This document shows positions 1 to 64,000 of a DNA stretch of 64,000 nt, piece by piece. Source of the DNA: Marivirga arenosa. GTDB lineage: Bacteria > Bacteroidota > Bacteroidia > Cytophagales > Cyclobacteriaceae. Under the pieces are notes generated by a model, which searched no databases, was not told the origin of the DNA, and saw only the letters and a list, made by a program, of their open reading frames with translations. Position numbers and translations under genes: made by a program. The DNA lies in contig NZ_CP129968.2 of assembly GCF_030503875.2 (NCBI RefSeq), positions 1,824,001 through 1,888,000 on the forward strand, written 5' to 3'. Position 1 is the stretch's first letter, and each line of letters begins with the position of its first letter.

Positions 1-200
1 CTAATAAACAAATTGATTTTGCTAGAGCCGTAGCGGAAGATGATTTGGTGGCACTTCACACCCATCAAGTTTGGGCTGGAGATGGAGAATATATTACTAT
101 GGACTTTTTCAGATTTGATGAAAAAGAGAAAATAGTTGAACACTGGGATAGTATTCAAAAGATACCATCAGAGTCAGCCAATCCTAATACCATGTATTGA
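1..200 (+). CDS. SnoaL-like (NTF2-fold) protein, C-terminal part
   Basis: This is the last 65 codons of a gene that begins before the window; the reading frame opens at base 3 and stops with TGA at 198-200. The visible protein contains VALHTHQVWAGDGEY and a tail reading HWDSIQKIPSESANPNTMY. This pattern is typical of the predicted SnoaL-like aldol-condensation/polyketide-cyclase-like family, small NTF2-fold cytoplasmic proteins whose substrates are mostly unknown. The start and any catalytic residues in the N-terminal half lie outside the window. It precedes a small transporter gene by 25 bases on the same strand, so the two may be co-transcribed. The family call is good; the function is not known. 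Confidence 0.7.
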   Translation, partial: NKQIDFARAVAEDDLVALHTHQVWAGDGEYITMDFFRFDEKEKIVEHWDSIQKIPSESANPNTMY

Positions 201-225
201 TTTAAAATCCTCAGATTACAATCAG

Positions 226-678
226 ATGCAAAAATCAAATTTAATATTAATGATGTTGGTGTTTTTAGCGGGCGCTATTTTACCTATACAGGCTGGTTTT
301 AATATACAAATAGGTAAAGCAGTACAACAGCCTGTTTTTGCAGCATTTGCTTCCTTTTTAATAGGGACAACAGCTTTATTTTTATATTTATTAGCCGTTC
401 GTTTTAATTTCTCGAGCATTAGTGCTACTCAAACCGTTTCTCCATTATTTTGGACAGCAGGGATTTTAGGAGCTTTCTATGTGGCTTCCGTAATTATTAT
501 TGCACCACGCCTAGGGACAGCCCTAACATTCTCATTAATAGTTGGAGGTCAAATGATTATATCATTAATTTTAGACCACTTTGGCTTATTAGGTTTTTCA
601 ATAAAAGAAATTAATTGGCAAAGAATACTTGGCGTTATATTCCTGGTTTTAGGCGTTTTATTAATTAGAAAGTATTAA
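226..678 (+). CDS. YdcZ/DUF606-type DMT-superfamily membrane protein
   Basis: A 150-residue, very hydrophobic protein with about five transmembrane helices. The N-terminal segment FLAGAILPIQAGFN and the central segment GAFYVASVIIIAPRLGTA match the DUF606/YdcZ branch of the drug/metabolite transporter superfamily, whose members are half-length transporters of about 140-150 residues that probably act as dimers. I chose the ATG at 226 because the open frame further upstream overlaps the preceding gene and adds a charged segment absent from the family. The substrate cannot be told from sequence. It ends one base before the convergent M1 peptidase gene. Confidence 0.8.
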   Translation: MQKSNLILMMLVFLAGAILPIQAGFNIQIGKAVQQPVFAAFASFLIGTTALFLYLLAVRFNFSSISATQTVSPLFWTAGILGAFYVASVIIIAPRLGTALTFSLIVGGQMIISLILDHFGLLGFSIKEINWQRILGVIFLVLGVLLIRKY

Positions 679-679
679 G

Positions 680-2323
680 CTATTCCGTTAGATTAAAAGT
701 TGAAATGTAGAAATTTGGATCAACCATAATATCTGTGTTTTCAGGGAGATTTTCTAATGTTTCATAGCTTTTGGAATTAGGAACCAGCCATTCTTCTTCT
801 CCATTGATAAAAATGCGAAGAGGCATTTTAAAATCTTCAACTGTATTTTCCCATTTATAAAGGAGCTTGTTGTCCAGTATTCTGTAGGTAAAAGTAGGAA
901 TTAGTGTAGTTCTTAAATATTGGTCAAATACAAAGCTCAAAGTATCGCCATAAGCCTTTTCGATATAGTCTTCAATTTGCTGTGTGCTTACCGTTTGATG
1001 GTAGAATACCTCATTTAAACCTCTTAATGTATTACGCCATTTCTTATCGTCATCAAACAATTGGCGGATGGTATGAAGCATATTGGCTCCTTTATAATAC
1101 ATATCTCCAGAACCTTCATGAGACACACCATATTGCCCTATTATGGGTCTATCATTAGATATGGAAGATCTTACCCCTTGCACATAAGCATTGGCAGCTA
1201 ATGAATCGAAATGATAGTCTAAAAATAAATTTTCTGAATAATGGGTAAACCCTTCATGAATCCACATATCCGCTACATCATTATGGGTTATGTTATTAGC
1301 AAACCACTCATGTCCCGATTCATGAATGATAATAAAATCAAATTTTAATCCCCAGCCCGTTTGGCTTAAATCTCTTCCTCTGTAGCCATTTTTAAATTCA
1401 TTCCCATAGGTTACTGAACTCTGATGCTCCATTCCTAAATAAGGAGCTTCAACTAGTTTGTAGCTATCTTCATAAAAGGGATAAGGCCCGAACCAATATT
1501 CAAAGGCCTCAAGCATTCGAGGCACCTCTTTAAACTGCTTTTTGGCTTTTGCCAGATTATAGCTTAATACCCAGTAGCTGCAGTCCAAAACACCTTTTTC
1601 GCCATTGTACTCTTCTTCAAAATTTACATAATCACCAATATTTAAATTTACCCCATAGTTATTGATAGGATTATTCACAAACCAATGGTAAGTTCTACTA
1701 TTACCTAAATCTTCAACTTCTCTCAGACGACCATTTGAAACATCTATTAAAGGTTTTGGAACATTTACACTAATCAGCATGCTATCGGGTTCATCATAGG
1801 GATGCTCTTTGCATGGCCACCAAATACTAGCACCTATTCCTTGATTTGAGGTAGCAATAAAATGTTGATTATTTTTATCCTTTTTCCAGGAAAATCCGCC
1901 ATCCCAAGGTGCATTTTTTGCTTTCCTTGGTTTACCTGAAAAATATACAACTAAATCTTGATAGCTATCTTTTGGTTGTGGGTCATGTAATTCAATAAAA
2001 TGAGCTGCTCCTGTTGATTGATAAGCTAGTTTTTTCCCATTTTGAACCACGCTGTCTATCTGCATTGGAGCTTGTAAATCAATTTGCATCACGTCATGAG
2101 ATTTTAGAACTCTGTATCGAATTAAATTTGACCCTTTTATTTTTTTTTGATCAGGATGTACTTTTGTGCTTAAATGATAATAATTTAAATCCCACCATAG
2201 TCTTTCTTCAGTTAAACCTCCCTTTAAGCTATCTGCTTTTGTGAATACTTTTTGGGCTGATGTTGTAAAATAAATTGTAGAATAAATCAGTATGGTAAGT
2301 AGTATGTTTTTGATGTTCATCAT
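680..2323 (-). CDS. Secreted M1-family zinc metallopeptidase (aminopeptidase N-like)
   Basis: A 547-residue exported peptidase. Residues 1-23 form a signal peptide ending TSAQ. The M1 zinc site is complete: HESGH at 334-338 and the third ligand Glu357 in WIHEGFTHYSE, with the expected 18 residues between. GMEH at 297-300 takes the place of the GxMEN substrate-binding motif. It lacks the long C-terminal helical domain of classical aminopeptidase N, as do many short Bacteroidota M1 proteins. It likely removes N-terminal residues from peptides in the periplasm or outside the cell. Start at the first of two adjacent ATG codons. It is a single gene, divergent from the TPR-CHAT operon. Confidence 0.9.
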   Translation of the reverse strand: MMNIKNILLTILIYSTIYFTTSAQKVFTKADSLKGGLTEERLWWDLNYYHLSTKVHPDQKKIKGSNLIRYRVLKSHDVMQIDLQAPMQIDSVVQNGKKLAYQSTGAAHFIELHDPQPKDSYQDLVVYFSGKPRKAKNAPWDGGFSWKKDKNNQHFIATSNQGIGASIWWPCKEHPYDEPDSMLISVNVPKPLIDVSNGRLREVEDLGNSRTYHWFVNNPINNYGVNLNIGDYVNFEEEYNGEKGVLDCSYWVLSYNLAKAKKQFKEVPRMLEAFEYWFGPYPFYEDSYKLVEAPYLGMEHQSSVTYGNEFKNGYRGRDLSQTGWGLKFDFIIIHESGHEWFANNITHNDVADMWIHEGFTHYSENLFLDYHFDSLAANAYVQGVRSSISNDRPIIGQYGVSHEGSGDMYYKGANMLHTIRQLFDDDKKWRNTLRGLNEVFYHQTVSTQQIEDYIEKAYGDTLSFVFDQYLRTTLIPTFTYRILDNKLLYKWENTVEDFKMPLRIFINGEEEWLVPNSKSYETLENLPENTDIMVDPNFYISTFNLTE

Positions 2324-2403
2324 AAACTAGGTGATTGAAATTCAATTAATTAATTAGTAAGTCATGCAAAATCCATCACTAATAGTTACTATATTTAGTA
2401 TGC

Positions 2404-2425
2404 AAATACCTAAATGTAGGTATTT
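2404..2425. repeat. Perfect inverted repeat before the TPR-CHAT operon
   Basis: AAATACCTA at 2404-2412 and TAGGTATTT at 2417-2425 are perfect inverted copies of nine bases separated by four. The repeat lies 48 bases before the ATG of the TPR-CHAT gene and about 80 bases from the start of the divergent M1 peptidase gene. It could be an operator or a hairpin in the 5' untranslated RNA. No T-run follows it, so it is not a terminator. The function is unknown. Confidence 0.5.
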
Positions 2426-2473
2426 CGATGAAATTTTTTCAAATTTCTTGTGATTTCCTCATCTTGCGCATGT

Positions 2474-5400
2474 ATGAAAAACTCCATTTTTGTAATTCTA
2501 TTAATCTTTGGCTTTTCTGCTATTATCTCAACGCAAAGCTATGCCCAAAGCTCATGGGAAGATTCATTTTCTGCACTACAGCAAGCTCAAAATGAGAATA
2601 AGCTTGAATTGGCTAATTCTTTATTAGAAAAGGCACTCCAACAAGCTAAAAAAACCTATGGTGAGGTACACCAAGCCTATGTGCTCACATTACACTTAGG
2701 GGTGAAATTGTCTTTTCAAACTCAGGATTATGAATATGGATTAGAGTTGGCTAGAAGAGAATTAGAGTTGATGAATGAAGTTACCTTTGATCAACAAACA
2801 CAATTTTATATTCAGCTTCTTAATTTTTTAGCTCAACTTAATATTCAACTCGGAAATACTGACGAAGCAATTCAATTCTCAAAGGATTATATGGAATTGC
2901 TAAATAAGGAAGATCCGAGTTCTCTTAATCAAGCTTTAGCAACTTATGATTATGCTTCACTACTATATCAAAATCAAGATGATAAAGCATTAGAGTATTT
3001 TCAAAAAGCCTTACCTGAACTTGTTCAATTTACAGCTCAAGCCGGAACGCAATATTTGAATGCCCTTTATTATGTTGCTTCATTATTACAAGAAAAGGGT
3101 CAGTTAGATCAAGCCGCTAATTACTATGATAAGGTAATCGGGATCACTCAGGATAATAACTTGCAAAACTCTGATCTCTGGAAAATCTCAGCCTACCAAA
3201 GAGCTTTAATTTATCAAGAAAGTAGTCAGAATGATAGAGCAATATCATTTTATGATATATTGATTACCCAATTAGAAAAGGATGGAGAAACTGAAAAAGA
3301 TTTATATGTCAGTGCAAAGAATAATCTAGGAGTTTTATATCAAAAAACTGGACAAACTAAAAAAGGAGAATCCTTACTGGCTTTAAGTGGTGATGATTTA
3401 CAGAGTCAATTAAATAGTGCCGCTATTGCTTATAATAATGGTGATTATGAAACTGCATTAAACCTTTATACCATTGCTAATGACTCACTGGAGATACAGA
3501 CAATAGAGGACAGTCTTCAATCCGTAAAAATATTAGCTCAAAAAGCCTTGGTATTTAAATCTATGGGTCAATTAGATTCTGCTTTAAATTTACTGCTAGC
3601 TTTAGAGGCTGACATACTTAAAAATATAGCTGGAAGGCAGGAGGAGAAAGCGCTAGCTTATAAAAATACTGGAGATCTTTATCTTGAATTAGCTGATTTT
3701 GATTCAGCTGAATTATATCTGAATAAGGCTCTTGCTCAATTTGAAGGCAATGATAAATTCAAAACAGAAATCCAGATACAAACTAGAAATAGCTTAGGGG
3801 TTTTAGAGCAGAATAGAACCAATATTGAAAAAGCTGCTTCGTACTTTACTCAAAATTTGAAGCAAATTGAAGAAACCCTGGGTAAGCAAACGGTAGAATA
3901 TGCCAATACCTTAAATAACTTAGGTTCTTTAAGATTGGAAGATAGTGAATACGATTTAGCAGCTTCATATTTTGAAGATGCTGGAAAGATCTTCAGGTCT
4001 ATTTTTGAGGAGGAACATGAAAACATAGCGAGAACCTACGAAAATTTAGGAGCTGTTGCTCAAAGTAGATCTCTATACAGAGTAGCAGATTCTTTATATC
4101 AATTAGCTGAAAAAACTTATACAGCAAGTTTGGGAAGTGAGCATCCCGCATTATTGAATGTGAATTCAAAATTAGCTTTAGTGAAATTGGCTGAAGCTGA
4201 TTATCCAAAAGCAGAGCGCTACTTTAGGCAGTCCTTAGATTTATCAAAGCTAATTTTTGGAGAGCAAAGTGCTGCTTATGCTGATGCCTTATCGGGTATG
4301 GGTTTATATTATCAAAGCACAGGGAATTTAAGGGAGGCAAAAAATAATCTTCAAAAGGCCATCGAAATTTATATCAAAAAACTTGGTAAGCTTCATCCAT
4401 CTTATGTTACCTCTATAGAAAATCTATCTTCTATTTATCAAAGTGAGGGTAATGTTAAAGAAGCCCTTCCCTTGCTGAATGAGGCTCTAGAGATGGATTC
4501 GATAATCTACGGAGTCAACCATCCTAAATATGCTACTACCTTACACAATTTAGCCTCCTTATATTTGAGCAATGAAGATTTTAATAAGGCAGAAGACTTC
4601 TATGAAAAATCATTAGTAATTGATGAAAAAGTATATGGTAAAGAAAATCCTGTTTATGCTAGTACTCAATATAATCTTGCTGTTTTATACCAAAAGCAGG
4701 ATCAATTTGATAAAGCAGATTCTTTATTTGCTAGAGTTACAGATTTAAGAAAAGAAGTATTAGGAGATAATCATCCAGACTATATCTTTACCCTATATGG
4801 TTGGGGTATTTTAAAGCAAGTAGAAAATGATATAGACTCAGCCTATAATTTATTTTCAACTGCTGTTGATAGCTACTTATTTCTTTTCAAAGAATATTTT
4901 CCTTCCATGAGTGAAAGTGAAAAATCTGCCTTTTACCATAAGGTAAATCCAGTTTTTGAAGCATATAAAGATTTTGCACTTGAAAACTACACTAAAATCC
5001 CTAAGCTGAAAGAAGATTTATTTGACCTGCAATTGTCTACCAAAGCAATGTTATTGAATGCTTCGGCTAAGATGAGAAATAAGATCTTAAATAGTGGAGA
5101 TGAGGAGCTGATTTCATTATTCAAACAATGGCAATCTAAGAAAGAAAAAGCAATCCAATATTACTCTTACACAAAAGATGAATTAGATGAACAAAATATT
5201 GATTTAGATGAATTGGAGGTTTCCATTAATAATATGGAAAAAGAATTGAGTTTGAAGTCTAATTTATTCAATGCAGGTTTTGGATCGGATAGTATAAACT
5301 GGCAAAAATTGAAAGCGAGCTTAGCACCAAATACTGGTGTGGTCGAGCTCGTAAGAGTTAAGAAGAGTTTAAGAAATGATTCCATTATATATGCAGGTTT

Positions 5401-6562
5401 GATTTTGACTTCCGATATGACGGAACCTGAAATTGCAATTCTACAGGAGGGCAGAAGAATTGAACAAAAATATTTTAATGCCTATCAGAATTTGATCAAG
5501 TTTAAATTGATGGATAAAATATCCTATGAAAATCTTTGGGAATGGGTAGACGAAAAAATTCCTGAGAATTTAGATAAGTTATTTATCAGTCCTGATGGAA
5601 TTTATAATAAGATTAATATCAATACACTTTACAGCGAGAACTTAGATCAATATCTTCTTGAAAAAGAGAATATCAGAATTATTACAAGTTCTCGAGATTT
5701 GATAAAGCAAAATGAAATCCCAATACCTAAAACTGATCTAGCAATTGATTCTGCTGGTGTAAATTCAGATTCAGTGATGATTGCTGATGATTTAGATTTA
5801 AGAAGTAATAGACCAAGTTTAGTGCTAATTGGATCACCTGATTTTTCTTTGGGAAGATCAGAAGACGAGATGAATTTAACAGCCGAAAGGGTAGGTTTAA
5901 TGAGAAATTTCAGTGGTGGTATTCCAAGACTCCCAGGTACCAAAAAAGAAATTAATGCCATTGATTCTATGACAAGGTCAAGCAATTGGCAAGTGAGGAA
6001 ATATTTAGAAAAAGATGCAAATGAAATTTTGATAGATAGCATCTCAGCTCCTAATATATTGCATATTGCTACCCATGGCTTCTTCAAGACTTATGATGCT
6101 GATAAAAAGATATCAGGAGTAGAAAATCAAGGCAAAGAAGAAAATCCATTATTAAGATCTGGTATATTGCTTTCAGGTGCTTCAATCGGTCTTGCTGGGG
6201 GCTTACCTTATGAAAATAGTTTTGAAGACGGACTTCTTACCGCTTATGAAACTATGAATCTTAACCTTGATGATACCGAATTAGTAGTGTTATCTGCTTG
6301 TGAAACAGGTTTAGGAGATGTAAAAAATGGAGAAGGAGTTTATGGACTTCAACGTGCATTTTTGGTAGCAGGAGCAGACAATCTAATCATGAGTTTATGG
6401 ACTGTCAATGATTATACCACTCAACTTTTAATGACTGAATTTTACAAACATTGGACAGAAGGGGATGATAAATTTTCAGCCTTCAGGAAAGCACAAATGA
6501 AAATTAAGGAACAATTTCCACAACCCTATTATTGGGCAGCATTTACTATAATTGGAGAATAA
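2474..6562 (+). CDS. Exported TPR-repeat protein with C-terminal CHAT (caspase-like) domain
   Basis: A 1362-residue protein with a signal peptide (residues 1-25, ending SYAQ). A long tetratricopeptide array spans about residues 30-810, with several kinesin-light-chain-like units such as YATTLHNLASLYLSNEDFNKAEDFYEKSL. A helical linker follows, then a CHAT domain from about residue 1035 to the end. The clan CD dyad is visible: His1201 in LHIATHGFF and Cys1276 in LSACETGLGD. CHAT proteins are related to caspases and separases, so a protease regulated by its TPR scaffold is likely; the target is unknown. I chose the ATG at 2474 over a GTG at 2450 because it starts the signal peptide cleanly. First gene of a three-gene operon. 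Confidence 0.9.
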   Translation: MKNSIFVILLIFGFSAIISTQSYAQSSWEDSFSALQQAQNENKLELANSLLEKALQQAKKTYGEVHQAYVLTLHLGVKLSFQTQDYEYGLELARRELELMNEVTFDQQTQFYIQLLNFLAQLNIQLGNTDEAIQFSKDYMELLNKEDPSSLNQALATYDYASLLYQNQDDKALEYFQKALPELVQFTAQAGTQYLNALYYVASLLQEKGQLDQAANYYDKVIGITQDNNLQNSDLWKISAYQRALIYQESSQNDRAISFYDILITQLEKDGETEKDLYVSAKNNLGVLYQKTGQTKKGESLLALSGDDLQSQLNSAAIAYNNGDYETALNLYTIANDSLEIQTIEDSLQSVKILAQKALVFKSMGQLDSALNLLLALEADILKNIAGRQEEKALAYKNTGDLYLELADFDSAELYLNKALAQFEGNDKFKTEIQIQTRNSLGVLEQNRTNIEKAASYFTQNLKQIEETLGKQTVEYANTLNNLGSLRLEDSEYDLAASYFEDAGKIFRSIFEEEHENIARTYENLGAVAQSRSLYRVADSLYQLAEKTYTASLGSEHPALLNVNSKLALVKLAEADYPKAERYFRQSLDLSKLIFGEQSAAYADALSGMGLYYQSTGNLREAKNNLQKAIEIYIKKLGKLHPSYVTSIENLSSIYQSEGNVKEALPLLNEALEMDSIIYGVNHPKYATTLHNLASLYLSNEDFNKAEDFYEKSLVIDEKVYGKENPVYASTQYNLAVLYQKQDQFDKADSLFARVTDLRKEVLGDNHPDYIFTLYGWGILKQVENDIDSAYNLFSTAVDSYLFLFKEYFPSMSESEKSAFYHKVNPVFEAYKDFALENYTKIPKLKEDLFDLQLSTKAMLLNASAKMRNKILNSGDEELISLFKQWQSKKEKAIQYYSYTKDELDEQNIDLDELEVSINNMEKELSLKSNLFNAGFGSDSINWQKLKASLAPNTGVVELVRVKKSLRNDSIIYAGLILTSDMTEPEIAILQEGRRIEQKYFNAYQNLIKFKLMDKISYENLWEWVDEKIPENLDKLFISPDGIYNKININTLYSENLDQYLLEKENIRIITSSRDLIKQNEIPIPKTDLAIDSAGVNSDSVMIADDLDLRSNRPSLVLIGSPDFSLGRSEDEMNLTAERVGLMRNFSGGIPRLPGTKKEINAIDSMTRSSNWQVRKYLEKDANEILIDSISAPNILHIATHGFFKTYDADKKISGVENQGKEENPLLRSGILLSGASIGLAGGLPYENSFEDGLLTAYETMNLNLDDTELVVLSACETGLGDVKNGEGVYGLQRAFLVAGADNLIMSLWTVNDYTTQLLMTEFYKHWTEGDDKFSAFRKAQMKIKEQFPQPYYWAAFTIIGE

Positions 6563-6570
6563 GTATTTCT

Positions 6571-8670
6571 ATGAACTATTATAATAAAATTTTTTTAATA
6601 ATCGCATTGGTGTTTAGCGCATCTATTGCTTATTCACAATCCAAAAAGGATTCGATAGAACAAGTATTAGATTCAATATATCCTAAGACTATTGTAGCTG
6701 AAATCAGCTCCGATGAGTTTACAGAATATGCACCTAGTATTAGTGCGAACGGTCGGATTATGATATTCGAGTCTAATCAAAACGGACTCTGGAATCTTTA
6801 TTTAACCAGATTTGAAGAGGGTAAATGGATTGATGAAGTTCCCATTGATAGTGTTAATATGGCTGCGGACTCAAATGATGTAATTAGTGGTCCTAACTTT
6901 AGCTACGATGGAAATAGAATATATTTTCATGCTTCATTTGATGGAGGTTTTGGAGCGGAAGATATTTATTTTTCTGAAAGGGTAGGTGACAATTGGACTG
7001 AGCCAGAAAATATGGGGCCTGAAATAAATTCTTCAAGCTTTGATGGTTTTCCAACTATTTCAACAGATGGAAAAACACTTTATTTCACTCGAAATAGTAA
7101 AAACATCCCAGAAGGCATAAATGAATTTTGCTATGAGATTTATGCTTCTCAAAAAACTGATTCTGGTTGGTCTGAACCAGAAGTTTTACCGTATCCTGTC
7201 AATTTAGGATGCGAAAAAGCTCCTAAAATCATGGCAGATAACAGAACTTTAATATTTGCTTCATTAAGGGAAGGTGGTATTGGAGGCTTTGATTTGTATC
7301 AGACCAGACTCAATGAAGATGGGGATTGGATTAAGCCAGTACCTCTGGAATATGTAAATACCACGGATGATGATTTATTTTCTTCCATCTCTGCTTCTGG
7401 AGATTTAATGTACTTCTCAAAGCGTAATGATATATATAGTGTTGAAATTCCTCAGGAATTTAGACAGTTTCAAAATGTCACCCTTCAAGGTGTTATTCGA
7501 GATGCTGACAGTAAAGAGGGTTTATCAGCATCAATCAGGATTACAGATGCCAATACATCTGAAATCATTACCAGTTTTGATAATAACCCATCAGATGGTT
7601 TTTATTCTATTGTATTATCTGCTGGAAGAGCCTATAATTTAGAAGTAAGGAAAGAGGACTACAGCAGCGCTCTTTATTATTATGATTTGAGAGATATAGA
7701 GAGTTATCAGGAATATGAGCAGAATATTGATTTATTCACTACTGCCCACCTTAATGTGAATATTTATGATATTGAGTTGTATGATCCCTTAAAGTCTACT
7801 ATCACAGTTAAAAATACATCCGGTCGAACGGTAGATATTGTAGAATCAGATGGTCAAAACTGGAAAACTAGAGTAGACCTACCTATTGGTAATGCCTATA
7901 CTGTGGAAGTAGAAAGTGAAAATTTTAAATCTAAAAGTTTTTCAATTGACTTGACGGGTTTGATTTTATACCGTGTTTATGAAGAGGATATTGAGTTAAT
8001 CCCTGAGAAAATTGGAGTTCCTATTAATGTAAATGATTTATTGAGTGGAGGGTCTGTTTCATCTTCTACCTTGATAATTCGCAATAAGACAAGAAATGAA
8101 GAGATTGTGATTTCTGGAAATCAAACCATTAATTTGAGGGTGGGAGACCGTTATATGGTGGAGGCTTCAAGTGATAGAGGTTATGCCTTTAACTCTACTG
8201 AAATTGAGATTTCGAATCAAGGTAAATTGCAAACCATTGATGAAAGCACTGGTGAGATTAAAGAAGATAGTAAAGGAGTTGAATTAAAACTGCAACCTTT
8301 AGCTAAGGATGCTAACCTGACCTTAAAGGATATCTATTTTGAATCAAATTCATCAGATTTATTTGAAAGTAGTTTTGAAGAGCTAGATAGGGTTATAAAA
8401 CTGATGAAATCTTATCCCACAATGAAAATTGAGATTGCTGCACACACCGATGATATTGGGGCGGCTGCTTATAATGTACGACTATCTAAACAACGGGCCA
8501 ATAGTGTAATCAGTTATATCACGAGTAATGGCATTGAGGAAGATAGATTAATTTCACAGGGTTACGGAGAATCCAAGCCTGTGGTGCCTAACGATTCTGA
8601 GGAAAATAGAGCCAAGAATCGAAGAGTAGAATTAAAAATATTAGACATTCAATTGGCGCAAAATGATTAA
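6571..8670 (+). CDS. Exported PD40 beta-propeller / OmpA C-terminal domain protein
   Basis: A 699-residue exported protein (signal peptide to about residue 22, ending AYSQ; no lipobox). Residues 35-300 hold PD40 (WD40-like) propeller repeats such as DGFPTISTDGKTLYFTRN. Residues 305-375 look like a carboxypeptidase-regulatory/CnaB-type beta domain, followed by further beta-rich segments. Residues 583-695 are an OmpA peptidoglycan-binding domain with AHTDDIGAAAYNVRLSKQRA. The architecture resembles that of PorE-type proteins of the type IX secretion field, though without their TPR part and lipid anchor. Start at the ATG at 6571, eight bases after the TPR-CHAT stop, so translation is probably coupled. 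It likely anchors a complex to the cell wall. Confidence 0.85.
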   Translation: MNYYNKIFLIIALVFSASIAYSQSKKDSIEQVLDSIYPKTIVAEISSDEFTEYAPSISANGRIMIFESNQNGLWNLYLTRFEEGKWIDEVPIDSVNMAADSNDVISGPNFSYDGNRIYFHASFDGGFGAEDIYFSERVGDNWTEPENMGPEINSSSFDGFPTISTDGKTLYFTRNSKNIPEGINEFCYEIYASQKTDSGWSEPEVLPYPVNLGCEKAPKIMADNRTLIFASLREGGIGGFDLYQTRLNEDGDWIKPVPLEYVNTTDDDLFSSISASGDLMYFSKRNDIYSVEIPQEFRQFQNVTLQGVIRDADSKEGLSASIRITDANTSEIITSFDNNPSDGFYSIVLSAGRAYNLEVRKEDYSSALYYYDLRDIESYQEYEQNIDLFTTAHLNVNIYDIELYDPLKSTITVKNTSGRTVDIVESDGQNWKTRVDLPIGNAYTVEVESENFKSKSFSIDLTGLILYRVYEEDIELIPEKIGVPINVNDLLSGGSVSSSTLIIRNKTRNEEIVISGNQTINLRVGDRYMVEASSDRGYAFNSTEIEISNQGKLQTIDESTGEIKEDSKGVELKLQPLAKDANLTLKDIYFESNSSDLFESSFEELDRVIKLMKSYPTMKIEIAAHTDDIGAAAYNVRLSKQRANSVISYITSNGIEEDRLISQGYGESKPVVPNDSEENRAKNRRVELKILDIQLAQND

Positions 8671-10840
8671 GAACATGAAGAAGTTACTATTTATCATATC
8701 GTTATTCATCTTACTGCCTAAAATAAATTATGCTCAATTAGAGCTTGATTATGATGATGATATCAATCCTTATTTCTTAGGAGATAGCATAGATTTGGTA
8801 TTTCCACTTTTATATGATTTTTTCAAAACTAATAATGAACATCCTGCAACTAATATTCAGTTAGCTTTAATATTTCAAGAACGCTACAAAAATGCTCATC
8901 CTATTTCGGATTATGAATCAGCTATTGCTAATGCAGAAAGAGCCAAACTATTATTTGGTCGATCTAGAGATTTGATTGATGATAGAGAAGTGAGAAGAAA
9001 TGAATGGTATTATCCAAACTTTACTAATGAATTCAAAAGAAATGGGAAACCAGTGTTAGAATTTGAGGCGGTTCAATCTGTTTTTGAGCAAGGCTATAAA
9101 GAAGCTGATTCATTCTTAGTGCATATGCCACCTATTTATGATAATTTCATGAAGATGGTAGAGCAATATGATTTGGCAGCGAAAAACTTTGTCCGAATAA
9201 ACGGGGACTACAATTCACTCAAGGATATTTATCTCCTTTTTGATGAAGATCTAAAAGCTCGATTTGATTTGGTGAAAAACAGTTATGATTCAACGCTGTA
9301 CTATTTCAAAGCCTATAAAGATGCAGCTAGCAAATATCCTCCCTTTGAACTCGATCAGCAGTTGTCATTTAATCAAATTAAAACATACCGTTTAGACGGA
9401 TTGGTGATCCAAACAGACTTTTTGGTGAACAATATTAAATTGTGGGATTATACTTCTTGGGTGAATGAGGTAAAAAATGTAATTGATACTGAGATTGATC
9501 AATTGAGAAAAGATATTACTCAAATTGAAGATAAGCTTGATGATAGTTTTGATCAGATGGAAAATTGGCAGCCAAATGATTCAATTGATATCGATCCTAT
9601 AGAAAGGAAATCAATTTACAGGATTAGAAAGTATGATTTGAATTCACCAGTGGCTAATCTTTTCCAATATAAAGATGATAAGCTGGATTTGATTAATGAA
9701 CAAAAGAGTTTAGCAGTCTACGATACTGCTGAAGAGATATCTTTGCAAGTTAAATTATACACCATAAATCGAGTTTTTCAGCAGACTATCCAATTGGAAA
9801 ATGCTTTAGAAAGTTACAATGAGCAAATTGCCTTGAGTGATCTTAATAAAAACAAAGACTTCTACCAACAATATTATGGAGGAGTTGAGGGGTTTAAAGA
9901 ATATTTTAAATCTGAATCTGGTGAATTATTAAAGATAAGGGGAGAAACTGCTAATAGATTGAAAACTCAAATTGTGGAGCAGTTTGAAAAACCCTTTGCT
10001 CAGGAAATCCCAACCTTTAGAAGGCTGAAATTTGAATGGCAAAATCCAGAAAATGAATATGATTCACTTCCTAAAAATATAGCGTATATCAATCACTCAG
10101 TTACTAATGTAAACGAGCTGGAATATTTTGGAGGATATTATTTTAATCAGGATAGTGTTCCTCAAGCATTTTATGCTGCTAAAAATGATACAAAAGTTAG
10201 ATGGTATAATGCTGTTCCTTCATTATATCAATCCAATAAAGCCTGGCAGCAAATTAATGATATTTCAGTTGCAGGTGGAGGTGATTTAAATTTCTTATTG
10301 TATGAAAGTCATGTTGATTCATTAGATTTCATTAACCACATAGTGGTGGCAGATGAAAACGGAAAAATAAAAAATGACATAGAAATTGATACTCAAGAAA
10401 AGCCTCTTGAATTAACTGCTTTAAGAAATAGTAATCTTCAGTTAGCCTTATATCAAGGAGATGGGTTAGGAGATGCTATATGGCCGAATTTCCTAACTGT
10501 GGTGAAATTTAATCCTGATAGTACAGATTATGTTATAAAAGAAATTGACATCAATGGAAAATATGAAGGGATATTTCAAACGGAGGAAGGAATTATATTG
10601 GTATCCTCATCAGAGGATAAAATGAATATTCATGCTACACTTTTTGATGTGGATTTTAATTCGCTAAAGAAGCAATCCTATTCTTTCAAAGAGGACTTTG
10701 AAATCCATTATCATTACCAATTGAGTGATGAAAGTTTACATTTAATGAGTAGGCAAGGAGAGAAGGGGCACTTCGTTTTGAATGATATTTTAGAGTTACG
10801 ATATTCTGATGTTGAATTAGAATCTACAGATGGTATATAA
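8663..10840 (+). CDS. Large exported protein of unknown function, third gene of the CHAT operon
   Basis: I do not recognise this 725-residue protein. It has a signal peptide (to about residue 25, ending NYAQ). Residues 30-480 are predicted mostly helical and charged, with coiled-coil-like stretches such as VIDTEIDQLRKDITQIEDK. Residues 490-715 look beta-rich, with repeated short strands of the type found in propellers. The start overlaps the preceding stop by eight bases; a second ATG at 8675 would lie four bases after the stop and gives an equally good signal peptide. A strong terminator follows at once. The tight linkage suggests it works with the CHAT and OmpA-type proteins in the periplasm. 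Confidence 0.8.
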   Translation: MIKNMKKLLFIISLFILLPKINYAQLELDYDDDINPYFLGDSIDLVFPLLYDFFKTNNEHPATNIQLALIFQERYKNAHPISDYESAIANAERAKLLFGRSRDLIDDREVRRNEWYYPNFTNEFKRNGKPVLEFEAVQSVFEQGYKEADSFLVHMPPIYDNFMKMVEQYDLAAKNFVRINGDYNSLKDIYLLFDEDLKARFDLVKNSYDSTLYYFKAYKDAASKYPPFELDQQLSFNQIKTYRLDGLVIQTDFLVNNIKLWDYTSWVNEVKNVIDTEIDQLRKDITQIEDKLDDSFDQMENWQPNDSIDIDPIERKSIYRIRKYDLNSPVANLFQYKDDKLDLINEQKSLAVYDTAEEISLQVKLYTINRVFQQTIQLENALESYNEQIALSDLNKNKDFYQQYYGGVEGFKEYFKSESGELLKIRGETANRLKTQIVEQFEKPFAQEIPTFRRLKFEWQNPENEYDSLPKNIAYINHSVTNVNELEYFGGYYFNQDSVPQAFYAAKNDTKVRWYNAVPSLYQSNKAWQQINDISVAGGGDLNFLLYESHVDSLDFINHIVVADENGKIKNDIEIDTQEKPLELTALRNSNLQLALYQGDGLGDAIWPNFLTVVKFNPDSTDYVIKEIDINGKYEGIFQTEEGIILVSSSEDKMNIHATLFDVDFNSLKKQSYSFKEDFEIHYHYQLSDESLHLMSRQGEKGHFVLNDILELRYSDVELESTDGI

Positions 10841-10846
10841 AATAGA

Positions 10847-10871
10847 AAAGGCTGGATTTCCAGCCTTTTTT
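10847..10871. terminator. Bidirectional intrinsic terminator
   Basis: AAAGGCTGG (10847-10855) pairs perfectly with CCAGCCTTT (10860-10868) across a four-base loop, and T residues follow. It begins seven bases after the stop of the CHAT operon and has an A-rich side facing the opposite gene, so it probably also ends transcription of the convergent beta-barrel gene. Confidence 0.9.
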
Positions 10872-10885
10872 ATTTGAAATATATT

Positions 10886-11467
10886 CTACAATAATTTATA
10901 CCCTACACTCAGCATAATTTGATTTACTTTCACATTACCATCAGCACCTAGTGTGGCTTGATTAGATAAGTTACCTTCATATCTTAGATCAACAATAAGT
11001 TTTGAAATATCTAGACCGACCCCTGCTTGATAGGCAAATACCGCTGATTTATAATCTTCTACAGCTGCGTCTTCAAAATCTTCCAAATCATCGAGATTAA
11101 AACTTGCAACTGGACCAGCATTAATTCTCACGGGTCCAAATTTCCAACCAAATAAAACAGGCATATCTATTTTGTTTTGGTTGAAATTTATTCCTTCTCC
11201 TACCGGGAGAAATGGTTGACGATATTCACCACGAACTGAATTAAAATAAATTTCTGGTTGGATGTAAAAGCCTGTAATTTTAATTCTAGCAAAAACACCA
11301 GCGTGATAACTGTATCTTGCTTCTCCTGCTGTATAATCATCTACATTTTTTTCAATACTCAGGGTCGTGTTACTTAATCCAACTTTAGGACCTATTGTAA
11401 AAATTTGTGCATTTGATACTGTAATTCCAGTAAAAAATAGAGCGAATAAAAGTAAAATCTTTTTCAT
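10886..11467 (-). CDS. Outer-membrane beta-barrel (PorT-like) protein
   Basis: A 193-residue protein with a clear signal peptide (MKKILLLFALFFTGITVSNAQ) and alternating hydrophobic strands ending in QIMLSVGYKLL, as in small eight-stranded outer-membrane beta-barrels of the Bacteroidota porin/PorT-like family. Typical motifs are IGPKVGLSNTTLS at the first strand and FYIQPEIYFNS in the middle. The member-level function is unknown; such proteins are often called porin family or outer membrane beta-barrel proteins. It stands alone, divergent from bioF and convergent with the CHAT operon. Confidence 0.8.
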   Translation of the reverse strand: MKKILLLFALFFTGITVSNAQIFTIGPKVGLSNTTLSIEKNVDDYTAGEARYSYHAGVFARIKITGFYIQPEIYFNSVRGEYRQPFLPVGEGINFNQNKIDMPVLFGWKFGPVRINAGPVASFNLDDLEDFEDAAVEDYKSAVFAYQAGVGLDISKLIVDLRYEGNLSNQATLGADGNVKVNQIMLSVGYKLL

Positions 11468-11497
11468 GTTTTATTATCATTTGAGTTTCTAAGTACA

Positions 11498-11528
11498 ATA
11501 ACGTTAATCAGTATAAATGTTATATTTG
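11498..11528 (+). promoter_or_regulatory. Candidate bioF promoter (-7 box) with overlapping half-site pair
   Basis: TATATTTG at 11521-11528 matches the Bacteroidota -7 consensus TAnnTTTG and lies 26 bases before the bioF ATG. No good TTTG element is seen at the -33 position. ATAAC (11498-11502) and GTTAT (11519-11523) are inverted copies separated by 16 bases, and the right copy overlaps the -7 box. The spacing resembles a BirA operator, but the half-sites are short and could be chance. Confidence 0.45.
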
Positions 11529-11554
11529 CATCGATTAAATCTTATATATAAAGG

Positions 11555-12673
11555 ATGAAGGTAGAGGATGTTTTAGAGAGCCAATTGCAAAAAAGAAAGC
11601 AAAATGGGAGTTTTAGAACCTTGAAAATTGCTGATCCCAAACAAATAGATTTTAGTTCGAATGATTATCTAGGCTTAGCTCAGGTTTCAGAAATACATCA
11701 ACCTATAGAAGAGTTTGTAGAAAATGGAGCTTCAGGTTCAAGACTATTAAATGGCAATAAGCAATATCACGAGGATTTAGAATCTTTTTTAGCTGAATTT
11801 TTCAAAGGTGAATCATCATTAATTTTTAATTCTGGATATGTAGCTAATCTTGGCGTATTATCTTCAATTCCGCAAAAAGGGGATGTAGTACTGATAGATG
11901 AGTTATCACATGTTTGCATTAAGGAGGGAGTGAGATTAAGTAGAGCTCAGCATTTCAGCTTTAAGCATAATGATTTAAGTGATCTAGAACAGAAACTCAA
12001 TAAATTCCATAAGCAAGGGGGGAATATATTTATTGTAGTTGAATCAGTTTATTCAATGGATGGAGATGAATCCCCATTGTTAGAAATAGTTGAATTAGCT
12101 AATCGCTATGATGCCTATATTATAGTAGATGAGGCACATTCTACGGCATTGCATGGTGACTCTGGTTTTGGATATTGTTGTCAATTAGGTATTCAAGATA
12201 AAATATTTGCAAGGATTTATACTTTTGGTAAAGCAGTTGGAGCTCATGGTGCTGCAGTTGTGGGTAGTAAAATCTTAAGAGAGTATTTAATTAATTATAG
12301 CAGACAATTTATTTATACTACGGCCTTACCTTATTCTAACGTCAAAACGATTGAGGCCGCCTTAAATTATAGGCAGAATCATCCTGAGTTATGGGATAAA
12401 CTTCAGAAAAATATTAGTTTATACCATGAAATTCTGAATCAAGATATTTCGAAACTCAATAGTAATCACCCAATACAAGGCGTAATTTTTAAAAACAATA
12501 ATGATGCTATTCAATTTTCTAATTATTTAAATGAAAATGGTTTTAATGTACGCCCAATTTTAAGCCCTACTGTGGTAAAAGGAAAAGAAAGAGTTCGGAT
12601 TTGTTTACATGCTTTCAATTCCGAAGATGAAGTAAGAAATTTGTGTCACCATATCAATCAATATTTTAAATGA
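11555..12673 (+). CDS. bioF: 8-amino-7-oxononanoate synthase (KAPA synthase)
   Basis: A 372-residue fold-type I PLP enzyme. It would join pimeloyl thioester and L-alanine to make KAPA, the first ring-building step of biotin synthesis, in the cytoplasm. The PLP-binding signature is VDEAHST at 191-197 and the Schiff-base lysine is Lys226 in YTFGKAVGAHG. The SSNDYLGLA motif near residue 34 is typical of alpha-oxoamine synthases. The family also includes 2-amino-3-ketobutyrate ligase and sphingolipid-forming enzymes, but the overlap with bioD and the linked bioA settle the call. The last four bases (ATGA) overlap the bioD start. Confidence 0.92.
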   Translation: MKVEDVLESQLQKRKQNGSFRTLKIADPKQIDFSSNDYLGLAQVSEIHQPIEEFVENGASGSRLLNGNKQYHEDLESFLAEFFKGESSLIFNSGYVANLGVLSSIPQKGDVVLIDELSHVCIKEGVRLSRAQHFSFKHNDLSDLEQKLNKFHKQGGNIFIVVESVYSMDGDESPLLEIVELANRYDAYIIVDEAHSTALHGDSGFGYCCQLGIQDKIFARIYTFGKAVGAHGAAVVGSKILREYLINYSRQFIYTTALPYSNVKTIEAALNYRQNHPELWDKLQKNISLYHEILNQDISKLNSNHPIQGVIFKNNNDAIQFSNYLNENGFNVRPILSPTVVKGKERVRICLHAFNSEDEVRNLCHHINQYFK

Positions 12674-13278
12674 ACTATTTTATTACCGCCATTGGAACTG
12701 ACAGTGGTAAAACATTATTTAGCACCATTCTTTGTGAAGCACTGGAAGCAGATTATTGGAAGCCAATTCAAGCGGGTTTTCCTAGGGATACTGATTTTGT
12801 GGCAGCTCACTTATCAAATTTAGTTACAGATTTAATTCCTGAAAAATATGTATTGAATACTCCAGCCTCACCACACTATGCAGCAGAAATAGATAATGTA
12901 GAATTAAGAGCTGAAGATTTTGATCTACCCAAAACGAACAATCCGAATTTAGTGGTAGAGGGAGCCGGAGGTGCACTGGTACCGATCAATAATTCTGAGT
13001 TTGTAATTGACTTACCCAAGCAATGGGATATGCCTGTGATTTTAGTGGCTAATTTATATTTAGGAAGTATAAATCATACCTTGCTCACTGTAAGCGAACT
13101 AAAAAGACGAAATATTAAAGTAAAAGGTATCGTATTTAATGGCCCTTCTAATCCTTCAAGTGAAAGAATTATTTTGCATCATAGCGGGTATCAATGTCTT
13201 TTAAGGATTAAACAAGAGAAAGAAATAAATAAGGAGGTAGTAAGAAAGTATGCAAGTGAATTAAAAAACAATTTATGA
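12670..13278 (+). CDS. bioD: Dethiobiotin synthase
   Basis: A 202-residue P-loop enzyme that carboxylates 7,8-diaminononanoate with CO2 and ATP to form dethiobiotin. The N-terminal Walker A reads GTDSGKTLF, close to the usual GTDTGKT of BioD, and the second family motif VEGAGGALVPI is at about residue 98. It is slightly shorter than the usual 220-240 residues. It overlaps bioF by four bases at its start and bioA by four at its end (both ATGA), so the three genes are probably translationally coupled. The family call is secure. Confidence 0.93.
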   Translation: MNYFITAIGTDSGKTLFSTILCEALEADYWKPIQAGFPRDTDFVAAHLSNLVTDLIPEKYVLNTPASPHYAAEIDNVELRAEDFDLPKTNNPNLVVEGAGGALVPINNSEFVIDLPKQWDMPVILVANLYLGSINHTLLTVSELKRRNIKVKGIVFNGPSNPSSERIILHHSGYQCLLRIKQEKEINKEVVRKYASELKNNL

Positions 13279-14549
13279 ATTGGTTAGAGAGAGATCAAAA
13301 TAGTATCTGGCATCCATTTACACAGCTTTTAAATGGCTTTGAACATATAATGGTAGAGAAGGCAGAGGGAATGTATTTGCATACTCCAGACGGCCGGAAA
13401 ATAATGGATGCTATTTCTAGTTGGTGGGTTAATTTGCATGGACATAGCCATCCTAAAATAGCCGAAGCAGTGGCTAAACAGGCTAGTAACTTAGAGCATG
13501 TTATTTTCGCGGGTTTCACGCATAGCCCGGCCATAGAACTGGCTGAAAAATTATTATCTATTTTACCCAAAAACCAATCTAAGATATTCTATTCTGATAA
13601 CGGAAGTACTGCCAATGAGGTAGCCTTGAAAATGGCTTTTCAATATTGGTATAATAAAGGTGAAAAGAAACGTAAAAAAGTAATTGCATTTGAGGGTGCT
13701 TATCATGGTGATACATTTGGCGCCATGTCAGTAGGAGATAGAGGGCCTTTTTCAGCTCCTTTTTCACCTTATTTATTTGAAGTGGAGTTCTTACCTATGC
13801 CTACTGAAGAAAATCATACAGAGCTGCTTAATAAGTTTGAAAAAATATTGCATTTAGGAGAAGTAGCAGCATTCATTTTTGAGCCATTGGTTTTGGGATC
13901 AGCAGGAATGAAAATGTATGATGCTTCATTTTTAGATCAACTGATAGAAATGGCACAAAAAGTAGATGTCATTTGTATTGCAGATGAGGTTTTTACTGGT
14001 TTTGGTAGAACAGGTAAAAACTTCGCATCTGATTACTTAAATCATAAACCTGATATTCTTTGCTTGTCAAAAGGTTTAACAGGTGGCACCATGGCATTAG
14101 GGGTAACTTCATGTACTGAAGCAATAATGGAAGCTTATAAGAGCACAGATATCATGAAAACATTTTTTCATGGACACAGCTTTACTGCAAATCCTATTGC
14201 ATGTGCTGCTTCTATTGCGAGTTTTGATTTGTTAGTGAATGAAGATACTCAAAGCAAAATTCAAGAAATAGGGGAGTGGCAGACTGAATTTTACCATAAG
14301 ATTTCTCAGCATCCTAAAGTTCAGAATGCGCGAGTATTGGGGACGATCTTTGCAATGGAGTTAAAGACAGAGTCAGATACATCCTATGTGAATGAGGTGC
14401 GTCATAAGCTTTATCCATTTTTTTTAGAAAGAGATATATTATTGAGACCCCTAGGGAATGTATTATACATTTTACCACCTTACATAATCAAAAAAGAAGA
14501 AATTGAAAAGGTTTATAATGCTGTAGAGGAAATGTTAGAAACCTTATAA
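13275..14549 (+). CDS. bioA: Adenosylmethionine-8-amino-7-oxononanoate aminotransferase
   Basis: A 424-residue class III aminotransferase that converts KAPA to 7,8-diaminononanoate, normally with S-adenosylmethionine as amino donor. Seen in the sequence: SSWWVNLHGHSHP at about residue 48 (the BioA substrate-site signature), YHGDTFGAMSVGDRG, IADEVFTGFGRTG and the PLP lysine in CLSKGLTGG. Last gene of bioF-bioD-bioA. bioB and a pimeloyl-forming pair such as bioC/bioH are not in the window, so they must be elsewhere if the pathway is complete. A strong terminator follows about 50 bases downstream. Confidence 0.95.
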   Translation: MNWLERDQNSIWHPFTQLLNGFEHIMVEKAEGMYLHTPDGRKIMDAISSWWVNLHGHSHPKIAEAVAKQASNLEHVIFAGFTHSPAIELAEKLLSILPKNQSKIFYSDNGSTANEVALKMAFQYWYNKGEKKRKKVIAFEGAYHGDTFGAMSVGDRGPFSAPFSPYLFEVEFLPMPTEENHTELLNKFEKILHLGEVAAFIFEPLVLGSAGMKMYDASFLDQLIEMAQKVDVICIADEVFTGFGRTGKNFASDYLNHKPDILCLSKGLTGGTMALGVTSCTEAIMEAYKSTDIMKTFFHGHSFTANPIACAASIASFDLLVNEDTQSKIQEIGEWQTEFYHKISQHPKVQNARVLGTIFAMELKTESDTSYVNEVRHKLYPFFLERDILLRPLGNVLYILPPYIIKKEEIEKVYNAVEEMLETL

Positions 14550-14599
14550 TTAGGTTTTATATAATTTGACTTGATAAAATTAAGAATTGGCACAAACAA

Positions 14600-14627
14600 A
14601 AAAAGCTACCAAAAAGGTAGCTTTTTT
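14600..14627. terminator. Bidirectional intrinsic terminator between bioA and the tRNA genes
   Basis: AAAAGCTACC (14601-14610) pairs perfectly with GGTAGCTTTT (14616-14625) over an AAAAA loop, followed by T residues on the plus strand and by T residues on the minus strand. It closes the bio operon and, on the other strand, the tRNA-Glu transcript, whose last mature base is at 14632. Confidence 0.9.
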
Positions 14628-14631
14628 ATTG

Positions 14632-14703
14632 TAGCCCGTAGGGGAATCGAACCCCTGTTTCCAGGATGAAAACCTGACGTCCTAACCCCTAGACGAACGG
14701 GCC
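14632..14703 (-). tRNA. tRNA-Glu (anticodon TTC), second copy in the transcript
   Basis: On the minus strand the 72-base sequence begins GGCCCGTTCGTCTAGGGG and ends GGTTCGATTCCCCTACGGGCTA. The anticodon stem TCAGG/CCTGG encloses the loop TTTTCAT, giving anticodon TTC (Glu). The T arm GGTTCGATTCC is standard. The first acceptor pair is G-T, as in other Bacteroidota tRNA-Glu. CCA is not encoded (C only). The gene is identical to the copy at 14788-14859. Confidence 0.95.
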
Positions 14704-14787
14704 ATAGTTATTTGATTCTACTATGAAAAGAATTAAATTTTTTCTGAAATTTTGCTAAATGTTTTACTTTTTAAAACATTATAAATG

Positions 14788-14859
14788 TAGCCCGTAGGGG
14801 AATCGAACCCCTGTTTCCAGGATGAAAACCTGACGTCCTAACCCCTAGACGAACGGGCC
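14788..14859 (-). tRNA. tRNA-Glu (anticodon TTC), first copy in the transcript
   Basis: The 72 bases are identical to the tRNA-Glu gene at 14632-14703, separated from it by 84 bases. It lies just downstream of a canonical minus-strand promoter at 14877-14907, so both tRNAs probably come from one precursor. The spacer holds an AT-only hairpin (AATGTTTT / AAAACATT at about 14759-14781) that might matter in processing. Confidence 0.95.
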
Positions 14860-14876
14860 ATTTGTAAATGGAGATG

Positions 14877-14907
14877 CAAATATAGAAGCTGCATTTTTAA
14901 TTACAAA
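14877..14907 (-). promoter_or_regulatory. Promoter of the tRNA-Glu pair
   Basis: Read on the minus strand, TTTG (14907-14904), a 19-base spacer, then TATATTTG (14884-14877) match the Bacteroidota -33/-7 promoter consensus exactly. The tRNA 5' end lies 18 bases beyond the -7 box. The promoter is back to back with that of gap. Confidence 0.85.
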
Positions 14908-14963
14908 CCATAGCTCAAAAAAAATATAAAAATATTTTCTGAGCTAAACCTTTGAGCTTCTAA

Positions 14964-14995
14964 TTTGATAATACTAACAACTAGGTTTATATTTG
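14964..14995 (+). promoter_or_regulatory. Promoter of gap
   Basis: TTTG (14964-14967), a 20-base spacer and TATATTTG (14988-14995) match the Bacteroidota promoter consensus exactly. The gap ATG lies 35 bases downstream of the -7 box, leaving a short leader. A strong consensus promoter suits a highly expressed glycolytic gene. Confidence 0.85.
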
Positions 14996-15012
14996 TTTTA
15001 AATTTATTGTAA

Positions 15013-16026
<1,014 letters not shown>

Positions 16027-16054
16027 TTTAAAACCTAAAATAGGTTTATATAAT

Positions 16055-16097
16055 AAAAGGCTAGCTTTTACAATTTGTTAAAAGCTAGCCTTTTTTA
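16055..16097. terminator. Intrinsic terminator after gap
   Basis: AAAAGGCTAGCTTTTA (16055-16070) pairs perfectly with TAAAAGCTAGCCTTTT (16079-16094) around an eight-base loop, with further T residues. It lies between the convergent gap gene and the small gene downstream of smc and may serve both strands. Confidence 0.9.
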
Positions 16098-16124
16098 TTT
16101 GACTAGAGTTAAATAATTACCACC

Positions 16125-16310
16125 TTATTTTTTCATCCATTTCTTTCTCATAATTAATCCAAAGATTATGGAGAATAAAATAGCTTTGAAAAACGATTCC
16201 TGTATTTGTGAAATAAAGCTATTATCTTCAATCAAATACATAATACTGGCATCAAGTAACCAAAATACTAGTGCAGTAATTCCTATTCTAATTAAAAAGA
16301 TTTTGTTCAT
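16125..16310 (-). CDS. Small two-helix membrane protein
   Basis: A 61-residue protein with two predicted transmembrane helices (about residues 5-25 and 40-55) and a basic end RKKWMKK. I do not recognise the family. It starts one base after the smc stop codon and ends before the gap terminator, so it is almost certainly co-transcribed with smc. That linkage and the clean membrane topology argue for a real gene. No function can be assigned. Confidence 0.6.
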   Translation of the reverse strand: MNKIFLIRIGITALVFWLLDASIMYLIEDNSFISQIQESFFKAILFSIIFGLIMRKKWMKK

Positions 16311-16311
16311 A

Positions 16312-19300
16312 TTATTCTTCCAATGAATCTTCTAATTCCCTTAAATCAACAGGAACTACTCTTGAAATACCCAATTCAACCATAGTAACTCCATAAATAA
16401 CGTCTGTGCTAGACATCGTTCTTTTATTATGGGTTACAATAATGAACTGAGATTCTTTTGAGAACTCTCTGATGATATTATTGAACTTGTCAATATTTGC
16501 ATCATCTAAAGGAGCATCTACCTCATCAAAAATACAGAATGGAGCAGGTTTCAATAAGTAGATGGCAAATAGTAAAGATGTTGCAGTTAAAGTCTTCTCG
16601 CCCCCTGAAAGCTGATTTATGGTTAAGGGTCTTTTACCCTTAGGCTTTGCCATAATCTCAATTTTAGATTCTAATGGATTGTCAGGATCAGACAATTGAA
16701 GATCGCATTCATCCTCATGTGTGAATAAGGTTCTAAATACTTTTTGGAAGTTTTCTTTTATCTTTTCATAGGCCTCAATAAAGTTTGTTCTAGCGACTTC
16801 ATCAATTTCAGTGATAGTGTTTAATAAAGAATCCTTCGCATTTCGTAGATCCTCTCTTTGGCTTAGAATGAAATCATTACGTTCTTTGATTTCTTCATAA
16901 GCTTCCATGGCCATAGGGTTGATTGGACCAATACGGTCCATTCTCTCTTTCAGTTTATTGACAGCGGCTCTCAAATCTTCTACAGACTCATCAGAATTCT
17001 GTTCTTCTTCATCCTCTTCTGAAGCCATCATTTTATCCAAATCGATATCGAACTCAACTGAAAGCCTTTCTTTGATGCTACTAAGATCTAATTTAGTTTC
17101 ATTTAGGTTGTTTTGTAATTGCATTACAAATTCATCAACCTGTTCCTTATTTCTTTGAATATTACGGCTTTGCTTTTCTATCTCATCTATTTGACCTCGA
17201 GCATTATAATATTCCTTTTCTATTTCATTTACCGCCAGCTCAATTTGTTCTTTTTCCTCATACATGCCGAGTAACTCATCATCATTCGTTTCAGCAGTGT
17301 CAATAAGCCCTTTAATGGCCTCTTCATTTTCTTTTAATTCAGCCTGATTTTTTTCAAGCCTTTCTTTACTACTATCGAAAGCGGTGTTCTTATAACCGAT
17401 TTCTTGTTCTAAGCTTTGAACTCTGTTTTGCTGCTGGTGAAATTCAATATTTTCTTGATTAAAAGCGGAAGATTTTTGGCTTAGTATTTCATCTTGAACT
17501 CCAAGATCTTCACTTATTATGCTTAATCGCTCTTCAATCTCTTTAAGTTTTTCTGATTTCTCGCTAGCTTCTGGTTTAATTTGATCAATTTCTTCAATTA
17601 ATGTTTCTCTTTGTTGCTCCATGCCTTCCCTCTTATTGGCAGCATTATTTAGCATTTGAGCAAATTGTTCCTGTTTAGTTCTCACAGAAACATATTCAGA
17701 ATTCACCTCATTAATCTCAGTTTGAAGTACTTCAATGTTTTCTCTGTAAGTGTGATCTTTTAAATTATCTAGATCATTTTGTCTACTTTCTAGGCTTTCT
17801 TTTATCTGGCTAATCTTTTTATTAAGATCTTTGATTTCAACTTGTAGCTTCTCCAGATTTTTAGCTCTACCAATTCTTTTACCTTCAAATAAGCCAACTG
17901 AACCTCCTGACATGCTGAATTTTCTTTTGGTTACCTTACCGCTTTGGGTTATGAAAATACTCTCTTTGTCATCAGGGATGGCTTGATAATCTCCATTTAC
18001 TACATATACATTGTCAAGGATAAAGCGAATTAGCTTTTTGTATTTTGCATCATACTCTACAATTTCGGTAGCGGCTACAGCCTGGTCATAAAGTTTGGTG
18101 TCAGAAGGTTTAAACTTTTCAAAATTGTCCAGTATAAAGAAATGCGCTTTTCCCTTACTAGCATCACTTAGTAGATTTACCGCCTCGAATGCTTGAGCCT
18201 CAGTTTCCACTATATAGTAGTTCATATAAGGCTCTAAGAAATTTTCAATCGTAATTCTATAGTCTTCAGAACAAGTAAGAACATCTGATAGGAGAGGAGC
18301 ATTTTTTCCCCACTTAGAACTTTTCTTAAGGAATTTTATAGCCTCTGGAAATCCTTCTAAATTATCAACCAAGGACTTGGTTAGATTGTATTCGTTTTCT
18401 CTGGCATCGAGCTTACGCGATGATTGTGTTAATTCTTCACGGATTAGTTCGATTGTGTTTTTATGATCCTCAATCTGCTGATTAAGGTGATTTTCCTTGT
18501 TTTTGAGATTACTTAGATATTCATTTTTCTCTTTCAATAATTTAGAAAGCTCTTCAAGCTTAGCATCAAATTCTTCTAAACTTGCAGATTGTTCTGTAGT
18601 ATCTGTACTACTTTTTTCTAATTCTTGCTTAACTGAAGAAAGCTGAATCTCCTTTATCTCTAAAGATTTGTTTAGTTGATAAACCTCGTTTTGTAAGGTT
18701 TTTTGTTGTTGATTAAGCGTGTTTACTTCTTCCCTGATAGCAGAAGTTTTATTTTTCTGCTCTTCATATTCTGCCTTTAAAACTTCTACTCTTTGCTCAG
18801 TTTCAAAGAATATTTTTTCAGCGGATGTTTTTTCTTGTTCTAAACTTTTAATACTGAATGCAGCACGTTCATTACTTTGTTTATCTTGCTCAATTTGATG
18901 TTTTAAGCTGTCACTTTTATCCTGAAGAAAGCGAAGTCTTTCATTTTTGATTTTCTTTTCACTTTCGTACTGACGGATTTTATTCACGTGCTCATTTAAG
19001 GCCTTTTGTCTGCTGGCTAATAATTTTTCTTTCTGTAATAATTCTGATTTACCTTTTTCTAATGTTGCTTCCTGTTCAGCTAATTGCCTATTGAAGCTTA
19101 ATTTTTTATCATTCTCAGCTTCAAGCTGTTTAGTAAGATTTAAGAATACATCTCGCTTGTCAGCAACCGTTTTTTTCGCTAATAGGATACTTTTTTCTTT
19201 ATAATCAGCTTTATATTGATAATATTTTTCAGCTTGTTTGGCCTGTTTTTCTAGTGATTTTAGATTCTTCTCGATTTCGAATAATAAATCTTCAACCCTT

Positions 19301-19866
19301 TCTAAATCTGCATCCGTATCATTTAGCTTCTTAAGCGTTTCTTTCTTTCTTATTTTGAATTTGCTAATACCTGCTGCTTCTTCAAATAAGCCTCTTCTTG
19401 AATTATCTTGATCAGTCAGTATGTTATCAACCATTTTTAACTCAATTATAGCATAGCTATTTGAACTAATTCCGGTATCCATAAATAGGTTCGTAATATC
19501 TTTAAGCCTACAACTAACCCCATTTAAAAGATATTCACTTTCACCAGTTCTATAATATCTTCTGGTGATGGTTACATTCGAATATTCTGTAGGTAAAAGG
19601 TTTTTTGTATTGCTAAAAGTGAGAGAAACTTCAGCTAAGTTACTTTGCTTACGTTTTTTGGTACCGTTAAAAATCACGTTTTCCATTTTATCGGATCGTA
19701 ACATACGTGATTTTTGCTCACCAAGTACCCATCTAATTGCATCAACTACATTGGATTTACCACATCCGTTAGGACCTACAATTCCGGTAATTCCTTTATC
19801 AAAATTAATGACCATACGGTCACCAAAACTCTTAAATCCTTTTATTTCAAGTTTGGTTAGCTGCAT
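16312..19866 (-). CDS. smc: Chromosome segregation protein SMC
   Basis: A 1184-residue structural-maintenance-of-chromosomes ATPase, full length. Walker A GPNGCGKSN is at 31-39. Long coiled coils flank a hinge at about 515-650 (region from GFPEAIKFL to FSMSGGSVGLFEGKR). The C-terminal signature LSGGEKT starts at 1086 and is followed by Walker B FCIFDEVDAPLDD. It loads on DNA as a dimer with ScpA and ScpB to organise and separate chromosomes; those partners are not in the window. Start at the ATG that gives the usual MQLTKLEIKGFKSF N-terminus. Confidence 0.97.
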   Translation of the reverse strand: MQLTKLEIKGFKSFGDRMVINFDKGITGIVGPNGCGKSNVVDAIRWVLGEQKSRMLRSDKMENVIFNGTKKRKQSNLAEVSLTFSNTKNLLPTEYSNVTITRRYYRTGESEYLLNGVSCRLKDITNLFMDTGISSNSYAIIELKMVDNILTDQDNSRRGLFEEAAGISKFKIRKKETLKKLNDTDADLERVEDLLFEIEKNLKSLEKQAKQAEKYYQYKADYKEKSILLAKKTVADKRDVFLNLTKQLEAENDKKLSFNRQLAEQEATLEKGKSELLQKEKLLASRQKALNEHVNKIRQYESEKKIKNERLRFLQDKSDSLKHQIEQDKQSNERAAFSIKSLEQEKTSAEKIFFETEQRVEVLKAEYEEQKNKTSAIREEVNTLNQQQKTLQNEVYQLNKSLEIKEIQLSSVKQELEKSSTDTTEQSASLEEFDAKLEELSKLLKEKNEYLSNLKNKENHLNQQIEDHKNTIELIREELTQSSRKLDARENEYNLTKSLVDNLEGFPEAIKFLKKSSKWGKNAPLLSDVLTCSEDYRITIENFLEPYMNYYIVETEAQAFEAVNLLSDASKGKAHFFILDNFEKFKPSDTKLYDQAVAATEIVEYDAKYKKLIRFILDNVYVVNGDYQAIPDDKESIFITQSGKVTKRKFSMSGGSVGLFEGKRIGRAKNLEKLQVEIKDLNKKISQIKESLESRQNDLDNLKDHTYRENIEVLQTEINEVNSEYVSVRTKQEQFAQMLNNAANKREGMEQQRETLIEEIDQIKPEASEKSEKLKEIEERLSIISEDLGVQDEILSQKSSAFNQENIEFHQQQNRVQSLEQEIGYKNTAFDSSKERLEKNQAELKENEEAIKGLIDTAETNDDELLGMYEEKEQIELAVNEIEKEYYNARGQIDEIEKQSRNIQRNKEQVDEFVMQLQNNLNETKLDLSSIKERLSVEFDIDLDKMMASEEDEEEQNSDESVEDLRAAVNKLKERMDRIGPINPMAMEAYEEIKERNDFILSQREDLRNAKDSLLNTITEIDEVARTNFIEAYEKIKENFQKVFRTLFTHEDECDLQLSDPDNPLESKIEIMAKPKGKRPLTINQLSGGEKTLTATSLLFAIYLLKPAPFCIFDEVDAPLDDANIDKFNNIIREFSKESQFIIVTHNKRTMSSTDVIYGVTMVELGISRVVPVDLRELEDSLEE

Positions 19867-19905
19867 ATTTCAATCTCAAATACTTTGCGCAAAAAAAGCG
19901 GATAA

Positions 19906-19913
19906 CAAATTTA
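19906..19913 (-). promoter_or_regulatory. Candidate -7 promoter box for smc
   Basis: On the minus strand TAAATTTG matches TAnnTTTG and lies 39 bases upstream of the smc ATG. The nearest TTG upstream is about 25 bases away, longer than the usual 19-21, so the -33 part is doubtful. Confidence 0.3.
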
Positions 19914-20046
19914 TAATTTATTATGAGAAGTGAGTAATCAATTTTAAGGATATCCTTAAAAAATTGAATTTATAAGCATCGCTTAAAATAGAGATGTATT
20001 TGTTGTTATAGACAATAAATGAATTTGTAAATAATATTTAAATCAC

Positions 20047-20061
20047 TCAATTATTAATTGA
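20047..20061. repeat. Short palindrome before the carotenoid oxygenase gene
   Basis: TCAATTA (20047-20053), one base, then TAATTGA (20055-20061) form a perfect inverted repeat 50 bases before the ATG at 20112. It may be an operator, but AT-rich palindromes are common in such DNA. The rest of the 245-base gap between smc and this gene shows nothing I can name. Confidence 0.25.
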
Positions 20062-20111
20062 AATTTTATTATTTATGTGTTTCTAAACATCAATTATTAA
20101 AAACCAAAACT

Positions 20112-22283
20112 ATGAGTCATCCTAATTTGCTCACCTCAACACGCGAACCACTAGATGTAGAATTAAAAGTTAAAGAAGGTGAGATCCCTAAGGATTTATC
20201 GGGATTCGTATTTATTAACTCGGGAGCAGGAACCGTTAATAGCGGTGGCTTACCTTATGAACGAAAATTGCCAAATGGTGAATTTAATCAAGAATTTGGA
20301 TCACCTGTTATAAATGGTGATGGGTATATGTATCGCTTTGACTTTACAGAAGAAGGTAAAATCAAATTAAAAACAAGGATATTGAAAACTCCTTGTTATT
20401 ATGCTGATATAGCTTCAAGTCCAATATTAAATCCTAATAATCCTTATGCTGATATTGCATTTAAGAATAGGGGGCTGGCAAGGATGTCTATGAAATTGGG
20501 TACTAGAAACCAGCTCAATACAGCCATCACTCCATTCAGAACACCCGGTGATCCGCAGGCGAGATTATTGGCTACTTTCGATGCAGGTAGGCCATTTGAG
20601 TTTGATCCCGAAAGTATTGATTTAATTACACCTATTGGAGAGAACAAATTCTGGAGAGCAGGAACTCCACCATTTTTAAATAATCCTTTTCCTATGGTGC
20701 TAACTTCTGCGCATCCTGTTTATGATCCAGAGACGCAGGAGGTCTTTAGTGTTAATTTCACTAAAACCACTCGAAATTTATTAAGTGCTACTGAAATATT
20801 TCATCTATTATTCAGTAGTGAGGAAGAACTTGAGGCTAGATTAGAAGAAAGAATTAGCAGATGGGAAAAGATAGAGGATAAAGAACAAGTTGTTAAAGAG
20901 GTAAATGATTTCTTTTATCATGAAGCAGCTGAGAAGGAAAAAAAGTCTTTTTGGGATAAGGTAAAAGCCTTTTACTGGAAATTGATTGGAAGACATTTTT
21001 CTAATGAAAATGCGGTCTATTTAGTGAAGTGGAAAGGAGAAAAAACACCGGTATCGTATAAAATAGTTAATGAGGATGGCTCAAATATAGACATTGAGCA
21101 TAATATGCATCAACTAGGTTTTAGTAAGGATTATGTTCTTTTAGCAGATACCAATTTTAAGTTTACACTAGATGTAATGCTCAATAACCCTTTCCCTAAT
21201 AATGAAAGAATTGATTCATTTTTGAGAGAGTTGTTAGATGGAGCTCAAAATGATTATTCTACCCTTTATATTGTTCATCGAAAAGATTTACAACCTAATG
21301 TAAAAGAAGTAAAAGCACATAAGGTTGTTTTACCACTTGAGACAGTTCATTTTTCAGCTAATTACGACAATCCAAATGGCATATTAACTCTTCATGCTGC
21401 TCATAATTGTAGCGCTTGTCCAGCAGAATGGGTTAGATATTATGATGAATGTAAAATAAATGGAAGTCCAATTGATCCTCAAAAAGTGGGGATGCTTGCA
21501 GTGGGTGAAATGGATATTGGTAAAATCGGAAAGATTGTGATCGATGTGAAAAATCGAGATAATTTAGAAGATCAAACTAGATTTTTGCATTTGGAAGGAA
21601 AACCAGGAGAGAAAGATCCAGGTCCACACACATGGGGAGTAGGATTATATACTTACAAAGATATGCTTTCACCAGATAGAAATGTAGGTGAAATAAAGCA
21701 TATTTTCTGGCAGGCTTATGGTCTTAATGATCAGTTACTTACAGATTTTATGTATAGATTATACAAAGACCCAAATAGGAATAGGACATATTCAGCAGAA
21801 CAAATGATCGAGTTCACTAAAAAGGGTGCTCCCTTCGTTTTAGAAACAGTAGAAACTGATTCGATGAAAGCTACAGATCATTACAGTTTTCCTAAAAACA
21901 CCTATATGTGGTCATTACAATTTGTACCTAGTAAATCTCCAAATAGTGATATTCCGGAATCTTTGAATGGTTATATTTTATGTACCGTAATAGGAGAGGA
22001 GCAAAATGTACATCAAAGTAAATCTTACTTCTCTGAAATATGGATTTTTGATGCTTCTTATTTAAGTAAAGGTCCTGTCGCTAAGCTAGATCACGAGGAG
22101 CTACAGTTTGCTTTTACAATTCATTCTGTTTGGGTGAATGAAGCTAATCAAGTAGATACACCTGCATATAAAATTAATATAAAGCAAGATTATGATGAAC
22201 AGATAAAGCATATAAGAAGGCGATGGTTACGTAGAAAAGTGCAATCTCTTATGAAAGATCACGTTTATCCTCATTTTCGATAA
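20112..22283 (+). CDS. Carotenoid oxygenase (RPE65/CCD) family protein
   Basis: A 723-residue protein of the non-haem iron carotenoid cleavage oxygenase family. Four histidines in conserved contexts are likely iron ligands: His201 (AHPVYDPET), His333 (NMHQLGFS), His413 (ETVHFSANYDNPNG) and His671 (FTIHSVWV). The N-terminal GFVFINSGAG and NGDGYMYRFDF motifs also fit. It is much longer than bacterial apocarotenoid oxygenases (about 480-500), with an extra charged helical block at about 235-300. Likely substrates are carotenoids or similar polyenes or stilbenes; no carotenoid genes are nearby. I use the ATG at 20112; a TTG upstream adds a non-conserved stretch. Confidence 0.85.
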   Translation: MSHPNLLTSTREPLDVELKVKEGEIPKDLSGFVFINSGAGTVNSGGLPYERKLPNGEFNQEFGSPVINGDGYMYRFDFTEEGKIKLKTRILKTPCYYADIASSPILNPNNPYADIAFKNRGLARMSMKLGTRNQLNTAITPFRTPGDPQARLLATFDAGRPFEFDPESIDLITPIGENKFWRAGTPPFLNNPFPMVLTSAHPVYDPETQEVFSVNFTKTTRNLLSATEIFHLLFSSEEELEARLEERISRWEKIEDKEQVVKEVNDFFYHEAAEKEKKSFWDKVKAFYWKLIGRHFSNENAVYLVKWKGEKTPVSYKIVNEDGSNIDIEHNMHQLGFSKDYVLLADTNFKFTLDVMLNNPFPNNERIDSFLRELLDGAQNDYSTLYIVHRKDLQPNVKEVKAHKVVLPLETVHFSANYDNPNGILTLHAAHNCSACPAEWVRYYDECKINGSPIDPQKVGMLAVGEMDIGKIGKIVIDVKNRDNLEDQTRFLHLEGKPGEKDPGPHTWGVGLYTYKDMLSPDRNVGEIKHIFWQAYGLNDQLLTDFMYRLYKDPNRNRTYSAEQMIEFTKKGAPFVLETVETDSMKATDHYSFPKNTYMWSLQFVPSKSPNSDIPESLNGYILCTVIGEEQNVHQSKSYFSEIWIFDASYLSKGPVAKLDHEELQFAFTIHSVWVNEANQVDTPAYKINIKQDYDEQIKHIRRRWLRRKVQSLMKDHVYPHFR

Positions 22284-22342
22284 ACTATTTTTATTTTTGA
22301 TATAAAGCTGTTAATCTCGCATAAAACTTTTTAATAATATAG

Positions 22343-23866
22343 ATGAATTTAAATCTAGCAGATAGTTTTGGTATAAACTTGAATGAGAAGTGGGAAGCGG
22401 AGTATAAACGAATTGGTCATGTTTATGCTCGCTGGGGAGCGCTATTGGTTATATTTTTATTTCCACTAAGTACAATTCCTGAATTATCCATTGAAAAGAC
22501 AGATATTAACATCTGGTATGCCTTTCGATATGGCCCTTCAGTGGTGGTAGGTTTAGTGTTCCTGCTTCATCAAAAATTTAAGTTTAGTCATGAGTTACTA
22601 TTTGAGGTAATAGCTTTATGCTTGTTTACATCAGCAGCCTATATGGTAGATTGTAATGATTGGATGACTTATATGATTTCAATGGTTACAGTATTTATTA
22701 CTAGTGCTGTTTTGGTGATTCTAAGACCTTTCTATTTTGTTATAAACTTCTTTGCAGTATTTCTGATTCAAGTTTTAGTTCACACTTATTTTTGTGAGGC
22801 TAGCGTATTAGATTATTTTCTAATGAAAGGAGTTAATATATTAATAGTAGTAGGAATAGCTGCTTTTTCTATGGCTGCATTTAGGTACTATATCATGAAA
22901 AATAACTTCATGCATAGAGTAGCTTTACAGGAGGCTCATTTTGAATTACAAGAAAGAAATCAGAGTTTGATTAAAGCTCAAAAGGAATTAAGATTTAAAA
23001 GTGATCAAATTTCTGAGCAAAATGAAGAGCTAAAAATGCAGAAGGAAGAAATTCTTTCACAAAGGGATGCAATGCAGTCTCAAAAGGAATATATTGAAAA
23101 GCAGAATAGAGATATAATTGGAAGTATTCGATATGCTCAGAGAATACAATCTGCAATGCTTCCTACAGATGCTTATGTGAAAGGGATGTTGCCTAACTCT
23201 TTTATATTATTTCTTCCACGAGATATTGTATCAGGTGACTTTTACTGGGCTGCCGAGATCAATGGTAAAAAAATAATTGCGGCCATAGATTGTACAGGGC
23301 ATGGGGTTCCTGGAGCTTTTATGTCATTAGTAGGAGATACTAATATGAATCAGGTTGTATTACAAGAAGGAATAACTGATCCTGCTGAAATATTAAATAA
23401 ACTACATGAAGGAGTTTGTAATTACCTAAAGCAGTCGGAAACAGAAAACCAAGACGGTATGGATGCTGCCATAGCCGTTATTGATGAAAAAAATAAAACC
23501 ATCCAATTTGCTGGTGCTAAAAATCCATTAGTTTATATTGATGATAAGCAAGAAATTAATGTAGTTAAAGGTGATAAGATTTCTATTGGAGGTAAGCGTA
23601 AAATTCAAAATGATGAAAGTTTTACTACTCATGAAATACCTTTCAATTCAGCATATACCTATTATATGTATTCTGATGGTTATCAAGATCAATTTGGCGG
23701 ACCGAATGATAAGAAATATTTGGTAGGTCGTTTGAAAAAGCTTTTAAGGGAAGTTTCAGTTAAAGAAATGAATGATCAGAAGTTCCTTCTCAATAAAGAG
23801 TTCGATGAATGGAAATACGGATACAGTCAAACTGATGATGTATTGTTGATAGGTTTTAAGTTATAA
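22343..23866 (+). CDS. Membrane-bound SpoIIE/PP2C-type serine phosphatase
   Basis: A 507-residue signalling protein. Residues 30-190 hold about six transmembrane helices, residues 190-255 a coiled coil rich in Glu, Gln and Lys, and residues 265-505 a SpoIIE-type PP2C phosphatase domain. The metal-binding motifs are visible: SGDFYWAAE, AIDCTGHGVPGAFMS, DGMDAAIAVID and TDDVLLIGFK. The junction SIRYAQRIQSAMLP is typical of Cytophagales homologues. It probably removes phosphate from an anti-sigma-factor antagonist or a similar partner in response to a membrane signal; no partner gene is adjacent. A short membrane-anchored gene follows 60 bases downstream. Confidence 0.88.
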   Translation: MNLNLADSFGINLNEKWEAEYKRIGHVYARWGALLVIFLFPLSTIPELSIEKTDINIWYAFRYGPSVVVGLVFLLHQKFKFSHELLFEVIALCLFTSAAYMVDCNDWMTYMISMVTVFITSAVLVILRPFYFVINFFAVFLIQVLVHTYFCEASVLDYFLMKGVNILIVVGIAAFSMAAFRYYIMKNNFMHRVALQEAHFELQERNQSLIKAQKELRFKSDQISEQNEELKMQKEEILSQRDAMQSQKEYIEKQNRDIIGSIRYAQRIQSAMLPTDAYVKGMLPNSFILFLPRDIVSGDFYWAAEINGKKIIAAIDCTGHGVPGAFMSLVGDTNMNQVVLQEGITDPAEILNKLHEGVCNYLKQSETENQDGMDAAIAVIDEKNKTIQFAGAKNPLVYIDDKQEINVVKGDKISIGGKRKIQNDESFTTHEIPFNSAYTYYMYSDGYQDQFGGPNDKKYLVGRLKKLLREVSVKEMNDQKFLLNKEFDEWKYGYSQTDDVLLIGFKL

Positions 23867-23926
23867 TTATCCATTAATTATTTGAATTTCATACTAAATT
23901 CAAAATTAGTTTAGTAATTTTATTTT

Positions 23927-24463
23927 ATGGATGATTATAAGATTCTCATATATATAGTGCTGTCAATTCTTTATTTTCTTTTTAAAGGAAAGGGAAAGAA
24001 GGAAAAGCCTGTTACAAGAAAAGAGGTACAGAAATCTCCTTCATCTGATCAAGCTAAAGAAAACAGACCTAAAACTTTTGAGGAAATATTAGCTGAATTG
24101 TCTGGTCAAAATCAAGAAGAACAATCAACCAATGAAGAGGAAACCATTTTAAGAGATGGTGATGAAATAAAACCGCTTTCTGACCAGGTTGAAGAACGGC
24201 CTATGGATCAAGAAGTGAGTGCTAAAGATTATAGAAATGCTGATGAAACTTTAAAAGAACTATACAAAAAAGGAGAAAAACTTAAAAGTATAGATGAGTT
24301 AGTTGATATAGAAGAAGTTGAAATACGATCAAATCGATTCGCTGAGTTTGAGGATAAATCTGATGATAATAATTTCGCTCGAGAAATAAGAGAAGGTTTA
24401 TCTGATCCTGAAAGTGCGAAAAAGGCAATAGTTTATGCTGAAATTCTTAATCGGAAGTATTAG
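23927..24463 (+). CDS. Hypothetical protein with N-terminal membrane anchor
   Basis: A 178-residue protein with one N-terminal transmembrane helix (KILIYIVLSILYFLF) followed by a Lys-rich patch and a long acidic, low-complexity cytoplasmic part. A short segment FEEILAELSGQ near residue 48 and the C-terminal AREIREGLSDPESAKKAIVYAEILNRKY look conserved-like. I do not recognise a domain, though the layout is common among uncharacterised Bacteroidota proteins. Same strand as the SpoIIE-type phosphatase 60 bases upstream. It ends inside the tail of the convergent gene, a 17-base overlap. Confidence 0.7.
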   Translation: MDDYKILIYIVLSILYFLFKGKGKKEKPVTRKEVQKSPSSDQAKENRPKTFEEILAELSGQNQEEQSTNEEETILRDGDEIKPLSDQVEERPMDQEVSAKDYRNADETLKELYKKGEKLKSIDELVDIEEVEIRSNRFAEFEDKSDDNNFAREIREGLSDPESAKKAIVYAEILNRKY

Positions 24464-24917
24464 TACTTACTTTTTCTAATTCATACTTCTGTATCACCCA
24501 GTCTTCAGAATTTTTAAGATTTAATTTTACTTCTAAAATTAGTTTTTCCTTAGTTTCATGATACATTTTCGCATTCTGATACGATAATTGGATAGAAGCC
24601 TTTTTATTATTTAATCTGAATTCATCTACTTCAATAAAGTACTTTCTGGCAGGTTCATCTATTTCATTTTCTGATATAAACTTTATGGTTTTGTCACGTA
24701 TTGTTAATTCTATTTCATCATTCAATAATTCCGGGAAATCCAACATGAAAACTTCTTTTCTATCATTAGAACGCACATATCGTGGTGAATTATTAAAATG
24801 CTCCTGAAATTCTTCTATGTTTAATGCAGCCTGAAGGACTAATTTTTGGTTTTTGACTTCAGGTTCTTGAATGTTGAAAATTGAAATGATCAGTATAAAA
24901 GTAAAAAAGAATTTCAT
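24447..24917 (-). CDS. Small exported protein linked to the M56/BlaI pair
   Basis: A 156-residue protein with an N-terminal hydrophobic segment (MKFFFTFILIISIFNI) that is probably a signal peptide. The rest alternates short beta-type strands and charged loops. I do not recognise it. Its ATG overlaps the stop codon of the M56-TonB gene (TAATG), so it is the third gene of the blaI operon and is probably translated by coupling. A periplasmic role next to the M56 peptidase is inferred. The 3' end overlaps the convergent gene. Confidence 0.7.
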   Translation of the reverse strand: MKFFFTFILIISIFNIQEPEVKNQKLVLQAALNIEEFQEHFNNSPRYVRSNDRKEVFMLDFPELLNDEIELTIRDKTIKFISENEIDEPARKYFIEVDEFRLNNKKASIQLSYQNAKMYHETKEKLILEVKLNLKNSEDWVIQKYELEKVSTNTSD

Positions 24918-26173
24918 TATGAATTAATTTGAAATCTTATGGGGATAACTCTTCTAGATCTTACAGCTTTTCCATTTTGCTTAGCAGGATTCCACTTGCC
25001 TTGTTTTTTCAGCACTTCAATGGCTAATTCATCACAACCATAGCCAATTCCTTTTACGGCTTGAATATTAGAAAAGCTTCCATCTTTTTCAATAATGAAT
25101 TGTAAATACACTACACCTTCTATTTTGTTTTCAATGGCTTCTTCAGGGTAAAGTCCTTCCATTTCTTCTGATAGCTGATTATAGAACTCTTGAATTCCAT
25201 TTTTAGGTGCAGCTTGTTTCTCAACTACGTTGAAAATTTTATCAGTAATTTGGATTGCTTCTTCAACAGTAGCAGTATTAATATCCTTTGCTAAAACTAT
25301 TTCTTCGTTTTGATTGAAGTTACATGAAAAAATAAATGAAGTGATAAAGAATAGGAGAGCAGCTACTATTGTCTTATTACTTGAAGTATTATTGTTTTTT
25401 AGCATATCTAATCTATTCAATATGCTAGGTTTAGCGAAAAAGCTAGCTAGTTTGAATGAATTGTTATTTACAGTCTCTCTTATTAATAAATTCACATAAT
25501 TATTCTTTTCTGTTGCTTTGCTTGCGTAATGGTCAGCTATGTATTCATGATTTTCAACTACATACCGTTTGATCAATCGATTTAATGGATTAAGAATTAA
25601 AATTGATGAGCACAATTCTATACAAAATATATCAATAAAATGAAGTCCTTTCCGATGTGATTCTTCATGTTTAATTATGATATCTTTCTCTTGATTATTT
25701 TGTAGCTTAAGTGGTAAAAGTGTTTTGGTAATAAATGTAAGTGCTGGAATATCTTTTTCTACCCAATAAACTTTTGATCTGTAGTCAAATTTTGAGTTTC
25801 TAATTACTAGATTAAATTGAGAATAACTTTTAATAAATCTTATTATGAAAATAGATACAGAACCTATACAGAGAGTTAAATAGAAATATTTCAGAATCTG
25901 ATAAAGGTTTAAGCTATTTCCAGTATTCCCAACGCTTTCTTGTATTATTTTCGAATCATTAATGCTGTTTTCAACAATAGAGGTATCTATAATGATTACG
26001 GTATTAAAAAAATTAAATTCTAGAAAAGGAGCAATAATACTAATGAAATATGCTCCTAAAAGGTAAAATCTATTAAAGTGGAAGTTTTTTTCTTTTCTAA
26101 GGAAAAAGTGAAAAAAACTTCCAAGAATAATAAATAATAGATGTGCTTTTAAAATGTAAATAATGCTATCCAC
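24917..26173 (-). CDS. BlaR1-like M56 membrane metallopeptidase fused to a TonB C-terminal domain
   Basis: A 418-residue membrane protein. About four transmembrane helices surround an M56 zinc peptidase site: HEESH at 169-173 and the downstream ENHEYIADHYA. After the last helix (about 265-283) a TonB C-terminal domain covers about 340-418 (GVVYLQFIIEKDGSFSNIQAVKGIG). In Bacteroidota such M56-TonB proteins pair with BlaI repressors. The known BlaR1 model is that the cytosolic protease is activated by a signal and inactivates BlaI; here the penicillin-binding sensor is replaced by the TonB-like domain, so the signal is unknown. The start is GTG, sharing one base with the blaI stop. Confidence 0.88.
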   Translation of the reverse strand: MDSIIYILKAHLLFIILGSFFHFFLRKEKNFHFNRFYLLGAYFISIIAPFLEFNFFNTVIIIDTSIVENSINDSKIIQESVGNTGNSLNLYQILKYFYLTLCIGSVSIFIIRFIKSYSQFNLVIRNSKFDYRSKVYWVEKDIPALTFITKTLLPLKLQNNQEKDIIIKHEESHRKGLHFIDIFCIELCSSILILNPLNRLIKRYVVENHEYIADHYASKATEKNNYVNLLIRETVNNNSFKLASFFAKPSILNRLDMLKNNNTSSNKTIVAALLFFITSFIFSCNFNQNEEIVLAKDINTATVEEAIQITDKIFNVVEKQAAPKNGIQEFYNQLSEEMEGLYPEEAIENKIEGVVYLQFIIEKDGSFSNIQAVKGIGYGCDELAIEVLKKQGKWNPAKQNGKAVRSRRVIPIRFQINS

Positions 26174-26532
26174 TATTTTTGTTCTTTGATATGTTGAAGT
26201 ACTTCATCTAATTCCTCCTTGCTTAAATTTTCTTCTTTAGCAAAAAATGATGCCATATTCGCAAATGATCCTTCGAAATATCCAGATATTAATTTTTTTA
26301 AGCTTTGTTTTTTATATTCATCTTTCTTTAAGATAGGATAATATAAATAACTTTTACCAGTCTTTTCGTGCCCAACTACTCCTTTTTTCTCTAATATTCT
26401 AATGATAGTACTTACGGTATTGTAGGCTGGTTTTGGAGAAGGTAAAGTTTCTAAAACTTCTTTTACATAAGCTTTTTTAAGCTCCCAAAGCTTATGCATG
26501 ATTTCTTCTTCGGCTCTTGTTAATGTTTGCAT
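26173..26532 (-). CDS. BlaI/MecI/CopY-family transcriptional repressor
   Basis: A 119-residue winged-helix repressor. LTRAEEEIMHKLWELKKAYVKE at the N-terminus and PAYNTVSTIIRILEKKGVVGHEK in the recognition region are classical for the BlaI/MecI family, and the C-terminus is the helical dimerisation part. The ATG at 26532 is the likely start: a TTG at 26553 is in frame but lies right beside the -7 promoter box, upstream of any plausible transcript start. First gene of the operon with M56-TonB and a small exported protein. A perfect palindrome inside the promoter suggests that it represses its own operon until the M56 partner relieves it. Confidence 0.92.
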   Translation of the reverse strand: MQTLTRAEEEIMHKLWELKKAYVKEVLETLPSPKPAYNTVSTIIRILEKKGVVGHEKTGKSYLYYPILKKDEYKKQSLKKLISGYFEGSFANMASFFAKEENLSKEELDEVLQHIKEQK

Positions 26533-26553
26533 TTGTTCCCTATTTGATTTCAA

Positions 26554-26584
26554 TAAATATAGAACTAATTAATTAGTTTCCAAA
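26554..26584 (-). promoter_or_regulatory. blaI promoter with built-in palindromic operator
   Basis: On the minus strand TTTG (26584-26581), a 19-base spacer and TATATTTA (26561-26554) form a Bacteroidota promoter with one mismatch. The spacer contains a perfect 16-base palindrome AACTAATTAATTAGTT (26563-26578), exactly between the two elements. A repressor bound there would block RNA polymerase, so it is the likely BlaI operator. Confidence 0.75.
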
Positions 26585-26635
26585 GCCTTAAAAGCTATTT
26601 ATATGTGTGTTATTGGCCTATTAATCGAAAAACTA

Positions 26636-28471
26636 TTAATCGTTTTTATTACTAGTCATATTGTAATTCTTATTTTTTAAGAATATAAGTCGATCATCTT
26701 TCCCTACTTCTTCAGGGTAACCAGAAATTATATGTAGTTTCTTTTCTGAGGTAATAATGAATAGTGGAATTATGGTTTTTCCCTTTTCTTCTAAGAATTC
26801 TTCATATTCTGCCTCACCATAAAATTTCACTTCTGAAATTTCACTATTTTGTCTAAGTAAATGATTTAAGCTTAGGTAATCTAATCGAGATTTGAATAAC
26901 ACATTTTTAGGTAACGGTAGATTTTCATTTTCAGCTTCTTCTTTACTCACAATTCTATAGGTATTTTCTAGTCCTAATTCATTATCGAACCAGTTTAAAG
27001 CCAAAGAATTAATGCCTGAATTACTGGTTACAGCCATCATTTTACCTATTTGGGATAAATCAATTTCTTCAAAGATCTCTTCTGATAAAATATTCCCTTC
27101 ATATACTGGTAAATTTAATTTTCTAGCTTCATTAACATTGTGTTTGGCAGTATCTGCTAACAAAACATAGAAGCCTTCTTTTTTAAGGAACAAGGCTAAC
27201 TTTTTAGCAATTTCATTTGCCCCAACAAATAAAACTCCTTGAGGTTCTTTTCTTAATACGCCTAACCACTTTCCAACGTATTTTGCACTTGTACCTTGAA
27301 TAATTACAGTTCCAACGATCACCAAAAATACCAATGGAAGTAACAGTTCTGCTTCAGTTTTAATAGTGGAGCTTGTGGCGGAAGTACTAATTAAGTCTAG
27401 AGAAAATAGTGAAGCAACGGCTGCAGCTACTATTCCCCTGGGGCCTATCCATGATACAAATAGTTTTTCCTGCCAGCGAAGAGTAGAACCTATTGAACTG
27501 AGCCATACGCCTAATGGACGCAAGACAAATATCACAACTGCAAATAATACCAAACTTCTGGTTCCCAGTTGCTCTATTTGATCAATATTTATTCTACTAG
27601 AGAGTAAAATAAAAAGAACAGTTACAAGTATTAAACTTATATCTTCTTTAAATGAAAGTATTTTTTTAAAATCATCAAGTTTTAGGTTTGCCAATACTAT
27701 TCCCATTATGGTAGTTGCTAATAAACCCGCTTCTTTTTGTAACATATCTGAAAGGGAGAATACTAGAATAACAGTACCTAGTGTAATAACATTTCTTAAA
27801 TAATCTGGGATTTTATTTTTACTAATTATGTACCAGATAAGAACTGCACCAAACCCACCAATAAAGAAGCCGACTGAAATAGTGATAAAGAAATCCTTAA
27901 GTGCTTCAACAGTATAATACTCTCCATTTGAAGAGCTTTTTATGAATTCATATACCAAAACGGCTATTAATGCGCCTAATGGATCAATTAAAATCCCTTC
28001 CCATTTTAAAATGGTATTTATTTTTGCATTTGGCCTTACGTTCCTCAAAATTGGCAAAACTACGGTTGGCCCTGATACAATGATTAGCCCTCCAAAAAGT
28101 AAGGCCATTGAAAGACTTAAGTCTAAAATTGCCACAGCAGCTATTGTTCCCCCTACAAAAGTCACTAATACCCCAACAATCAACAAGTTTCTTACAGTAC
28201 TAGCGACCGTTCTTACTTCCTTTAAATTTAAGGTTAAGCCACCTTCAAATAGAATAACACCTACTGATAAGGATACAAAAGAGAATAAAAGATCTCCAGA
28301 GAAAATATTATCTCCATCGATTAATTTAACACCATCTGGCGTAAAGAAAGTAGATACCGGCCCCACCAAAAGACCGATAATAATTAGTGGGAGAATTGCT
28401 GGCTGTTTTATTTTCCAAGCTAGCCATTGAGCAAAAACTCCTAACACTAAAATACTTGCTAATTCAATCAT
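26636..28471 (-). CDS. Cation:proton antiporter (CPA family) with C-terminal nucleotide-binding-like domain
   Basis: A 611-residue protein. Residues 1-395 are a Na+/H+ exchanger domain with about 12 transmembrane helices; GGLIIVSGPTVVLPILRNVRP and WEGILIDPLGA carry the conserved exchange-site aspartate. Residues 400-530 resemble a TrkA-N/RCK domain (GVLFVGANEIAKKLALFLKKEGFYVLLAD), which in related proteins binds nucleotides and gates transport; a short TrkA-C-like end follows. It would exchange Na+ or K+ for protons across the inner membrane, useful in a marine habitat. It is a single gene, with its promoter in the 161-base gap after the histidine kinase. Confidence 0.88.
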   Translation of the reverse strand: MIELASILVLGVFAQWLAWKIKQPAILPLIIIGLLVGPVSTFFTPDGVKLIDGDNIFSGDLLFSFVSLSVGVILFEGGLTLNLKEVRTVASTVRNLLIVGVLVTFVGGTIAAVAILDLSLSMALLFGGLIIVSGPTVVLPILRNVRPNAKINTILKWEGILIDPLGALIAVLVYEFIKSSSNGEYYTVEALKDFFITISVGFFIGGFGAVLIWYIISKNKIPDYLRNVITLGTVILVFSLSDMLQKEAGLLATTIMGIVLANLKLDDFKKILSFKEDISLILVTVLFILLSSRINIDQIEQLGTRSLVLFAVVIFVLRPLGVWLSSIGSTLRWQEKLFVSWIGPRGIVAAAVASLFSLDLISTSATSSTIKTEAELLLPLVFLVIVGTVIIQGTSAKYVGKWLGVLRKEPQGVLFVGANEIAKKLALFLKKEGFYVLLADTAKHNVNEARKLNLPVYEGNILSEEIFEEIDLSQIGKMMAVTSNSGINSLALNWFDNELGLENTYRIVSKEEAENENLPLPKNVLFKSRLDYLSLNHLLRQNSEISEVKFYGEAEYEEFLEEKGKTIIPLFIITSEKKLHIISGYPEEVGKDDRLIFLKNKNYNMTSNKND

Positions 28472-28632
28472 GCTGTAAGAATTTTGATTAAGTCAATTCT
28501 AAAAATAAAGATTAATTACCGCATTCATAAGTTTAAAGTGGAATTATTTATTTTAAACAAGAATAAATGGTGCACTAATTAAGAAGTTATTAGTTACGGT
28601 GATTAAGTTATGAAGTTGTAAGGGAATTGATT

Positions 28633-31254
28633 TTAACTAGATGAATATACTTTATCCTGATATTTTTTTGCTATTTCAGTAATACCTGATAAAGGGAATG
28701 TAATAGTGAAAGTACTACCTTCTTTTTGTTTACTTTTTAATTTGATATCTCCATTTAGTATTTCCGTTGCTTTTTTTACTATGTAAAGCCCCAGGCCATT
28801 ACCAGAAGAGATTTGTGATGTTCTTTTGAACATATTGAAAATTTCATGCTTCATGTCCTCTGAAATCCCAATTCCATTATCTGCAACACTAAGAATTAGC
28901 TCTTCATTTTTTACTTCCGCACTAATTCGTATTTTAATACTTTTTGTGTAATTAAAAATCAAGCTGTTTTCAACCAGATTACTCAAACATATTTCTAATA
29001 AAACTGGATAGAAAATGACTTTATCATCTGTAGCGTAAACTTTTACATCATATTGATAATCAGTACGATCAAATGACTTTCTTTTTACGACTTCATCCGT
29101 TATTTTATGAATTTGGTCTTTCAGATTTATTGAAGTAGGAGCTTTTAAATTTTCAAAGTCTCCTAAAAAACTCACAGCTTGGAGTTTTTTAACCAGACCA
29201 TCTAGTTTTTGAACAGTAATGTTAACCTGATTAAATAAGGTTCTTCCTTCTTCTGGTAAATCATAACCTTTTGAGATACCCACCAATCCCATTAAGGTAG
29301 TAAGTGGACCTCTAAAATCATGGGAAGCTCTGTAGAAGAAATGATCTAATTCAGAAAGGGCGTTTTCAAGTGCCAGGGTTCTATCCTTTACTCGGTTTTC
29401 AAGTTTCTCATTTAGCTCGGTAACATACTGATTAGCTTCCTGCAACTCTTCAGATTGCGCCATGATTTCTTCCTGCTTTTCTTGAATTTCATTATTCAGC
29501 TCACGCAGTTTATGGTTAGTTTTCGTTCTGATTTTTAGGTAACGGAAAATGATATAACTAATCACTAATAGAAGTATAAATCCAACTGCTAAAACAATCA
29601 AAGTATTTCTTTGAGAAGCAATAGTTCTATTTTTTAATGCAATAGTTTTTTCATTATTCTCTTTTTGTAGATTTAATAGTGTTAGCTCTTTTTCTTTATT
29701 TTTTAAGTCGTATGAGGTTTCTAAAGTAGCTAATTCTAATGTTTTGGTTTCTTCTGAAAGTTCTTTCTGTGTTTTTAATGCCTTTTGAAAATAGTCTGTA
29801 GATAATTTAAAATTATTTGTTTTAGAATATAAGTTAGCCTTTGCTTCATAAATTTTTAACAAAAAGTATTTCTCTCCCAGATTAATAGCATGTTTCTCAC
29901 CCAAATTAAAATAGTATAAAGCAGAATCATTTTGATCTTTTTTCATAAAATATTCACCTAACACCCATTCCCCTTCAATTAGCCCCGCATAATTTCTTAG
30001 TGTAGAATCTACTTTATAGCTTTCTCTGTATAGCTTAATTGCCTTATAATCTTGCCCAATTTTTTCAAGTACTACAGCTTTATTAAACTTAGCAGCTGAA
30101 ATTTGCTTAATATTTTTCGTTAGTTCTTCATAATAAATAGCAGAATCAAAATGAAAGATAGCAGAGTCAAAAATTTCTAAATCAGTATATAATGATCCGT
30201 AGGCGTTATGCTGACTCCCTAGAAAACGATAATTTTGAATCTCACGAGCAATTTCTAGGGCTTGATCTAAATACTTTTTCGCTCTTTTTTCTAATTCAAG
30301 GGAATAGAAAATCCATCCTAATTCATAATAGGCTATTTGAAGTTCATTAAGATTCTGATTATTGTCAAATACTTTTAAAGCTTTAAAGATATAATCACTT
30401 GCCTCATTATATCTTTGCATCCATGAAAGTAGCGTTCCAGTTTCAAGATTTATTAGTGCAATACCATACTCATAATTTAATTCTTCATAAATAGATTGTG
30501 CTTTAATTAAGAATTTTGAGCTCTCTTTATAATTACTAACTTCCATGGCATTCTTAGCTAGAAAAAGATAGGTTTCAGCTAAATCCATTTTGTTATCGGT
30601 ACTTTTATAGTAAAAAGCTAGCTTATTGAATATTGAGTCTGATTTTTTGTATGACGCAATTAACTGATAATATTGTCCTTGAAGACTTTTAAACCTGTTT
30701 AATAATTTTTCGGTTGCTATATTTCCATTTTGCTGTAATTGGTTTATAAGTTTTAAGGCGTGGTCAGTATAGCCAATTTTTATTGCTGCACTAAGTTTAA
30801 TTAATAGAAATTCATAAAAAGCTGTTTCATTTTCATTTAATGAATATTGCTCCTTTTCGATTAAATCAAATACATCTTTGAAATGTCCTTTTTTAGCTAA
30901 TACCGCAGCTAAATAAGGTACATATTGAGAATAATCATATTTATTAGCTTTTAATAAATTAACTGCTTTTTGGTAGTAAGAAAGGGCACTATCATATTCT
31001 AATTTGGTATAGAAAGATATTCCATATTGCACGTAAGCATCAGCTTTAATTTTAATGTCTTCAATTCTAGGAATTAATTCAAATGCTTGTTGAGCGGCAT
31101 TATGTGAGAGGGCTAAATCATTATGCCAATTTTCATTTGCTATATTTATAAAATAGCTAGCAGAGTCATCCATGTTTTTTTGAGCATAGATATCTTCAAG
31201 AGCAAAAAATGCTAAGCTTATTATCAGAAGTAATATGGTTCTTTTAGTGCTCAA
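28633..31254 (-). CDS. TPR-containing membrane sensor histidine kinase
   Basis: An 873-residue sensor. A signal peptide (ending IYAQ) leads into an extracytoplasmic TPR array of about residues 30-520, one transmembrane helix near 555 (TLIVLAVGFILLLVISYIIF), a coiled coil, then HisKA and HATPase domains. The phospho-acceptor is His645 in RASHDFRGPL. The ATP-binding boxes are LSNLVENSLIFN, VADNGIGIS and GNGLGLYIVKKA. No receiver domain or adjacent response regulator is visible. The start must be TTG at 31254: a stop lies two codons upstream and the first ATG is beyond the signal peptide. Confidence 0.9.
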   Translation of the reverse strand: MSTKRTILLLIISLAFFALEDIYAQKNMDDSASYFINIANENWHNDLALSHNAAQQAFELIPRIEDIKIKADAYVQYGISFYTKLEYDSALSYYQKAVNLLKANKYDYSQYVPYLAAVLAKKGHFKDVFDLIEKEQYSLNENETAFYEFLLIKLSAAIKIGYTDHALKLINQLQQNGNIATEKLLNRFKSLQGQYYQLIASYKKSDSIFNKLAFYYKSTDNKMDLAETYLFLAKNAMEVSNYKESSKFLIKAQSIYEELNYEYGIALINLETGTLLSWMQRYNEASDYIFKALKVFDNNQNLNELQIAYYELGWIFYSLELEKRAKKYLDQALEIAREIQNYRFLGSQHNAYGSLYTDLEIFDSAIFHFDSAIYYEELTKNIKQISAAKFNKAVVLEKIGQDYKAIKLYRESYKVDSTLRNYAGLIEGEWVLGEYFMKKDQNDSALYYFNLGEKHAINLGEKYFLLKIYEAKANLYSKTNNFKLSTDYFQKALKTQKELSEETKTLELATLETSYDLKNKEKELTLLNLQKENNEKTIALKNRTIASQRNTLIVLAVGFILLLVISYIIFRYLKIRTKTNHKLRELNNEIQEKQEEIMAQSEELQEANQYVTELNEKLENRVKDRTLALENALSELDHFFYRASHDFRGPLTTLMGLVGISKGYDLPEEGRTLFNQVNITVQKLDGLVKKLQAVSFLGDFENLKAPTSINLKDQIHKITDEVVKRKSFDRTDYQYDVKVYATDDKVIFYPVLLEICLSNLVENSLIFNYTKSIKIRISAEVKNEELILSVADNGIGISEDMKHEIFNMFKRTSQISSGNGLGLYIVKKATEILNGDIKLKSKQKEGSTFTITFPLSGITEIAKKYQDKVYSSS

Positions 31255-31431
31255 ATCTTACAAGCTAAATATCTGACTTACAAATTGTTTAAATAATCTT
31301 TAAAAGCTAAAGATTATTTAATAATACTTAAAATGATTTCGATAATTAATATGTTTTAAAGGATAATCTTATTTGATTTGACTTTAATAAGATAAATCAA
31401 AACAAAAATTAAACTTCAAAATTAAAAATTA

Positions 31432-31983
31432 ATGGGGTTAAATCCATGGAAACTAGTTAAATCCACACTAAAATATGACAATCCTTGGATAAAAGTTGAG
31501 GAACATGACGTGATTAATCCAAGCGGCAAGGAAGGCATTTACGGTAAAGTTCATTTTAAGAATATTGCAGTGGGTGTGATTCCAATTGATGAAAACGATA
31601 ATACTTATTTAGTTGGCCAATATAGATATCCTTTAGATCAATATAGTTGGGAAATTCCAGAAGGAGGTTGTCCTGAAAATGAGGACGTTTTAGAGGCTGC
31701 AAAAAGAGAATTGAAGGAGGAGACGGGTCTTTCAGCTAAAGATTGGAATGAATTTATGAAAATTCACACTTCTAATTCAGTCTCAGATGAGAGAGGGGTA
31801 GTGTATTTGGCAAAGGGTTTAACTCAAGGTGAGGTTCAATTTGAAGAAACTGAGGACATAAAAGTAAAAAAGCTTCCCTTATCAGAAGCTTTTGAAATGG
31901 TATTAGATGGTGAAATCACAGACAGTATTAGTATGGCTTCACTTTTGAAGTTGAAATGTTTAATCGATCAAAAGGAGCTGTAA
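31432..31983 (+). CDS. NUDIX hydrolase (ADP-ribose pyrophosphatase-like)
   Basis: A 183-residue cytoplasmic NUDIX enzyme. The Nudix box occupies residues 78-100 and fits the GX5EX7REUXEEXGU pattern (ending AAKRELKEETGL). An upstream PIDENDNTYLVGQYRYPLD segment resembles ADP-ribose pyrophosphatases, so it probably cleaves ADP-ribose or a similar nucleoside diphosphate derivative; the exact substrate is not certain. Its 3' end overlaps the convergent hisC gene by 24 bases. Confidence 0.9.
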   Translation: MGLNPWKLVKSTLKYDNPWIKVEEHDVINPSGKEGIYGKVHFKNIAVGVIPIDENDNTYLVGQYRYPLDQYSWEIPEGGCPENEDVLEAAKRELKEETGLSAKDWNEFMKIHTSNSVSDERGVVYLAKGLTQGEVQFEETEDIKVKKLPLSEAFEMVLDGEITDSISMASLLKLKCLIDQKEL

Positions 31984-33006
31984 ATTTCTGATGAGAAGGT
32001 TGTTTTCTTCCTCTGTACCTACTGTTATCCTTAAACAATCATCACATAATTGAACGTTAGAACGATCCCGAACTACAATTTCTTTTTCTATCAATTTTTG
32101 GTAAAGATCTTTTGCCTGATTTATTTTTACTAAGAGGAAATTAGCATCACTTTCATATACTTTTTTAACTGAAGGTAAATCCTGTAAAGCCACTTGCAAT
32201 CTGTCTCTTTCACTTAATATGATCTTAAGCTGTTTCTTAAATATTTCCGGATTTTGTAAAGCTTCCAATACAACTTTTTGACTTGGTCCACTAATATTGT
32301 ATGGAGCTTTCACCTTGTTTAGCAACTTTATTAATTCTGTATTAGCATAAGCAATTCCTAAGCGGGCAGAAGCTAATCCCCAAGCTTTACTTAAAGTTTG
32401 TAGGATTACTAAATTAGGATATTGATCTAATTCTTTAATCCAAGATTCTTCTTTCGAGAAATCAATATATGCCTCATCTATAATTACAATACCTGGATAC
32501 GTTTCAAGTATTTCTAAAATACTATCTTTTCTTAAACTATTTCCCGTAGGGTTATTCGGTGTGCAAATGAATAATAATTTGGTACTTTCGTTTACAGCAT
32601 CCAAAATGTTTTTAACATCCAATTGAAATTCAGGTGTCAGAGGCACTTCGACATTCTCAACATTATGTATCGCAGAGGATACCTTATACATTCCATATGT
32701 TGGAGGGCATGTAATAACATTAGATTCACCTGCTTTACAAAAGATTCTAAAAAGTAAGTCAATAGCTTCATCACTACCATTGCCCAAAAACATATTTTCA
32801 GCTGCTATACCTTTTATTTTTTCAAGCTCAGCTTTTAAATTTTTCTGTAAAGGATCAGGATATCGATTCCAATTGTTTTGTTCCTCATCAAACGGATTTT
32901 CATTTGCATCCAAAAATACTTTCGCATCACCTGAAAACTCATCTCTGGCAGAAGAGTAAGCTTGTAATTTTAAAATATGGGGTAAAACAAGTTTTTTCCA
33001 ATTCAT
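31960..33006 (-). CDS. hisC: Histidinol-phosphate aminotransferase
   Basis: A 348-residue class I/II PLP aminotransferase that makes histidinol phosphate from imidazole acetol phosphate. The typical features are FLGNGSDEAIDLLFRIF, FICTPNNPTGN, VIIDEAYIDF and the PLP lysine in QTLSKAWGLASARLG. It lies 22 bases after hisD in the hisG-hisD-hisC operon. The other his genes (hisB, H, A, F, I/E) do not follow here; the operon stops at hisC, whose end overlaps the NUDIX gene. The assignment is firm because of the context. Confidence 0.95.
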   Translation of the reverse strand: MNWKKLVLPHILKLQAYSSARDEFSGDAKVFLDANENPFDEEQNNWNRYPDPLQKNLKAELEKIKGIAAENMFLGNGSDEAIDLLFRIFCKAGESNVITCPPTYGMYKVSSAIHNVENVEVPLTPEFQLDVKNILDAVNESTKLLFICTPNNPTGNSLRKDSILEILETYPGIVIIDEAYIDFSKEESWIKELDQYPNLVILQTLSKAWGLASARLGIAYANTELIKLLNKVKAPYNISGPSQKVVLEALQNPEIFKKQLKIILSERDRLQVALQDLPSVKKVYESDANFLLVKINQAKDLYQKLIEKEIVVRDRSNVQLCDDCLRITVGTEEENNLLIRNLQLLLID

Positions 33007-33028
33007 AATTTTAATCTATAGATTATGA

Positions 33029-34315
33029 TTAGTTTTTAATACTATTAAGACGCACAGTTACTGCATTTTTATGCGCTCTTAGAGATTCAGCTTCCGCCAT
33101 TTCTTCCACATAGGGGCCAAGTTTTTGTAATCCTTCAGCTGTAATTTCTTGATAGGTTATATTCTTGATAAAACTGTCTAAAGAAACTCCACTGTAGGCT
33201 CTTGCAGCACCGTTTGTTGGTAAAGTATGGTTTGTACCAGAAGCATAATCACCTGCTGATTCTGGTGTATAGTAACCAATAAAGATAGAGCCCGCATTTT
33301 CAATTTTATCAGCTATCTCTCTTGCGTTTTTAGTTAATAAAATTAAATGTTCAGGAGCATAAATATTTATCAAGTCAATGCATTCTTTTTCTTCTTTTAA
33401 AATAAAAACGGCACTATTTTGTAGACATCTATCAGCTATTTCCCAGCGTGGTAACTCACTTAACTGATGATAAATCTCCTTTTGTAAAGTTGGGATAATG
33501 TCTTGATCTGTAGTAACAAAAATCACCTGACTATCCACTCCATGTTCCGCTTGAGATAATAAGTCAGCCGCAATAAATGCTGGATTAGCATCTTCATCCG
33601 CATAAACTAAAACTTCTGAAGGCCCAGCAGGCATATCAATAGCAGCGCCATCTAAGCTGGCCAATTGTTTTGCTGCAGTTACATATTGATTTCCAGGGCC
33701 AAAAATCTTATCCACTTTAGGAATACTTTCTGTACCATAGGTCATGGCTGCTATGGCTTGAGCACCGCCTACTTTATAAATTTTGGTGATACCTGCTAAT
33801 TCCGCTGTAAATAGAATTGCCGGATGAATGTTTCCTTCTTTATCTGGAGGACTACAAAGAACAATTTCCTTGCAGCCCGCAATTTTTGCAGGAACCGCTA
33901 ACATCAATACTGTGCTAAACAAAGGAGCCGTTCCGCCAGGTATGTATAAACCTACTTTTGGTATAGCCACTGATTTTCTCTCACAAAGAACGCCAGGCAT
34001 GGTTTCTATCCTTAAATCAGTTATTTTCTGTGCCTTATGAAATCTAGTGATATTCTCGTGTGCTACTTTAATCGCATCTTTAAGCTTCTGATCTACTTTT
34101 TTGCTTGCAGCTTCTATTTCTTCTTTTGTTACTAAAAGATCATTTATCGATATACCATCAAATTTTTCCGTATAGTTTTTTACGCTACTGTCACCGTTTT
34201 TCTTTACCTCATCCATTATCGGCTGCACTATTTTCCTTATATCATGCAGCGATTCAGTTGGTCTTTTTAATAGTTCTTCCCAATTCTCCTTTTTGGGATT
34301 AATATATTCTTTCAT
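33029..34315 (-). CDS. hisD: Histidinol dehydrogenase
   Basis: A 428-residue enzyme, full length. It oxidises histidinol to histidine in two NAD-dependent steps using zinc. Family motifs: VGLYIPGGTAPLFSTVLM, GPGNQYVTAAKQLA, IDMPAGPSEVLVYAD, LLSQAEHGVDSQ and YAPEHL. It lies between hisG (87 bases upstream) and hisC (22 bases downstream). Confidence 0.97.
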   Translation of the reverse strand: MKEYINPKKENWEELLKRPTESLHDIRKIVQPIMDEVKKNGDSSVKNYTEKFDGISINDLLVTKEEIEAASKKVDQKLKDAIKVAHENITRFHKAQKITDLRIETMPGVLCERKSVAIPKVGLYIPGGTAPLFSTVLMLAVPAKIAGCKEIVLCSPPDKEGNIHPAILFTAELAGITKIYKVGGAQAIAAMTYGTESIPKVDKIFGPGNQYVTAAKQLASLDGAAIDMPAGPSEVLVYADEDANPAFIAADLLSQAEHGVDSQVIFVTTDQDIIPTLQKEIYHQLSELPRWEIADRCLQNSAVFILKEEKECIDLINIYAPEHLILLTKNAREIADKIENAGSIFIGYYTPESAGDYASGTNHTLPTNGAARAYSGVSLDSFIKNITYQEITAEGLQKLGPYVEEMAEAESLRAHKNAVTVRLNSIKN

Positions 34316-34402
34316 ATCCTTTTGCTAATTCTTTCTGAAATACTGATTACTTTCAGTTGTACAACTGTTCAGTGTAATTAAATATTTAGGTTCAATTATA
34401 TA

Positions 34403-35260
34403 TTATAGAATCATTTTTTCTATTGGGGCAACTAATATTCCTTGCGCACCAGCAGCTTTTAATTTTTCTATAACATCCCAAAATTCATCTTCTTTCACTA
34501 CTGAGTGTAATGAACTCCAGCCTTCCATTGCTAATGGCAACACGGTAGGGCTTTTCATACCTGGCAGTAGGCTTATGATTTCATCAATAGAATCATTAGG
34601 AGCGTTTAATAAAATATATTTATTGTTTTTACCTGCTTGAACTGCTTCGATTCTAAATATTAACTGATTTAAAATTTCTTTCTGTTCAGAAGATAACTTT
34701 TTTCCAGAGATTAAAACAGCTTCAGATCGCATAATTACATCCGCTTCTTTTAGGCCATTGCTAAGTAAAGTACTTCCTGAACTTACAATATCACATACCG
34801 CATCCGCCAATCCTATGCTAGGAGCAATTTCAACAGAACCACTGATTTCATGAATTTCTGCCTTGATATTTTTTCCTTTAAGGAAATTTTCAAGGATTTT
34901 AGGGTAGGAGGTTGCGATACTTTTACCATCTAATTCAGAAATGTCTTTATAATCCCAATTTCTGTCTACTCCAATTGATAATCTACATTTTGAGAAGCCT
35001 AATTTTTTTACAAGCTCAACATCTTTTTCATATTCCACTAATACATTTTCACCAACAATACCTAAGTCAGCTACTCCATCTTCCACATAGCCAGGGATAT
35101 CATCATCTCTGAGAAATAGAAATTCTAACGGAAAGTTATCTGCAACTGCTTTTAATTTACCTTTTCCATTACTGAATTTGATACCACATTCTTTGATTAG
35201 TTTTAGTGAATCTTCACTTAATCTACCTGATTTTTGTATAGCTATTTTTAAAGTATTCAT
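34403..35260 (-). CDS. hisG: ATP phosphoribosyltransferase, long form
   Basis: A 285-residue HisG of the long, hexameric type. It condenses ATP and PRPP in the first step of histidine synthesis. Seen: IAIQKSGRLSEDSLKLIKECG at the N-terminus, the PRPP-binding region GLADAVCDIVSSGSTL and a C-terminal ACT-like domain (from about 210) ending in GAQGILVAPIEKMIL, which carries histidine feedback inhibition in known members. First structural gene of the his operon. It is preceded by a histidine-rich leader peptide and hairpins that suggest control by histidine-tRNA supply. Confidence 0.96.
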   Translation of the reverse strand: MNTLKIAIQKSGRLSEDSLKLIKECGIKFSNGKGKLKAVADNFPLEFLFLRDDDIPGYVEDGVADLGIVGENVLVEYEKDVELVKKLGFSKCRLSIGVDRNWDYKDISELDGKSIATSYPKILENFLKGKNIKAEIHEISGSVEIAPSIGLADAVCDIVSSGSTLLSNGLKEADVIMRSEAVLISGKKLSSEQKEILNQLIFRIEAVQAGKNNKYILLNAPNDSIDEIISLLPGMKSPTVLPLAMEGWSSLHSVVKEDEFWDVIEKLKAAGAQGILVAPIEKMIL

Positions 35261-35343
35261 TTTTAATTTCTGATTTCGATAATTTAATAAAAAGAGAATT
35301 TGATTAGAATTGTTTATTTAATTTCTATTAAATAAAATGATGC

Positions 35344-35438
35344 GCAGAATCCTGCTTATGGCAATATAGTGTGAATATTCCTCTTACAAAGAGGAATGAT
35401 GGAATACGTGAACAGCATGAAATGCATGAGTTGCATTT
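35344..35438 (-). promoter_or_regulatory. Attenuator-like hairpins of the his leader
   Basis: On the RNA sense strand three hairpins follow each other. Hairpin A is AAATGCA/TGCATTT (35438-35420), covering the first His codons. Hairpin B is ATTCCTC/GAGGAAT (35397-35377), covering the last His codons with the leader stop in its loop. Hairpin C is GCAG/CTGC (35355-35344), with a broken T-run downstream. GGAATA of hairpin B can pair instead with TATTCC at 35406-35401, giving mutually exclusive folds. The terminator part is weak, so the mechanism is inferred. Confidence 0.5.
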
Positions 35439-35473
35439 TTTGAGATGTAGATATTTGTGCTGTTTGTATTCAT
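35384..35473 (-). CDS. Histidine-rich his operon leader peptide
   Basis: A 29-codon open frame, ATG at 35473-35471 and TAA at 35386-35384, 123 bases upstream of hisG on the same strand. Residues 14-26 read ATHAFHAVHVFHH, so five of eleven residues between 16 and 26 are histidine (16, 19, 22, 25, 26). Such a run next to a his operon is the hallmark of a leader peptide whose translation slows when charged tRNA-His is scarce. The stop lies in the loop of a hairpin. The -7 promoter box ends only six bases before the ATG, so the message is nearly leaderless. Confidence 0.8.
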   Translation of the reverse strand: MNTNSTNIYISKNATHAFHAVHVFHHSSL

Positions 35474-35479
35474 TCACTG

Positions 35480-35487
35480 CAAATGTA
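35480..35487 (-). promoter_or_regulatory. -7 promoter box of the his operon
   Basis: On the minus strand TACATTTG (35487-35480) matches TAnnTTTG exactly, six bases before the leader-peptide ATG. No TTTG is found 19-21 bases further upstream, so the -33 element is weak or absent. The rest of the roughly 340-base gap between hisG and the next gene is the leader region described here plus AT-rich DNA. Confidence 0.5.
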
Positions 35488-35600
35488 TTAAGCTTTTTTA
35501 ATAACTCTAATAATTTTATATATTTTTTAAAAAAAGTGTTAAGAATTTTTACAATAATTTTAATATTGATTCATAAAATAAAAATCTCTATTTTGGTCGT

Positions 35601-36077
35601 ATGAGAAAGATAGATTCACTACTAGAAGAATATGGGGCAAGCCATAAAAATGCTACAAATAAGAAAGTTCATTGGATTTGCGTGCCGCTTATATTTTGGA
35701 GTGTGGTAGCATTGCTTTATTCCATTCCAAATGATAGTCTTACTTACGTTCTTGGAGAAGGATATTACAACAATTGGGCAGTAGTTGTACTCGTTCTAGT
35801 ATTGATTTATTATATCACTCTATCTATTCCAATTTCCTTTGGTATGTTGGCCTTTGCCATTTTGTGCATTGCGGTTGCAAGATGGGCAGATCAATTCAAT
35901 TTTTTACCATTATGGGGAATCGCTTTAATAGTTTTCTTTTTAGCCTGGGTTGGCCAATTTTGGGGGCATAAAATAGAAGGTAAAAAGCCATCCTTCTTAA
36001 AAGATTTACAGTTTCTTTTAATAGGGCCAGCTTGGTTAATGCATTTTATTTATAAAAGATTAGGAATTAAATATTGA
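35601..36077 (+). CDS. Mpo1-like / DUF962 membrane protein
   Basis: A 158-residue protein of the DUF962 family with about four transmembrane helices. The conserved polar patches are visible: SHKNATNKKVHWICVP near the N-terminus, WGHKIEGKKPSF near residue 125 and GPAWLMHFIYKRLG at the end. The yeast member Mpo1 is a dioxygenase acting on 2-hydroxy fatty acids; whether the bacterial protein does the same is an inference. The histidines of these motifs would be the iron ligands. Divergent from the his leader, and convergent with the YigZ gene three bases away. Confidence 0.85.
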   Translation: MRKIDSLLEEYGASHKNATNKKVHWICVPLIFWSVVALLYSIPNDSLTYVLGEGYYNNWAVVVLVLVLIYYITLSIPISFGMLAFAILCIAVARWADQFNFLPLWGIALIVFFLAWVGQFWGHKIEGKKPSFLKDLQFLLIGPAWLMHFIYKRLGIKY

Positions 36078-36080
36078 GAA

Positions 36081-36680
36081 TTAAGAATTCAAATAATCAA
36101 ATTTGAGTCCATCAATCTTAAGGGCTTCTTCCTCAAACCTATCTTTCAGCGATTGTTTGATACCAATATTAGCAGAACATTCTTCAGTAAACTCCTGAGT
36201 TTTTATATCGGCTTCAAATTCATTTAATAGCCTCATAACTTCGTTGGTGATTTCATAGCCGTAGTTAATATCAAATAATTCTTCAATTGTAACCTCGGTC
36301 AAATTAGATGATTCTAATGCTTCAAATGCGGCAGTTTTATAGGCATTGATTAAGCCTGGAACTCCCAGTTTTGTACCTCCAAAGTATCGAACAACTACTA
36401 CTAATACTTGGGTTAAGTTCTTGGATTTTATTTGGCCTAAAATAGGGTCACCAGCGGAATGATTGGGTTCTCCATCATCATTTGCTCTAAATTTATCTTT
36501 TGAAAGTATATAAGCATAGCAATGATGTCTTCCATCATAATATTGCTTTTTAACTTCTTCTAATCTTTCTTTTACTTCATCTTCATCACGAACTCTAAAG
36601 GCCAAGCCAATAAATTTACTTCCTTTTTCTTTATATAATCCTTCACCACCCTTTGAAATTGTATAGAAAGAATCCTTCAT
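36081..36680 (-). CDS. YigZ/IMPACT family protein
   Basis: A 199-residue protein of the YigZ (UPF0029/IMPACT) family. The N-terminal domain shows KGSKFIGLAFRVRDEDEV, HHCYAYIL, DDGEPNHSAGDPIL and VVRYFGGTKLGVPGL, all family hallmarks. The C-terminal part is the EF-G domain-like DUF1949. Bacterial members have no settled biochemical role; IMPACT in eukaryotes affects translational control. It is a single gene. Confidence 0.92.
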   Translation of the reverse strand: MKDSFYTISKGGEGLYKEKGSKFIGLAFRVRDEDEVKERLEEVKKQYYDGRHHCYAYILSKDKFRANDDGEPNHSAGDPILGQIKSKNLTQVLVVVVRYFGGTKLGVPGLINAYKTAAFEALESSNLTEVTIEELFDINYGYEITNEVMRLLNEFEADIKTQEFTEECSANIGIKQSLKDRFEEEALKIDGLKFDYLNS

Positions 36681-36784
36681 TATTTTCTTTACTTAAATAT
36701 TTTTAAAGGCTTTAAATTTTACTCAAAGCTCAAATTAGTTGAAAAGCTATTATTAATTATAGTTTAAAAAGTATTTTTACACTT

Positions 36785-37693
36785 ATGTGGCAAAACTATC
36801 AAATTTCTGAGCAATTCCCTTCTCAAAAAGAGGAAGCTGAAATGGATCTGATGCTTTTTACTAAAAAAGAGTATTGGCTATTTCATTTAAGAAAAGAAGA
36901 AATTTTGCCAGTGTTAGTTAAAGATGATAATGGAAATATACTGTCCTATTGGTGTTTTTATAAGTCTTCAAACGAAATAAGAACTCCTTTCAGTGCTCCT
37001 TATTTTAAACCTTTTATTTCACGAACTTCTAGTTTTCTCATTCAATTTGAAGTTGTTAAAGGCTATTTGAAATCAAATTATAATCAAAAAGTCTATTTCG
37101 CATTTTTGAAATCTTTAATGGATGAGTATGAATTTTTTAAATCGAATATACAGTCAGTTGATATAGGAACAGTTTTATCAGTTGATAAGGCTGATTTTTC
37201 AAGGGCAATTGTAAACGCTAGAAAAAGTAGGAAGTTAAATTCATTATTAAAAGATAGATCCTTTAAAACTGAATTAGTTCGTAAAAATGATTGGAAAGAG
37301 ACTTATGAATTAAACCTGAGTTGGAGGATAGAGAAGGGTCACCAAAATTTTATTAGATCTGAAGTGATGAGAAATCTGAAGCTTAAATTCCCTCATAATT
37401 ACCAGGCATTTCATTTAATAAATAGTGATAAAGTAGTGGGTACAGTCTTTTTTGTTAAAATTCATTCTGAGTTTTTATATGTATATTCCTTAATTACAAA
37501 TCCTAAATATGATGCTAAGGAACCCAGCTTATTACTTTGGAATGCAGTCTATAATTGGGCTTTTGAAAATAAAATTCTTTTTATCGATATGGGTACTTCT
37601 ATGCTCTCTAATAAAGGTATAAATAAAGAATTGCTATCCTATAAGTTAAAAATAGGAGGGAAATGCTACCGAAAATATAATGTTGAATGTTAA
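36785..37693 (+). CDS. GNAT-fold (BioF2/FemAB-like) acyltransferase-like protein
   Basis: A 302-residue protein. The C-terminal half, with KVVGTVFFVKIHSEFLYVYSLITN and LLLWNAVYNWAFENKILFIDMG, resembles the GNAT-like domain of BioF2/FemAB-type proteins often found in polysaccharide clusters. The N-terminal half is less recognisable. No clear acetyl-CoA P-loop is seen, so activity is uncertain. It is the first gene of a tight four-gene set: its stop overlaps the start of the flippase gene by seven bases. I infer a role in modifying a glycan or its lipid carrier. Confidence 0.6.
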   Translation: MWQNYQISEQFPSQKEEAEMDLMLFTKKEYWLFHLRKEEILPVLVKDDNGNILSYWCFYKSSNEIRTPFSAPYFKPFISRTSSFLIQFEVVKGYLKSNYNQKVYFAFLKSLMDEYEFFKSNIQSVDIGTVLSVDKADFSRAIVNARKSRKLNSLLKDRSFKTELVRKNDWKETYELNLSWRIEKGHQNFIRSEVMRNLKLKFPHNYQAFHLINSDKVVGTVFFVKIHSEFLYVYSLITNPKYDAKEPSLLLWNAVYNWAFENKILFIDMGTSMLSNKGINKELLSYKLKIGGKCYRKYNVEC

Positions 37694-38916
37694 AAACAAT
37701 TACAAAATATCAACATGCGGTATTTAGTGCAATATTGATCATAATCAGAAGTGCAGTGGGTTTTGGAGTTCAAAAACTTGTTGCTGTTGCATATGGGCCA
37801 GTAGGAACTACCTTAATCAGCCACTTTCAAAATTTAATATCAATTTTCACTCAACCTGTTCAGGATGTAATTGTAAATGGTTTAATTAATGCTTTCCCTA
37901 AAAAGGATTTTGAAAAGTCTAAAATAATAGGGGCCTCACTTCATTTATTATTGATATTATTGAGTGGTACAGCCTTCATTCTATTTTTAAAATATATTTT
38001 TAACGAAAGCTTATTTAGTTTTTCATTTTCACAATGGGTTCTGATAGTTATTTCAATAATACTTTTCAGCCTTGGTTTAATTCTATCAGCCATTTATGTA
38101 GTTGAGAAGAAGCTGAAAATATTTCTTAGTATTATTTCATTTCAATGGCTTCTCTTCTTTTTAATTGTTTTATTATATGAGTTTGAGTTAAATGAATTTT
38201 TACTCTTTTGGTTAATAATTCAAGCAATTTTTACTCTAATACTTTATCTGCCTATTAAGAACCATTTTAATATAAACTTTGAACTTGATAATAAAATTAA
38301 AAACCATTTTAAGCAATTTCTCATAATTGGGTTTACTGTTTTAATAAGTAGTAAATGGGTTGATTATTTTGTCAGAGAATATGCAGTACAAGAATTTGGT
38401 CAAAATGAATCGGGTCTTTGGCAAGCGGTGGTTCGTTTATCAGAAGCATATAGAGGATTGATTATTAGCTTTTTGTTTTTAACTTTTTATCCCAGTATTT
38501 CAAAAGCAATTTCATCTGATACCATAAAAAGTACAATATTACGGAAGCATTTCTTAATATACCTGGTGTTATCTTTAATGCTAATCATCATTTTATTCCT
38601 TTTTTCTGATCAATTATTAACTCTATTGTATAATAGAGAGTATAGTCAGGCAAATTATTTATTTCGGCTTCAGTTAGTAGGAGATTTTTTGGCTATATTA
38701 TCATTCCCTTTTGCTATATATCTTTTAGCCAGAGTAAATACCTATTCCTACATTTTTGCAGAAATATTAAGCACGATTGTCTTTATTATTGTAATTTTAT
38801 TAAAACTTGGAAATGGAATTGATTCCATTGTTATAGCTCACATCTGCAGATTTATTATTTATTCCATATCAATTTCTGCAATTAGTGTAAATGATTTAAA
38901 AAATGTCAGCAACTAA
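37687..38916 (+). CDS. Polysaccharide flippase (Wzx-like)
   Basis: A 409-residue membrane protein with about 12 transmembrane helices. The N-terminal IIRSAVGFGVQKLVAVAYGPVGTTLISHFQNL and the later ESGLWQAVVRLSEAYRGLIISFLFLTFYPSISKA match Wzx/O-antigen flippases related to WzxE of the MOP exporter superfamily. It would move a lipid-linked sugar across the inner membrane. It overlaps the acyltransferase-like gene by seven bases and the glycosyltransferase gene by 14. No polymerase or chain-length regulator gene is nearby. Confidence 0.85.
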   Translation: MLKTITKYQHAVFSAILIIIRSAVGFGVQKLVAVAYGPVGTTLISHFQNLISIFTQPVQDVIVNGLINAFPKKDFEKSKIIGASLHLLLILLSGTAFILFLKYIFNESLFSFSFSQWVLIVISIILFSLGLILSAIYVVEKKLKIFLSIISFQWLLFFLIVLLYEFELNEFLLFWLIIQAIFTLILYLPIKNHFNINFELDNKIKNHFKQFLIIGFTVLISSKWVDYFVREYAVQEFGQNESGLWQAVVRLSEAYRGLIISFLFLTFYPSISKAISSDTIKSTILRKHFLIYLVLSLMLIIILFLFSDQLLTLLYNREYSQANYLFRLQLVGDFLAILSFPFAIYLLARVNTYSYIFAEILSTIVFIIVILLKLGNGIDSIVIAHICRFIIYSISISAISVNDLKNVSN

Positions 38917-39769
38917 GGTCACTGTAATTTGCTTATGTTATAATCAGGAAGAATATGTAGTGGAGGCTATGCAATCCGTTTTAAATCAGACTTATCCAAC
39001 TGAATTAATCATTGTGGATGATGCTTCTACGGATAAGAGTGTGGAAGTCATTAAATCATTTCTAAAGAATCAAAGAAGAGAGATTAAGTCTATCTTTTTA
39101 AATGAAAATCATGGAAATTGTAAAGCTTTTAATATTGCATTGAAAGAGTGTGAATCGGATTATATAATTGACTTAGCAGCAGATGATGTTCTTTTGCCTC
39201 ATAGGGTAGAAGAGGGAGTTAAGAATCTAAAAGCTAATAGAAATGTGGCAGTAAACTTTACAAATGCTAATTATATTGATCAGAATGGTGAATACATAAA
39301 ATCACATTTTGAAGTTGATGATATTAAAAGATCAAAGGAAATAGTACCAGAAGGAGATTGCTTTGCCGCTATTTTAGAGCGTTATTATATATGTTCTCCT
39401 TCCATGATGTACAATGCAAAATACCTAAAAGAAATAGGAGGTTATGATGAAAGTTTAGCCTATGAAGATTTTGATATTATGCTGCGCCTATCCAGAAAAT
39501 ATCCATTTAGTTATACGGATAAAATATTGGTAAATAAAAGAATTCTTAATAATTCTATGTCTGCCAAACAATATCAAAAAGATAATAAGCAGTTAAATTC
39601 AACACTTATTATATGTAGAAAAGCGTTTAAACTAATTAAGGAGAGAAAAGAAAAGGTAGCGCTTATAAAACGTATCGCTTATGAAGCAAAACAAGCTTTT
39701 GTTAATAAAAGGTTTATATTATTCATCTCATTTATTAATTTAGAATTTAAAACTATTTTGCAAAAATGA
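38903..39769 (+). CDS. Glycosyltransferase family 2
   Basis: A 288-residue GT-A fold enzyme. The nucleotide-sugar region shows TVICLCYNQEEYVVEAMQSV and LIIVDDASTDKS at the N-terminus, with the DxD-type motif in DLAADDVLLPHRV near residue 92 and an acceptor-side YDESLAYEDFDIMLR near 180. Substrates are not known. It overlaps the flippase and tyrosine-phosphatase genes, so it belongs to one transcript. It probably adds a sugar to a lipid carrier or surface glycan. Confidence 0.92.
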   Translation: MSATKVTVICLCYNQEEYVVEAMQSVLNQTYPTELIIVDDASTDKSVEVIKSFLKNQRREIKSIFLNENHGNCKAFNIALKECESDYIIDLAADDVLLPHRVEEGVKNLKANRNVAVNFTNANYIDQNGEYIKSHFEVDDIKRSKEIVPEGDCFAAILERYYICSPSMMYNAKYLKEIGGYDESLAYEDFDIMLRLSRKYPFSYTDKILVNKRILNNSMSAKQYQKDNKQLNSTLIICRKAFKLIKERKEKVALIKRIAYEAKQAFVNKRFILFISFINLEFKTILQK

Positions 39770-40248
39770 AGAAAATACTTTTTGTGTGCTTAGGGAACAT
39801 TTGCCGATCTCCATTAGCTGAGGGTTTGATTGTGAAGAAAATTGCAAAATTAAATTTAAACGAGCACTTTAAAATTGATTCCTGTGGGACTGCTGACTAC
39901 CATATTGGTGAGCTACCGGATGAAAGAACTCGCGAAAATGCACTAAAAAATGATTTAGAATTAAATCATAGGGCAAGGCAATTCGAATACTCTGACTTCA
40001 ATAAATTCGACCATATTTTGGTCATGGATAATTCTAATAAGATGAAAGTGATTGGCCAAGCAACTTCCGAGGAGCATCTTAGAAAGGTTCAGTTAATGAG
40101 AGAATTTGAAACTGAAGATGATCTGAAAGGTATAGATGTGCCAGACCCTTATTATGGTGGCGAGGAAGGTTTTCAAAACGTATTTGATATATTAGATAGA
40201 TGCACTGAAAATCTTTTAGAGTATCATTTACAGACTATAGAATACTAG
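39766..40248 (+). CDS. Low-molecular-weight protein-tyrosine phosphatase
   Basis: A 160-residue LMW-PTP. The P-loop CLGNICRS has catalytic Cys8 and Arg14 (CX5R), and the general acid sits in VPDPYYGG near residue 124. In capsule and exopolysaccharide systems such enzymes (Wzb type) dephosphorylate the tyrosine kinase that controls polymerisation; no kinase is adjacent here, so the target is not known. It overlaps the glycosyltransferase gene by four bases (ATGA) and closes the set. Confidence 0.92.
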   Translation: MKKILFVCLGNICRSPLAEGLIVKKIAKLNLNEHFKIDSCGTADYHIGELPDERTRENALKNDLELNHRARQFEYSDFNKFDHILVMDNSNKMKVIGQATSEEHLRKVQLMREFETEDDLKGIDVPDPYYGGEEGFQNVFDILDRCTENLLEYHLQTIEY

Positions 40249-40275
40249 TATTTAGTATCGGTTTTCATCAGTGGA

Positions 40276-42975
40276 TTAATTATCCCACCAGCTTCTTCTT
40301 CTGTTTAATTTCAAATCCTGTAAAATTGAAGCCTTTACTCCAATATCTACACTGAAAGATTGGAATCTTCCAAATGGTACCCAATTTGCATTAATTTGCC
40401 AACAGTGTAGATTTCTGAAGATATTGATGGAAGTTTGTGTGAAGTCTTTTTGCTCAAAATCATAACCCGAAGTGAAACCAACTTTCCAGTTTTCTGTGAA
40501 ATTAATGTCCCCGCTGAAATTCATGGTTTGTTGCACTGTAGCTTCTTCATAGCCGTCTTTGCTCCATCTGATATTATATCGTACTCTTAAGTTCCATGGA
40601 ACATCGAAATCAACATACATTTGAGGATTATTGGATAATGCCTGCACCTGATCTTCAGTGGCACCAGCTTGCCTAGCTTTGTCTTCTAAATTATTTCGGT
40701 TTTCATCATCGCTTTTCTTACCCTTAGGGTTCAGGTTAGTTGATAATGCAATATTTGCTGTGGTTAATCGTCCTATTCCTTGGCCACCTTCCCAAGCATA
40801 TTGATCAATTTCACGTTGAAAAACCTCGGACTCACCCCTTTCATTTGTTATGATACTATCCAATACTATAACATATGGATTTATGCCAGTTTGTATGTTA
40901 ACATCTAATTTATTGTTAAAAAGGTTTGTTCTAGCATTTATAGAGATGGGTGCCAATCTAAATGAATCAGCTATTATATTATAACTGGTGGAAAAAGAAA
41001 GGTTGTCAAAAATTTTCACTTTAGTAGGAGTGTCAGAAGTATCACTAGCCTTTTTAACTTTCATTTCAATGGTATTAGCTAAGGAAATACCTATTGTTCC
41101 CGATTTCCCTCTACCAGGACTACCGTAAACAAATCCATCATATTTTGAAAAGATTCTAGTGTTTCCAAGAGAGTCAGTCTGAACTTCCTTGTAAATACCA
41201 TATTGTTCCTCACCAAAATCGGGACGCCAGTTGAAGTTTACAGTTGGAGTCATAATGTGGCGAACTGCTTTCACTGGTCCATTCTTAGGGTAAATTGTAC
41301 CATATAATCTAGTAGTAAAACCAATGCCAGCATTGTAAGAGCCAGCTCTACTAAAAGTATTTAAGGTATCAATTACTACAGTTTTTAAAGAATCACTGTA
41401 TCTGTGATTTAATTCTCTTAGATACCATACCTCATCATAATTAAAGTTAGGACTTGCCGTAATGAACTTAAATAAATTAAAAGAAGTAGAAACTGGTACT
41501 CTATGCCTACCTCCATTATTAGCTCTTTCTAATAAGAAAGGTAAATTTTCTGGACTAAAGTCTGCAATACTATCTTCTGTAGCTTCCAGGCTAACTCTTC
41601 CAATATTATTTGTTATTCTATTTGTACTTGTAAAATTGTATGAATAATTCATTTTCTGTAGCCAGTCAAAACCATCCAGATTAACCTTTTTAAATGGATA
41701 CTGCCTGTTCATGTTCAAAGCTACTTCTGGTAATAGAATGTCAATTTCATTAGTTCTAATATTTTGATTGTGTCTTGCACTTATCGCATAATTGAAAGGC
41801 GTTCCTGCAATAACGTTAGAATAAGAAATATTGGAGTTAAAGTTCGCGTTTACTTGCTGCTGGTAGTTTGAAGTTGGGTTGTTTTGGTTATAGCTTGAGG
41901 TTCCACCATTCACTGAAGCAGAGAATCTTCCTGTCCCTTTTGATTCAGGTCGATGTGACCATTGTATCCAGAAATCTTTTGAAACTGCTGAATCTACTTC
42001 AGATTCCCCAATTTGCTGCTGATTAAAACGGATGTTAATGTTTCCGCTATAACTGTATCTCTTTTTATAATTTGAAGCTAAAGATAAACCATAACTTCCT
42101 TTTGAATAAATTTCACCTCTTAAAGCTAAATCAATATATTCACTGATAGCCCAATAATAACCTCCATCTCTTAAGAAAAATCCTCTTCTATTTTCTTCAC
42201 CGTAAGTGGGGAATAAAATACCAGAGGTCTTATTATTGGGCATCGGAAACATACCAAATGGAAATAATAAAGGCGTGGGAAGTTCTGTGATTTCTAGGTT
42301 AAAAGGGCCAGCAAGTATTTTATCTCCAGGAATTAATTTTAATTTATTTGCTGAGATACCAAAATGAGGATGATCTAAATTACAAGTAGTATAGAGAGCG
42401 TGGTCACTGAATAGTTCATCCTTTTCGTTCTTTTTCGTCCAGTTTGAATGCATGAAGGCTTCCCCTTGCTGGGTTACTACACCCTTAATAATGGCTTTTT
42501 TGGTGTCGAAATTATATCTAATTTCATCTGTTTGATAAACTTGGCCTCTATCCGAGAATATTGGTTTACCGCTAATATTACCGGAAGTATCTTTTAATCC
42601 ACTGGCATCTAGTACCTTGGTATTGTAATTAACTTTTATCTTATCAGCATCTAGTTCAATTTCTCCATAATCTACATGGGCCTCTTTATACATAATAATG
42701 TCTTGAGTTTTCAAGTTAAAGTTTAAAGAATCCTTGGCATTGTAATTGACTGTGGTTGCGATGTCCCCTTTTTTCTTGTTTTTAACAGTATCAGCTTCAG
42801 CTTTTGTACTATCAGAAATTATAGTAGCTGTAGAGTCTGTTAAAGTTTTAAGACTATCAATATCGAGGGATGTGTTAATCAAGGAATCGGTTTTCTGTAC
42901 TAAAGAATCCGCGTCTTGAGCAAAACCAAAATAAGGAACAATGAATATGAAAATACTTAAAATATACCGCCTCAA
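40276..42975 (-). CDS. lptD: LPS-assembly outer-membrane protein LptD, Bacteroidota type
   Basis: An 899-residue protein if it starts with TTG at 42975. That start gives the signal peptide RRYILSIFIFIVPYFGFAQ; an open frame continues further upstream but lies antisense to the amidase gene and is not credible. Residues about 85-200 form an OstA/LptA-like beta-jellyroll (GEIELDADKIKVNYNTK, GVVTQQGEAFMHS), followed by a large beta-barrel to the end. With LptE it would place LPS in the outer leaflet. Bacteroidota members diverge from proteobacterial LptD. Divergent from the amidase gene with about 85 bases between starts. Confidence 0.88.
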   Translation of the reverse strand: MRRYILSIFIFIVPYFGFAQDADSLVQKTDSLINTSLDIDSLKTLTDSTATIISDSTKAEADTVKNKKKGDIATTVNYNAKDSLNFNLKTQDIIMYKEAHVDYGEIELDADKIKVNYNTKVLDASGLKDTSGNISGKPIFSDRGQVYQTDEIRYNFDTKKAIIKGVVTQQGEAFMHSNWTKKNEKDELFSDHALYTTCNLDHPHFGISANKLKLIPGDKILAGPFNLEITELPTPLLFPFGMFPMPNNKTSGILFPTYGEENRRGFFLRDGGYYWAISEYIDLALRGEIYSKGSYGLSLASNYKKRYSYSGNINIRFNQQQIGESEVDSAVSKDFWIQWSHRPESKGTGRFSASVNGGTSSYNQNNPTSNYQQQVNANFNSNISYSNVIAGTPFNYAISARHNQNIRTNEIDILLPEVALNMNRQYPFKKVNLDGFDWLQKMNYSYNFTSTNRITNNIGRVSLEATEDSIADFSPENLPFLLERANNGGRHRVPVSTSFNLFKFITASPNFNYDEVWYLRELNHRYSDSLKTVVIDTLNTFSRAGSYNAGIGFTTRLYGTIYPKNGPVKAVRHIMTPTVNFNWRPDFGEEQYGIYKEVQTDSLGNTRIFSKYDGFVYGSPGRGKSGTIGISLANTIEMKVKKASDTSDTPTKVKIFDNLSFSTSYNIIADSFRLAPISINARTNLFNNKLDVNIQTGINPYVIVLDSIITNERGESEVFQREIDQYAWEGGQGIGRLTTANIALSTNLNPKGKKSDDENRNNLEDKARQAGATEDQVQALSNNPQMYVDFDVPWNLRVRYNIRWSKDGYEEATVQQTMNFSGDINFTENWKVGFTSGYDFEQKDFTQTSINIFRNLHCWQINANWVPFGRFQSFSVDIGVKASILQDLKLNRRRSWWDN

Positions 42976-43060
42976 ATTATTTCGTGGATTTTTCCGATTT
43001 GATGAATTTTTGCAATCTTTGTGTAAAATTATACTATTCAAATTAAACAACCGAAAGATT

Positions 43061-43846
43061 GTGAAAAATATTACCATCCTTTCTACACTTACTATTTTGA
43101 TGGTCCTTGGCTCATTCACAAATCTTAATAAACCTTCATATAAAGTAAATAAGGTTGTGATTGATGCTGGACATGGGGGCAAAGATAGTGGAACACGAGG
43201 CGTAATGTCAAAAGAAAAAGATATTGCTTTAGATATTGCTTTGGAGCTAGGTGAAATCATTAAAGAATATTTGCCTGATGTTGAAGTCATTTATACTAGA
43301 AAAGATGATAATTTTGTTGAACTTGACGAACGCTCGAATATCGCGAACAAAAATGGTGCCGACCTGTTTGTATCTATTCATTGTAATGCAGTTGACTATA
43401 GCGAAAAAGTTCACGGCACAGAAACCTGGATAATGGGACTTCATAAGTCAGAAACAAACTTGAATGTAGCAAAAAGAGAAAATGCTGTTATTCTTATGGA
43501 GGATAACTACGAAGAAAAGTATGAGGGTTTTGATCCGAATGATCCAGCTTCTCACATATTATTTTCTTTATACCAAAATGCTTATTTAGCTAATAGTTTG
43601 AATCTTGCCGAAAAAGTAGAATATCAGTTCGATAAGAGAGTAGGAAGACACAGTAGGGGTGTTAAACAAGCCGGATTTGTGGTTTTATTTAAAAGCTCAA
43701 TGCCGAGTGTACTGATTGAAACTGGCTTCTTAAGTAATCCTAAAGAGGAAAGATATTTGAACGATGACTTAGGAAAGACGTATATAGCATCGGGTATTTT
43801 CCGTGCCATCCGAGATTACAAAGTAGAAATTGAATCAATGAACTAA
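43061..43846 (+). CDS. N-acetylmuramoyl-L-alanine amidase (Amidase_3)
   Basis: A 261-residue zinc amidase with an N-terminal signal segment (ILSTLTILMVLGSF). It cleaves the bond between N-acetylmuramic acid and the stem peptide. Zinc ligands and catalytic residues are visible: DAGHGGKDSG, SIHCNA and VLIETGFLSN. I chose the GTG at 43061; an in-frame ATG at 42941 lies inside lptD on the other strand and would add 40 basic residues before the signal segment. The MCE gene follows 14 bases downstream, a common amidase-MCE pairing in this phylum. Confidence 0.9.
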   Translation: MKNITILSTLTILMVLGSFTNLNKPSYKVNKVVIDAGHGGKDSGTRGVMSKEKDIALDIALELGEIIKEYLPDVEVIYTRKDDNFVELDERSNIANKNGADLFVSIHCNAVDYSEKVHGTETWIMGLHKSETNLNVAKRENAVILMEDNYEEKYEGFDPNDPASHILFSLYQNAYLANSLNLAEKVEYQFDKRVGRHSRGVKQAGFVVLFKSSMPSVLIETGFLSNPKEERYLNDDLGKTYIASGIFRAIRDYKVEIESMN

Positions 43847-43860
43847 AAACTTATACAACT

Positions 43861-44787
43861 TTGAAAATAGCTAAAGAAATTAAAGTTGCCGTCTTGGCAA
43901 TTACATCAATTGTAATATTCTATTTTGGTTTTAATTACCTTAAAGGAATAGATTTTTTTGATCCTAAAAATGAATATTATGCTGTTTATGACCAAGTGAA
44001 TGGTTTAACAGTATCTAATCCTGTGTTATTAAGCGGACTTTCAGTGGGGAGAGTAAGTAGAATTGAAATTCTTCAAGAGCAGGAAAATAAATTGAAAGTT
44101 TATTTTGAGGTAAGGGAGGATATCACTTTAGGAGATGAATCGGTTGCTATGTTAGCAACAGACATTCTAGGATCTCAAACTATAGTGTTGAAAAGGAATA
44201 ATGTGGTTGAACCTATAGCGGAAGGAAGCGAAGTGAAAGGAGATGTAGAACCCGCATTAACTGAACAAATTCAACAACAAGCCTATCCAGTATTAAAGAC
44301 TTTAGACTCTGTTGGCCAACATTTAAATGGAATACTCGCAAACATCGATCGTAACGAGAGTAAAATACAAAATATTATGCTTCATGTGGAAACTACCACC
44401 AGAAATTTAGCAGAGATTTCAGAAAAGCAAGCTAAGATAGGAGCGATGATCGATGATTTTAAAAAAATATCTGCTGCTTTGGCTGATGAAAGAACTGGAC
44501 TAAAAGCATTACTTAATAAAACAAATGGTATTGCCGATTCTGTTAATTCTTTAGAATTAGCTAAAGTTGTGAATAGATTAGATTCTACATTAATCACAAT
44601 CAATTCTACAGTGGCTTCAATGCAGGATGGTGAAGGCACGGTTGATAAATTACTAAATGATGATTCTTTATATCTTAATCTAAATCAGACATTAGTTGAT
44701 TTAGATGCCTTATTGATTGATATGAAGGATCAGCCTAAGAAGTATGTACACTTCTCATTATTTGGTAGTAAAGACAAGAAGAAATAA
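43861..44787 (+). CDS. MCE/MlaD-family lipid transport protein
   Basis: A 308-residue protein with one N-terminal transmembrane helix (VAVLAITSIVIFYFGFNYL), an MCE domain at about 37-115 (YYAVYDQVNGLTVSNPVLLSGLSVGRVS) and a long helical tail. It is the substrate-binding part of Mla-type ABC transporters that shuttle phospholipids between the membranes. The permease and ATPase genes are not adjacent. Translation must start with TTG at 43861: no ATG exists before the membrane helix. Confidence 0.9.
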   Translation: MKIAKEIKVAVLAITSIVIFYFGFNYLKGIDFFDPKNEYYAVYDQVNGLTVSNPVLLSGLSVGRVSRIEILQEQENKLKVYFEVREDITLGDESVAMLATDILGSQTIVLKRNNVVEPIAEGSEVKGDVEPALTEQIQQQAYPVLKTLDSVGQHLNGILANIDRNESKIQNIMLHVETTTRNLAEISEKQAKIGAMIDDFKKISAALADERTGLKALLNKTNGIADSVNSLELAKVVNRLDSTLITINSTVASMQDGEGTVDKLLNDDSLYLNLNQTLVDLDALLIDMKDQPKKYVHFSLFGSKDKKK

Positions 44788-44830
44788 TTGAATACTTAAT
44801 TAATTATTAATCATATCAGGAAACGACTAA

Positions 44831-46459
44831 ATGGATATTGAATTTAATAAGAACGAGGACCTCAATAAACAAGAGGTAGATAAGTTAAAGCACAAGCTTG
44901 AAAAAGTATATTTAGGTGGGGGAGAAAAAAAGATTGAATCCCAACACAAAAAAGGAAAATTAACAGCAAGAGAACGTATTGATTATTTAGTAGATGATGG
45001 TTCTGAATTTTTAGAAATCGGAGCATTTGCTGCAGATGGTATGTATGAAGAGGTAGGCGGTTGCCCTTCTGCTGGTGTAGTTACGGGAATTGGATATGTA
45101 GAAGGTAGACAGGTGGTTATTGTAGCTAATGATGCTACCGTTAAGGCTGGGGCATGGTTTCCCATGACAGCAAAGAAAAATTTACGCGCTCAGGAAGTAG
45201 CGATGGAGAATAGATTGCCTATCATTTATTTAGTAGATAGTGCTGGTGTATTCCTGCCAATGCAAAATGAAATTTTCCCTGATAAAGAACATTTTGGAAG
45301 ACAATTTAGAAATAATGCAAAAATGTCTTCAATGGGAATTATTCAAGTAGCTGCTATCATGGGTAGCTGTGTAGCAGGAGGCGCTTATTTACCGATTATG
45401 GCGGATGAAGCTATGATTGTAAATAAAACAGGATCTATATTCTTAGCAGGTTCATATTTAGTAAAAGCTGCTATAGGTGAAGATATTGATAATGAAACAT
45501 TAGGTGGAGCTACTACACATTGCGAAATCTCAGGTGTTACGGATAATAAGCATGAAACTGATCAGGATTGCTTAGACGATATTAAAAGGATTTTTAATAA
45601 AATAGGTAGCTTTGAAAAAGCTGGTTTTAACAGAGAAGAACCAGCAGCACCTAAAAAAGATGAGAAAGAAATCTATGGTTTACTACCGAATGATCGAGTA
45701 AAACCTTACGATACTAGAGATATAATAGAAAGACTGGTTGATAATTCAGAGTTTGATGAATACAAAGCCTTATACGGTAAATCTATCATTTGCGGAACAG
45801 CAAGAATTGATGGATGGGCAGTTGGAATAGTAGCAAACCAAAGAAAAGTTGTAAAAACTAAGAAAGGGGAAATGCAGATGGGGGGAGTAATTTATTCCGA
45901 CTCTGCTGATAAAGCTGCAAGGTTTATCATGAATTGTAATCAACGAAAAATTCCACTTGTATTCCTTCAAGATGTAAGCGGCTTTATGATTGGAAGTAAA
46001 TCTGAGCATGGTGGTATTATTAAGGATGGGGCTAAAATGGTAAATGCTATGGCCAACTCGGTAGTACCTAAATTTACTATTGTGATTGGTAATTCATACG
46101 GAGCAGGTAATTATGCAATGTGTGGAAAGGCTTATGATCCTCGACTAATCTATGCATGGCCTACAGCCCAAATTGCAGTAATGAGTGGAGCGGCTGCAGC
46201 AAAAACCTTATTGCAAATAAAAGTAGCTACCCTTAAAGCAAAAGGAGAGGAAATATCAGAAGAGGATAAGGAGAAAATGCTGAAGGAAATTACCGATAAG
46301 TATAATGAAGAACTTTCTCCATATTATGCAGCCTCTCGATTATGGGTGGATGGTATTATTGATCCATTAGAAACTAGGAAAGTAATTTCAATGGGGATTG
46401 AGGCAGCAGATCATGCGCCAATAGAAAAACCATTTAATGTAGGAGTAATCCAAACCTAA
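44831..46459 (+). CDS. Acyl-CoA carboxylase carboxyltransferase (beta) subunit
   Basis: A 542-residue biotin-dependent carboxyltransferase, full length. It moves CO2 from carboxybiotin to an acyl-CoA. Typical features: KGKLTARERIDYLVD, MGSCVAGGAYLPIMAD, FLQDVSGFMIGSKSEHGG and GNSYGAGNYAMCG. The pattern is closest to methylcrotonyl-CoA carboxylase beta subunits, which act in leucine breakdown, but propionyl-CoA or other acyl-CoA use cannot be excluded. The biotin-carrying alpha subunit is not in the window. The start is preceded immediately by AAACGACTAA, seen also before icmF. Confidence 0.88.
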   Translation: MDIEFNKNEDLNKQEVDKLKHKLEKVYLGGGEKKIESQHKKGKLTARERIDYLVDDGSEFLEIGAFAADGMYEEVGGCPSAGVVTGIGYVEGRQVVIVANDATVKAGAWFPMTAKKNLRAQEVAMENRLPIIYLVDSAGVFLPMQNEIFPDKEHFGRQFRNNAKMSSMGIIQVAAIMGSCVAGGAYLPIMADEAMIVNKTGSIFLAGSYLVKAAIGEDIDNETLGGATTHCEISGVTDNKHETDQDCLDDIKRIFNKIGSFEKAGFNREEPAAPKKDEKEIYGLLPNDRVKPYDTRDIIERLVDNSEFDEYKALYGKSIICGTARIDGWAVGIVANQRKVVKTKKGEMQMGGVIYSDSADKAARFIMNCNQRKIPLVFLQDVSGFMIGSKSEHGGIIKDGAKMVNAMANSVVPKFTIVIGNSYGAGNYAMCGKAYDPRLIYAWPTAQIAVMSGAAAAKTLLQIKVATLKAKGEEISEEDKEKMLKEITDKYNEELSPYYAASRLWVDGIIDPLETRKVISMGIEAADHAPIEKPFNVGVIQT

Positions 46460-46471
46460 ATTAGATAAATA

Positions 46472-47338
46472 TTGGATTTAGATAAGAAAGAATTCAAAGC
46501 TTTAGTATCTCTTTTAGAAGACGATGATCAGGAGATAAGCTCTCATGTTGAAGGAAAGATAATGTCTCTTGGAAGCGATATTATCCCATATCTGGAAGAG
46601 CAATGGGAAAATAGCTTTGATCCTAATGTACAAAGGAAAATTGAAGATATGATTCATAATCTTCAATTTTCTCAGCTGAAGGAAAAGCTAAGGGATTGGA
46701 AAGAAGGTGGTGCAGAAAGCTTGCTTGAAGGCATGTGGCTAATTTCCTTGTATCAATATCCTGATACTGATTTAAATGAATTAAATAAAGAAGTAGAACA
46801 AATATATTATGATATATGGGTGGAGCTGAAGGAAGATCTTCATCCTTATGATCAGGTGAAAATTATAAATAGTGCTTTGTTTTCGAAATTAAAATTCCGA
46901 GCGAACACAAAAAATTTCCATTCACCAAATAACTCTTTTTTAAAGTCAGTATTAGAGAGTAAAAAAGGTAACCCGATATCTCTATCAGTCATATATATGC
47001 TTGTTGCTGAAAAGTTAGGGATGCCTATTTATGGGGTAAATTTGCCAAATCTGTTTATTGTAACCTATAAATCTGAAGAAACTCAGTTTTACATAAATGC
47101 ATTTAATAGAGGGCTAATTTTCTCAAAAAAAGATATTGATAATTATTTGGCAAATTTAAACTTAACGCCAAAGCCAATTTATTACGAACCATGCTCAAAT
47201 GAAGATATCATAAAGCGTGTGTTACGTAACCTTATCATGGCATATGAGAAATTGGATGATCATCAAAAAGCTGATGAAATTAAAGAATTGCTAATAGAAG
47301 TTTCCGGTGGAATTGATTTCGATGCTTTAGGGCTTTAG
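46472..47338 (+). CDS. SirB1/transglutaminase-core-like protein
   Basis: A 288-residue protein whose C-terminal half, with SKKGNPISLSVIYMLVAEKLGMPIYGVNLPNLFIV, matches the transglutaminase-like core 2 (SirB1) family. The catalytic cysteine of true transglutaminases is replaced by Ser or Ile in the ISLSV segment, as in other SirB1-type proteins, so enzyme activity is doubtful. The N-terminal third is helical, with TPR- or HEAT-like spacing. Start is TTG at 46472, 12 bases after the carboxyltransferase stop, so they probably form an operon. The role is unknown. Confidence 0.8.
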   Translation: MDLDKKEFKALVSLLEDDDQEISSHVEGKIMSLGSDIIPYLEEQWENSFDPNVQRKIEDMIHNLQFSQLKEKLRDWKEGGAESLLEGMWLISLYQYPDTDLNELNKEVEQIYYDIWVELKEDLHPYDQVKIINSALFSKLKFRANTKNFHSPNNSFLKSVLESKKGNPISLSVIYMLVAEKLGMPIYGVNLPNLFIVTYKSEETQFYINAFNRGLIFSKKDIDNYLANLNLTPKPIYYEPCSNEDIIKRVLRNLIMAYEKLDDHQKADEIKELLIEVSGGIDFDALGL

Positions 47339-47970
47339 TTCACATTTAAGCAAATAAAATACTCCTCCAATTTGTAAAAAGCTAATTCGTATTCTTTAAA
47401 GAAATCATCTTTATTAATAGAACCACTCATTAGAGTCCAGTCTTTTTTGAGTGGTTTTACTTTTAAGTGGTCTTTAAAATTTAATTCACGTTTCATAAAC
47501 AGCTTATACAATACTTCCTTGGCAGACCACATTTTGGAATATTTCACCAAGTCAGCATTACAATATTCCATTTCCTCATCAGTATAAAGTCTTGGGGCAA
47601 TTTTTGCCATTTTGGCCTTTGGTTTTTCAATATCAATACCCACTTCTATTTTAAATCCTACGGCAGCAGCTATATAATTTTCAGTGTGAGAAAGTGAAAT
47701 ATTATACTCTGAATCAGGTATTACAGGTTTCCCGAATTCATTTCTATATATAGGCTGATCAGTTATTTTTAATGAATGTAATACCGTTTTACATAACATT
47801 CTACCAGCTAAGAATTCTAATCTTTTTTCAGGGTGAGTAGTCTCAGCAAGAATATTAACATCAGTTGGGCTTAAAACAATGTTTCTTTGATAGAAGTCTA
47901 TATCTTCCTCAATTTTCCAAACAGCTAGGTGAACTTTATCGTTTATTTGTTTTATATATTCTAATGCCAT
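47335..47970 (-). CDS. 4'-phosphopantetheinyl transferase (Sfp type)
   Basis: A 211-residue enzyme that loads the phosphopantetheine arm from CoA onto carrier-protein serines. The magnesium-binding motif VGIDIEKP and the second motif WSAKEVLYKLF are intact, and SLSHTENYIAAAVG fits the CoA-binding region. The length suits the Sfp/EntD group rather than AcpS. The carrier may be an acyl carrier protein or one used in secondary metabolism; none is adjacent. Its end overlaps the convergent SirB1-like gene by four bases, and its start faces the WD40 gene 17 bases away. Confidence 0.92.
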   Translation of the reverse strand: MALEYIKQINDKVHLAVWKIEEDIDFYQRNIVLSPTDVNILAETTHPEKRLEFLAGRMLCKTVLHSLKITDQPIYRNEFGKPVIPDSEYNISLSHTENYIAAAVGFKIEVGIDIEKPKAKMAKIAPRLYTDEEMEYCNADLVKYSKMWSAKEVLYKLFMKRELNFKDHLKVKPLKKDWTLMSGSINKDDFFKEYELAFYKLEEYFICLNVN

Positions 47971-47986
47971 CTCGTAACTTTACAGT

Positions 47987-48901
47987 ATGCCTAAAATTAA
48001 TGTAGAAAAAGTACAAAGCCTAACAGGACATAAAGATTGCCTATATGTAGTGGAACCAGCAGCCCAAAATAATCAATTTTTCTCTGCTGGCGGAGATGGG
48101 ATTGTGGCTTTATGGGATTTAAAAGATCCAGAATTAGGTCAAATGGTAGCAAAAGTCAATAATTCTGTATACGCTTTACATTATCTGAGAAATACCAATC
48201 ATTTGTTGGTAGGCCATAATTATGAAGGTATTCATTTAATAGATGTTGAGAATAAACAAGAGGTAAAATCTTCTAAAATAACTGATGAAGCTATATTTGA
48301 TATTAAAGTAATTGATAATATTATTCTGAGCGCCTGTGGTGATGGTCAGTTAATATTATCTGATTTGAAGGATTTATCTACCATTGCAAAGCTTCAAATT
48401 TCGGATAAAAGCATTAGAACCATTGCTGTTCATCCTAATCAAAAAGAAGTAGCCTTAGGCTTAAGTGATAATACGATTAAGGTTTTATCTTCTACTGATT
48501 GGCGCTTAAAAAAGGAAATAAAAGCCCATGATAATTCAGTATTTACAATTCAGTATTCTAGGGATGGAAAGTTATTGTTAAGCGCTGGTCGTGATGCACA
48601 TCTAAAAATATGGGATGCGCAATCTGATTATATTTTGGTTGAATCAATAGTCGCCCATATGTATGCAATCAATAATATTAGTTTCCGGTCAGATGGTAAG
48701 TACTTTTCTACCTGTAGTATGGATAAAAGTATAAAAATTTGGGATGCACAGTCATTTAAGCTCTTGAAAGTTATTGATAAAGCTAGGCATGCAGGTCATG
48801 CAACATCCGTTAATAAATTATATTGGACGGATTATAATGATCAACTGGTAAGTGTTAGTGATGATCACACCATATCAATTTGGGATATACAGATGAATTA
48901 A
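47987..48901 (+). CDS. WD40-repeat beta-propeller protein
   Basis: A 304-residue cytoplasmic protein made of about seven WD40 repeats and little else; clear units end in GGDGIVALWDLK, SAGRDAHLKIWDAQ, STCSMDKSIKIWDAQ and SVSDDHTISIWDIQ. Such propellers serve as protein-binding platforms. There is no signal peptide and no partner domain. Divergent from the PPTase gene, with almost no space for separate promoters. Confidence 0.9.
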   Translation: MPKINVEKVQSLTGHKDCLYVVEPAAQNNQFFSAGGDGIVALWDLKDPELGQMVAKVNNSVYALHYLRNTNHLLVGHNYEGIHLIDVENKQEVKSSKITDEAIFDIKVIDNIILSACGDGQLILSDLKDLSTIAKLQISDKSIRTIAVHPNQKEVALGLSDNTIKVLSSTDWRLKKEIKAHDNSVFTIQYSRDGKLLLSAGRDAHLKIWDAQSDYILVESIVAHMYAINNISFRSDGKYFSTCSMDKSIKIWDAQSFKLLKVIDKARHAGHATSVNKLYWTDYNDQLVSVSDDHTISIWDIQMN

Positions 48902-49008
48902 TCAAAATTATCCCGTTATATTTATATCTTGAAAAAGTGAAATACTTTTCTTAGCATTAAGACATTAGCTGGTTTTATGCGTTATTACAATAATCAACAG
49001 ATAGTAAA

Positions 49009-49758
49009 ATGAAGATTACTCCTTTAGAAATAAGACAAAAAGAATTTGAAAAAGGCTTTAGAGGCTATGATAAAGATGATGTCAAAGCATTTTTAGCTTC
49101 TCTATCTCAAGAGTGGGAGAGGGAAATGGACATTCAAAAGGAGTTAAAACTTAAATTGGAAGCAGCAGAAAAGGAAGTAGAAAAGTTGAGACAAGTGGAG
49201 AGCTCATTATACAAAACTTTGAAAACGGCAGAAGACACCGGAGCCAACGTAATTACCCAAGCCAACAGAACAGCGGAACTTCATTTAAAGGAAACCCAAA
49301 TTAAAGCAGATAAATTGTTGTCAGACGCTCAACAAAGAGCAAAAGATATTGTGGAAGATGCTAACCATAAAGCACAGGCAATATTAGAAGATACAGAAGA
49401 TGAATTAAAAGAGGTTGCCGATGGCTTCAAACAACTAGAAAATCACAGAGATAATGTGATTGAAGAATTGAGAAACCTTAGCACTGGATTGAATGATAAA
49501 GTGAAGAAGATTGAAGACAGAATGCAGCATGTTGATATTGAAACTCATCTTAAAAGAGCCAGAAAGGCGGTAAAGAAAATACAAAATGCTGATGAATATG
49601 AATTGGAAGAAGTTAAAAGACCTTCTATAAAACATGAAGCAGCAAAAGTACCTAAGGCTGAAAAAGCTAATCATTCAGAAGAGCCAAAACAACAAAATAA
49701 AAATGAAGAAAGTGGGGGAGAAGATACTTCCTTCTTTGATGAAATAACAGCCGATTAA
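49009..49758 (+). CDS. DivIVA-domain coiled-coil protein
   Basis: A 249-residue protein. Residues 1-35 form the DivIVA/GpsB membrane-sensing head (ITPLEIRQKEFEKGFRGYDKDDVKAFL), residues 35-190 a long coiled coil with NRTAELHLKETQIKADKLLSDAQQRA in the middle, and the C-terminus is a charged low-complexity tail. DivIVA proteins gather at curved membranes and recruit growth or division factors; the role in Bacteroidota is less clear. The folB gene follows 14 bases downstream, so the two are probably co-transcribed. Confidence 0.88.
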   Translation: MKITPLEIRQKEFEKGFRGYDKDDVKAFLASLSQEWEREMDIQKELKLKLEAAEKEVEKLRQVESSLYKTLKTAEDTGANVITQANRTAELHLKETQIKADKLLSDAQQRAKDIVEDANHKAQAILEDTEDELKEVADGFKQLENHRDNVIEELRNLSTGLNDKVKKIEDRMQHVDIETHLKRARKAVKKIQNADEYELEEVKRPSIKHEAAKVPKAEKANHSEEPKQQNKNEESGGEDTSFFDEITAD

Positions 49759-49772
49759 AATCAGTATTTTTT

Positions 49773-50135
49773 ATGAAGGGGAAAGTTGCATTGTCAGGAA
49801 TGACTTTTTATGGCTATCATGGCTATTATGTTGAGGAAAACAAATTAGGGAATCATTATTCGGTTGACTTGGTAGTGGATACCAAGTTTGAAAAAATGGA
49901 TGATAATTTAGAGAGCACCTTAAACTATGAAACCCTATATAAAACCACCGAGGAGGTTATGAAAAAACCTCTGAAATTACTGGAGACCTTAGCTTTTCAT
50001 ATTGGTAAAAAGATTTTAATAGAGAATGACTCAGCCATAAAAGTATTAGTAAGAGTAAATAAAAAGCAGCCCCCTATCGGTGCAATATGCGATGTAGCTT
50101 ATGTTGAATTAGAGGTATCTCGAGATGATTTTTAA
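49773..50135 (+). CDS. folB: Dihydroneopterin aldolase
   Basis: A 120-residue enzyme, full length for FolB. It cleaves dihydroneopterin to 6-hydroxymethyl-dihydropterin and glycolaldehyde in folate synthesis. Family features: FYGYHGYYVEENKLGNHY near residue 12, STLNYETLYKTTEEVMK in the middle and LLETLAFHIGKKIL, which carries the pterin-binding Glu. It lies just behind the divIVA-like gene; no other folate gene is near. Confidence 0.93.
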   Translation: MKGKVALSGMTFYGYHGYYVEENKLGNHYSVDLVVDTKFEKMDDNLESTLNYETLYKTTEEVMKKPLKLLETLAFHIGKKILIENDSAIKVLVRVNKKQPPIGAICDVAYVELEVSRDDF

Positions 50136-50260
50136 TTAATCCTAGAGTACTTTTTTAAATTATAGAAAACTATTCCCTACACAATTTTATTACTTTATTA
50201 TATTCTTTAAATTAAATTTTAGTTGTCTTTTCAGACATTTCATTTTTTAATCAAGATCAA

Positions 50261-51769
50261 ATGCATAGAGTAATAAAATTTATCTTTGCAATAATTGCTT
50301 TTTTTATTGTAACCTACCTGATCATCTTTTTCCCGATTCCCAGTCTATTAGTAGTAGGCTCAGTTATGTTAATAGTTGGGATTTATGATATTTCTCAAAA
50401 GAAGCATACTATTTTGAGAAATTTCCCCATAATCGGTCATTTTAGATATTTGTTTGAAGAGATATCTCCAGAAATACATCAATATTTTGTTGAATCAGAT
50501 GTTGACGGTAAACCACTTAGCAGAAACCAAAGAAGTTATGTTTATGCTAGAGCTAAACTTCAAAATAATACACATCCTTTTGGAACAGAACATGATTTAC
50601 AAAGGGAAAAGATGGAGTGGACTACTCATTCAATTTTCCCTAGTAAAAGATTAGAAGATGCTCCACGTGTTAAAATTGGGGGCGCAAATTGCTCTAAGCC
50701 ATATGAAGCAAGTTTATTTAATATTTCTGCAATGAGCTACGGCTCATTAAGTAAAAATGCTATTATGGCTCTTAACAAAGGTGCTAAAGCTGGAGGTTTT
50801 TATCATAATACAGGTGAGGGTAGCGTTTCTAATTATCACCTTATGGGTGGTGATATTGTTTATCAAGTAGGTACTGCATATTTTGGCTGCAGAGATAAAG
50901 AAGGGAACTTTTCAGAGGAAAAGTTTAAAGAAACTGCTCTGAGAGATGAAGTGAAAATGATTGAATTAAAATTATCTCAGGGTGCTAAGCCTGGACATGG
51001 AGGGATATTACCAGCACAAAAAAACTCAAAGGAAATTGCAAGAATTAGAGGAGTGGAGCCCCATACAGATGTTTTGTCTCCTCCTGGTCACACAGCATTT
51101 TCCTCATACACCGAAATGATGGCTTTTATTGGTAAACTTCGAGAGCTTTCAGACGGAAAACCTATTGGGTTTAAAATTTGCATTGGCAGAAAGAATGAAT
51201 TTGAATCTATATGTGATGCAATAAAAGAAACCAATATTTACCCTGATTTCATAACCGTGGATGGTGCAGAAGGAGGTACCGGTGCGGCACCAATAATATT
51301 TTCTGATCATGTAGGAATGCCTTGGGAAAATGCCTTGGTTTTCGTGGTGGATACCTTAAGGAGATACAATCTTAGAAATGAGATAAAAGTCATTACCTCA
51401 GGCAAAATCATTGATGGTTTTGATATTTTTAAAGCACTTTGCCTTGGTGCCGATATATGTAATTCAGCAAGAGGTATGATGCTAGCCTTAGGGTGTATTC
51501 AAGCCTTGGAATGTCATAAGAATACCTGTCCTACAGGAGTTGCAACCAATAATGCTTCACGGATGAGAGGATTAGTGGTTGAAGATAAATGGAAAAGGGT
51601 GAAAAATTACCATGGGGAAACTATTAAAGATTTCTTAGATCTGTTTATGGCTTCAGGAGTTTCGGACTTATCTCAGCTTAATAGATCATTGATTTTTCAA
51701 CAAAGAGATGGGAAAGAAGTAAACTTTGCAGATAGATATCCAGAAGCCCTAGAGGATAGTAAAATATAA
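50261..51769 (+). CDS. FMN-binding glutamate-synthase-like protein with N-terminal membrane helices
   Basis: A 502-residue protein. Two transmembrane helices (about residues 5-47) precede a GltB-type TIM-barrel domain: SAMSYGSLSKNAIMALNKGA, LSPPGHTAFSSYTEMM, TVDGAEGGTGAAPI and the iron-sulfur-like CNSARGMMLALGCIQALECHKNTCPTGVA. It matches the archaeal-type/large-subunit core domain without the amidotransferase part, a group annotated as FMN-binding glutamate synthase family. Real glutamate-forming activity in such membrane-bound forms has not been shown to my knowledge. It lies just upstream of hutU, same strand, 67 bases apart. Confidence 0.88.
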   Translation: MHRVIKFIFAIIAFFIVTYLIIFFPIPSLLVVGSVMLIVGIYDISQKKHTILRNFPIIGHFRYLFEEISPEIHQYFVESDVDGKPLSRNQRSYVYARAKLQNNTHPFGTEHDLQREKMEWTTHSIFPSKRLEDAPRVKIGGANCSKPYEASLFNISAMSYGSLSKNAIMALNKGAKAGGFYHNTGEGSVSNYHLMGGDIVYQVGTAYFGCRDKEGNFSEEKFKETALRDEVKMIELKLSQGAKPGHGGILPAQKNSKEIARIRGVEPHTDVLSPPGHTAFSSYTEMMAFIGKLRELSDGKPIGFKICIGRKNEFESICDAIKETNIYPDFITVDGAEGGTGAAPIIFSDHVGMPWENALVFVVDTLRRYNLRNEIKVITSGKIIDGFDIFKALCLGADICNSARGMMLALGCIQALECHKNTCPTGVATNNASRMRGLVVEDKWKRVKNYHGETIKDFLDLFMASGVSDLSQLNRSLIFQQRDGKEVNFADRYPEALEDSKI

Positions 51770-51836
51770 TAAACTTGCCTTTTTGTTGAATTTATAGCTA
51801 TTTCACATTTGGAAAGATTGAACAGAACTAAAAGTT

Positions 51837-53510
51837 ATGGAAACGACTAAAAAATACAATCCGGAAACTTACAAAACACCTACCGGCAGCAAACTCAACT
51901 GTAAAGGGTGGGTACAAGAAGCAGCATTGCGTATGTTGTTAAATAATCTAGACCCTGAGGTGGCCGAAAGACCTGAAGATTTAATTGTTTACGGGGGTAG
52001 AGGTAAGGCAGCAAGAAATTTCGAATCTTTAGATTTGATCATTAAAGCACTTAAAGATTTAGAGGAGGATGAAACTTTAATCGTTCAATCAGGAAAGCCT
52101 GTCGGGATTTTACCTACCCATAAAGATGCTCCTAAAGTATTGATTTCTAATTCTCAACTAGTGCCTAATTGGGCAAATTGGAAGCATTTTGATGAGTTAG
52201 AGAAAAAAGGATTGATGATGTACGGTCAGATGACGGCTGGTAGCTGGATTTATATTGGTTCGCAGGGTATTGTGCAAGGGACTTATGAAACATTTGCAGC
52301 AATAGCCAATAAAGATTTCAATGGTAGCCTTAAAGGAACCTTAACCGTAACTGCCGGATTGGGTGGAATGGGAGGAGCTCAACCTCTTGCCGTTACCATG
52401 AATGATGGAGTTTGTTTAGTAGCTGAAGTGGAACAGTGGAGAATTGATAAAAGGCTTTCTACAAAATATTTAGATGAGTCAATTGAAGATATGGATGCTG
52501 CAATTGATAGAGCATTGGAGGCGAAGAAGAATCAAGAAAGAGTTTCAATTGGAGTTCCATGTAATGCAGTGCATTTATTAGAAAGATTAATCGAAAGGGG
52601 AATTACGCCCAATGTTTTGACTGATCAAACATCAGCTCATGATCCTTTAATTGGATATATACCACACCAAATAAGTTTAGAAGAATCAAATGTTCTAAGA
52701 GAGCAAAATCCTGATAAATATGAGGAATTATCTTATGAGTCAATGTACAGACATGTAGAACTGATGCTTGAACTTCAAAAATCAGGATCTATCACTTTTG
52801 ATTATGGTAATAACTTAAGAGCTAGAGCTTTTGAAAAAGGCCTAAAAAATGCATTTGATTTCCCAGGATTTGTTCCGGCTTACATTCGTCCACTGTTCTG
52901 TGAAGGGAAAGGGCCTTTCAGATGGGCTGCCTTATCGGGTGATCCGGCTGACATAGCAGAAACAGACAGAGTTATTAAAGAATTATTTCCTGAAAATGAA
53001 TCTTTAATGCGTTGGATGGATATGGCTCAAGAAAGAATTTCTTTTCAGGGATTACCCTCAAGAATCTGTTGGTTAGGACAAGGAGAAAGACAAAAGGCTG
53101 GCTTAGCATTCAATAAATTGGTGAAAGAAGGAAAAGTTAAGGCTCCTATTGTAATTGGACGTGATCATTTAGATACTGGATCAGTCGCTTCTCCAAACAG
53201 AGAAACAGAAGCCATGTTGGATGGCTCAGATGCTGTAGCTGACTGGCCATTATTAAATGCATTAGTCAATACTGCGGGAGGTGCTAGTTGGGTTTCGTTG
53301 CATCATGGTGGTGGTGTGGGTATGGGGTATTCTATCCATGCCGGAATGGTAATCGTAGCGGATGGTACTGATGATGCAGAAAAGAGATTAAAGAGAGTTT
53401 TACATAATGACCCAGGAATGGGAGTGATAAGACATGCAGATGCTGGTTATGACATTGCCAAGGATACTGCTAGAAAGCATAAACTGGATTTAAAAGAAAG
53501 ATTAGAGTAG
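51837..53510 (+). CDS. hutU: Urocanate hydratase
   Basis: A 557-residue urocanase, full length. It adds water to urocanate in histidine degradation and uses a tightly bound NAD. Family motifs: [71 protein letters not shown] (active-site cysteine) and [18 protein letters not shown]. The other hut genes (hutH, hutI, hutG) are not adjacent. A strong terminator follows eight bases after the stop. Confidence 0.97.
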
Positions 53511-53518
53511 GTGGTTCT

Positions 53519-53555
53519 ATACCGGTCAGGTTTAAATAACCTGACCGGTATTTTG
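53519..53555. terminator. Strong bidirectional intrinsic terminator after hutU
   Basis: A perfect 14-base stem (ATACCGGTCAGGTT at 53519-53532 with AACCTGACCGGTAT at 53538-53551) closes a TAAAT loop and is followed by TTTT. It lies between hutU and the convergent DUF4174 gene and can serve both strands. Confidence 0.92.
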
Positions 53556-53563
53556 TATATTAT

Positions 53564-54001
53564 TTAATTTTTATCTTTCATTTCTCTTTTTCTCATCGGC
53601 ATAGCGTCAATAGTAGCAAATAGCTTTTCATTTTTGATAGGCTGGTCTTTTCTCATTTTAATTCCCCCATCTTTACCTATTAATATATTTTGATAACCAT
53701 CTTCTGAATTAACATTCAATCTTTCCAAAATCTGTTCATAATTCAAGTATTGCTCCTTTTTAAGGTTTAGGGACTTAACTATTTCGTCTTCTAATATTAA
53801 AACTATTAAATCTCTTACCTTAAATTCTTCTAAATCACTTTTTATTTCTTCTGATTGTGAATCTAATAGAGAAGTGGAATATTCATTTGAATAAATCACC
53901 AATACTCTATTTTCCCATTTAAAGTCTTCAATTTGTTTTATTTGTGCCATTGAAAGATTGCTGTAAATAAATAATAGACTCGTAATAATTAAATATCTCA
54001 T
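53564..54001 (-). CDS. Exported DUF4174 protein
   Basis: A 145-residue protein with a signal peptide (ending SMAQ). FKWENRVLVIYSNEYS near residue 28, the central RDLIVLILEDE and the end LIGKDGGIKMRKDQPI ... IDAMPMRKREM are the pattern of DUF4174, a small thioredoxin-fold-like family without the CXXC pair. The function is unknown. It is a single gene. The 293 bases between it and icmF hold a candidate operator and otherwise only AT-rich DNA. Confidence 0.85.
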   Translation of the reverse strand: MRYLIITSLLFIYSNLSMAQIKQIEDFKWENRVLVIYSNEYSTSLLDSQSEEIKSDLEEFKVRDLIVLILEDEIVKSLNLKKEQYLNYEQILERLNVNSEDGYQNILIGKDGGIKMRKDQPIKNEKLFATIDAMPMRKREMKDKN

Positions 54002-54217
54002 AATTAAATAACAGAATGATTTGTTCGATGTTTATAATTTGATTTTATAGCTTATAAAATTAAGCAATATTCTGATTCACAGATATTATCATTTGTTAAT
54101 AGAGGGCTGTGTTATGATTTTTATAGCAAATAAAAGCTTGGTAAGCTTATAATTTACCTATCATTAACTAAGCCTTTTATAGGTAGTTTAAAATATAATT
54201 TTTGGATTATTCATACC

Positions 54218-54233
54218 TAACGAATGTTCGGTA
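54218..54233. promoter_or_regulatory. Candidate TetR-type operator before icmF
   Basis: TAACGAATGTTCGGTA is a near-palindrome: TAACGAA and TTCGGTA are inverted copies with one mismatch, two bases apart. The form resembles operators of TetR-family regulators of acyl-CoA catabolism (inferred by appearance). A weak -7 box, TAATTTCG, is at 54262-54269, 26 bases before the icmF start. Confidence 0.35.
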
Positions 54234-54294
54234 ATAGCTTTAATCTTTAGCTTAATTATTGTAATTTCGTACTTGGAAATAAACGACTAAAAAT

Positions 54295-57200
54295 ATGTCT
54301 GCATATAAAACTGAAGCTCCTTATAAACCTAAAAATAATGTCCGTATTGTAACGGCTGCCTCACTTTTTGATGGTCACGATGCTGCCATCAACGTAATGC
54401 GTAGAATCATACAATCTACTGGCTGTGAAGTAATTCATTTAGGTCATGACCGATCGGTAGAAGAAGTTGTGAACACGGCTATACAGGAAGATGCTCAAGC
54501 TATCGCAATGACATCATACCAAGGTGGACATACTGAGTATTTCAAATACATGTATGACTTATTAAAGGAAAAGGGAGCAAGCCATATAAAAATCTTTGGA
54601 GGTGGAGGAGGAGTTATCCTTCCTGAAGAGATTAAAGAGCTTCATGATTATGGAATTGCCAGAATTTATTCTCCTGATGACGGTCGTGAGATGGGATTGC
54701 AAGGGATGATCAATGATTTAGTAAAACAAAGTGATTACCCAACAGGGGAGAATTTAAATGGTGAAGTAGGAAGAATCGATAAAAAGGATGTGAAGGCAAT
54801 TGCCAGATTAATATCTGCTGCTGAAAACTTTCCGGATGCTTCCAATGCTGAACTAGAAAAAATACGAGAAAAAGCGAAGGACCTTTCTGTACCAGTTTTA
54901 GGAATAACGGGTACTGGTGGAGCCGGTAAATCCTCATTGGTAGATGAATTGGTAAGAAGGTTTTTAATTGATTTTAAAGATAAAAATATAGGGATCATCT
55001 CAGTTGATCCTTCAAAGCGTAAGACAGGTGGTGCTTTATTAGGAGATAGAATTAGAATGAATGCGATTAATCACGAAAGAGTGTACATGCGTTCATTAGC
55101 GACTCGTCAGAGTAATCTTTCTATTTCCAAATACGTGAAAGATGCGGTGTCTATATTAAAAGCCGCTCAATTTGATTTAATTATTTTGGAGACTTCTGGG
55201 ATTGGTCAGTCTGATACTCAAATATTAGATCATTCTGATGCCTCTTTGTATGTGATGACTCCTGAATATGGAGCAGCAACTCAATTGGAAAAAATTGATA
55301 TGCTGGATTTCGCGGATATCATCGCTTTAAACAAATTCGATAAGCGTGGGGCTTTAGATGCATTGAGGGATGTAAAGAAACAATACCAAAGAAACCATGG
55401 GCTATGGGATGCAAAAGTAGATGATATGCCAGTTTATGGTACAATTGCTTCTCAGTTTAACGATCCCGGGACTAATTCCTTATACAAAACATTGATGGAT
55501 AAAGTAGTAGAAAAATCAGGTGCTGATTTAAAATCTACTTTTGAAATTACAGATGAGATGTCTGAAAAGGTATTCATCATTCCACCAAATAGAACTCGTT
55601 ATTTGTCTGAGATTTCTGAAAATAACAGAGGTTACGATCAATGGGTGGAAGAGCAGGCTGCTGTAGCCGATAAATTATACGGTTATAGAAAGTCAATTGA
55701 TACGTTAAAAGAATCAGATCTTGAAGATAAAGATCGCTTGATCAAAGGTTTGGAGGAAGCTTACGCGAAGGAAGAATTAAATTTCGATCCTAAGAATAAA
55801 TTATTAATTGAAGAATGGGGCGATAAGGTTCAAAAGTATAAAGACCCAATTTATTCATTTAAGGTAAGGGATAAAGAGATTAAGATTCAAACTCATACCG
55901 AATCATTATCTCATTCGCAGATTCCAAAAGTATCACTACCAAAATATAAGAGTTGGGGTGATCTTTTACGCTGGAATTTACAAGAAAATGTACCCGGTGA
56001 ATTTCCATACACGGCAGGAATTTATCCTTTTAAAAGAGAAGGAGAGGACCCAACGCGTATGTTTGCAGGTGAAGGTGGGCCTGAAAGAACGAATAAGCGT
56101 TTCCATTATGTAAGTATGGACATGCCGGCTAAACGTCTTTCGACTGCCTTCGATTCAGTAACGCTATACGGTAATGATCCGGATTACAGACCTGATATTT
56201 ACGGTAAAATTGGTAATTCAGGGGTAAGCATCTGCTGTTTGGATGATGCTAAAAAGCTTTATTCAGGCTTTGATCTAGCTGATGCCATGACTTCGGTTTC
56301 CATGACTATTAATGGTCCTGCACCTATGTTGTTAGGCTTTTTCATGAATGCTGCCATTGATCAGCAATGTGAAAAGTATATTAAGGAAAATGGAATGGAA
56401 GATGAAGTCAATAAAAAAATTGACAAAATCTTCAAAGAAAAAGGAGCAGAAAGACCTCAATATAGAGGAGACTTGCCTGAAGGGCATAATGGCTTAGGTT
56501 TAATGTTGTTAGGTGTTACAGGTGATCAGGTCTTGCCAAAAGACACCTATGCAAAAATTAAAGCAGAAACCATGGCGGTTGTTCGAGGTACTGTTCAAGC
56601 AGATATCTTGAAAGAAGATCAGGCGCAAAATACCTGTATTTTTTCTACAGAATTTGCTTTACGTCTAATGGGTGATGTGCAAGAGTATTTCATTGAAAAT
56701 CAGGTACGTAATTTCTACTCTGTTTCTATTTCAGGTTATCATATTGCAGAAGCAGGAGCGAATCCAATTACTCAATTAGCCTTTACCTTGGCGAATGGAT
56801 TCACCTATGTAGAATATTATTTAAGTAGGGGGATGGATATCAATAAATTTGGTCCAAACCTATCATTCTTCTTTTCTAATGGTATTGATCCTGAATATGC
56901 TGTTATCGGTCGGGTTGCGAGAAGAATTTGGTCTAAAGCTTTAAAACAAAAGTACGGAGCAAATGCTAGAGCGCAGATGTTAAAATATCACATCCAAACT
57001 TCTGGTAGATCCTTACACGCTCAGGAAATTGATTTTAATGATATAAGAACGACTCTTCAGGCTTTATATGCCATATATGACAACTGTAATTCATTGCATA
57101 CCAATGCTTATGATGAAGCGATTACAACGCCTACAGAGAACTCAGTTCGTAGAGCTATGGCAATTCAGCTGATTATTAATAAAGAATTAGGATTGGCTAA

Positions 57201-57684
57201 GAATGAGAATCCGATTCAGGGGTCATTCATCATTGAAGAATTAACTGATTTGGTTGAAGAAGCGGTATTAACTGAATTTGATAGAATTACCGAAAGAGGA
57301 GGGGTGCTTGGTGCAATGGAAACTATGTATCAGCGTGGAAAGATTCAGGAAGAGAGCTTGTATTACGAAACTTTAAAGCATACGGGTGAATATCCTATCA
57401 TAGGAGTCAATACCTTCTTAAATTCAAAAGGATCACCAACTGTAACTCCTGGTGAAGTAATTAGAGCCACAAAAGAAGAGAAAGAATATCAAATTGAAAC
57501 ACTTCGTTTATTGAATGATAGATTTGAGAATGAAGCTCAAGAAAGTCTAAATAAATTGCAGGATGCTGCTATAAAGAATAAAAACTTATTCTCTGAATTA
57601 ATGGAGGCTACTAAATTTTGTTCGTTAGGTCAGATTACGAACGCAATGTTCGAGGTCGGTGGCCAATACCGTAGAAATATGTAG
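54295..57684 (+). CDS. icmF: Fused isobutyryl-CoA mutase IcmF
   Basis: A 1129-residue three-part enzyme. Residues 15-145 are the B12-binding domain ([11 protein letters not shown] with the cobalt-ligand His28; GGGGGVILP). Residues about 200-400 are a MeaI-type G-protein chaperone with Walker [10 protein letters not shown] at 206-214. Residues about 560-1129 are the mutase large domain ([28 protein letters not shown]). In known IcmF the Phe in this last motif replaces the Tyr of methylmalonyl-CoA mutase and sets isobutyryl/n-butyryl-CoA (or pivalyl-CoA) specificity, which is present here. It links valine or branched acyl-CoA breakdown to butyryl-CoA. Confidence 0.93.
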
Positions 57685-57725
57685 GTTTAGATTATAGATT
57701 CTGGAACCTAGATTATAGATAAAAG

Positions 57726-57756
57726 AAAAGCATGGTGAAAGCCGTGCTTTTTTGGT
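57726..57756 (+). terminator. Intrinsic terminator after icmF
   Basis: AAAAGCATGG (57726-57735) pairs with CCGTGCTTTT (57742-57751), one T-G pair, over a six-base loop, and further T residues follow. Just upstream, TAGATTATAGAT occurs twice (57688-57699 and 57709-57720). Confidence 0.8.
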
Positions 57757-57843
57757 TTAGGTATTAACTGTCTTGTTTTTAAATTTTATATATTACAACT
57801 ACTAATTTCAATAATTAAATTTTCATTGTATAATTACAAGTAA

Positions 57844-59316
57844 GTGATCTATAATTTATTTATTAAAGGTTTTACAGACGGAGGGATAAGAATTGAAAAT
57901 GAAATAATCCAGGGTGAAGAGTTTTTGACTATTGCAGATTTTCAAGATAATGAAAGTAATACTCATATAGTTTTTAAGAATTGTACTTTTTTAAAAAAAT
58001 TATCGATTGATATATTTAATAATTCTAAAAGTAAACTTAAAAAGGTAAAATTTCACAATTGTAAAATCATTAAAGATTTAGAAATTTATCATTGTAAAAA
58101 TTCAGAATTCAGCTTTAGCGGTAGTAGAACAGAAATCCATAAAATAGATATCTTTAATTGTTATGAAGGTTGTAAATTTGATTTTAACAATATTAGCTGT
58201 TCAATTTTAGATTTTACCTCTGTATACAAAGAGCAATTTCTTAAAATATTTTCATGCAATTTTAATTCCATTTCTTTAAATGGAACTATGGATTTGGTTG
58301 TGAAAATCCTAGGAAGAGGGACATTAGTTAAGGAGTTCGTAATGTCATCAGTTGATTCAGGCAATATTGAAATCTCAGAATCACAAATTGATAGTTTAGT
58401 GGCTTATGATTGTTTCTTTACTTGGTTAACTTTTAAAGGTAAAAATGGTGAGGTGCAATCACAGAAATTCGATATTTACAATTCTGAAGTTGAAAATTTG
58501 AATCTAGATAAGATTCAAGTAAATTTTTTTAGGTTGAATTTTGTTAAAATAATTGAACGTGGGAATGTTACAAATTCAAAGTTTGTCAATGAAGCTTATT
58601 TTCAAAATTTAGATTTTACAAAGCTAAATTTAAATAATCTTGATTTTTTCAAACTGAAAGAATTGTCATTTAGTGGATCTACATTAAATGGCGGAGTTTT
58701 TCAAGCTATAAAATGGCCTGAAACTTATTTTTTAAAATCTAAATTCAATTTCAAATCTTTTGTTATCACTCCTTTGAGGTTTTTTAAAAATTTATTTTCT
58801 CATAATAAGTTTGAAAACAGTGGGTTTGATTTGATTAAGGAAAAATCATTAGCTGAACAGTATCGTCAGTTGAAGGTGATTAGTCAAAATAATGGTGATA
58901 GATTTTCTAGCCTTCAGTTTTACCAGAATGAGATGAACTCAAATTTATTAATAGGATCACAAGATAAAAGTCTCAATGGCTATGATCGCTTTTTATTAAA
59001 AACTAATAAGTGGTTCAGTAATTTTGGTTTGGACTATTTTAGACCATTAATTTGGTTGTTATTTCTACATACATTTATTTTTACTTTTATGATTATTAGT
59101 GGCTATAATAGTATGGAATTTATCTGGCCATGGAATAATTCATGGTACGAGATTGGAAACTCCGTTGGGTATTACTTTTACTTAATTAACCCTTTACATA
59201 AATTACCTTCTGAAGAAATTGGGGTGATATTAGGACTAGACTTTATCAGCAGAATAGTAAATTCTTATTTTATATTTTATATTTTGAAAGCTACCAGAAA
59301 GTTTACTTTTAATTAA
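57844..59316 (+). CDS. Beta-helix/pentapeptide-like membrane protein with channel-like C-terminus
   Basis: A 490-residue protein starting with GTG. Residues 1-300 form a regular series of short strands with inward-facing Phe, Leu and Ile and outward Asn, Ser and Lys (FKNCTF, KFHNCKI, FSGSRT, FKLKELSFSGS), as in pentapeptide-repeat and right-handed beta-helix proteins, though strict A(D/N)LXX repeats are not seen. Residues about 385-490 hold two to three transmembrane helices ending RIVNSYFIFYILKATRKFTF, similar to the two-helix channel-like end found on some pentapeptide-repeat proteins. I do not know its role. It is strongly AT-rich and unlike its neighbours. Confidence 0.65.
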   Translation: MIYNLFIKGFTDGGIRIENEIIQGEEFLTIADFQDNESNTHIVFKNCTFLKKLSIDIFNNSKSKLKKVKFHNCKIIKDLEIYHCKNSEFSFSGSRTEIHKIDIFNCYEGCKFDFNNISCSILDFTSVYKEQFLKIFSCNFNSISLNGTMDLVVKILGRGTLVKEFVMSSVDSGNIEISESQIDSLVAYDCFFTWLTFKGKNGEVQSQKFDIYNSEVENLNLDKIQVNFFRLNFVKIIERGNVTNSKFVNEAYFQNLDFTKLNLNNLDFFKLKELSFSGSTLNGGVFQAIKWPETYFLKSKFNFKSFVITPLRFFKNLFSHNKFENSGFDLIKEKSLAEQYRQLKVISQNNGDRFSSLQFYQNEMNSNLLIGSQDKSLNGYDRFLLKTNKWFSNFGLDYFRPLIWLLFLHTFIFTFMIISGYNSMEFIWPWNNSWYEIGNSVGYYFYLINPLHKLPSEEIGVILGLDFISRIVNSYFIFYILKATRKFTFN

Positions 59317-59337
59317 CCCTTTTATTTTTCATTTTGG

Positions 59338-59363
59338 GCTGCATGAGCAGCTTCTACTTTTTT
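59338..59363 (+). terminator. Weak terminator-like hairpin
   Basis: GCTGC (59338-59342) and GCAGC (59347-59351) pair over ATGA and a T-rich run follows on the plus strand, about 20 bases after the beta-helix gene. The stem is short, so this is tentative. Confidence 0.35.
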
Positions 59364-59445
59364 GTTATTTCATCTAAAAATGGAGAGATGTCTGATTGGC
59401 TTTTAAATTTTTTTAATTATTTTGAAAATCTTTTTAATCTCTGAT

Positions 59446-59643
59446 TTACTCATTCATTTTCTCTTTTCTATTCTTTAGAAATTCCTCAAAAGGAACATAT
59501 TCTTCATTGCTAGCTTTTACTTTATCGTATAGTTTTATGTCTTCCAACTCTTCCAGATCTTCCATTAATTTTTCATATTCTGCAATAGGGAGAATCACAG
59601 ATTGCTTTTTACCTTTATCATCGGTTATAAATTGAGTTTCCAT
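59446..59643 (-). CDS. Antitoxin-like (Phd/YefM-type) small protein
   Basis: A 65-residue protein reading METQFITDDKGKKQSVILP at the start, then YEKLMEDLEELEDIKLYD. This is typical of small antitoxins that in Bacteroidota sit directly before a RelE/ParE-type toxin gene. Here no toxin gene follows; only a short, possibly frameshifted open frame occupies the next 100 bases (see findings). It may be an orphan antitoxin or a module that has lost its toxin. The flanking gaps (59317-59445 and 59644-59817) show no other gene. Confidence 0.6.
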   Translation of the reverse strand: METQFITDDKGKKQSVILPIAEYEKLMEDLEELEDIKLYDKVKASNEEYVPFEEFLKNRKEKMNE

Positions 59644-59817
59644 AGAATTTTAACTTTACACTCTAAACAGTAATCAATATACAAAAATTTCATAATTTCA
59701 GGATATTATCAATTGTTAGAAAAAGCAAATGGTTTTGAGAATTCTTTAATCTTATATCTAAAATCCTCAATCTCTATTTATTACCTTACCTTTACACTTG
59801 AATTCTAATTTTTTAAA

Positions 59818-60750
59818 ATGCCTACTCCACAAAAGTCCAGCTTACACCCCCAAAACCCTTTCAATACCAGATACGAATTAGAAAATTTATCGGAAGTACT
59901 TCCGGAATTGAAGCCTTTTGTATTTGTTAATCAGTACGGAAATCAGACTTTGGATTTTGCTGATCCCAAAGCAGTGAAGGCTTTGAATAAAGCACTATTA
60001 TTAAAGCATTATGACTTAAAATATTGGGATATACCGGATGGTTACCTTTGTCCTCCTATACCGGGTAGAGCGGATTATTTATTTCATATTAATTCATTTT
60101 TACAAAAAAAGAGGAATGGTGTAAAGATTAAAGGAGATATGGTTAATTGCTTGGATATTGGTACAGGAGCAAGCTGCATTTATCCAATTATAGGACATAA
60201 GGAATTTGGATGGAAGTTCGTTGGATCAGAGTTTGAATTCAAAGCCTTGAATTCTGCACAAAACATTATCAATAATAATGCATCCTTAAAGGAGGCAATT
60301 GAATTACGAGTTCAGCAAAAATCTAAAGATATTTTCAAAGGCATTATAAAAAAACATGAATTTTATGATGTAAGCATCTGCAATCCTCCATTTCACGCTT
60401 CAGCGGAGGAAGCCGAAAAAGGGACTATTAGAAAACTGAAGAACCTTAAGCAATACAAAGGGGAAAAGAAACCTATTTTAAATTTTGGAGGTAAGTCGAA
60501 TGAACTTTGGTATGAAGGAGGAGAATTGAAATTTATTACCAATATGGTGGTACAAAGTAAATACTTTTCTCATTCGGTTCGATGGTTTACTACTTTAGTT
60601 TCCAAAGAATTCAATCTTAAGAAAATATATGAAGCCATAAAGCAGGCGGGTGCTAAGGATATGGAAACGATTGAGATGGTGCATGGCAACAAGAAAAGTA
60701 GAATTGTAGCTTGGACATTTTTGGTTCCAGTCAAAGTAAGTAAAGGATAG
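59818..60750 (+). CDS. rlmF: 23S rRNA (adenine(1618)-N(6))-methyltransferase
   Basis: A 310-residue Rossmann-fold methyltransferase. It would add a methyl group to N6 of A1618 of 23S rRNA with S-adenosylmethionine. Features: LHPQNPFNTRYELENL at the N-terminus, a SAM site CLDIGTGASCIYPIIG near residue 113, and the catalytic motif NPPFHAS near residue 198. It is the standard RlmF length. The stop codon lies within the stem of the downstream terminator. Confidence 0.94.
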   Translation: MPTPQKSSLHPQNPFNTRYELENLSEVLPELKPFVFVNQYGNQTLDFADPKAVKALNKALLLKHYDLKYWDIPDGYLCPPIPGRADYLFHINSFLQKKRNGVKIKGDMVNCLDIGTGASCIYPIIGHKEFGWKFVGSEFEFKALNSAQNIINNNASLKEAIELRVQQKSKDIFKGIIKKHEFYDVSICNPPFHASAEEAEKGTIRKLKNLKQYKGEKKPILNFGGKSNELWYEGGELKFITNMVVQSKYFSHSVRWFTTLVSKEFNLKKIYEAIKQAGAKDMETIEMVHGNKKSRIVAWTFLVPVKVSKG

Positions 60751-60780
60751 ACCTAATTTGATGGGTCTATCCTTTAATTA
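60741..60780. terminator. Bidirectional intrinsic terminator between rlmF and the efflux operon
   Basis: TAAAGGATAGACC (60741-60753) pairs perfectly with GGTCTATCCTTTA (60764-60776) across a ten-base loop. The rlmF stop codon lies in the left arm. On the minus strand it follows the adaptor gene by six bases. Confidence 0.85.
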
Positions 60781-60782
60781 TT

Positions 60783-61880
60783 TTATTCCGTGCTTAAATA
60801 GTAAGCTCCTTCAATTACGTAATTTTTATTTGCATTTAAGCTGTTAGGATCTATTCCAATATACTCTTCATTTTCCGCCACCATTTGAATTTCAACTTTA
60901 TTAAATTGATTATCAGCTAATGCTTCAAAAATATAGATATGGTTTCCTTGTCTTAAAATTCCTTTTTTAGGCATTAGTAGTAAACTATCAGTTTGAGAAT
61001 GTACAGTCACTTCTAGCTGAGCGCCTAATGGGATATTTACTTGTTCTGGAATGTCAGCATGTGCTAAGACGGCATTACCTGTTAACTTTTTATTGATTAA
61101 ATGTAATTTGCTTTCGTAAGACTTATGGCTTTCTGGTAATTTAAAACTGACTCTTTGCTCTTCTTTTAAGAGATGTATGTCTTTCGGGTAAACCAAAAAT
61201 TCAAGATGCATTTCATCAAGATTAACGATCTCAAATAAGTCCATATTAGGTTCAGCAAGCATTCCTCTTTTAACATAAACCGCTGTTACGAAACCGCTAA
61301 AAGGAGCTCTTATGTGCAAGTTTTCCTGAAGGTTTCCTTTTACTAATGAGCTAATATTAACTCCTAGTTTTTGCAACATACTTTTCTTAGCATCAGTATT
61401 CACCTTCATCTCATAATATTTTGCTTCAGTTTGCTGATAGCTTTTTAATGAGATCGCTTTATTTTCTACCAAGCTTTTCTTTCTTTCAAAATCAGCCTGC
61501 AACTGTTTTAAAGTATTTATGGAAGCTAGATATTCACTTTGAAGTGTCAATATATCTGGATGAGAGATAGTGGCTAAAGATTGCCCTTTTTTCACTTTAT
61601 CACCTGGTAAAATACTAGTACCGTTAATAAATGCACGCTGCACAATATGTACGTTAGCAATATCCTCTGGTGCTACAGCAAGCTCACCAAAGACAGTGAG
61701 TTTTTTATCCAATGGAGCTTTTTTCAACTGTGCAATTTTCAATGAGCTATTGGCTAACTGTTCATTGCTTAAACTGATAGCAACTTCTTCTTGAGCGGCT
61801 TCTTCTGAATTAAGCTGTGTTTCTTCGCTACAAGCCGACATGACTAACAGCATCGATAATATTATATAATTGATTTTCAT
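60783..61880 (-). CDS. RND efflux periplasmic adaptor lipoprotein (CusB-like)
   Basis: A 365-residue membrane-fusion protein. The N-terminal lipobox VMSAC places the lipidated cysteine at residue 17. A barrel-sandwich (HlyD-like) pair of half-motifs is seen at PGDKVKKGQSLATI and IRAPFSGFVTAVYVKRGML, with a helical hairpin between them, and a beta-barrel follows. It links an inner-membrane RND pump to an outer-membrane channel. Its start overlaps the stop of the pump gene by four bases, so it belongs to the same operon. The metal or other substrate is inferred from the CusA-type partner. Confidence 0.9.
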   Translation of the reverse strand: MKINYIILSMLLVMSACSEETQLNSEEAAQEEVAISLSNEQLANSSLKIAQLKKAPLDKKLTVFGELAVAPEDIANVHIVQRAFINGTSILPGDKVKKGQSLATISHPDILTLQSEYLASINTLKQLQADFERKKSLVENKAISLKSYQQTEAKYYEMKVNTDAKKSMLQKLGVNISSLVKGNLQENLHIRAPFSGFVTAVYVKRGMLAEPNMDLFEIVNLDEMHLEFLVYPKDIHLLKEEQRVSFKLPESHKSYESKLHLINKKLTGNAVLAHADIPEQVNIPLGAQLEVTVHSQTDSLLLMPKKGILRQGNHIYIFEALADNQFNKVEIQMVAENEEYIGIDPNSLNANKNYVIEGAYYLSTE

Positions 61881-64000
61881 TTTGTTTCTGTTAAATATTG
61901 TAATTCAATTGAAATGTTGGCGATCTCTTTTTTGAGTTCTAAATTGGTTTTTTGAATGTTGTAAAGAGCATTTAAATTTTGTACGAATTCGTAAAAGTTT
62001 AACTCTCCAATTCTTAAAGCCTCAGATGAGGATGATTCAAGATTTTCTAATTGATCAATCATAGCAGAACTTTTAGACAAGAGTCGTTCATAATTCTGAT
62101 AATCTTTTTTTGCAATAATCAATCGTTGACTTCTCTCATAATTCTGCCAATCGATTGTCGATTTTTGTATTTCTTTTTCAATTTTTAATTCTTGAATGTT
62201 TCCTTTCACATTATTGTAGAAGATTGGTATACTTAATCCAATCTGGAAGCTTTGAAATCCAGTTATATTATTCAAACTTTGATTCACGTATCCTACATAG
62301 GCTTCAGGAAAATACTGTGCTTTACTTACTTTGATTGAACTACTAATCGTTTTCATCTGCTGTTTATTTCTGAGAGTAAAGGCAGGATCAAGAGTCAATG
62401 AATCAAGAGAATTACTCCATTCATATCTGCTATATTGACTGATGGAATCAGGTAGCTCATTACAAAAACAAAGCTGTTTCAAATTTTTAGTATTTTCGTT
62501 TAAAAGCTTTTTTCCTTTTATTAATTCATTTTCAATACTCATTAATTGACCCGATATACTGAGGATTTCCAGCTTTCCACTCTCACCTTCTTCAATCATT
62601 TCTTTAGCTTGTTTCATGCTTTTCTGTAAAAGATCCGATTGATCCTCTAAAAACCGTACTTGTCTTTTACTATATGTCCAGTTATTCCAAGCTTTTCTGA
62701 TATCAGCAGCTACTTGTTTTTTAGCTAGATGATATTCTTTGTTTGCTAGTTCGATTTGATGATCCGCCATTTCGGATCTTCTAAAATTAGCAGGTACATT
62801 TCCAATAGATTGTTGAATCGTCCAACTATTATCAATTAAAGGACCGTCTAACTGACCTCTTTGATAATTTATATTGGTGGAAGGAATTTGAAAAGCTTGG
62901 GTTTTAAAACTTTTAGCCTGTTCTATTTTTAGTTGTGCATTGATCACATGAGGATTTTTTTCCATAGCATTAGTGATCATACTTTCTAAAACTTGAGGAT
63001 CATTTTTATCCTGTGCTTGTAACTCATGATTCAGTCCTGAAATACTCAGCAAGCATAGGATTATGATAGGTATAATCTTACCACTCATTTTTACTTTATT
63101 GATTAAATAATATAAAGCAGGCAGCACGACTAGCGTTAAAAAAGTAGCTGTAATTAATCCTCCAATTACTACTGTAGCCAATGGTTTTTGAACCTCTGCT
63201 CCGCTTGAAGTTGAAACAGCCATAGGTAAGAAACCTAAAGAAGCTACTAGTGCAGTCATGACAACAGGTCTTAAACGATCAGCACTTCCTTTTTTAATGA
63301 GTTTGATCAAGTCCATTTCTTTTTCTTCTGCTTTTAAGTCATTCAAATGACTGATTAATACAATTCCGTTTAATACGGCTACACCGAAAAGAGCGATGAA
63401 ACCTACTCCGGCAGAAATACTAAATGGCATGTCGCGTAACCATAAAGCTAAGACTCCGCCAATGGCTGATAGGGGTACGGCAACATAGATTAAAAGCGCA
63501 TATTTAATTTTACCAAAAGCAAAGTATAAGAGTATGAAAATCAGAGCTAAAGCTACCGGAACGGCTATAGATAAACGTTTACTTGCCTTTTCTAGAGTTT
63601 CAAACTGACCTCCATACTTAATAGAATAGCCCGGATCCATTTTGAGATTTTCATCTAATTTACTCTCAATATCTGCTACAAGTCCCGCAATATCACGGTC
63701 TCTAACATTCACACCTACTACTACTCTTCTGCGAGTATCATCTCTGGAGATCTGTAGTGGACCTTCTTGATATTCCCATGAAGCCACCTCTGATAAAGGA
63801 ATAATTGTGCCATCTTTGCTTTTAATAGTAAGCTGATCTAGGTTTATGGAATTTCTGAAAGATTCACTCAATCTCACTACTAATTCAAACTTTCTTTCTC
63901 CTTCAAAAACAAATCCTGCATTTTCACCAGCATATGAGGCTCTTACAATACTGTTTAATTCTTCAATAGAAACGCCATATTGAGCGGCTTTCCTTCTATT
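61877..64000 (-). CDS. CusA/CzcA-type RND pump fused to a TolC-like channel, N-terminus beyond window
   Basis: The visible 707 residues are the C-terminal part of a larger gene; the frame is open to base 64000 (GENAGFVFEGERKFELVVRL precedes the GTG at 63877), so no start is claimed. About the first 305 are the end of a heavy-metal RND pump (DTRRRVVVGVNVRDRDIAG, GVAVLNGIVLISHLNDLK, ADRLRPVVMTALVASLGFLPMA, VVIGGLITATFLTLVVLPALYYL). A further hydrophobic segment then leads into a TolC-family outer-membrane factor with long helices to the end (from about QDKNDPQVLESMITNAMEKNPHV). So one polypeptide joins the inner-membrane pump to its channel. I infer export of copper, silver, zinc or cobalt. Confidence 0.9.
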   Translation of the reverse strand, partial: NRRKAAQYGVSIEELNSIVRASYAGENAGFVFEGERKFELVVRLSESFRNSINLDQLTIKSKDGTIIPLSEVASWEYQEGPLQISRDDTRRRVVVGVNVRDRDIAGLVADIESKLDENLKMDPGYSIKYGGQFETLEKASKRLSIAVPVALALIFILLYFAFGKIKYALLIYVAVPLSAIGGVLALWLRDMPFSISAGVGFIALFGVAVLNGIVLISHLNDLKAEEKEMDLIKLIKKGSADRLRPVVMTALVASLGFLPMAVSTSSGAEVQKPLATVVIGGLITATFLTLVVLPALYYLINKVKMSGKIIPIIILCLLSISGLNHELQAQDKNDPQVLESMITNAMEKNPHVINAQLKIEQAKSFKTQAFQIPSTNINYQRGQLDGPLIDNSWTIQQSIGNVPANFRRSEMADHQIELANKEYHLAKKQVAADIRKAWNNWTYSKRQVRFLEDQSDLLQKSMKQAKEMIEEGESGKLEILSISGQLMSIENELIKGKKLLNENTKNLKQLCFCNELPDSISQYSRYEWSNSLDSLTLDPAFTLRNKQQMKTISSSIKVSKAQYFPEAYVGYVNQSLNNITGFQSFQIGLSIPIFYNNVKGNIQELKIEKEIQKSTIDWQNYERSQRLIIAKKDYQNYERLLSKSSAMIDQLENLESSSSEALRIGELNFYEFVQNLNALYNIQKTNLELKKEIANISIELQYLTETK

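Follow-up and report, generated by a model that had tools for sequence, protein, structure and literature searches.

A conserved three-gene set in Marivirga combines an exported-type TPR-CHAT protein, a PD40-OmpA protein and a predicted helical-propeller partner

Results

Organization of the locus

We analyzed a 64,000-nucleotide stretch of a Marivirga genome (Bacteroidota; hereafter the window), in which three successive frames, gA, gB and gC, lie on the plus strand. The first gene, gA (2474..6562, +), encodes an exported-type TPR-CHAT protein of 1362 aa with a signal peptide, a long TPR array, a helical linker and a CHAT fold. It is followed by gB (6571..8670, +; 699 aa, no lipobox), an exported-type protein that joins a PD40 propeller, a regulatory domain and an OmpA domain, and by gC (8675..10840, +), an exported-type protein with no family match.

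An earlier sequence-only reading of this DNA had put eight bases between gA and gB, and this spacing is correct (gA stop at 6562, gB start at 6571). The 8-base overlap of the next two genes in that reading probably stems from a miscalled start codon. The gC frame is open from 8663, but an identical protein in the database has 721 aa and the orthologues of gC begin at the equivalent of ATG 8675. The start is therefore probably at 8675, which leaves a gap of about four bases. Downstream, the strong terminator described at the end of the set was recovered as a strong hairpin with a T-run (10846..10869, no strand assigned). The hairpin scan gave only its minus-strand reading; because the hairpin is set between convergent genes, it probably terminates transcription from both sides. 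The three signal peptides were also borne out, as Sec-like N-termini without a lipobox, called by eye and with a crude hydrophobicity script rather than a dedicated predictor. The neighbouring genes in the window look metabolic (bioF by scan, the others by eye).

The three proteins

The CHAT (caspase-fold) region of gA (residues 1020-1362; 5531..6559, +) matches PF12770 at 203.5 bits against a Pfam cut-off of 24, and the predicted structure of the C-terminus folds like Csx29 and separase. The dyad had been read as intact, and its numbering is right from ATG 2474. The putative catalytic histidine, His1201 (codon 6074..6076, +), and the putative nucleophile, Cys1276 in the motif SACET (codon 6299..6301, +), are both present in 45 of 45 distinct gA sequences. 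Cys1276 aligns with the cysteine of the GACET motif of Csx29, at a borderline E-value of 0.014. In the predicted structure the two residues appear to sit at strand ends in a caspase-like placement, His1201 directly after a strand, in a model that is weak directly after Cys1276 (pLDDT < 50). Profile score, His/Cys dyad and predicted caspase/separase fold all assign gA to the CHAT family. Export of a CHAT protein had been considered unusual. The apparent export stands, as judged from the N-terminus, but the oddity does not: the Marivirga genome encodes five CHAT proteins, and all five have signal-peptide-like starts.

For gB, Pfam matches PD40 and OmpA, with a carboxypeptidase-regulatory match below threshold and no TPR match. 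The OmpA-type peptidoglycan-binding domain (residues 589-684; 8335..8622, +) scores 77.8 bits against a cut-off of 27.2. Residues D627, N635, L638, S639 and R642 are invariant in all 15 rows of alignment A3, as is the wall-binding motif as a whole (D627 plus NxxLSxxRAxSV). Domain score and motif fit the OmpA_C-type peptidoglycan binders and make gB a putative member of that group.

Searches of Pfam and NCBIfam at E 0.01 gave no match for the third protein, gC. Its predicted structure consists of an N-terminal helical part (8750..9988, +), with a TPR-like start, long helices and a conserved YRLDGL...FL...WxYxxW region, and a C-terminal beta-propeller (10025..10810, +). A PDB search with the gC profile returned nothing beyond weak matches to TPR, CylK and apolipoprotein helices, and a viral fold library returned only generic propellers. 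Phylum- and class-wide searches gave mostly weak matches, many of them falling in positions ~460-740 of the model, its propeller half, or in the first 100, and these were not counted as gC. Only two or three first-look candidates were scored per genome when the phylum, the order and the class were searched, so absences from those searches mean little.

Conservation of the three-gene set

The main count of loci was anchored on gB (alignment A4), while the counts anchored on gC come from other genome searches. The gB-only search retrieved 80 loci. Of the 36 loci whose gB is most similar, 30 carry gA and gC next to it; five of the others are cut by contig ends and one (L104) lacks gA, with no CHAT end within the 507 bases available upstream of gB. 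The 44 less similar loci comprise one with all three genes (L109), six with gA alone and 37 with neither, of which five lie too near the contig start to judge gA. In L109, which falls outside the 36, the set is complete and gB (746 bits) is in two frames. Four loci have a gA-gB pair without gC (L110, L114, L116 and L117) and two have a gB-gC pair without an adjoining protease (L075 and L176). Because these subsets exist, together with L104, none of the three genes can be called strictly essential.

Of the 16 loci retrieved for shorter or weaker relatives of gC, 14 lack gB among the neighbours listed, and the same is true of 12 of the 26 gC-like loci retrieved outside the window's family. Within the family, at least 23 of 148 genomes carry a gB-linked gC, the pattern of a patchy cassette. 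The linkage of the partners to CHAT genes, whose rarity was to refute the sequence-only reading, thus holds for close homologues of gB (30/36) and for long gC; more distant relatives of both stand without CHAT.

No conserved flanks were found: the most frequent flank family occurs in at most 6 of 31 loci, with flank families identified in part. A fourth conserved gene beside the CHAT cassette was ruled out on the same count. Four loci, apparently all Marivirga, have downstream genes in common. We conclude that gA-gB-gC is a real unit, beyond chance.

Exchange of the protease

CHAT is the protease type in most loci seen. In Flammeovirga and one other lineage, gB-gC is followed by a TPR protein that ends in Peptidase_C14 (metacaspase type), not CHAT. 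The catalytic motifs are intact in 10 of 10 of these replacements, and the three that were scanned (L156, L160 and L164) all match the metacaspase profile PF00656, at 59.7-63.9 bits against 21.4. The genome that contains the window gave no match to C14. The gB tree and the gC tree both reject a single C14 clade, which implies two or more switches of protease type on the same scaffold.

Eleven loci in which the contig ends or a frame is broken were left out of the gB tree (L090, L093, L096, L102, L103, L104, L106, L108, L109, L111 and L113), as were L115, L149 and four loci below 300 bits (L152-L155); L128 was kept as 'CHAT' though its contig ends in gB. Smaller trees omitted near-duplicates and incomplete genes, and one of them also omitted the long branches L041, L042 and L176. 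Seven of the 10 C14 rows are represented in the gB tree and in the smaller tree lacking long branches, and six of 10 in the other smaller tree. The divergence of the genes is correlated, and plain vertical descent gives this likewise.

Because the scaffold is kept while CHAT is exchanged for a metacaspase, caspase-type proteolysis appears to be the conserved output, which suggests that proteolysis is the point of the set. The periplasmic set of CHAT protein, OmpA protein and partner that had been postulated survives in its stable linkage, intact dyad and apparent export, and has to be broadened, as C14 proteins occupy the place of CHAT in other lineages.

Comparison with known systems

Csx29, the TPR-CHAT protein of the type III-E Craspase, works with the RNA-guided Cas7-11 and has Csx30 as its substrate. 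In contrast, gA is paired with gB and gC, and the whole trio is apparently exported. The neighbours of gA are these two genes and not Cas7-11/gRAMP, and gA has no PADLOC match. Neither gB nor gC matches gasdermin, and the gC model is helical plus a propeller; CRISPR and gasdermin partners were considered and are absent among the neighbours. Bacterial metacaspases (Peptidase_C14) stand in for CHAT beside gB-gC, whereas gA itself is a CHAT protein. Gingipains and similar caspase-fold proteases of Bacteroidota belong to family C25 and are type IX cargo. Unlike them, gA is a TPR-fused CHAT protein with no type IX signal among the NCBIfam matches listed. These matches include no C-terminal sorting domain of type IX cargo (gB: best 25 of 40), and so give no sign that the set is such cargo.

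A candidate envelope protease on a proposed wall-tethered scaffold

We favour, with somewhat better than even confidence, an exported scaffold that is tethered to peptidoglycan and carries a caspase-fold protease of exchangeable type, serving regulated proteolysis in the envelope. Computation shows that the gene set is a conserved unit, that its dyad is invariant, that the fold is predicted and that the protease type changed two or more times while the scaffold stayed the same; beyond this we infer export, wall anchoring, a complex, protease activity, allosteric control and a substrate. The OmpA domain of gB would hold peptidoglycan, and gB and gC, the latter as helical arm plus propeller, would build the scaffold. 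The TPR array of gA may serve as the docking part. Its caspase-fold cysteine protease would stay off until an envelope signal arrives via the TPRs, and activated gA would then cleave one or a few exported proteins, in regulated, limited proteolysis rather than bulk degradation. The protease part would be swappable, either CHAT or a Peptidase_C14 caspase.

The best-worked-out bacterial CHAT systems are cytoplasmic, with nucleic-acid or nucleotide sensors. Tentatively, and with less confidence than in the mechanism itself, the set may represent an undescribed class of envelope machine, a two-protein peptidoglycan-tethered scaffold that takes CHAT or metacaspase and acts as an allosteric sensor-protease outside the cytoplasm. 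If true, these bacteria would carry a caspase complex on their cell wall. Non-pathogenic marine Marivirga and Flammeovirga would offer test systems for envelope caspase folds, and gC, which has no Pfam or NCBIfam name, gains a first context.

An unlikely alternative, though the best of those weighed, is a secretion accessory, in which gB is a PorE-like wall anchor while gA and gC process or quality-control clients of type IX or outer-membrane assembly. Its domain order (propeller, carboxypeptidase-regulatory, OmpA) is that of PG1058/PorE (PMC5053529). In its PD40 and OmpA domains gB also resembles CHU_0125, which matters for outer-membrane integrity (PMC5891637). However, gB has no lipobox and lacks the TPR of both families, N-terminal in PorE, and it scores far below their cut-offs (PorE, NF052230, 170.6 bits against 600; CHU_0125 family, NF053607, 225 bits against 620). 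The available parts of the two papers name no caspase partner of PorE or CHU_0125. Further links to secretion come from SprA, which the genome encodes elsewhere, and from other gB loci: the distant L140 adjoins a DUF5723 protein, the distant L123 is one gene from a DUF5723-OmpA protein, and the gB-gC pair L075 lies near a PorP/SprF-OmpA fusion. Type IX secretion or gliding genes, for which the sequence-only reading had proposed a search nearby, do not adjoin the set (neighbours by eye, four scanned). No secretion gene recurs in the partly identified flanks (at most 6/31 loci per family), and the patchiness of the cassette (at least 23/148 family genomes) also argues against this role.

Less probable still is an envelope death or defence switch, with damage or an invader freeing the protease so that the cell is killed or lysed. 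Conflict systems typically swap effector types on a common scaffold and occur patchily, and both traits fit the set. CHAT and caspase-type peptidases have been proposed as effectors in such systems (PMC10907252 and PMC3501461). Against this, gA and gC have no PADLOC match, gB matches ZorB by the shared OmpA domain only, no lethal partner is seen at the set, its neighbours are metabolic-looking, and the downstream genes are common to the four apparently Marivirga loci.

A non-proteolytic sensor, in which the CHAT fold would bind or inhibit, as it may in DdvA, is improbable. A solved structure titled as a transmembrane anti-sigma factor has a CHAT-like fold, a further sign that CHAT folds beyond the cytoplasm are not odd; DdvA is a transmembrane anti-sigma factor, unlike gA. 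The dyad is invariant in all 45 gA and intact in all 10 C14 replacements, and a swap between two caspase-fold families points to common chemistry. Least probable by far is that the gene order reflects chance or history alone and the genes do not work together: subsets and lone relatives do occur, but the linkage survives reordered genes, differing flanks and protease exchange.

The gA-gB-gC unit

The three genes lie consecutively on the plus strand: gA (2474-6562), whose product combines a TPR array with a CHAT domain at the C-terminus (203.5 bits, Pfam); gB (6571-8670), with PD40 and OmpA matches over cut-off and a weak carboxypeptidase-regulatory match between them; and gC (8663/8675-10840), which has no match in Pfam or NCBIfam. 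The sequence-only reading had placed the putative catalytic dyad of gA correctly, at His1201 and Cys1276, and the terminator that it reported past gC is present as a hairpin between gC and the convergent gene. Its 8-base overlap of gB and gC has to be revised: 8675 is a likelier start of gC than 8663, so the two genes are more likely separated by a short gap.

Linkage of the three families

A search of named genomes with gB alone found relatives encoded at 134 places, and the best 80 of these were taken as loci. The nearest named record is from Marivirga arenosa, whose gB is 99% identical to that of the window. We called gB close if its score with the gB profile reached 800 bits or more (36 of the 80 loci). 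Both gA and gC directly adjoin gB in 30 of these 36. At L102, L103, L106 and L108, gA is there and the contig stops within gB or at most 169 bases past it; at L096, gC is there and the contig begins inside gB; and at L104, gC is there and no CHAT end shows in any of the three forward frames over the 507 bases that precede gB. Eleven of the 36 are on contigs identical or almost identical to those used for the gB profile; among the remaining 25, 19 have all three genes. The expected co-occurrence of the three families holds for close gB but not for the 44 less similar loci, where 37 have neither gA nor gC, including every locus in the 400-600 bit range (27) and every one below 400 bits (6). A further 6 have gA without gC (2 of them leaving too little space for gC), and one, L109, has all three genes, with gB split over two frames. 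Because complete sets are confined mostly to close gB, linkage is a property of a single branch within the gB family. The genes on either side vary, and the most frequent flank family is shared by 6 of 31 loci.

Four loci (L110, L114, L116 and L117) pair gA with gB but lack gC. They represent a second cassette type, and Chryseotalea sanaruensis carries both types (L101 and L114). Beside gB relatives without a protease we noted an adjoining DUF5723 protein (L140), a DUF5723-OmpA protein one gene off (L123) and a neighbour matching thrombospondin repeats only (L138).

Some gC match occurs in 62 of the 148 genomes of the window's family, either as a long gC (about 700-750 aa) or as a shorter relative (about 580-650 aa). 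gB-linked gC occurs in at least 23 of the 148, a lower bound because the weaker matches were fetched in part. For the strongest gC matches (20 loci fetched), gB adjoins gC in all 20 and CHAT adjoins in 15, with contig ends cutting 4. The remaining gB-gC pair, at L075, lacks CHAT despite 7.6 kb of upstream sequence; a PorP/SprF-OmpA fusion lies near it (L075 4186-5799). Among 16 loci of shorter or weaker gC matches (L036-L051), two (L041 and L042) carry cassettes ordered gB-gC-gA, and the other 14 have no gB and no adjoining CHAT. The window's own genome encodes a stand-alone 579-aa gC relative (L036 8551-10290; C1, about 2421292-2423031) with no match in Pfam or NCBIfam; by eye, it adjoins an apparent threonyl-tRNA synthetase gene, and its relatives are widespread in the window's family.

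Across 34 loci, divergence is correlated between gA (last 400 residues) and gB (r = 0.868), gA and gC (0.944), and gB and gC (0.905), against a maximum of 0.326 in 2000 permutations; such correlation would be expected from vertical descent alone as well.

Export

The N-termini of gA, gB and gC resemble Sec signal peptides, in line with the signal peptides first proposed for all three. Among distinct orthologues adjoining close gB, a crude script scored a hydrophobic N-terminal stretch in 34 of 35 gA, 38 of 39 gB and 36 of 36 gC, and a lipobox-like pattern in no gA, one gB and one gC. All five CHAT proteins of the Marivirga genome start similarly, as judged by eye, so an exported CHAT protein is not by itself unusual in this group. 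The genome encodes a separate exported-type TPR-CHAT protein of 1409 aa (L052 4159-8388), and many of the 15 relatives searched have CHAT frames about 1390-1430 aa long.

Exchange of the protease

Outside the window's family, 26 loci were fetched through gC matches. Two (L157 and L158) have gA-gB-gC with CHAT. In ten (L156, L160-L164, L168, L174, L177 and L178), the gene after gB-gC encodes a TPR protein of about 720-820 aa with a C-terminal match to the profile of Peptidase_C14 (C14), the metacaspase-type caspase family. Pfam Peptidase_C14 was matched in all three proteins scanned (59.7-63.9 bits, cut-off 21.4), GHG and DAC(F/Y)SG motifs are present in all ten, and the proteins have signal-peptide-like starts. 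L176 has gB-gC and no protease among its neighbours, 12 loci have a gC or partial gC match and no gB among the neighbours listed, and at L175 no gC frame was picked up by the script. Of 10 matches to one C14 protein in a protein search, 8 are close relatives, 6 of these from Flammeovirga. Genomes with a C14 cassette also carry CHAT matches elsewhere (3 to 10 per genome in nine f71 genomes); the window's genome has no C14 match.

L156, a C14 locus, joins the CHAT loci L157 and L158 in the gB tree (support 97), separate from the Flammeovirga group. A single C14 clade is rejected for gB (p-AU 0.0034, 43 rows) and for gC (p-AU 0.0076, 40 rows), both being quick trees with some long branches. At least two changes of protease type, in either direction, have thus taken place on a gB-gC pair that remained linked; one side of the exchange is L156 alone, whose gB frame is incomplete at the start.

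Proposed working

The gA-gB-gC unit, the dyad of gA, the folds and the protease exchange are computational observations; how the parts work together can be suggested. OmpA_C-like domains are peptidoglycan binders (PMC5053529), and gB may tie the set to the wall, with gC as a possible bridge. In Csx29, the TPR part turns the CHAT site on and the substrate is cut at one site (PMC10028731). The TPRs of gA would keep the protease inactive; on a cue from the envelope, gA would cut exported proteins in limited fashion. The main rivals are that the three genes serve secretion or make a death switch. Proteolysis as the output is most strongly indicated by the exchange of CHAT for another caspase-fold family.

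Metacaspases with possible signal peptides (PMC3501461) and CHAT in conflict systems (PMC10907252) are already recorded. We found no CHAT pairing with an OmpA partner, nor such a cassette, in the titles and abstracts listed from open-access journal articles. The parts of the module are of known kinds, and a putative wall-anchored module with an exchangeable protease appears undescribed in the open-access literature searched.

Accompanying genes

At L163 (13343-16204, by Pfam) and L168 (3855-6722, by the C14 profile), the C14 cassette has a further exported-type caspase next to it, in which Peptidase_C14 is joined to a WD40 propeller. Upstream of the cassette at L160 lies an exported-type gene of about 515 aa (13366-14910) with a weak DUF4384 match, which recurs at the same place in L161-L163, L168, L174, L177 and L178. 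At L165, L167, L169, L172 and L173, a lone gC adjoins a small SixA-type histidine phosphatase-like gene, by eye. Elsewhere in the window, one minus-strand frame (61877-63877) apparently joins an RND pump end to a TolC-like outer-membrane factor, also by eye.
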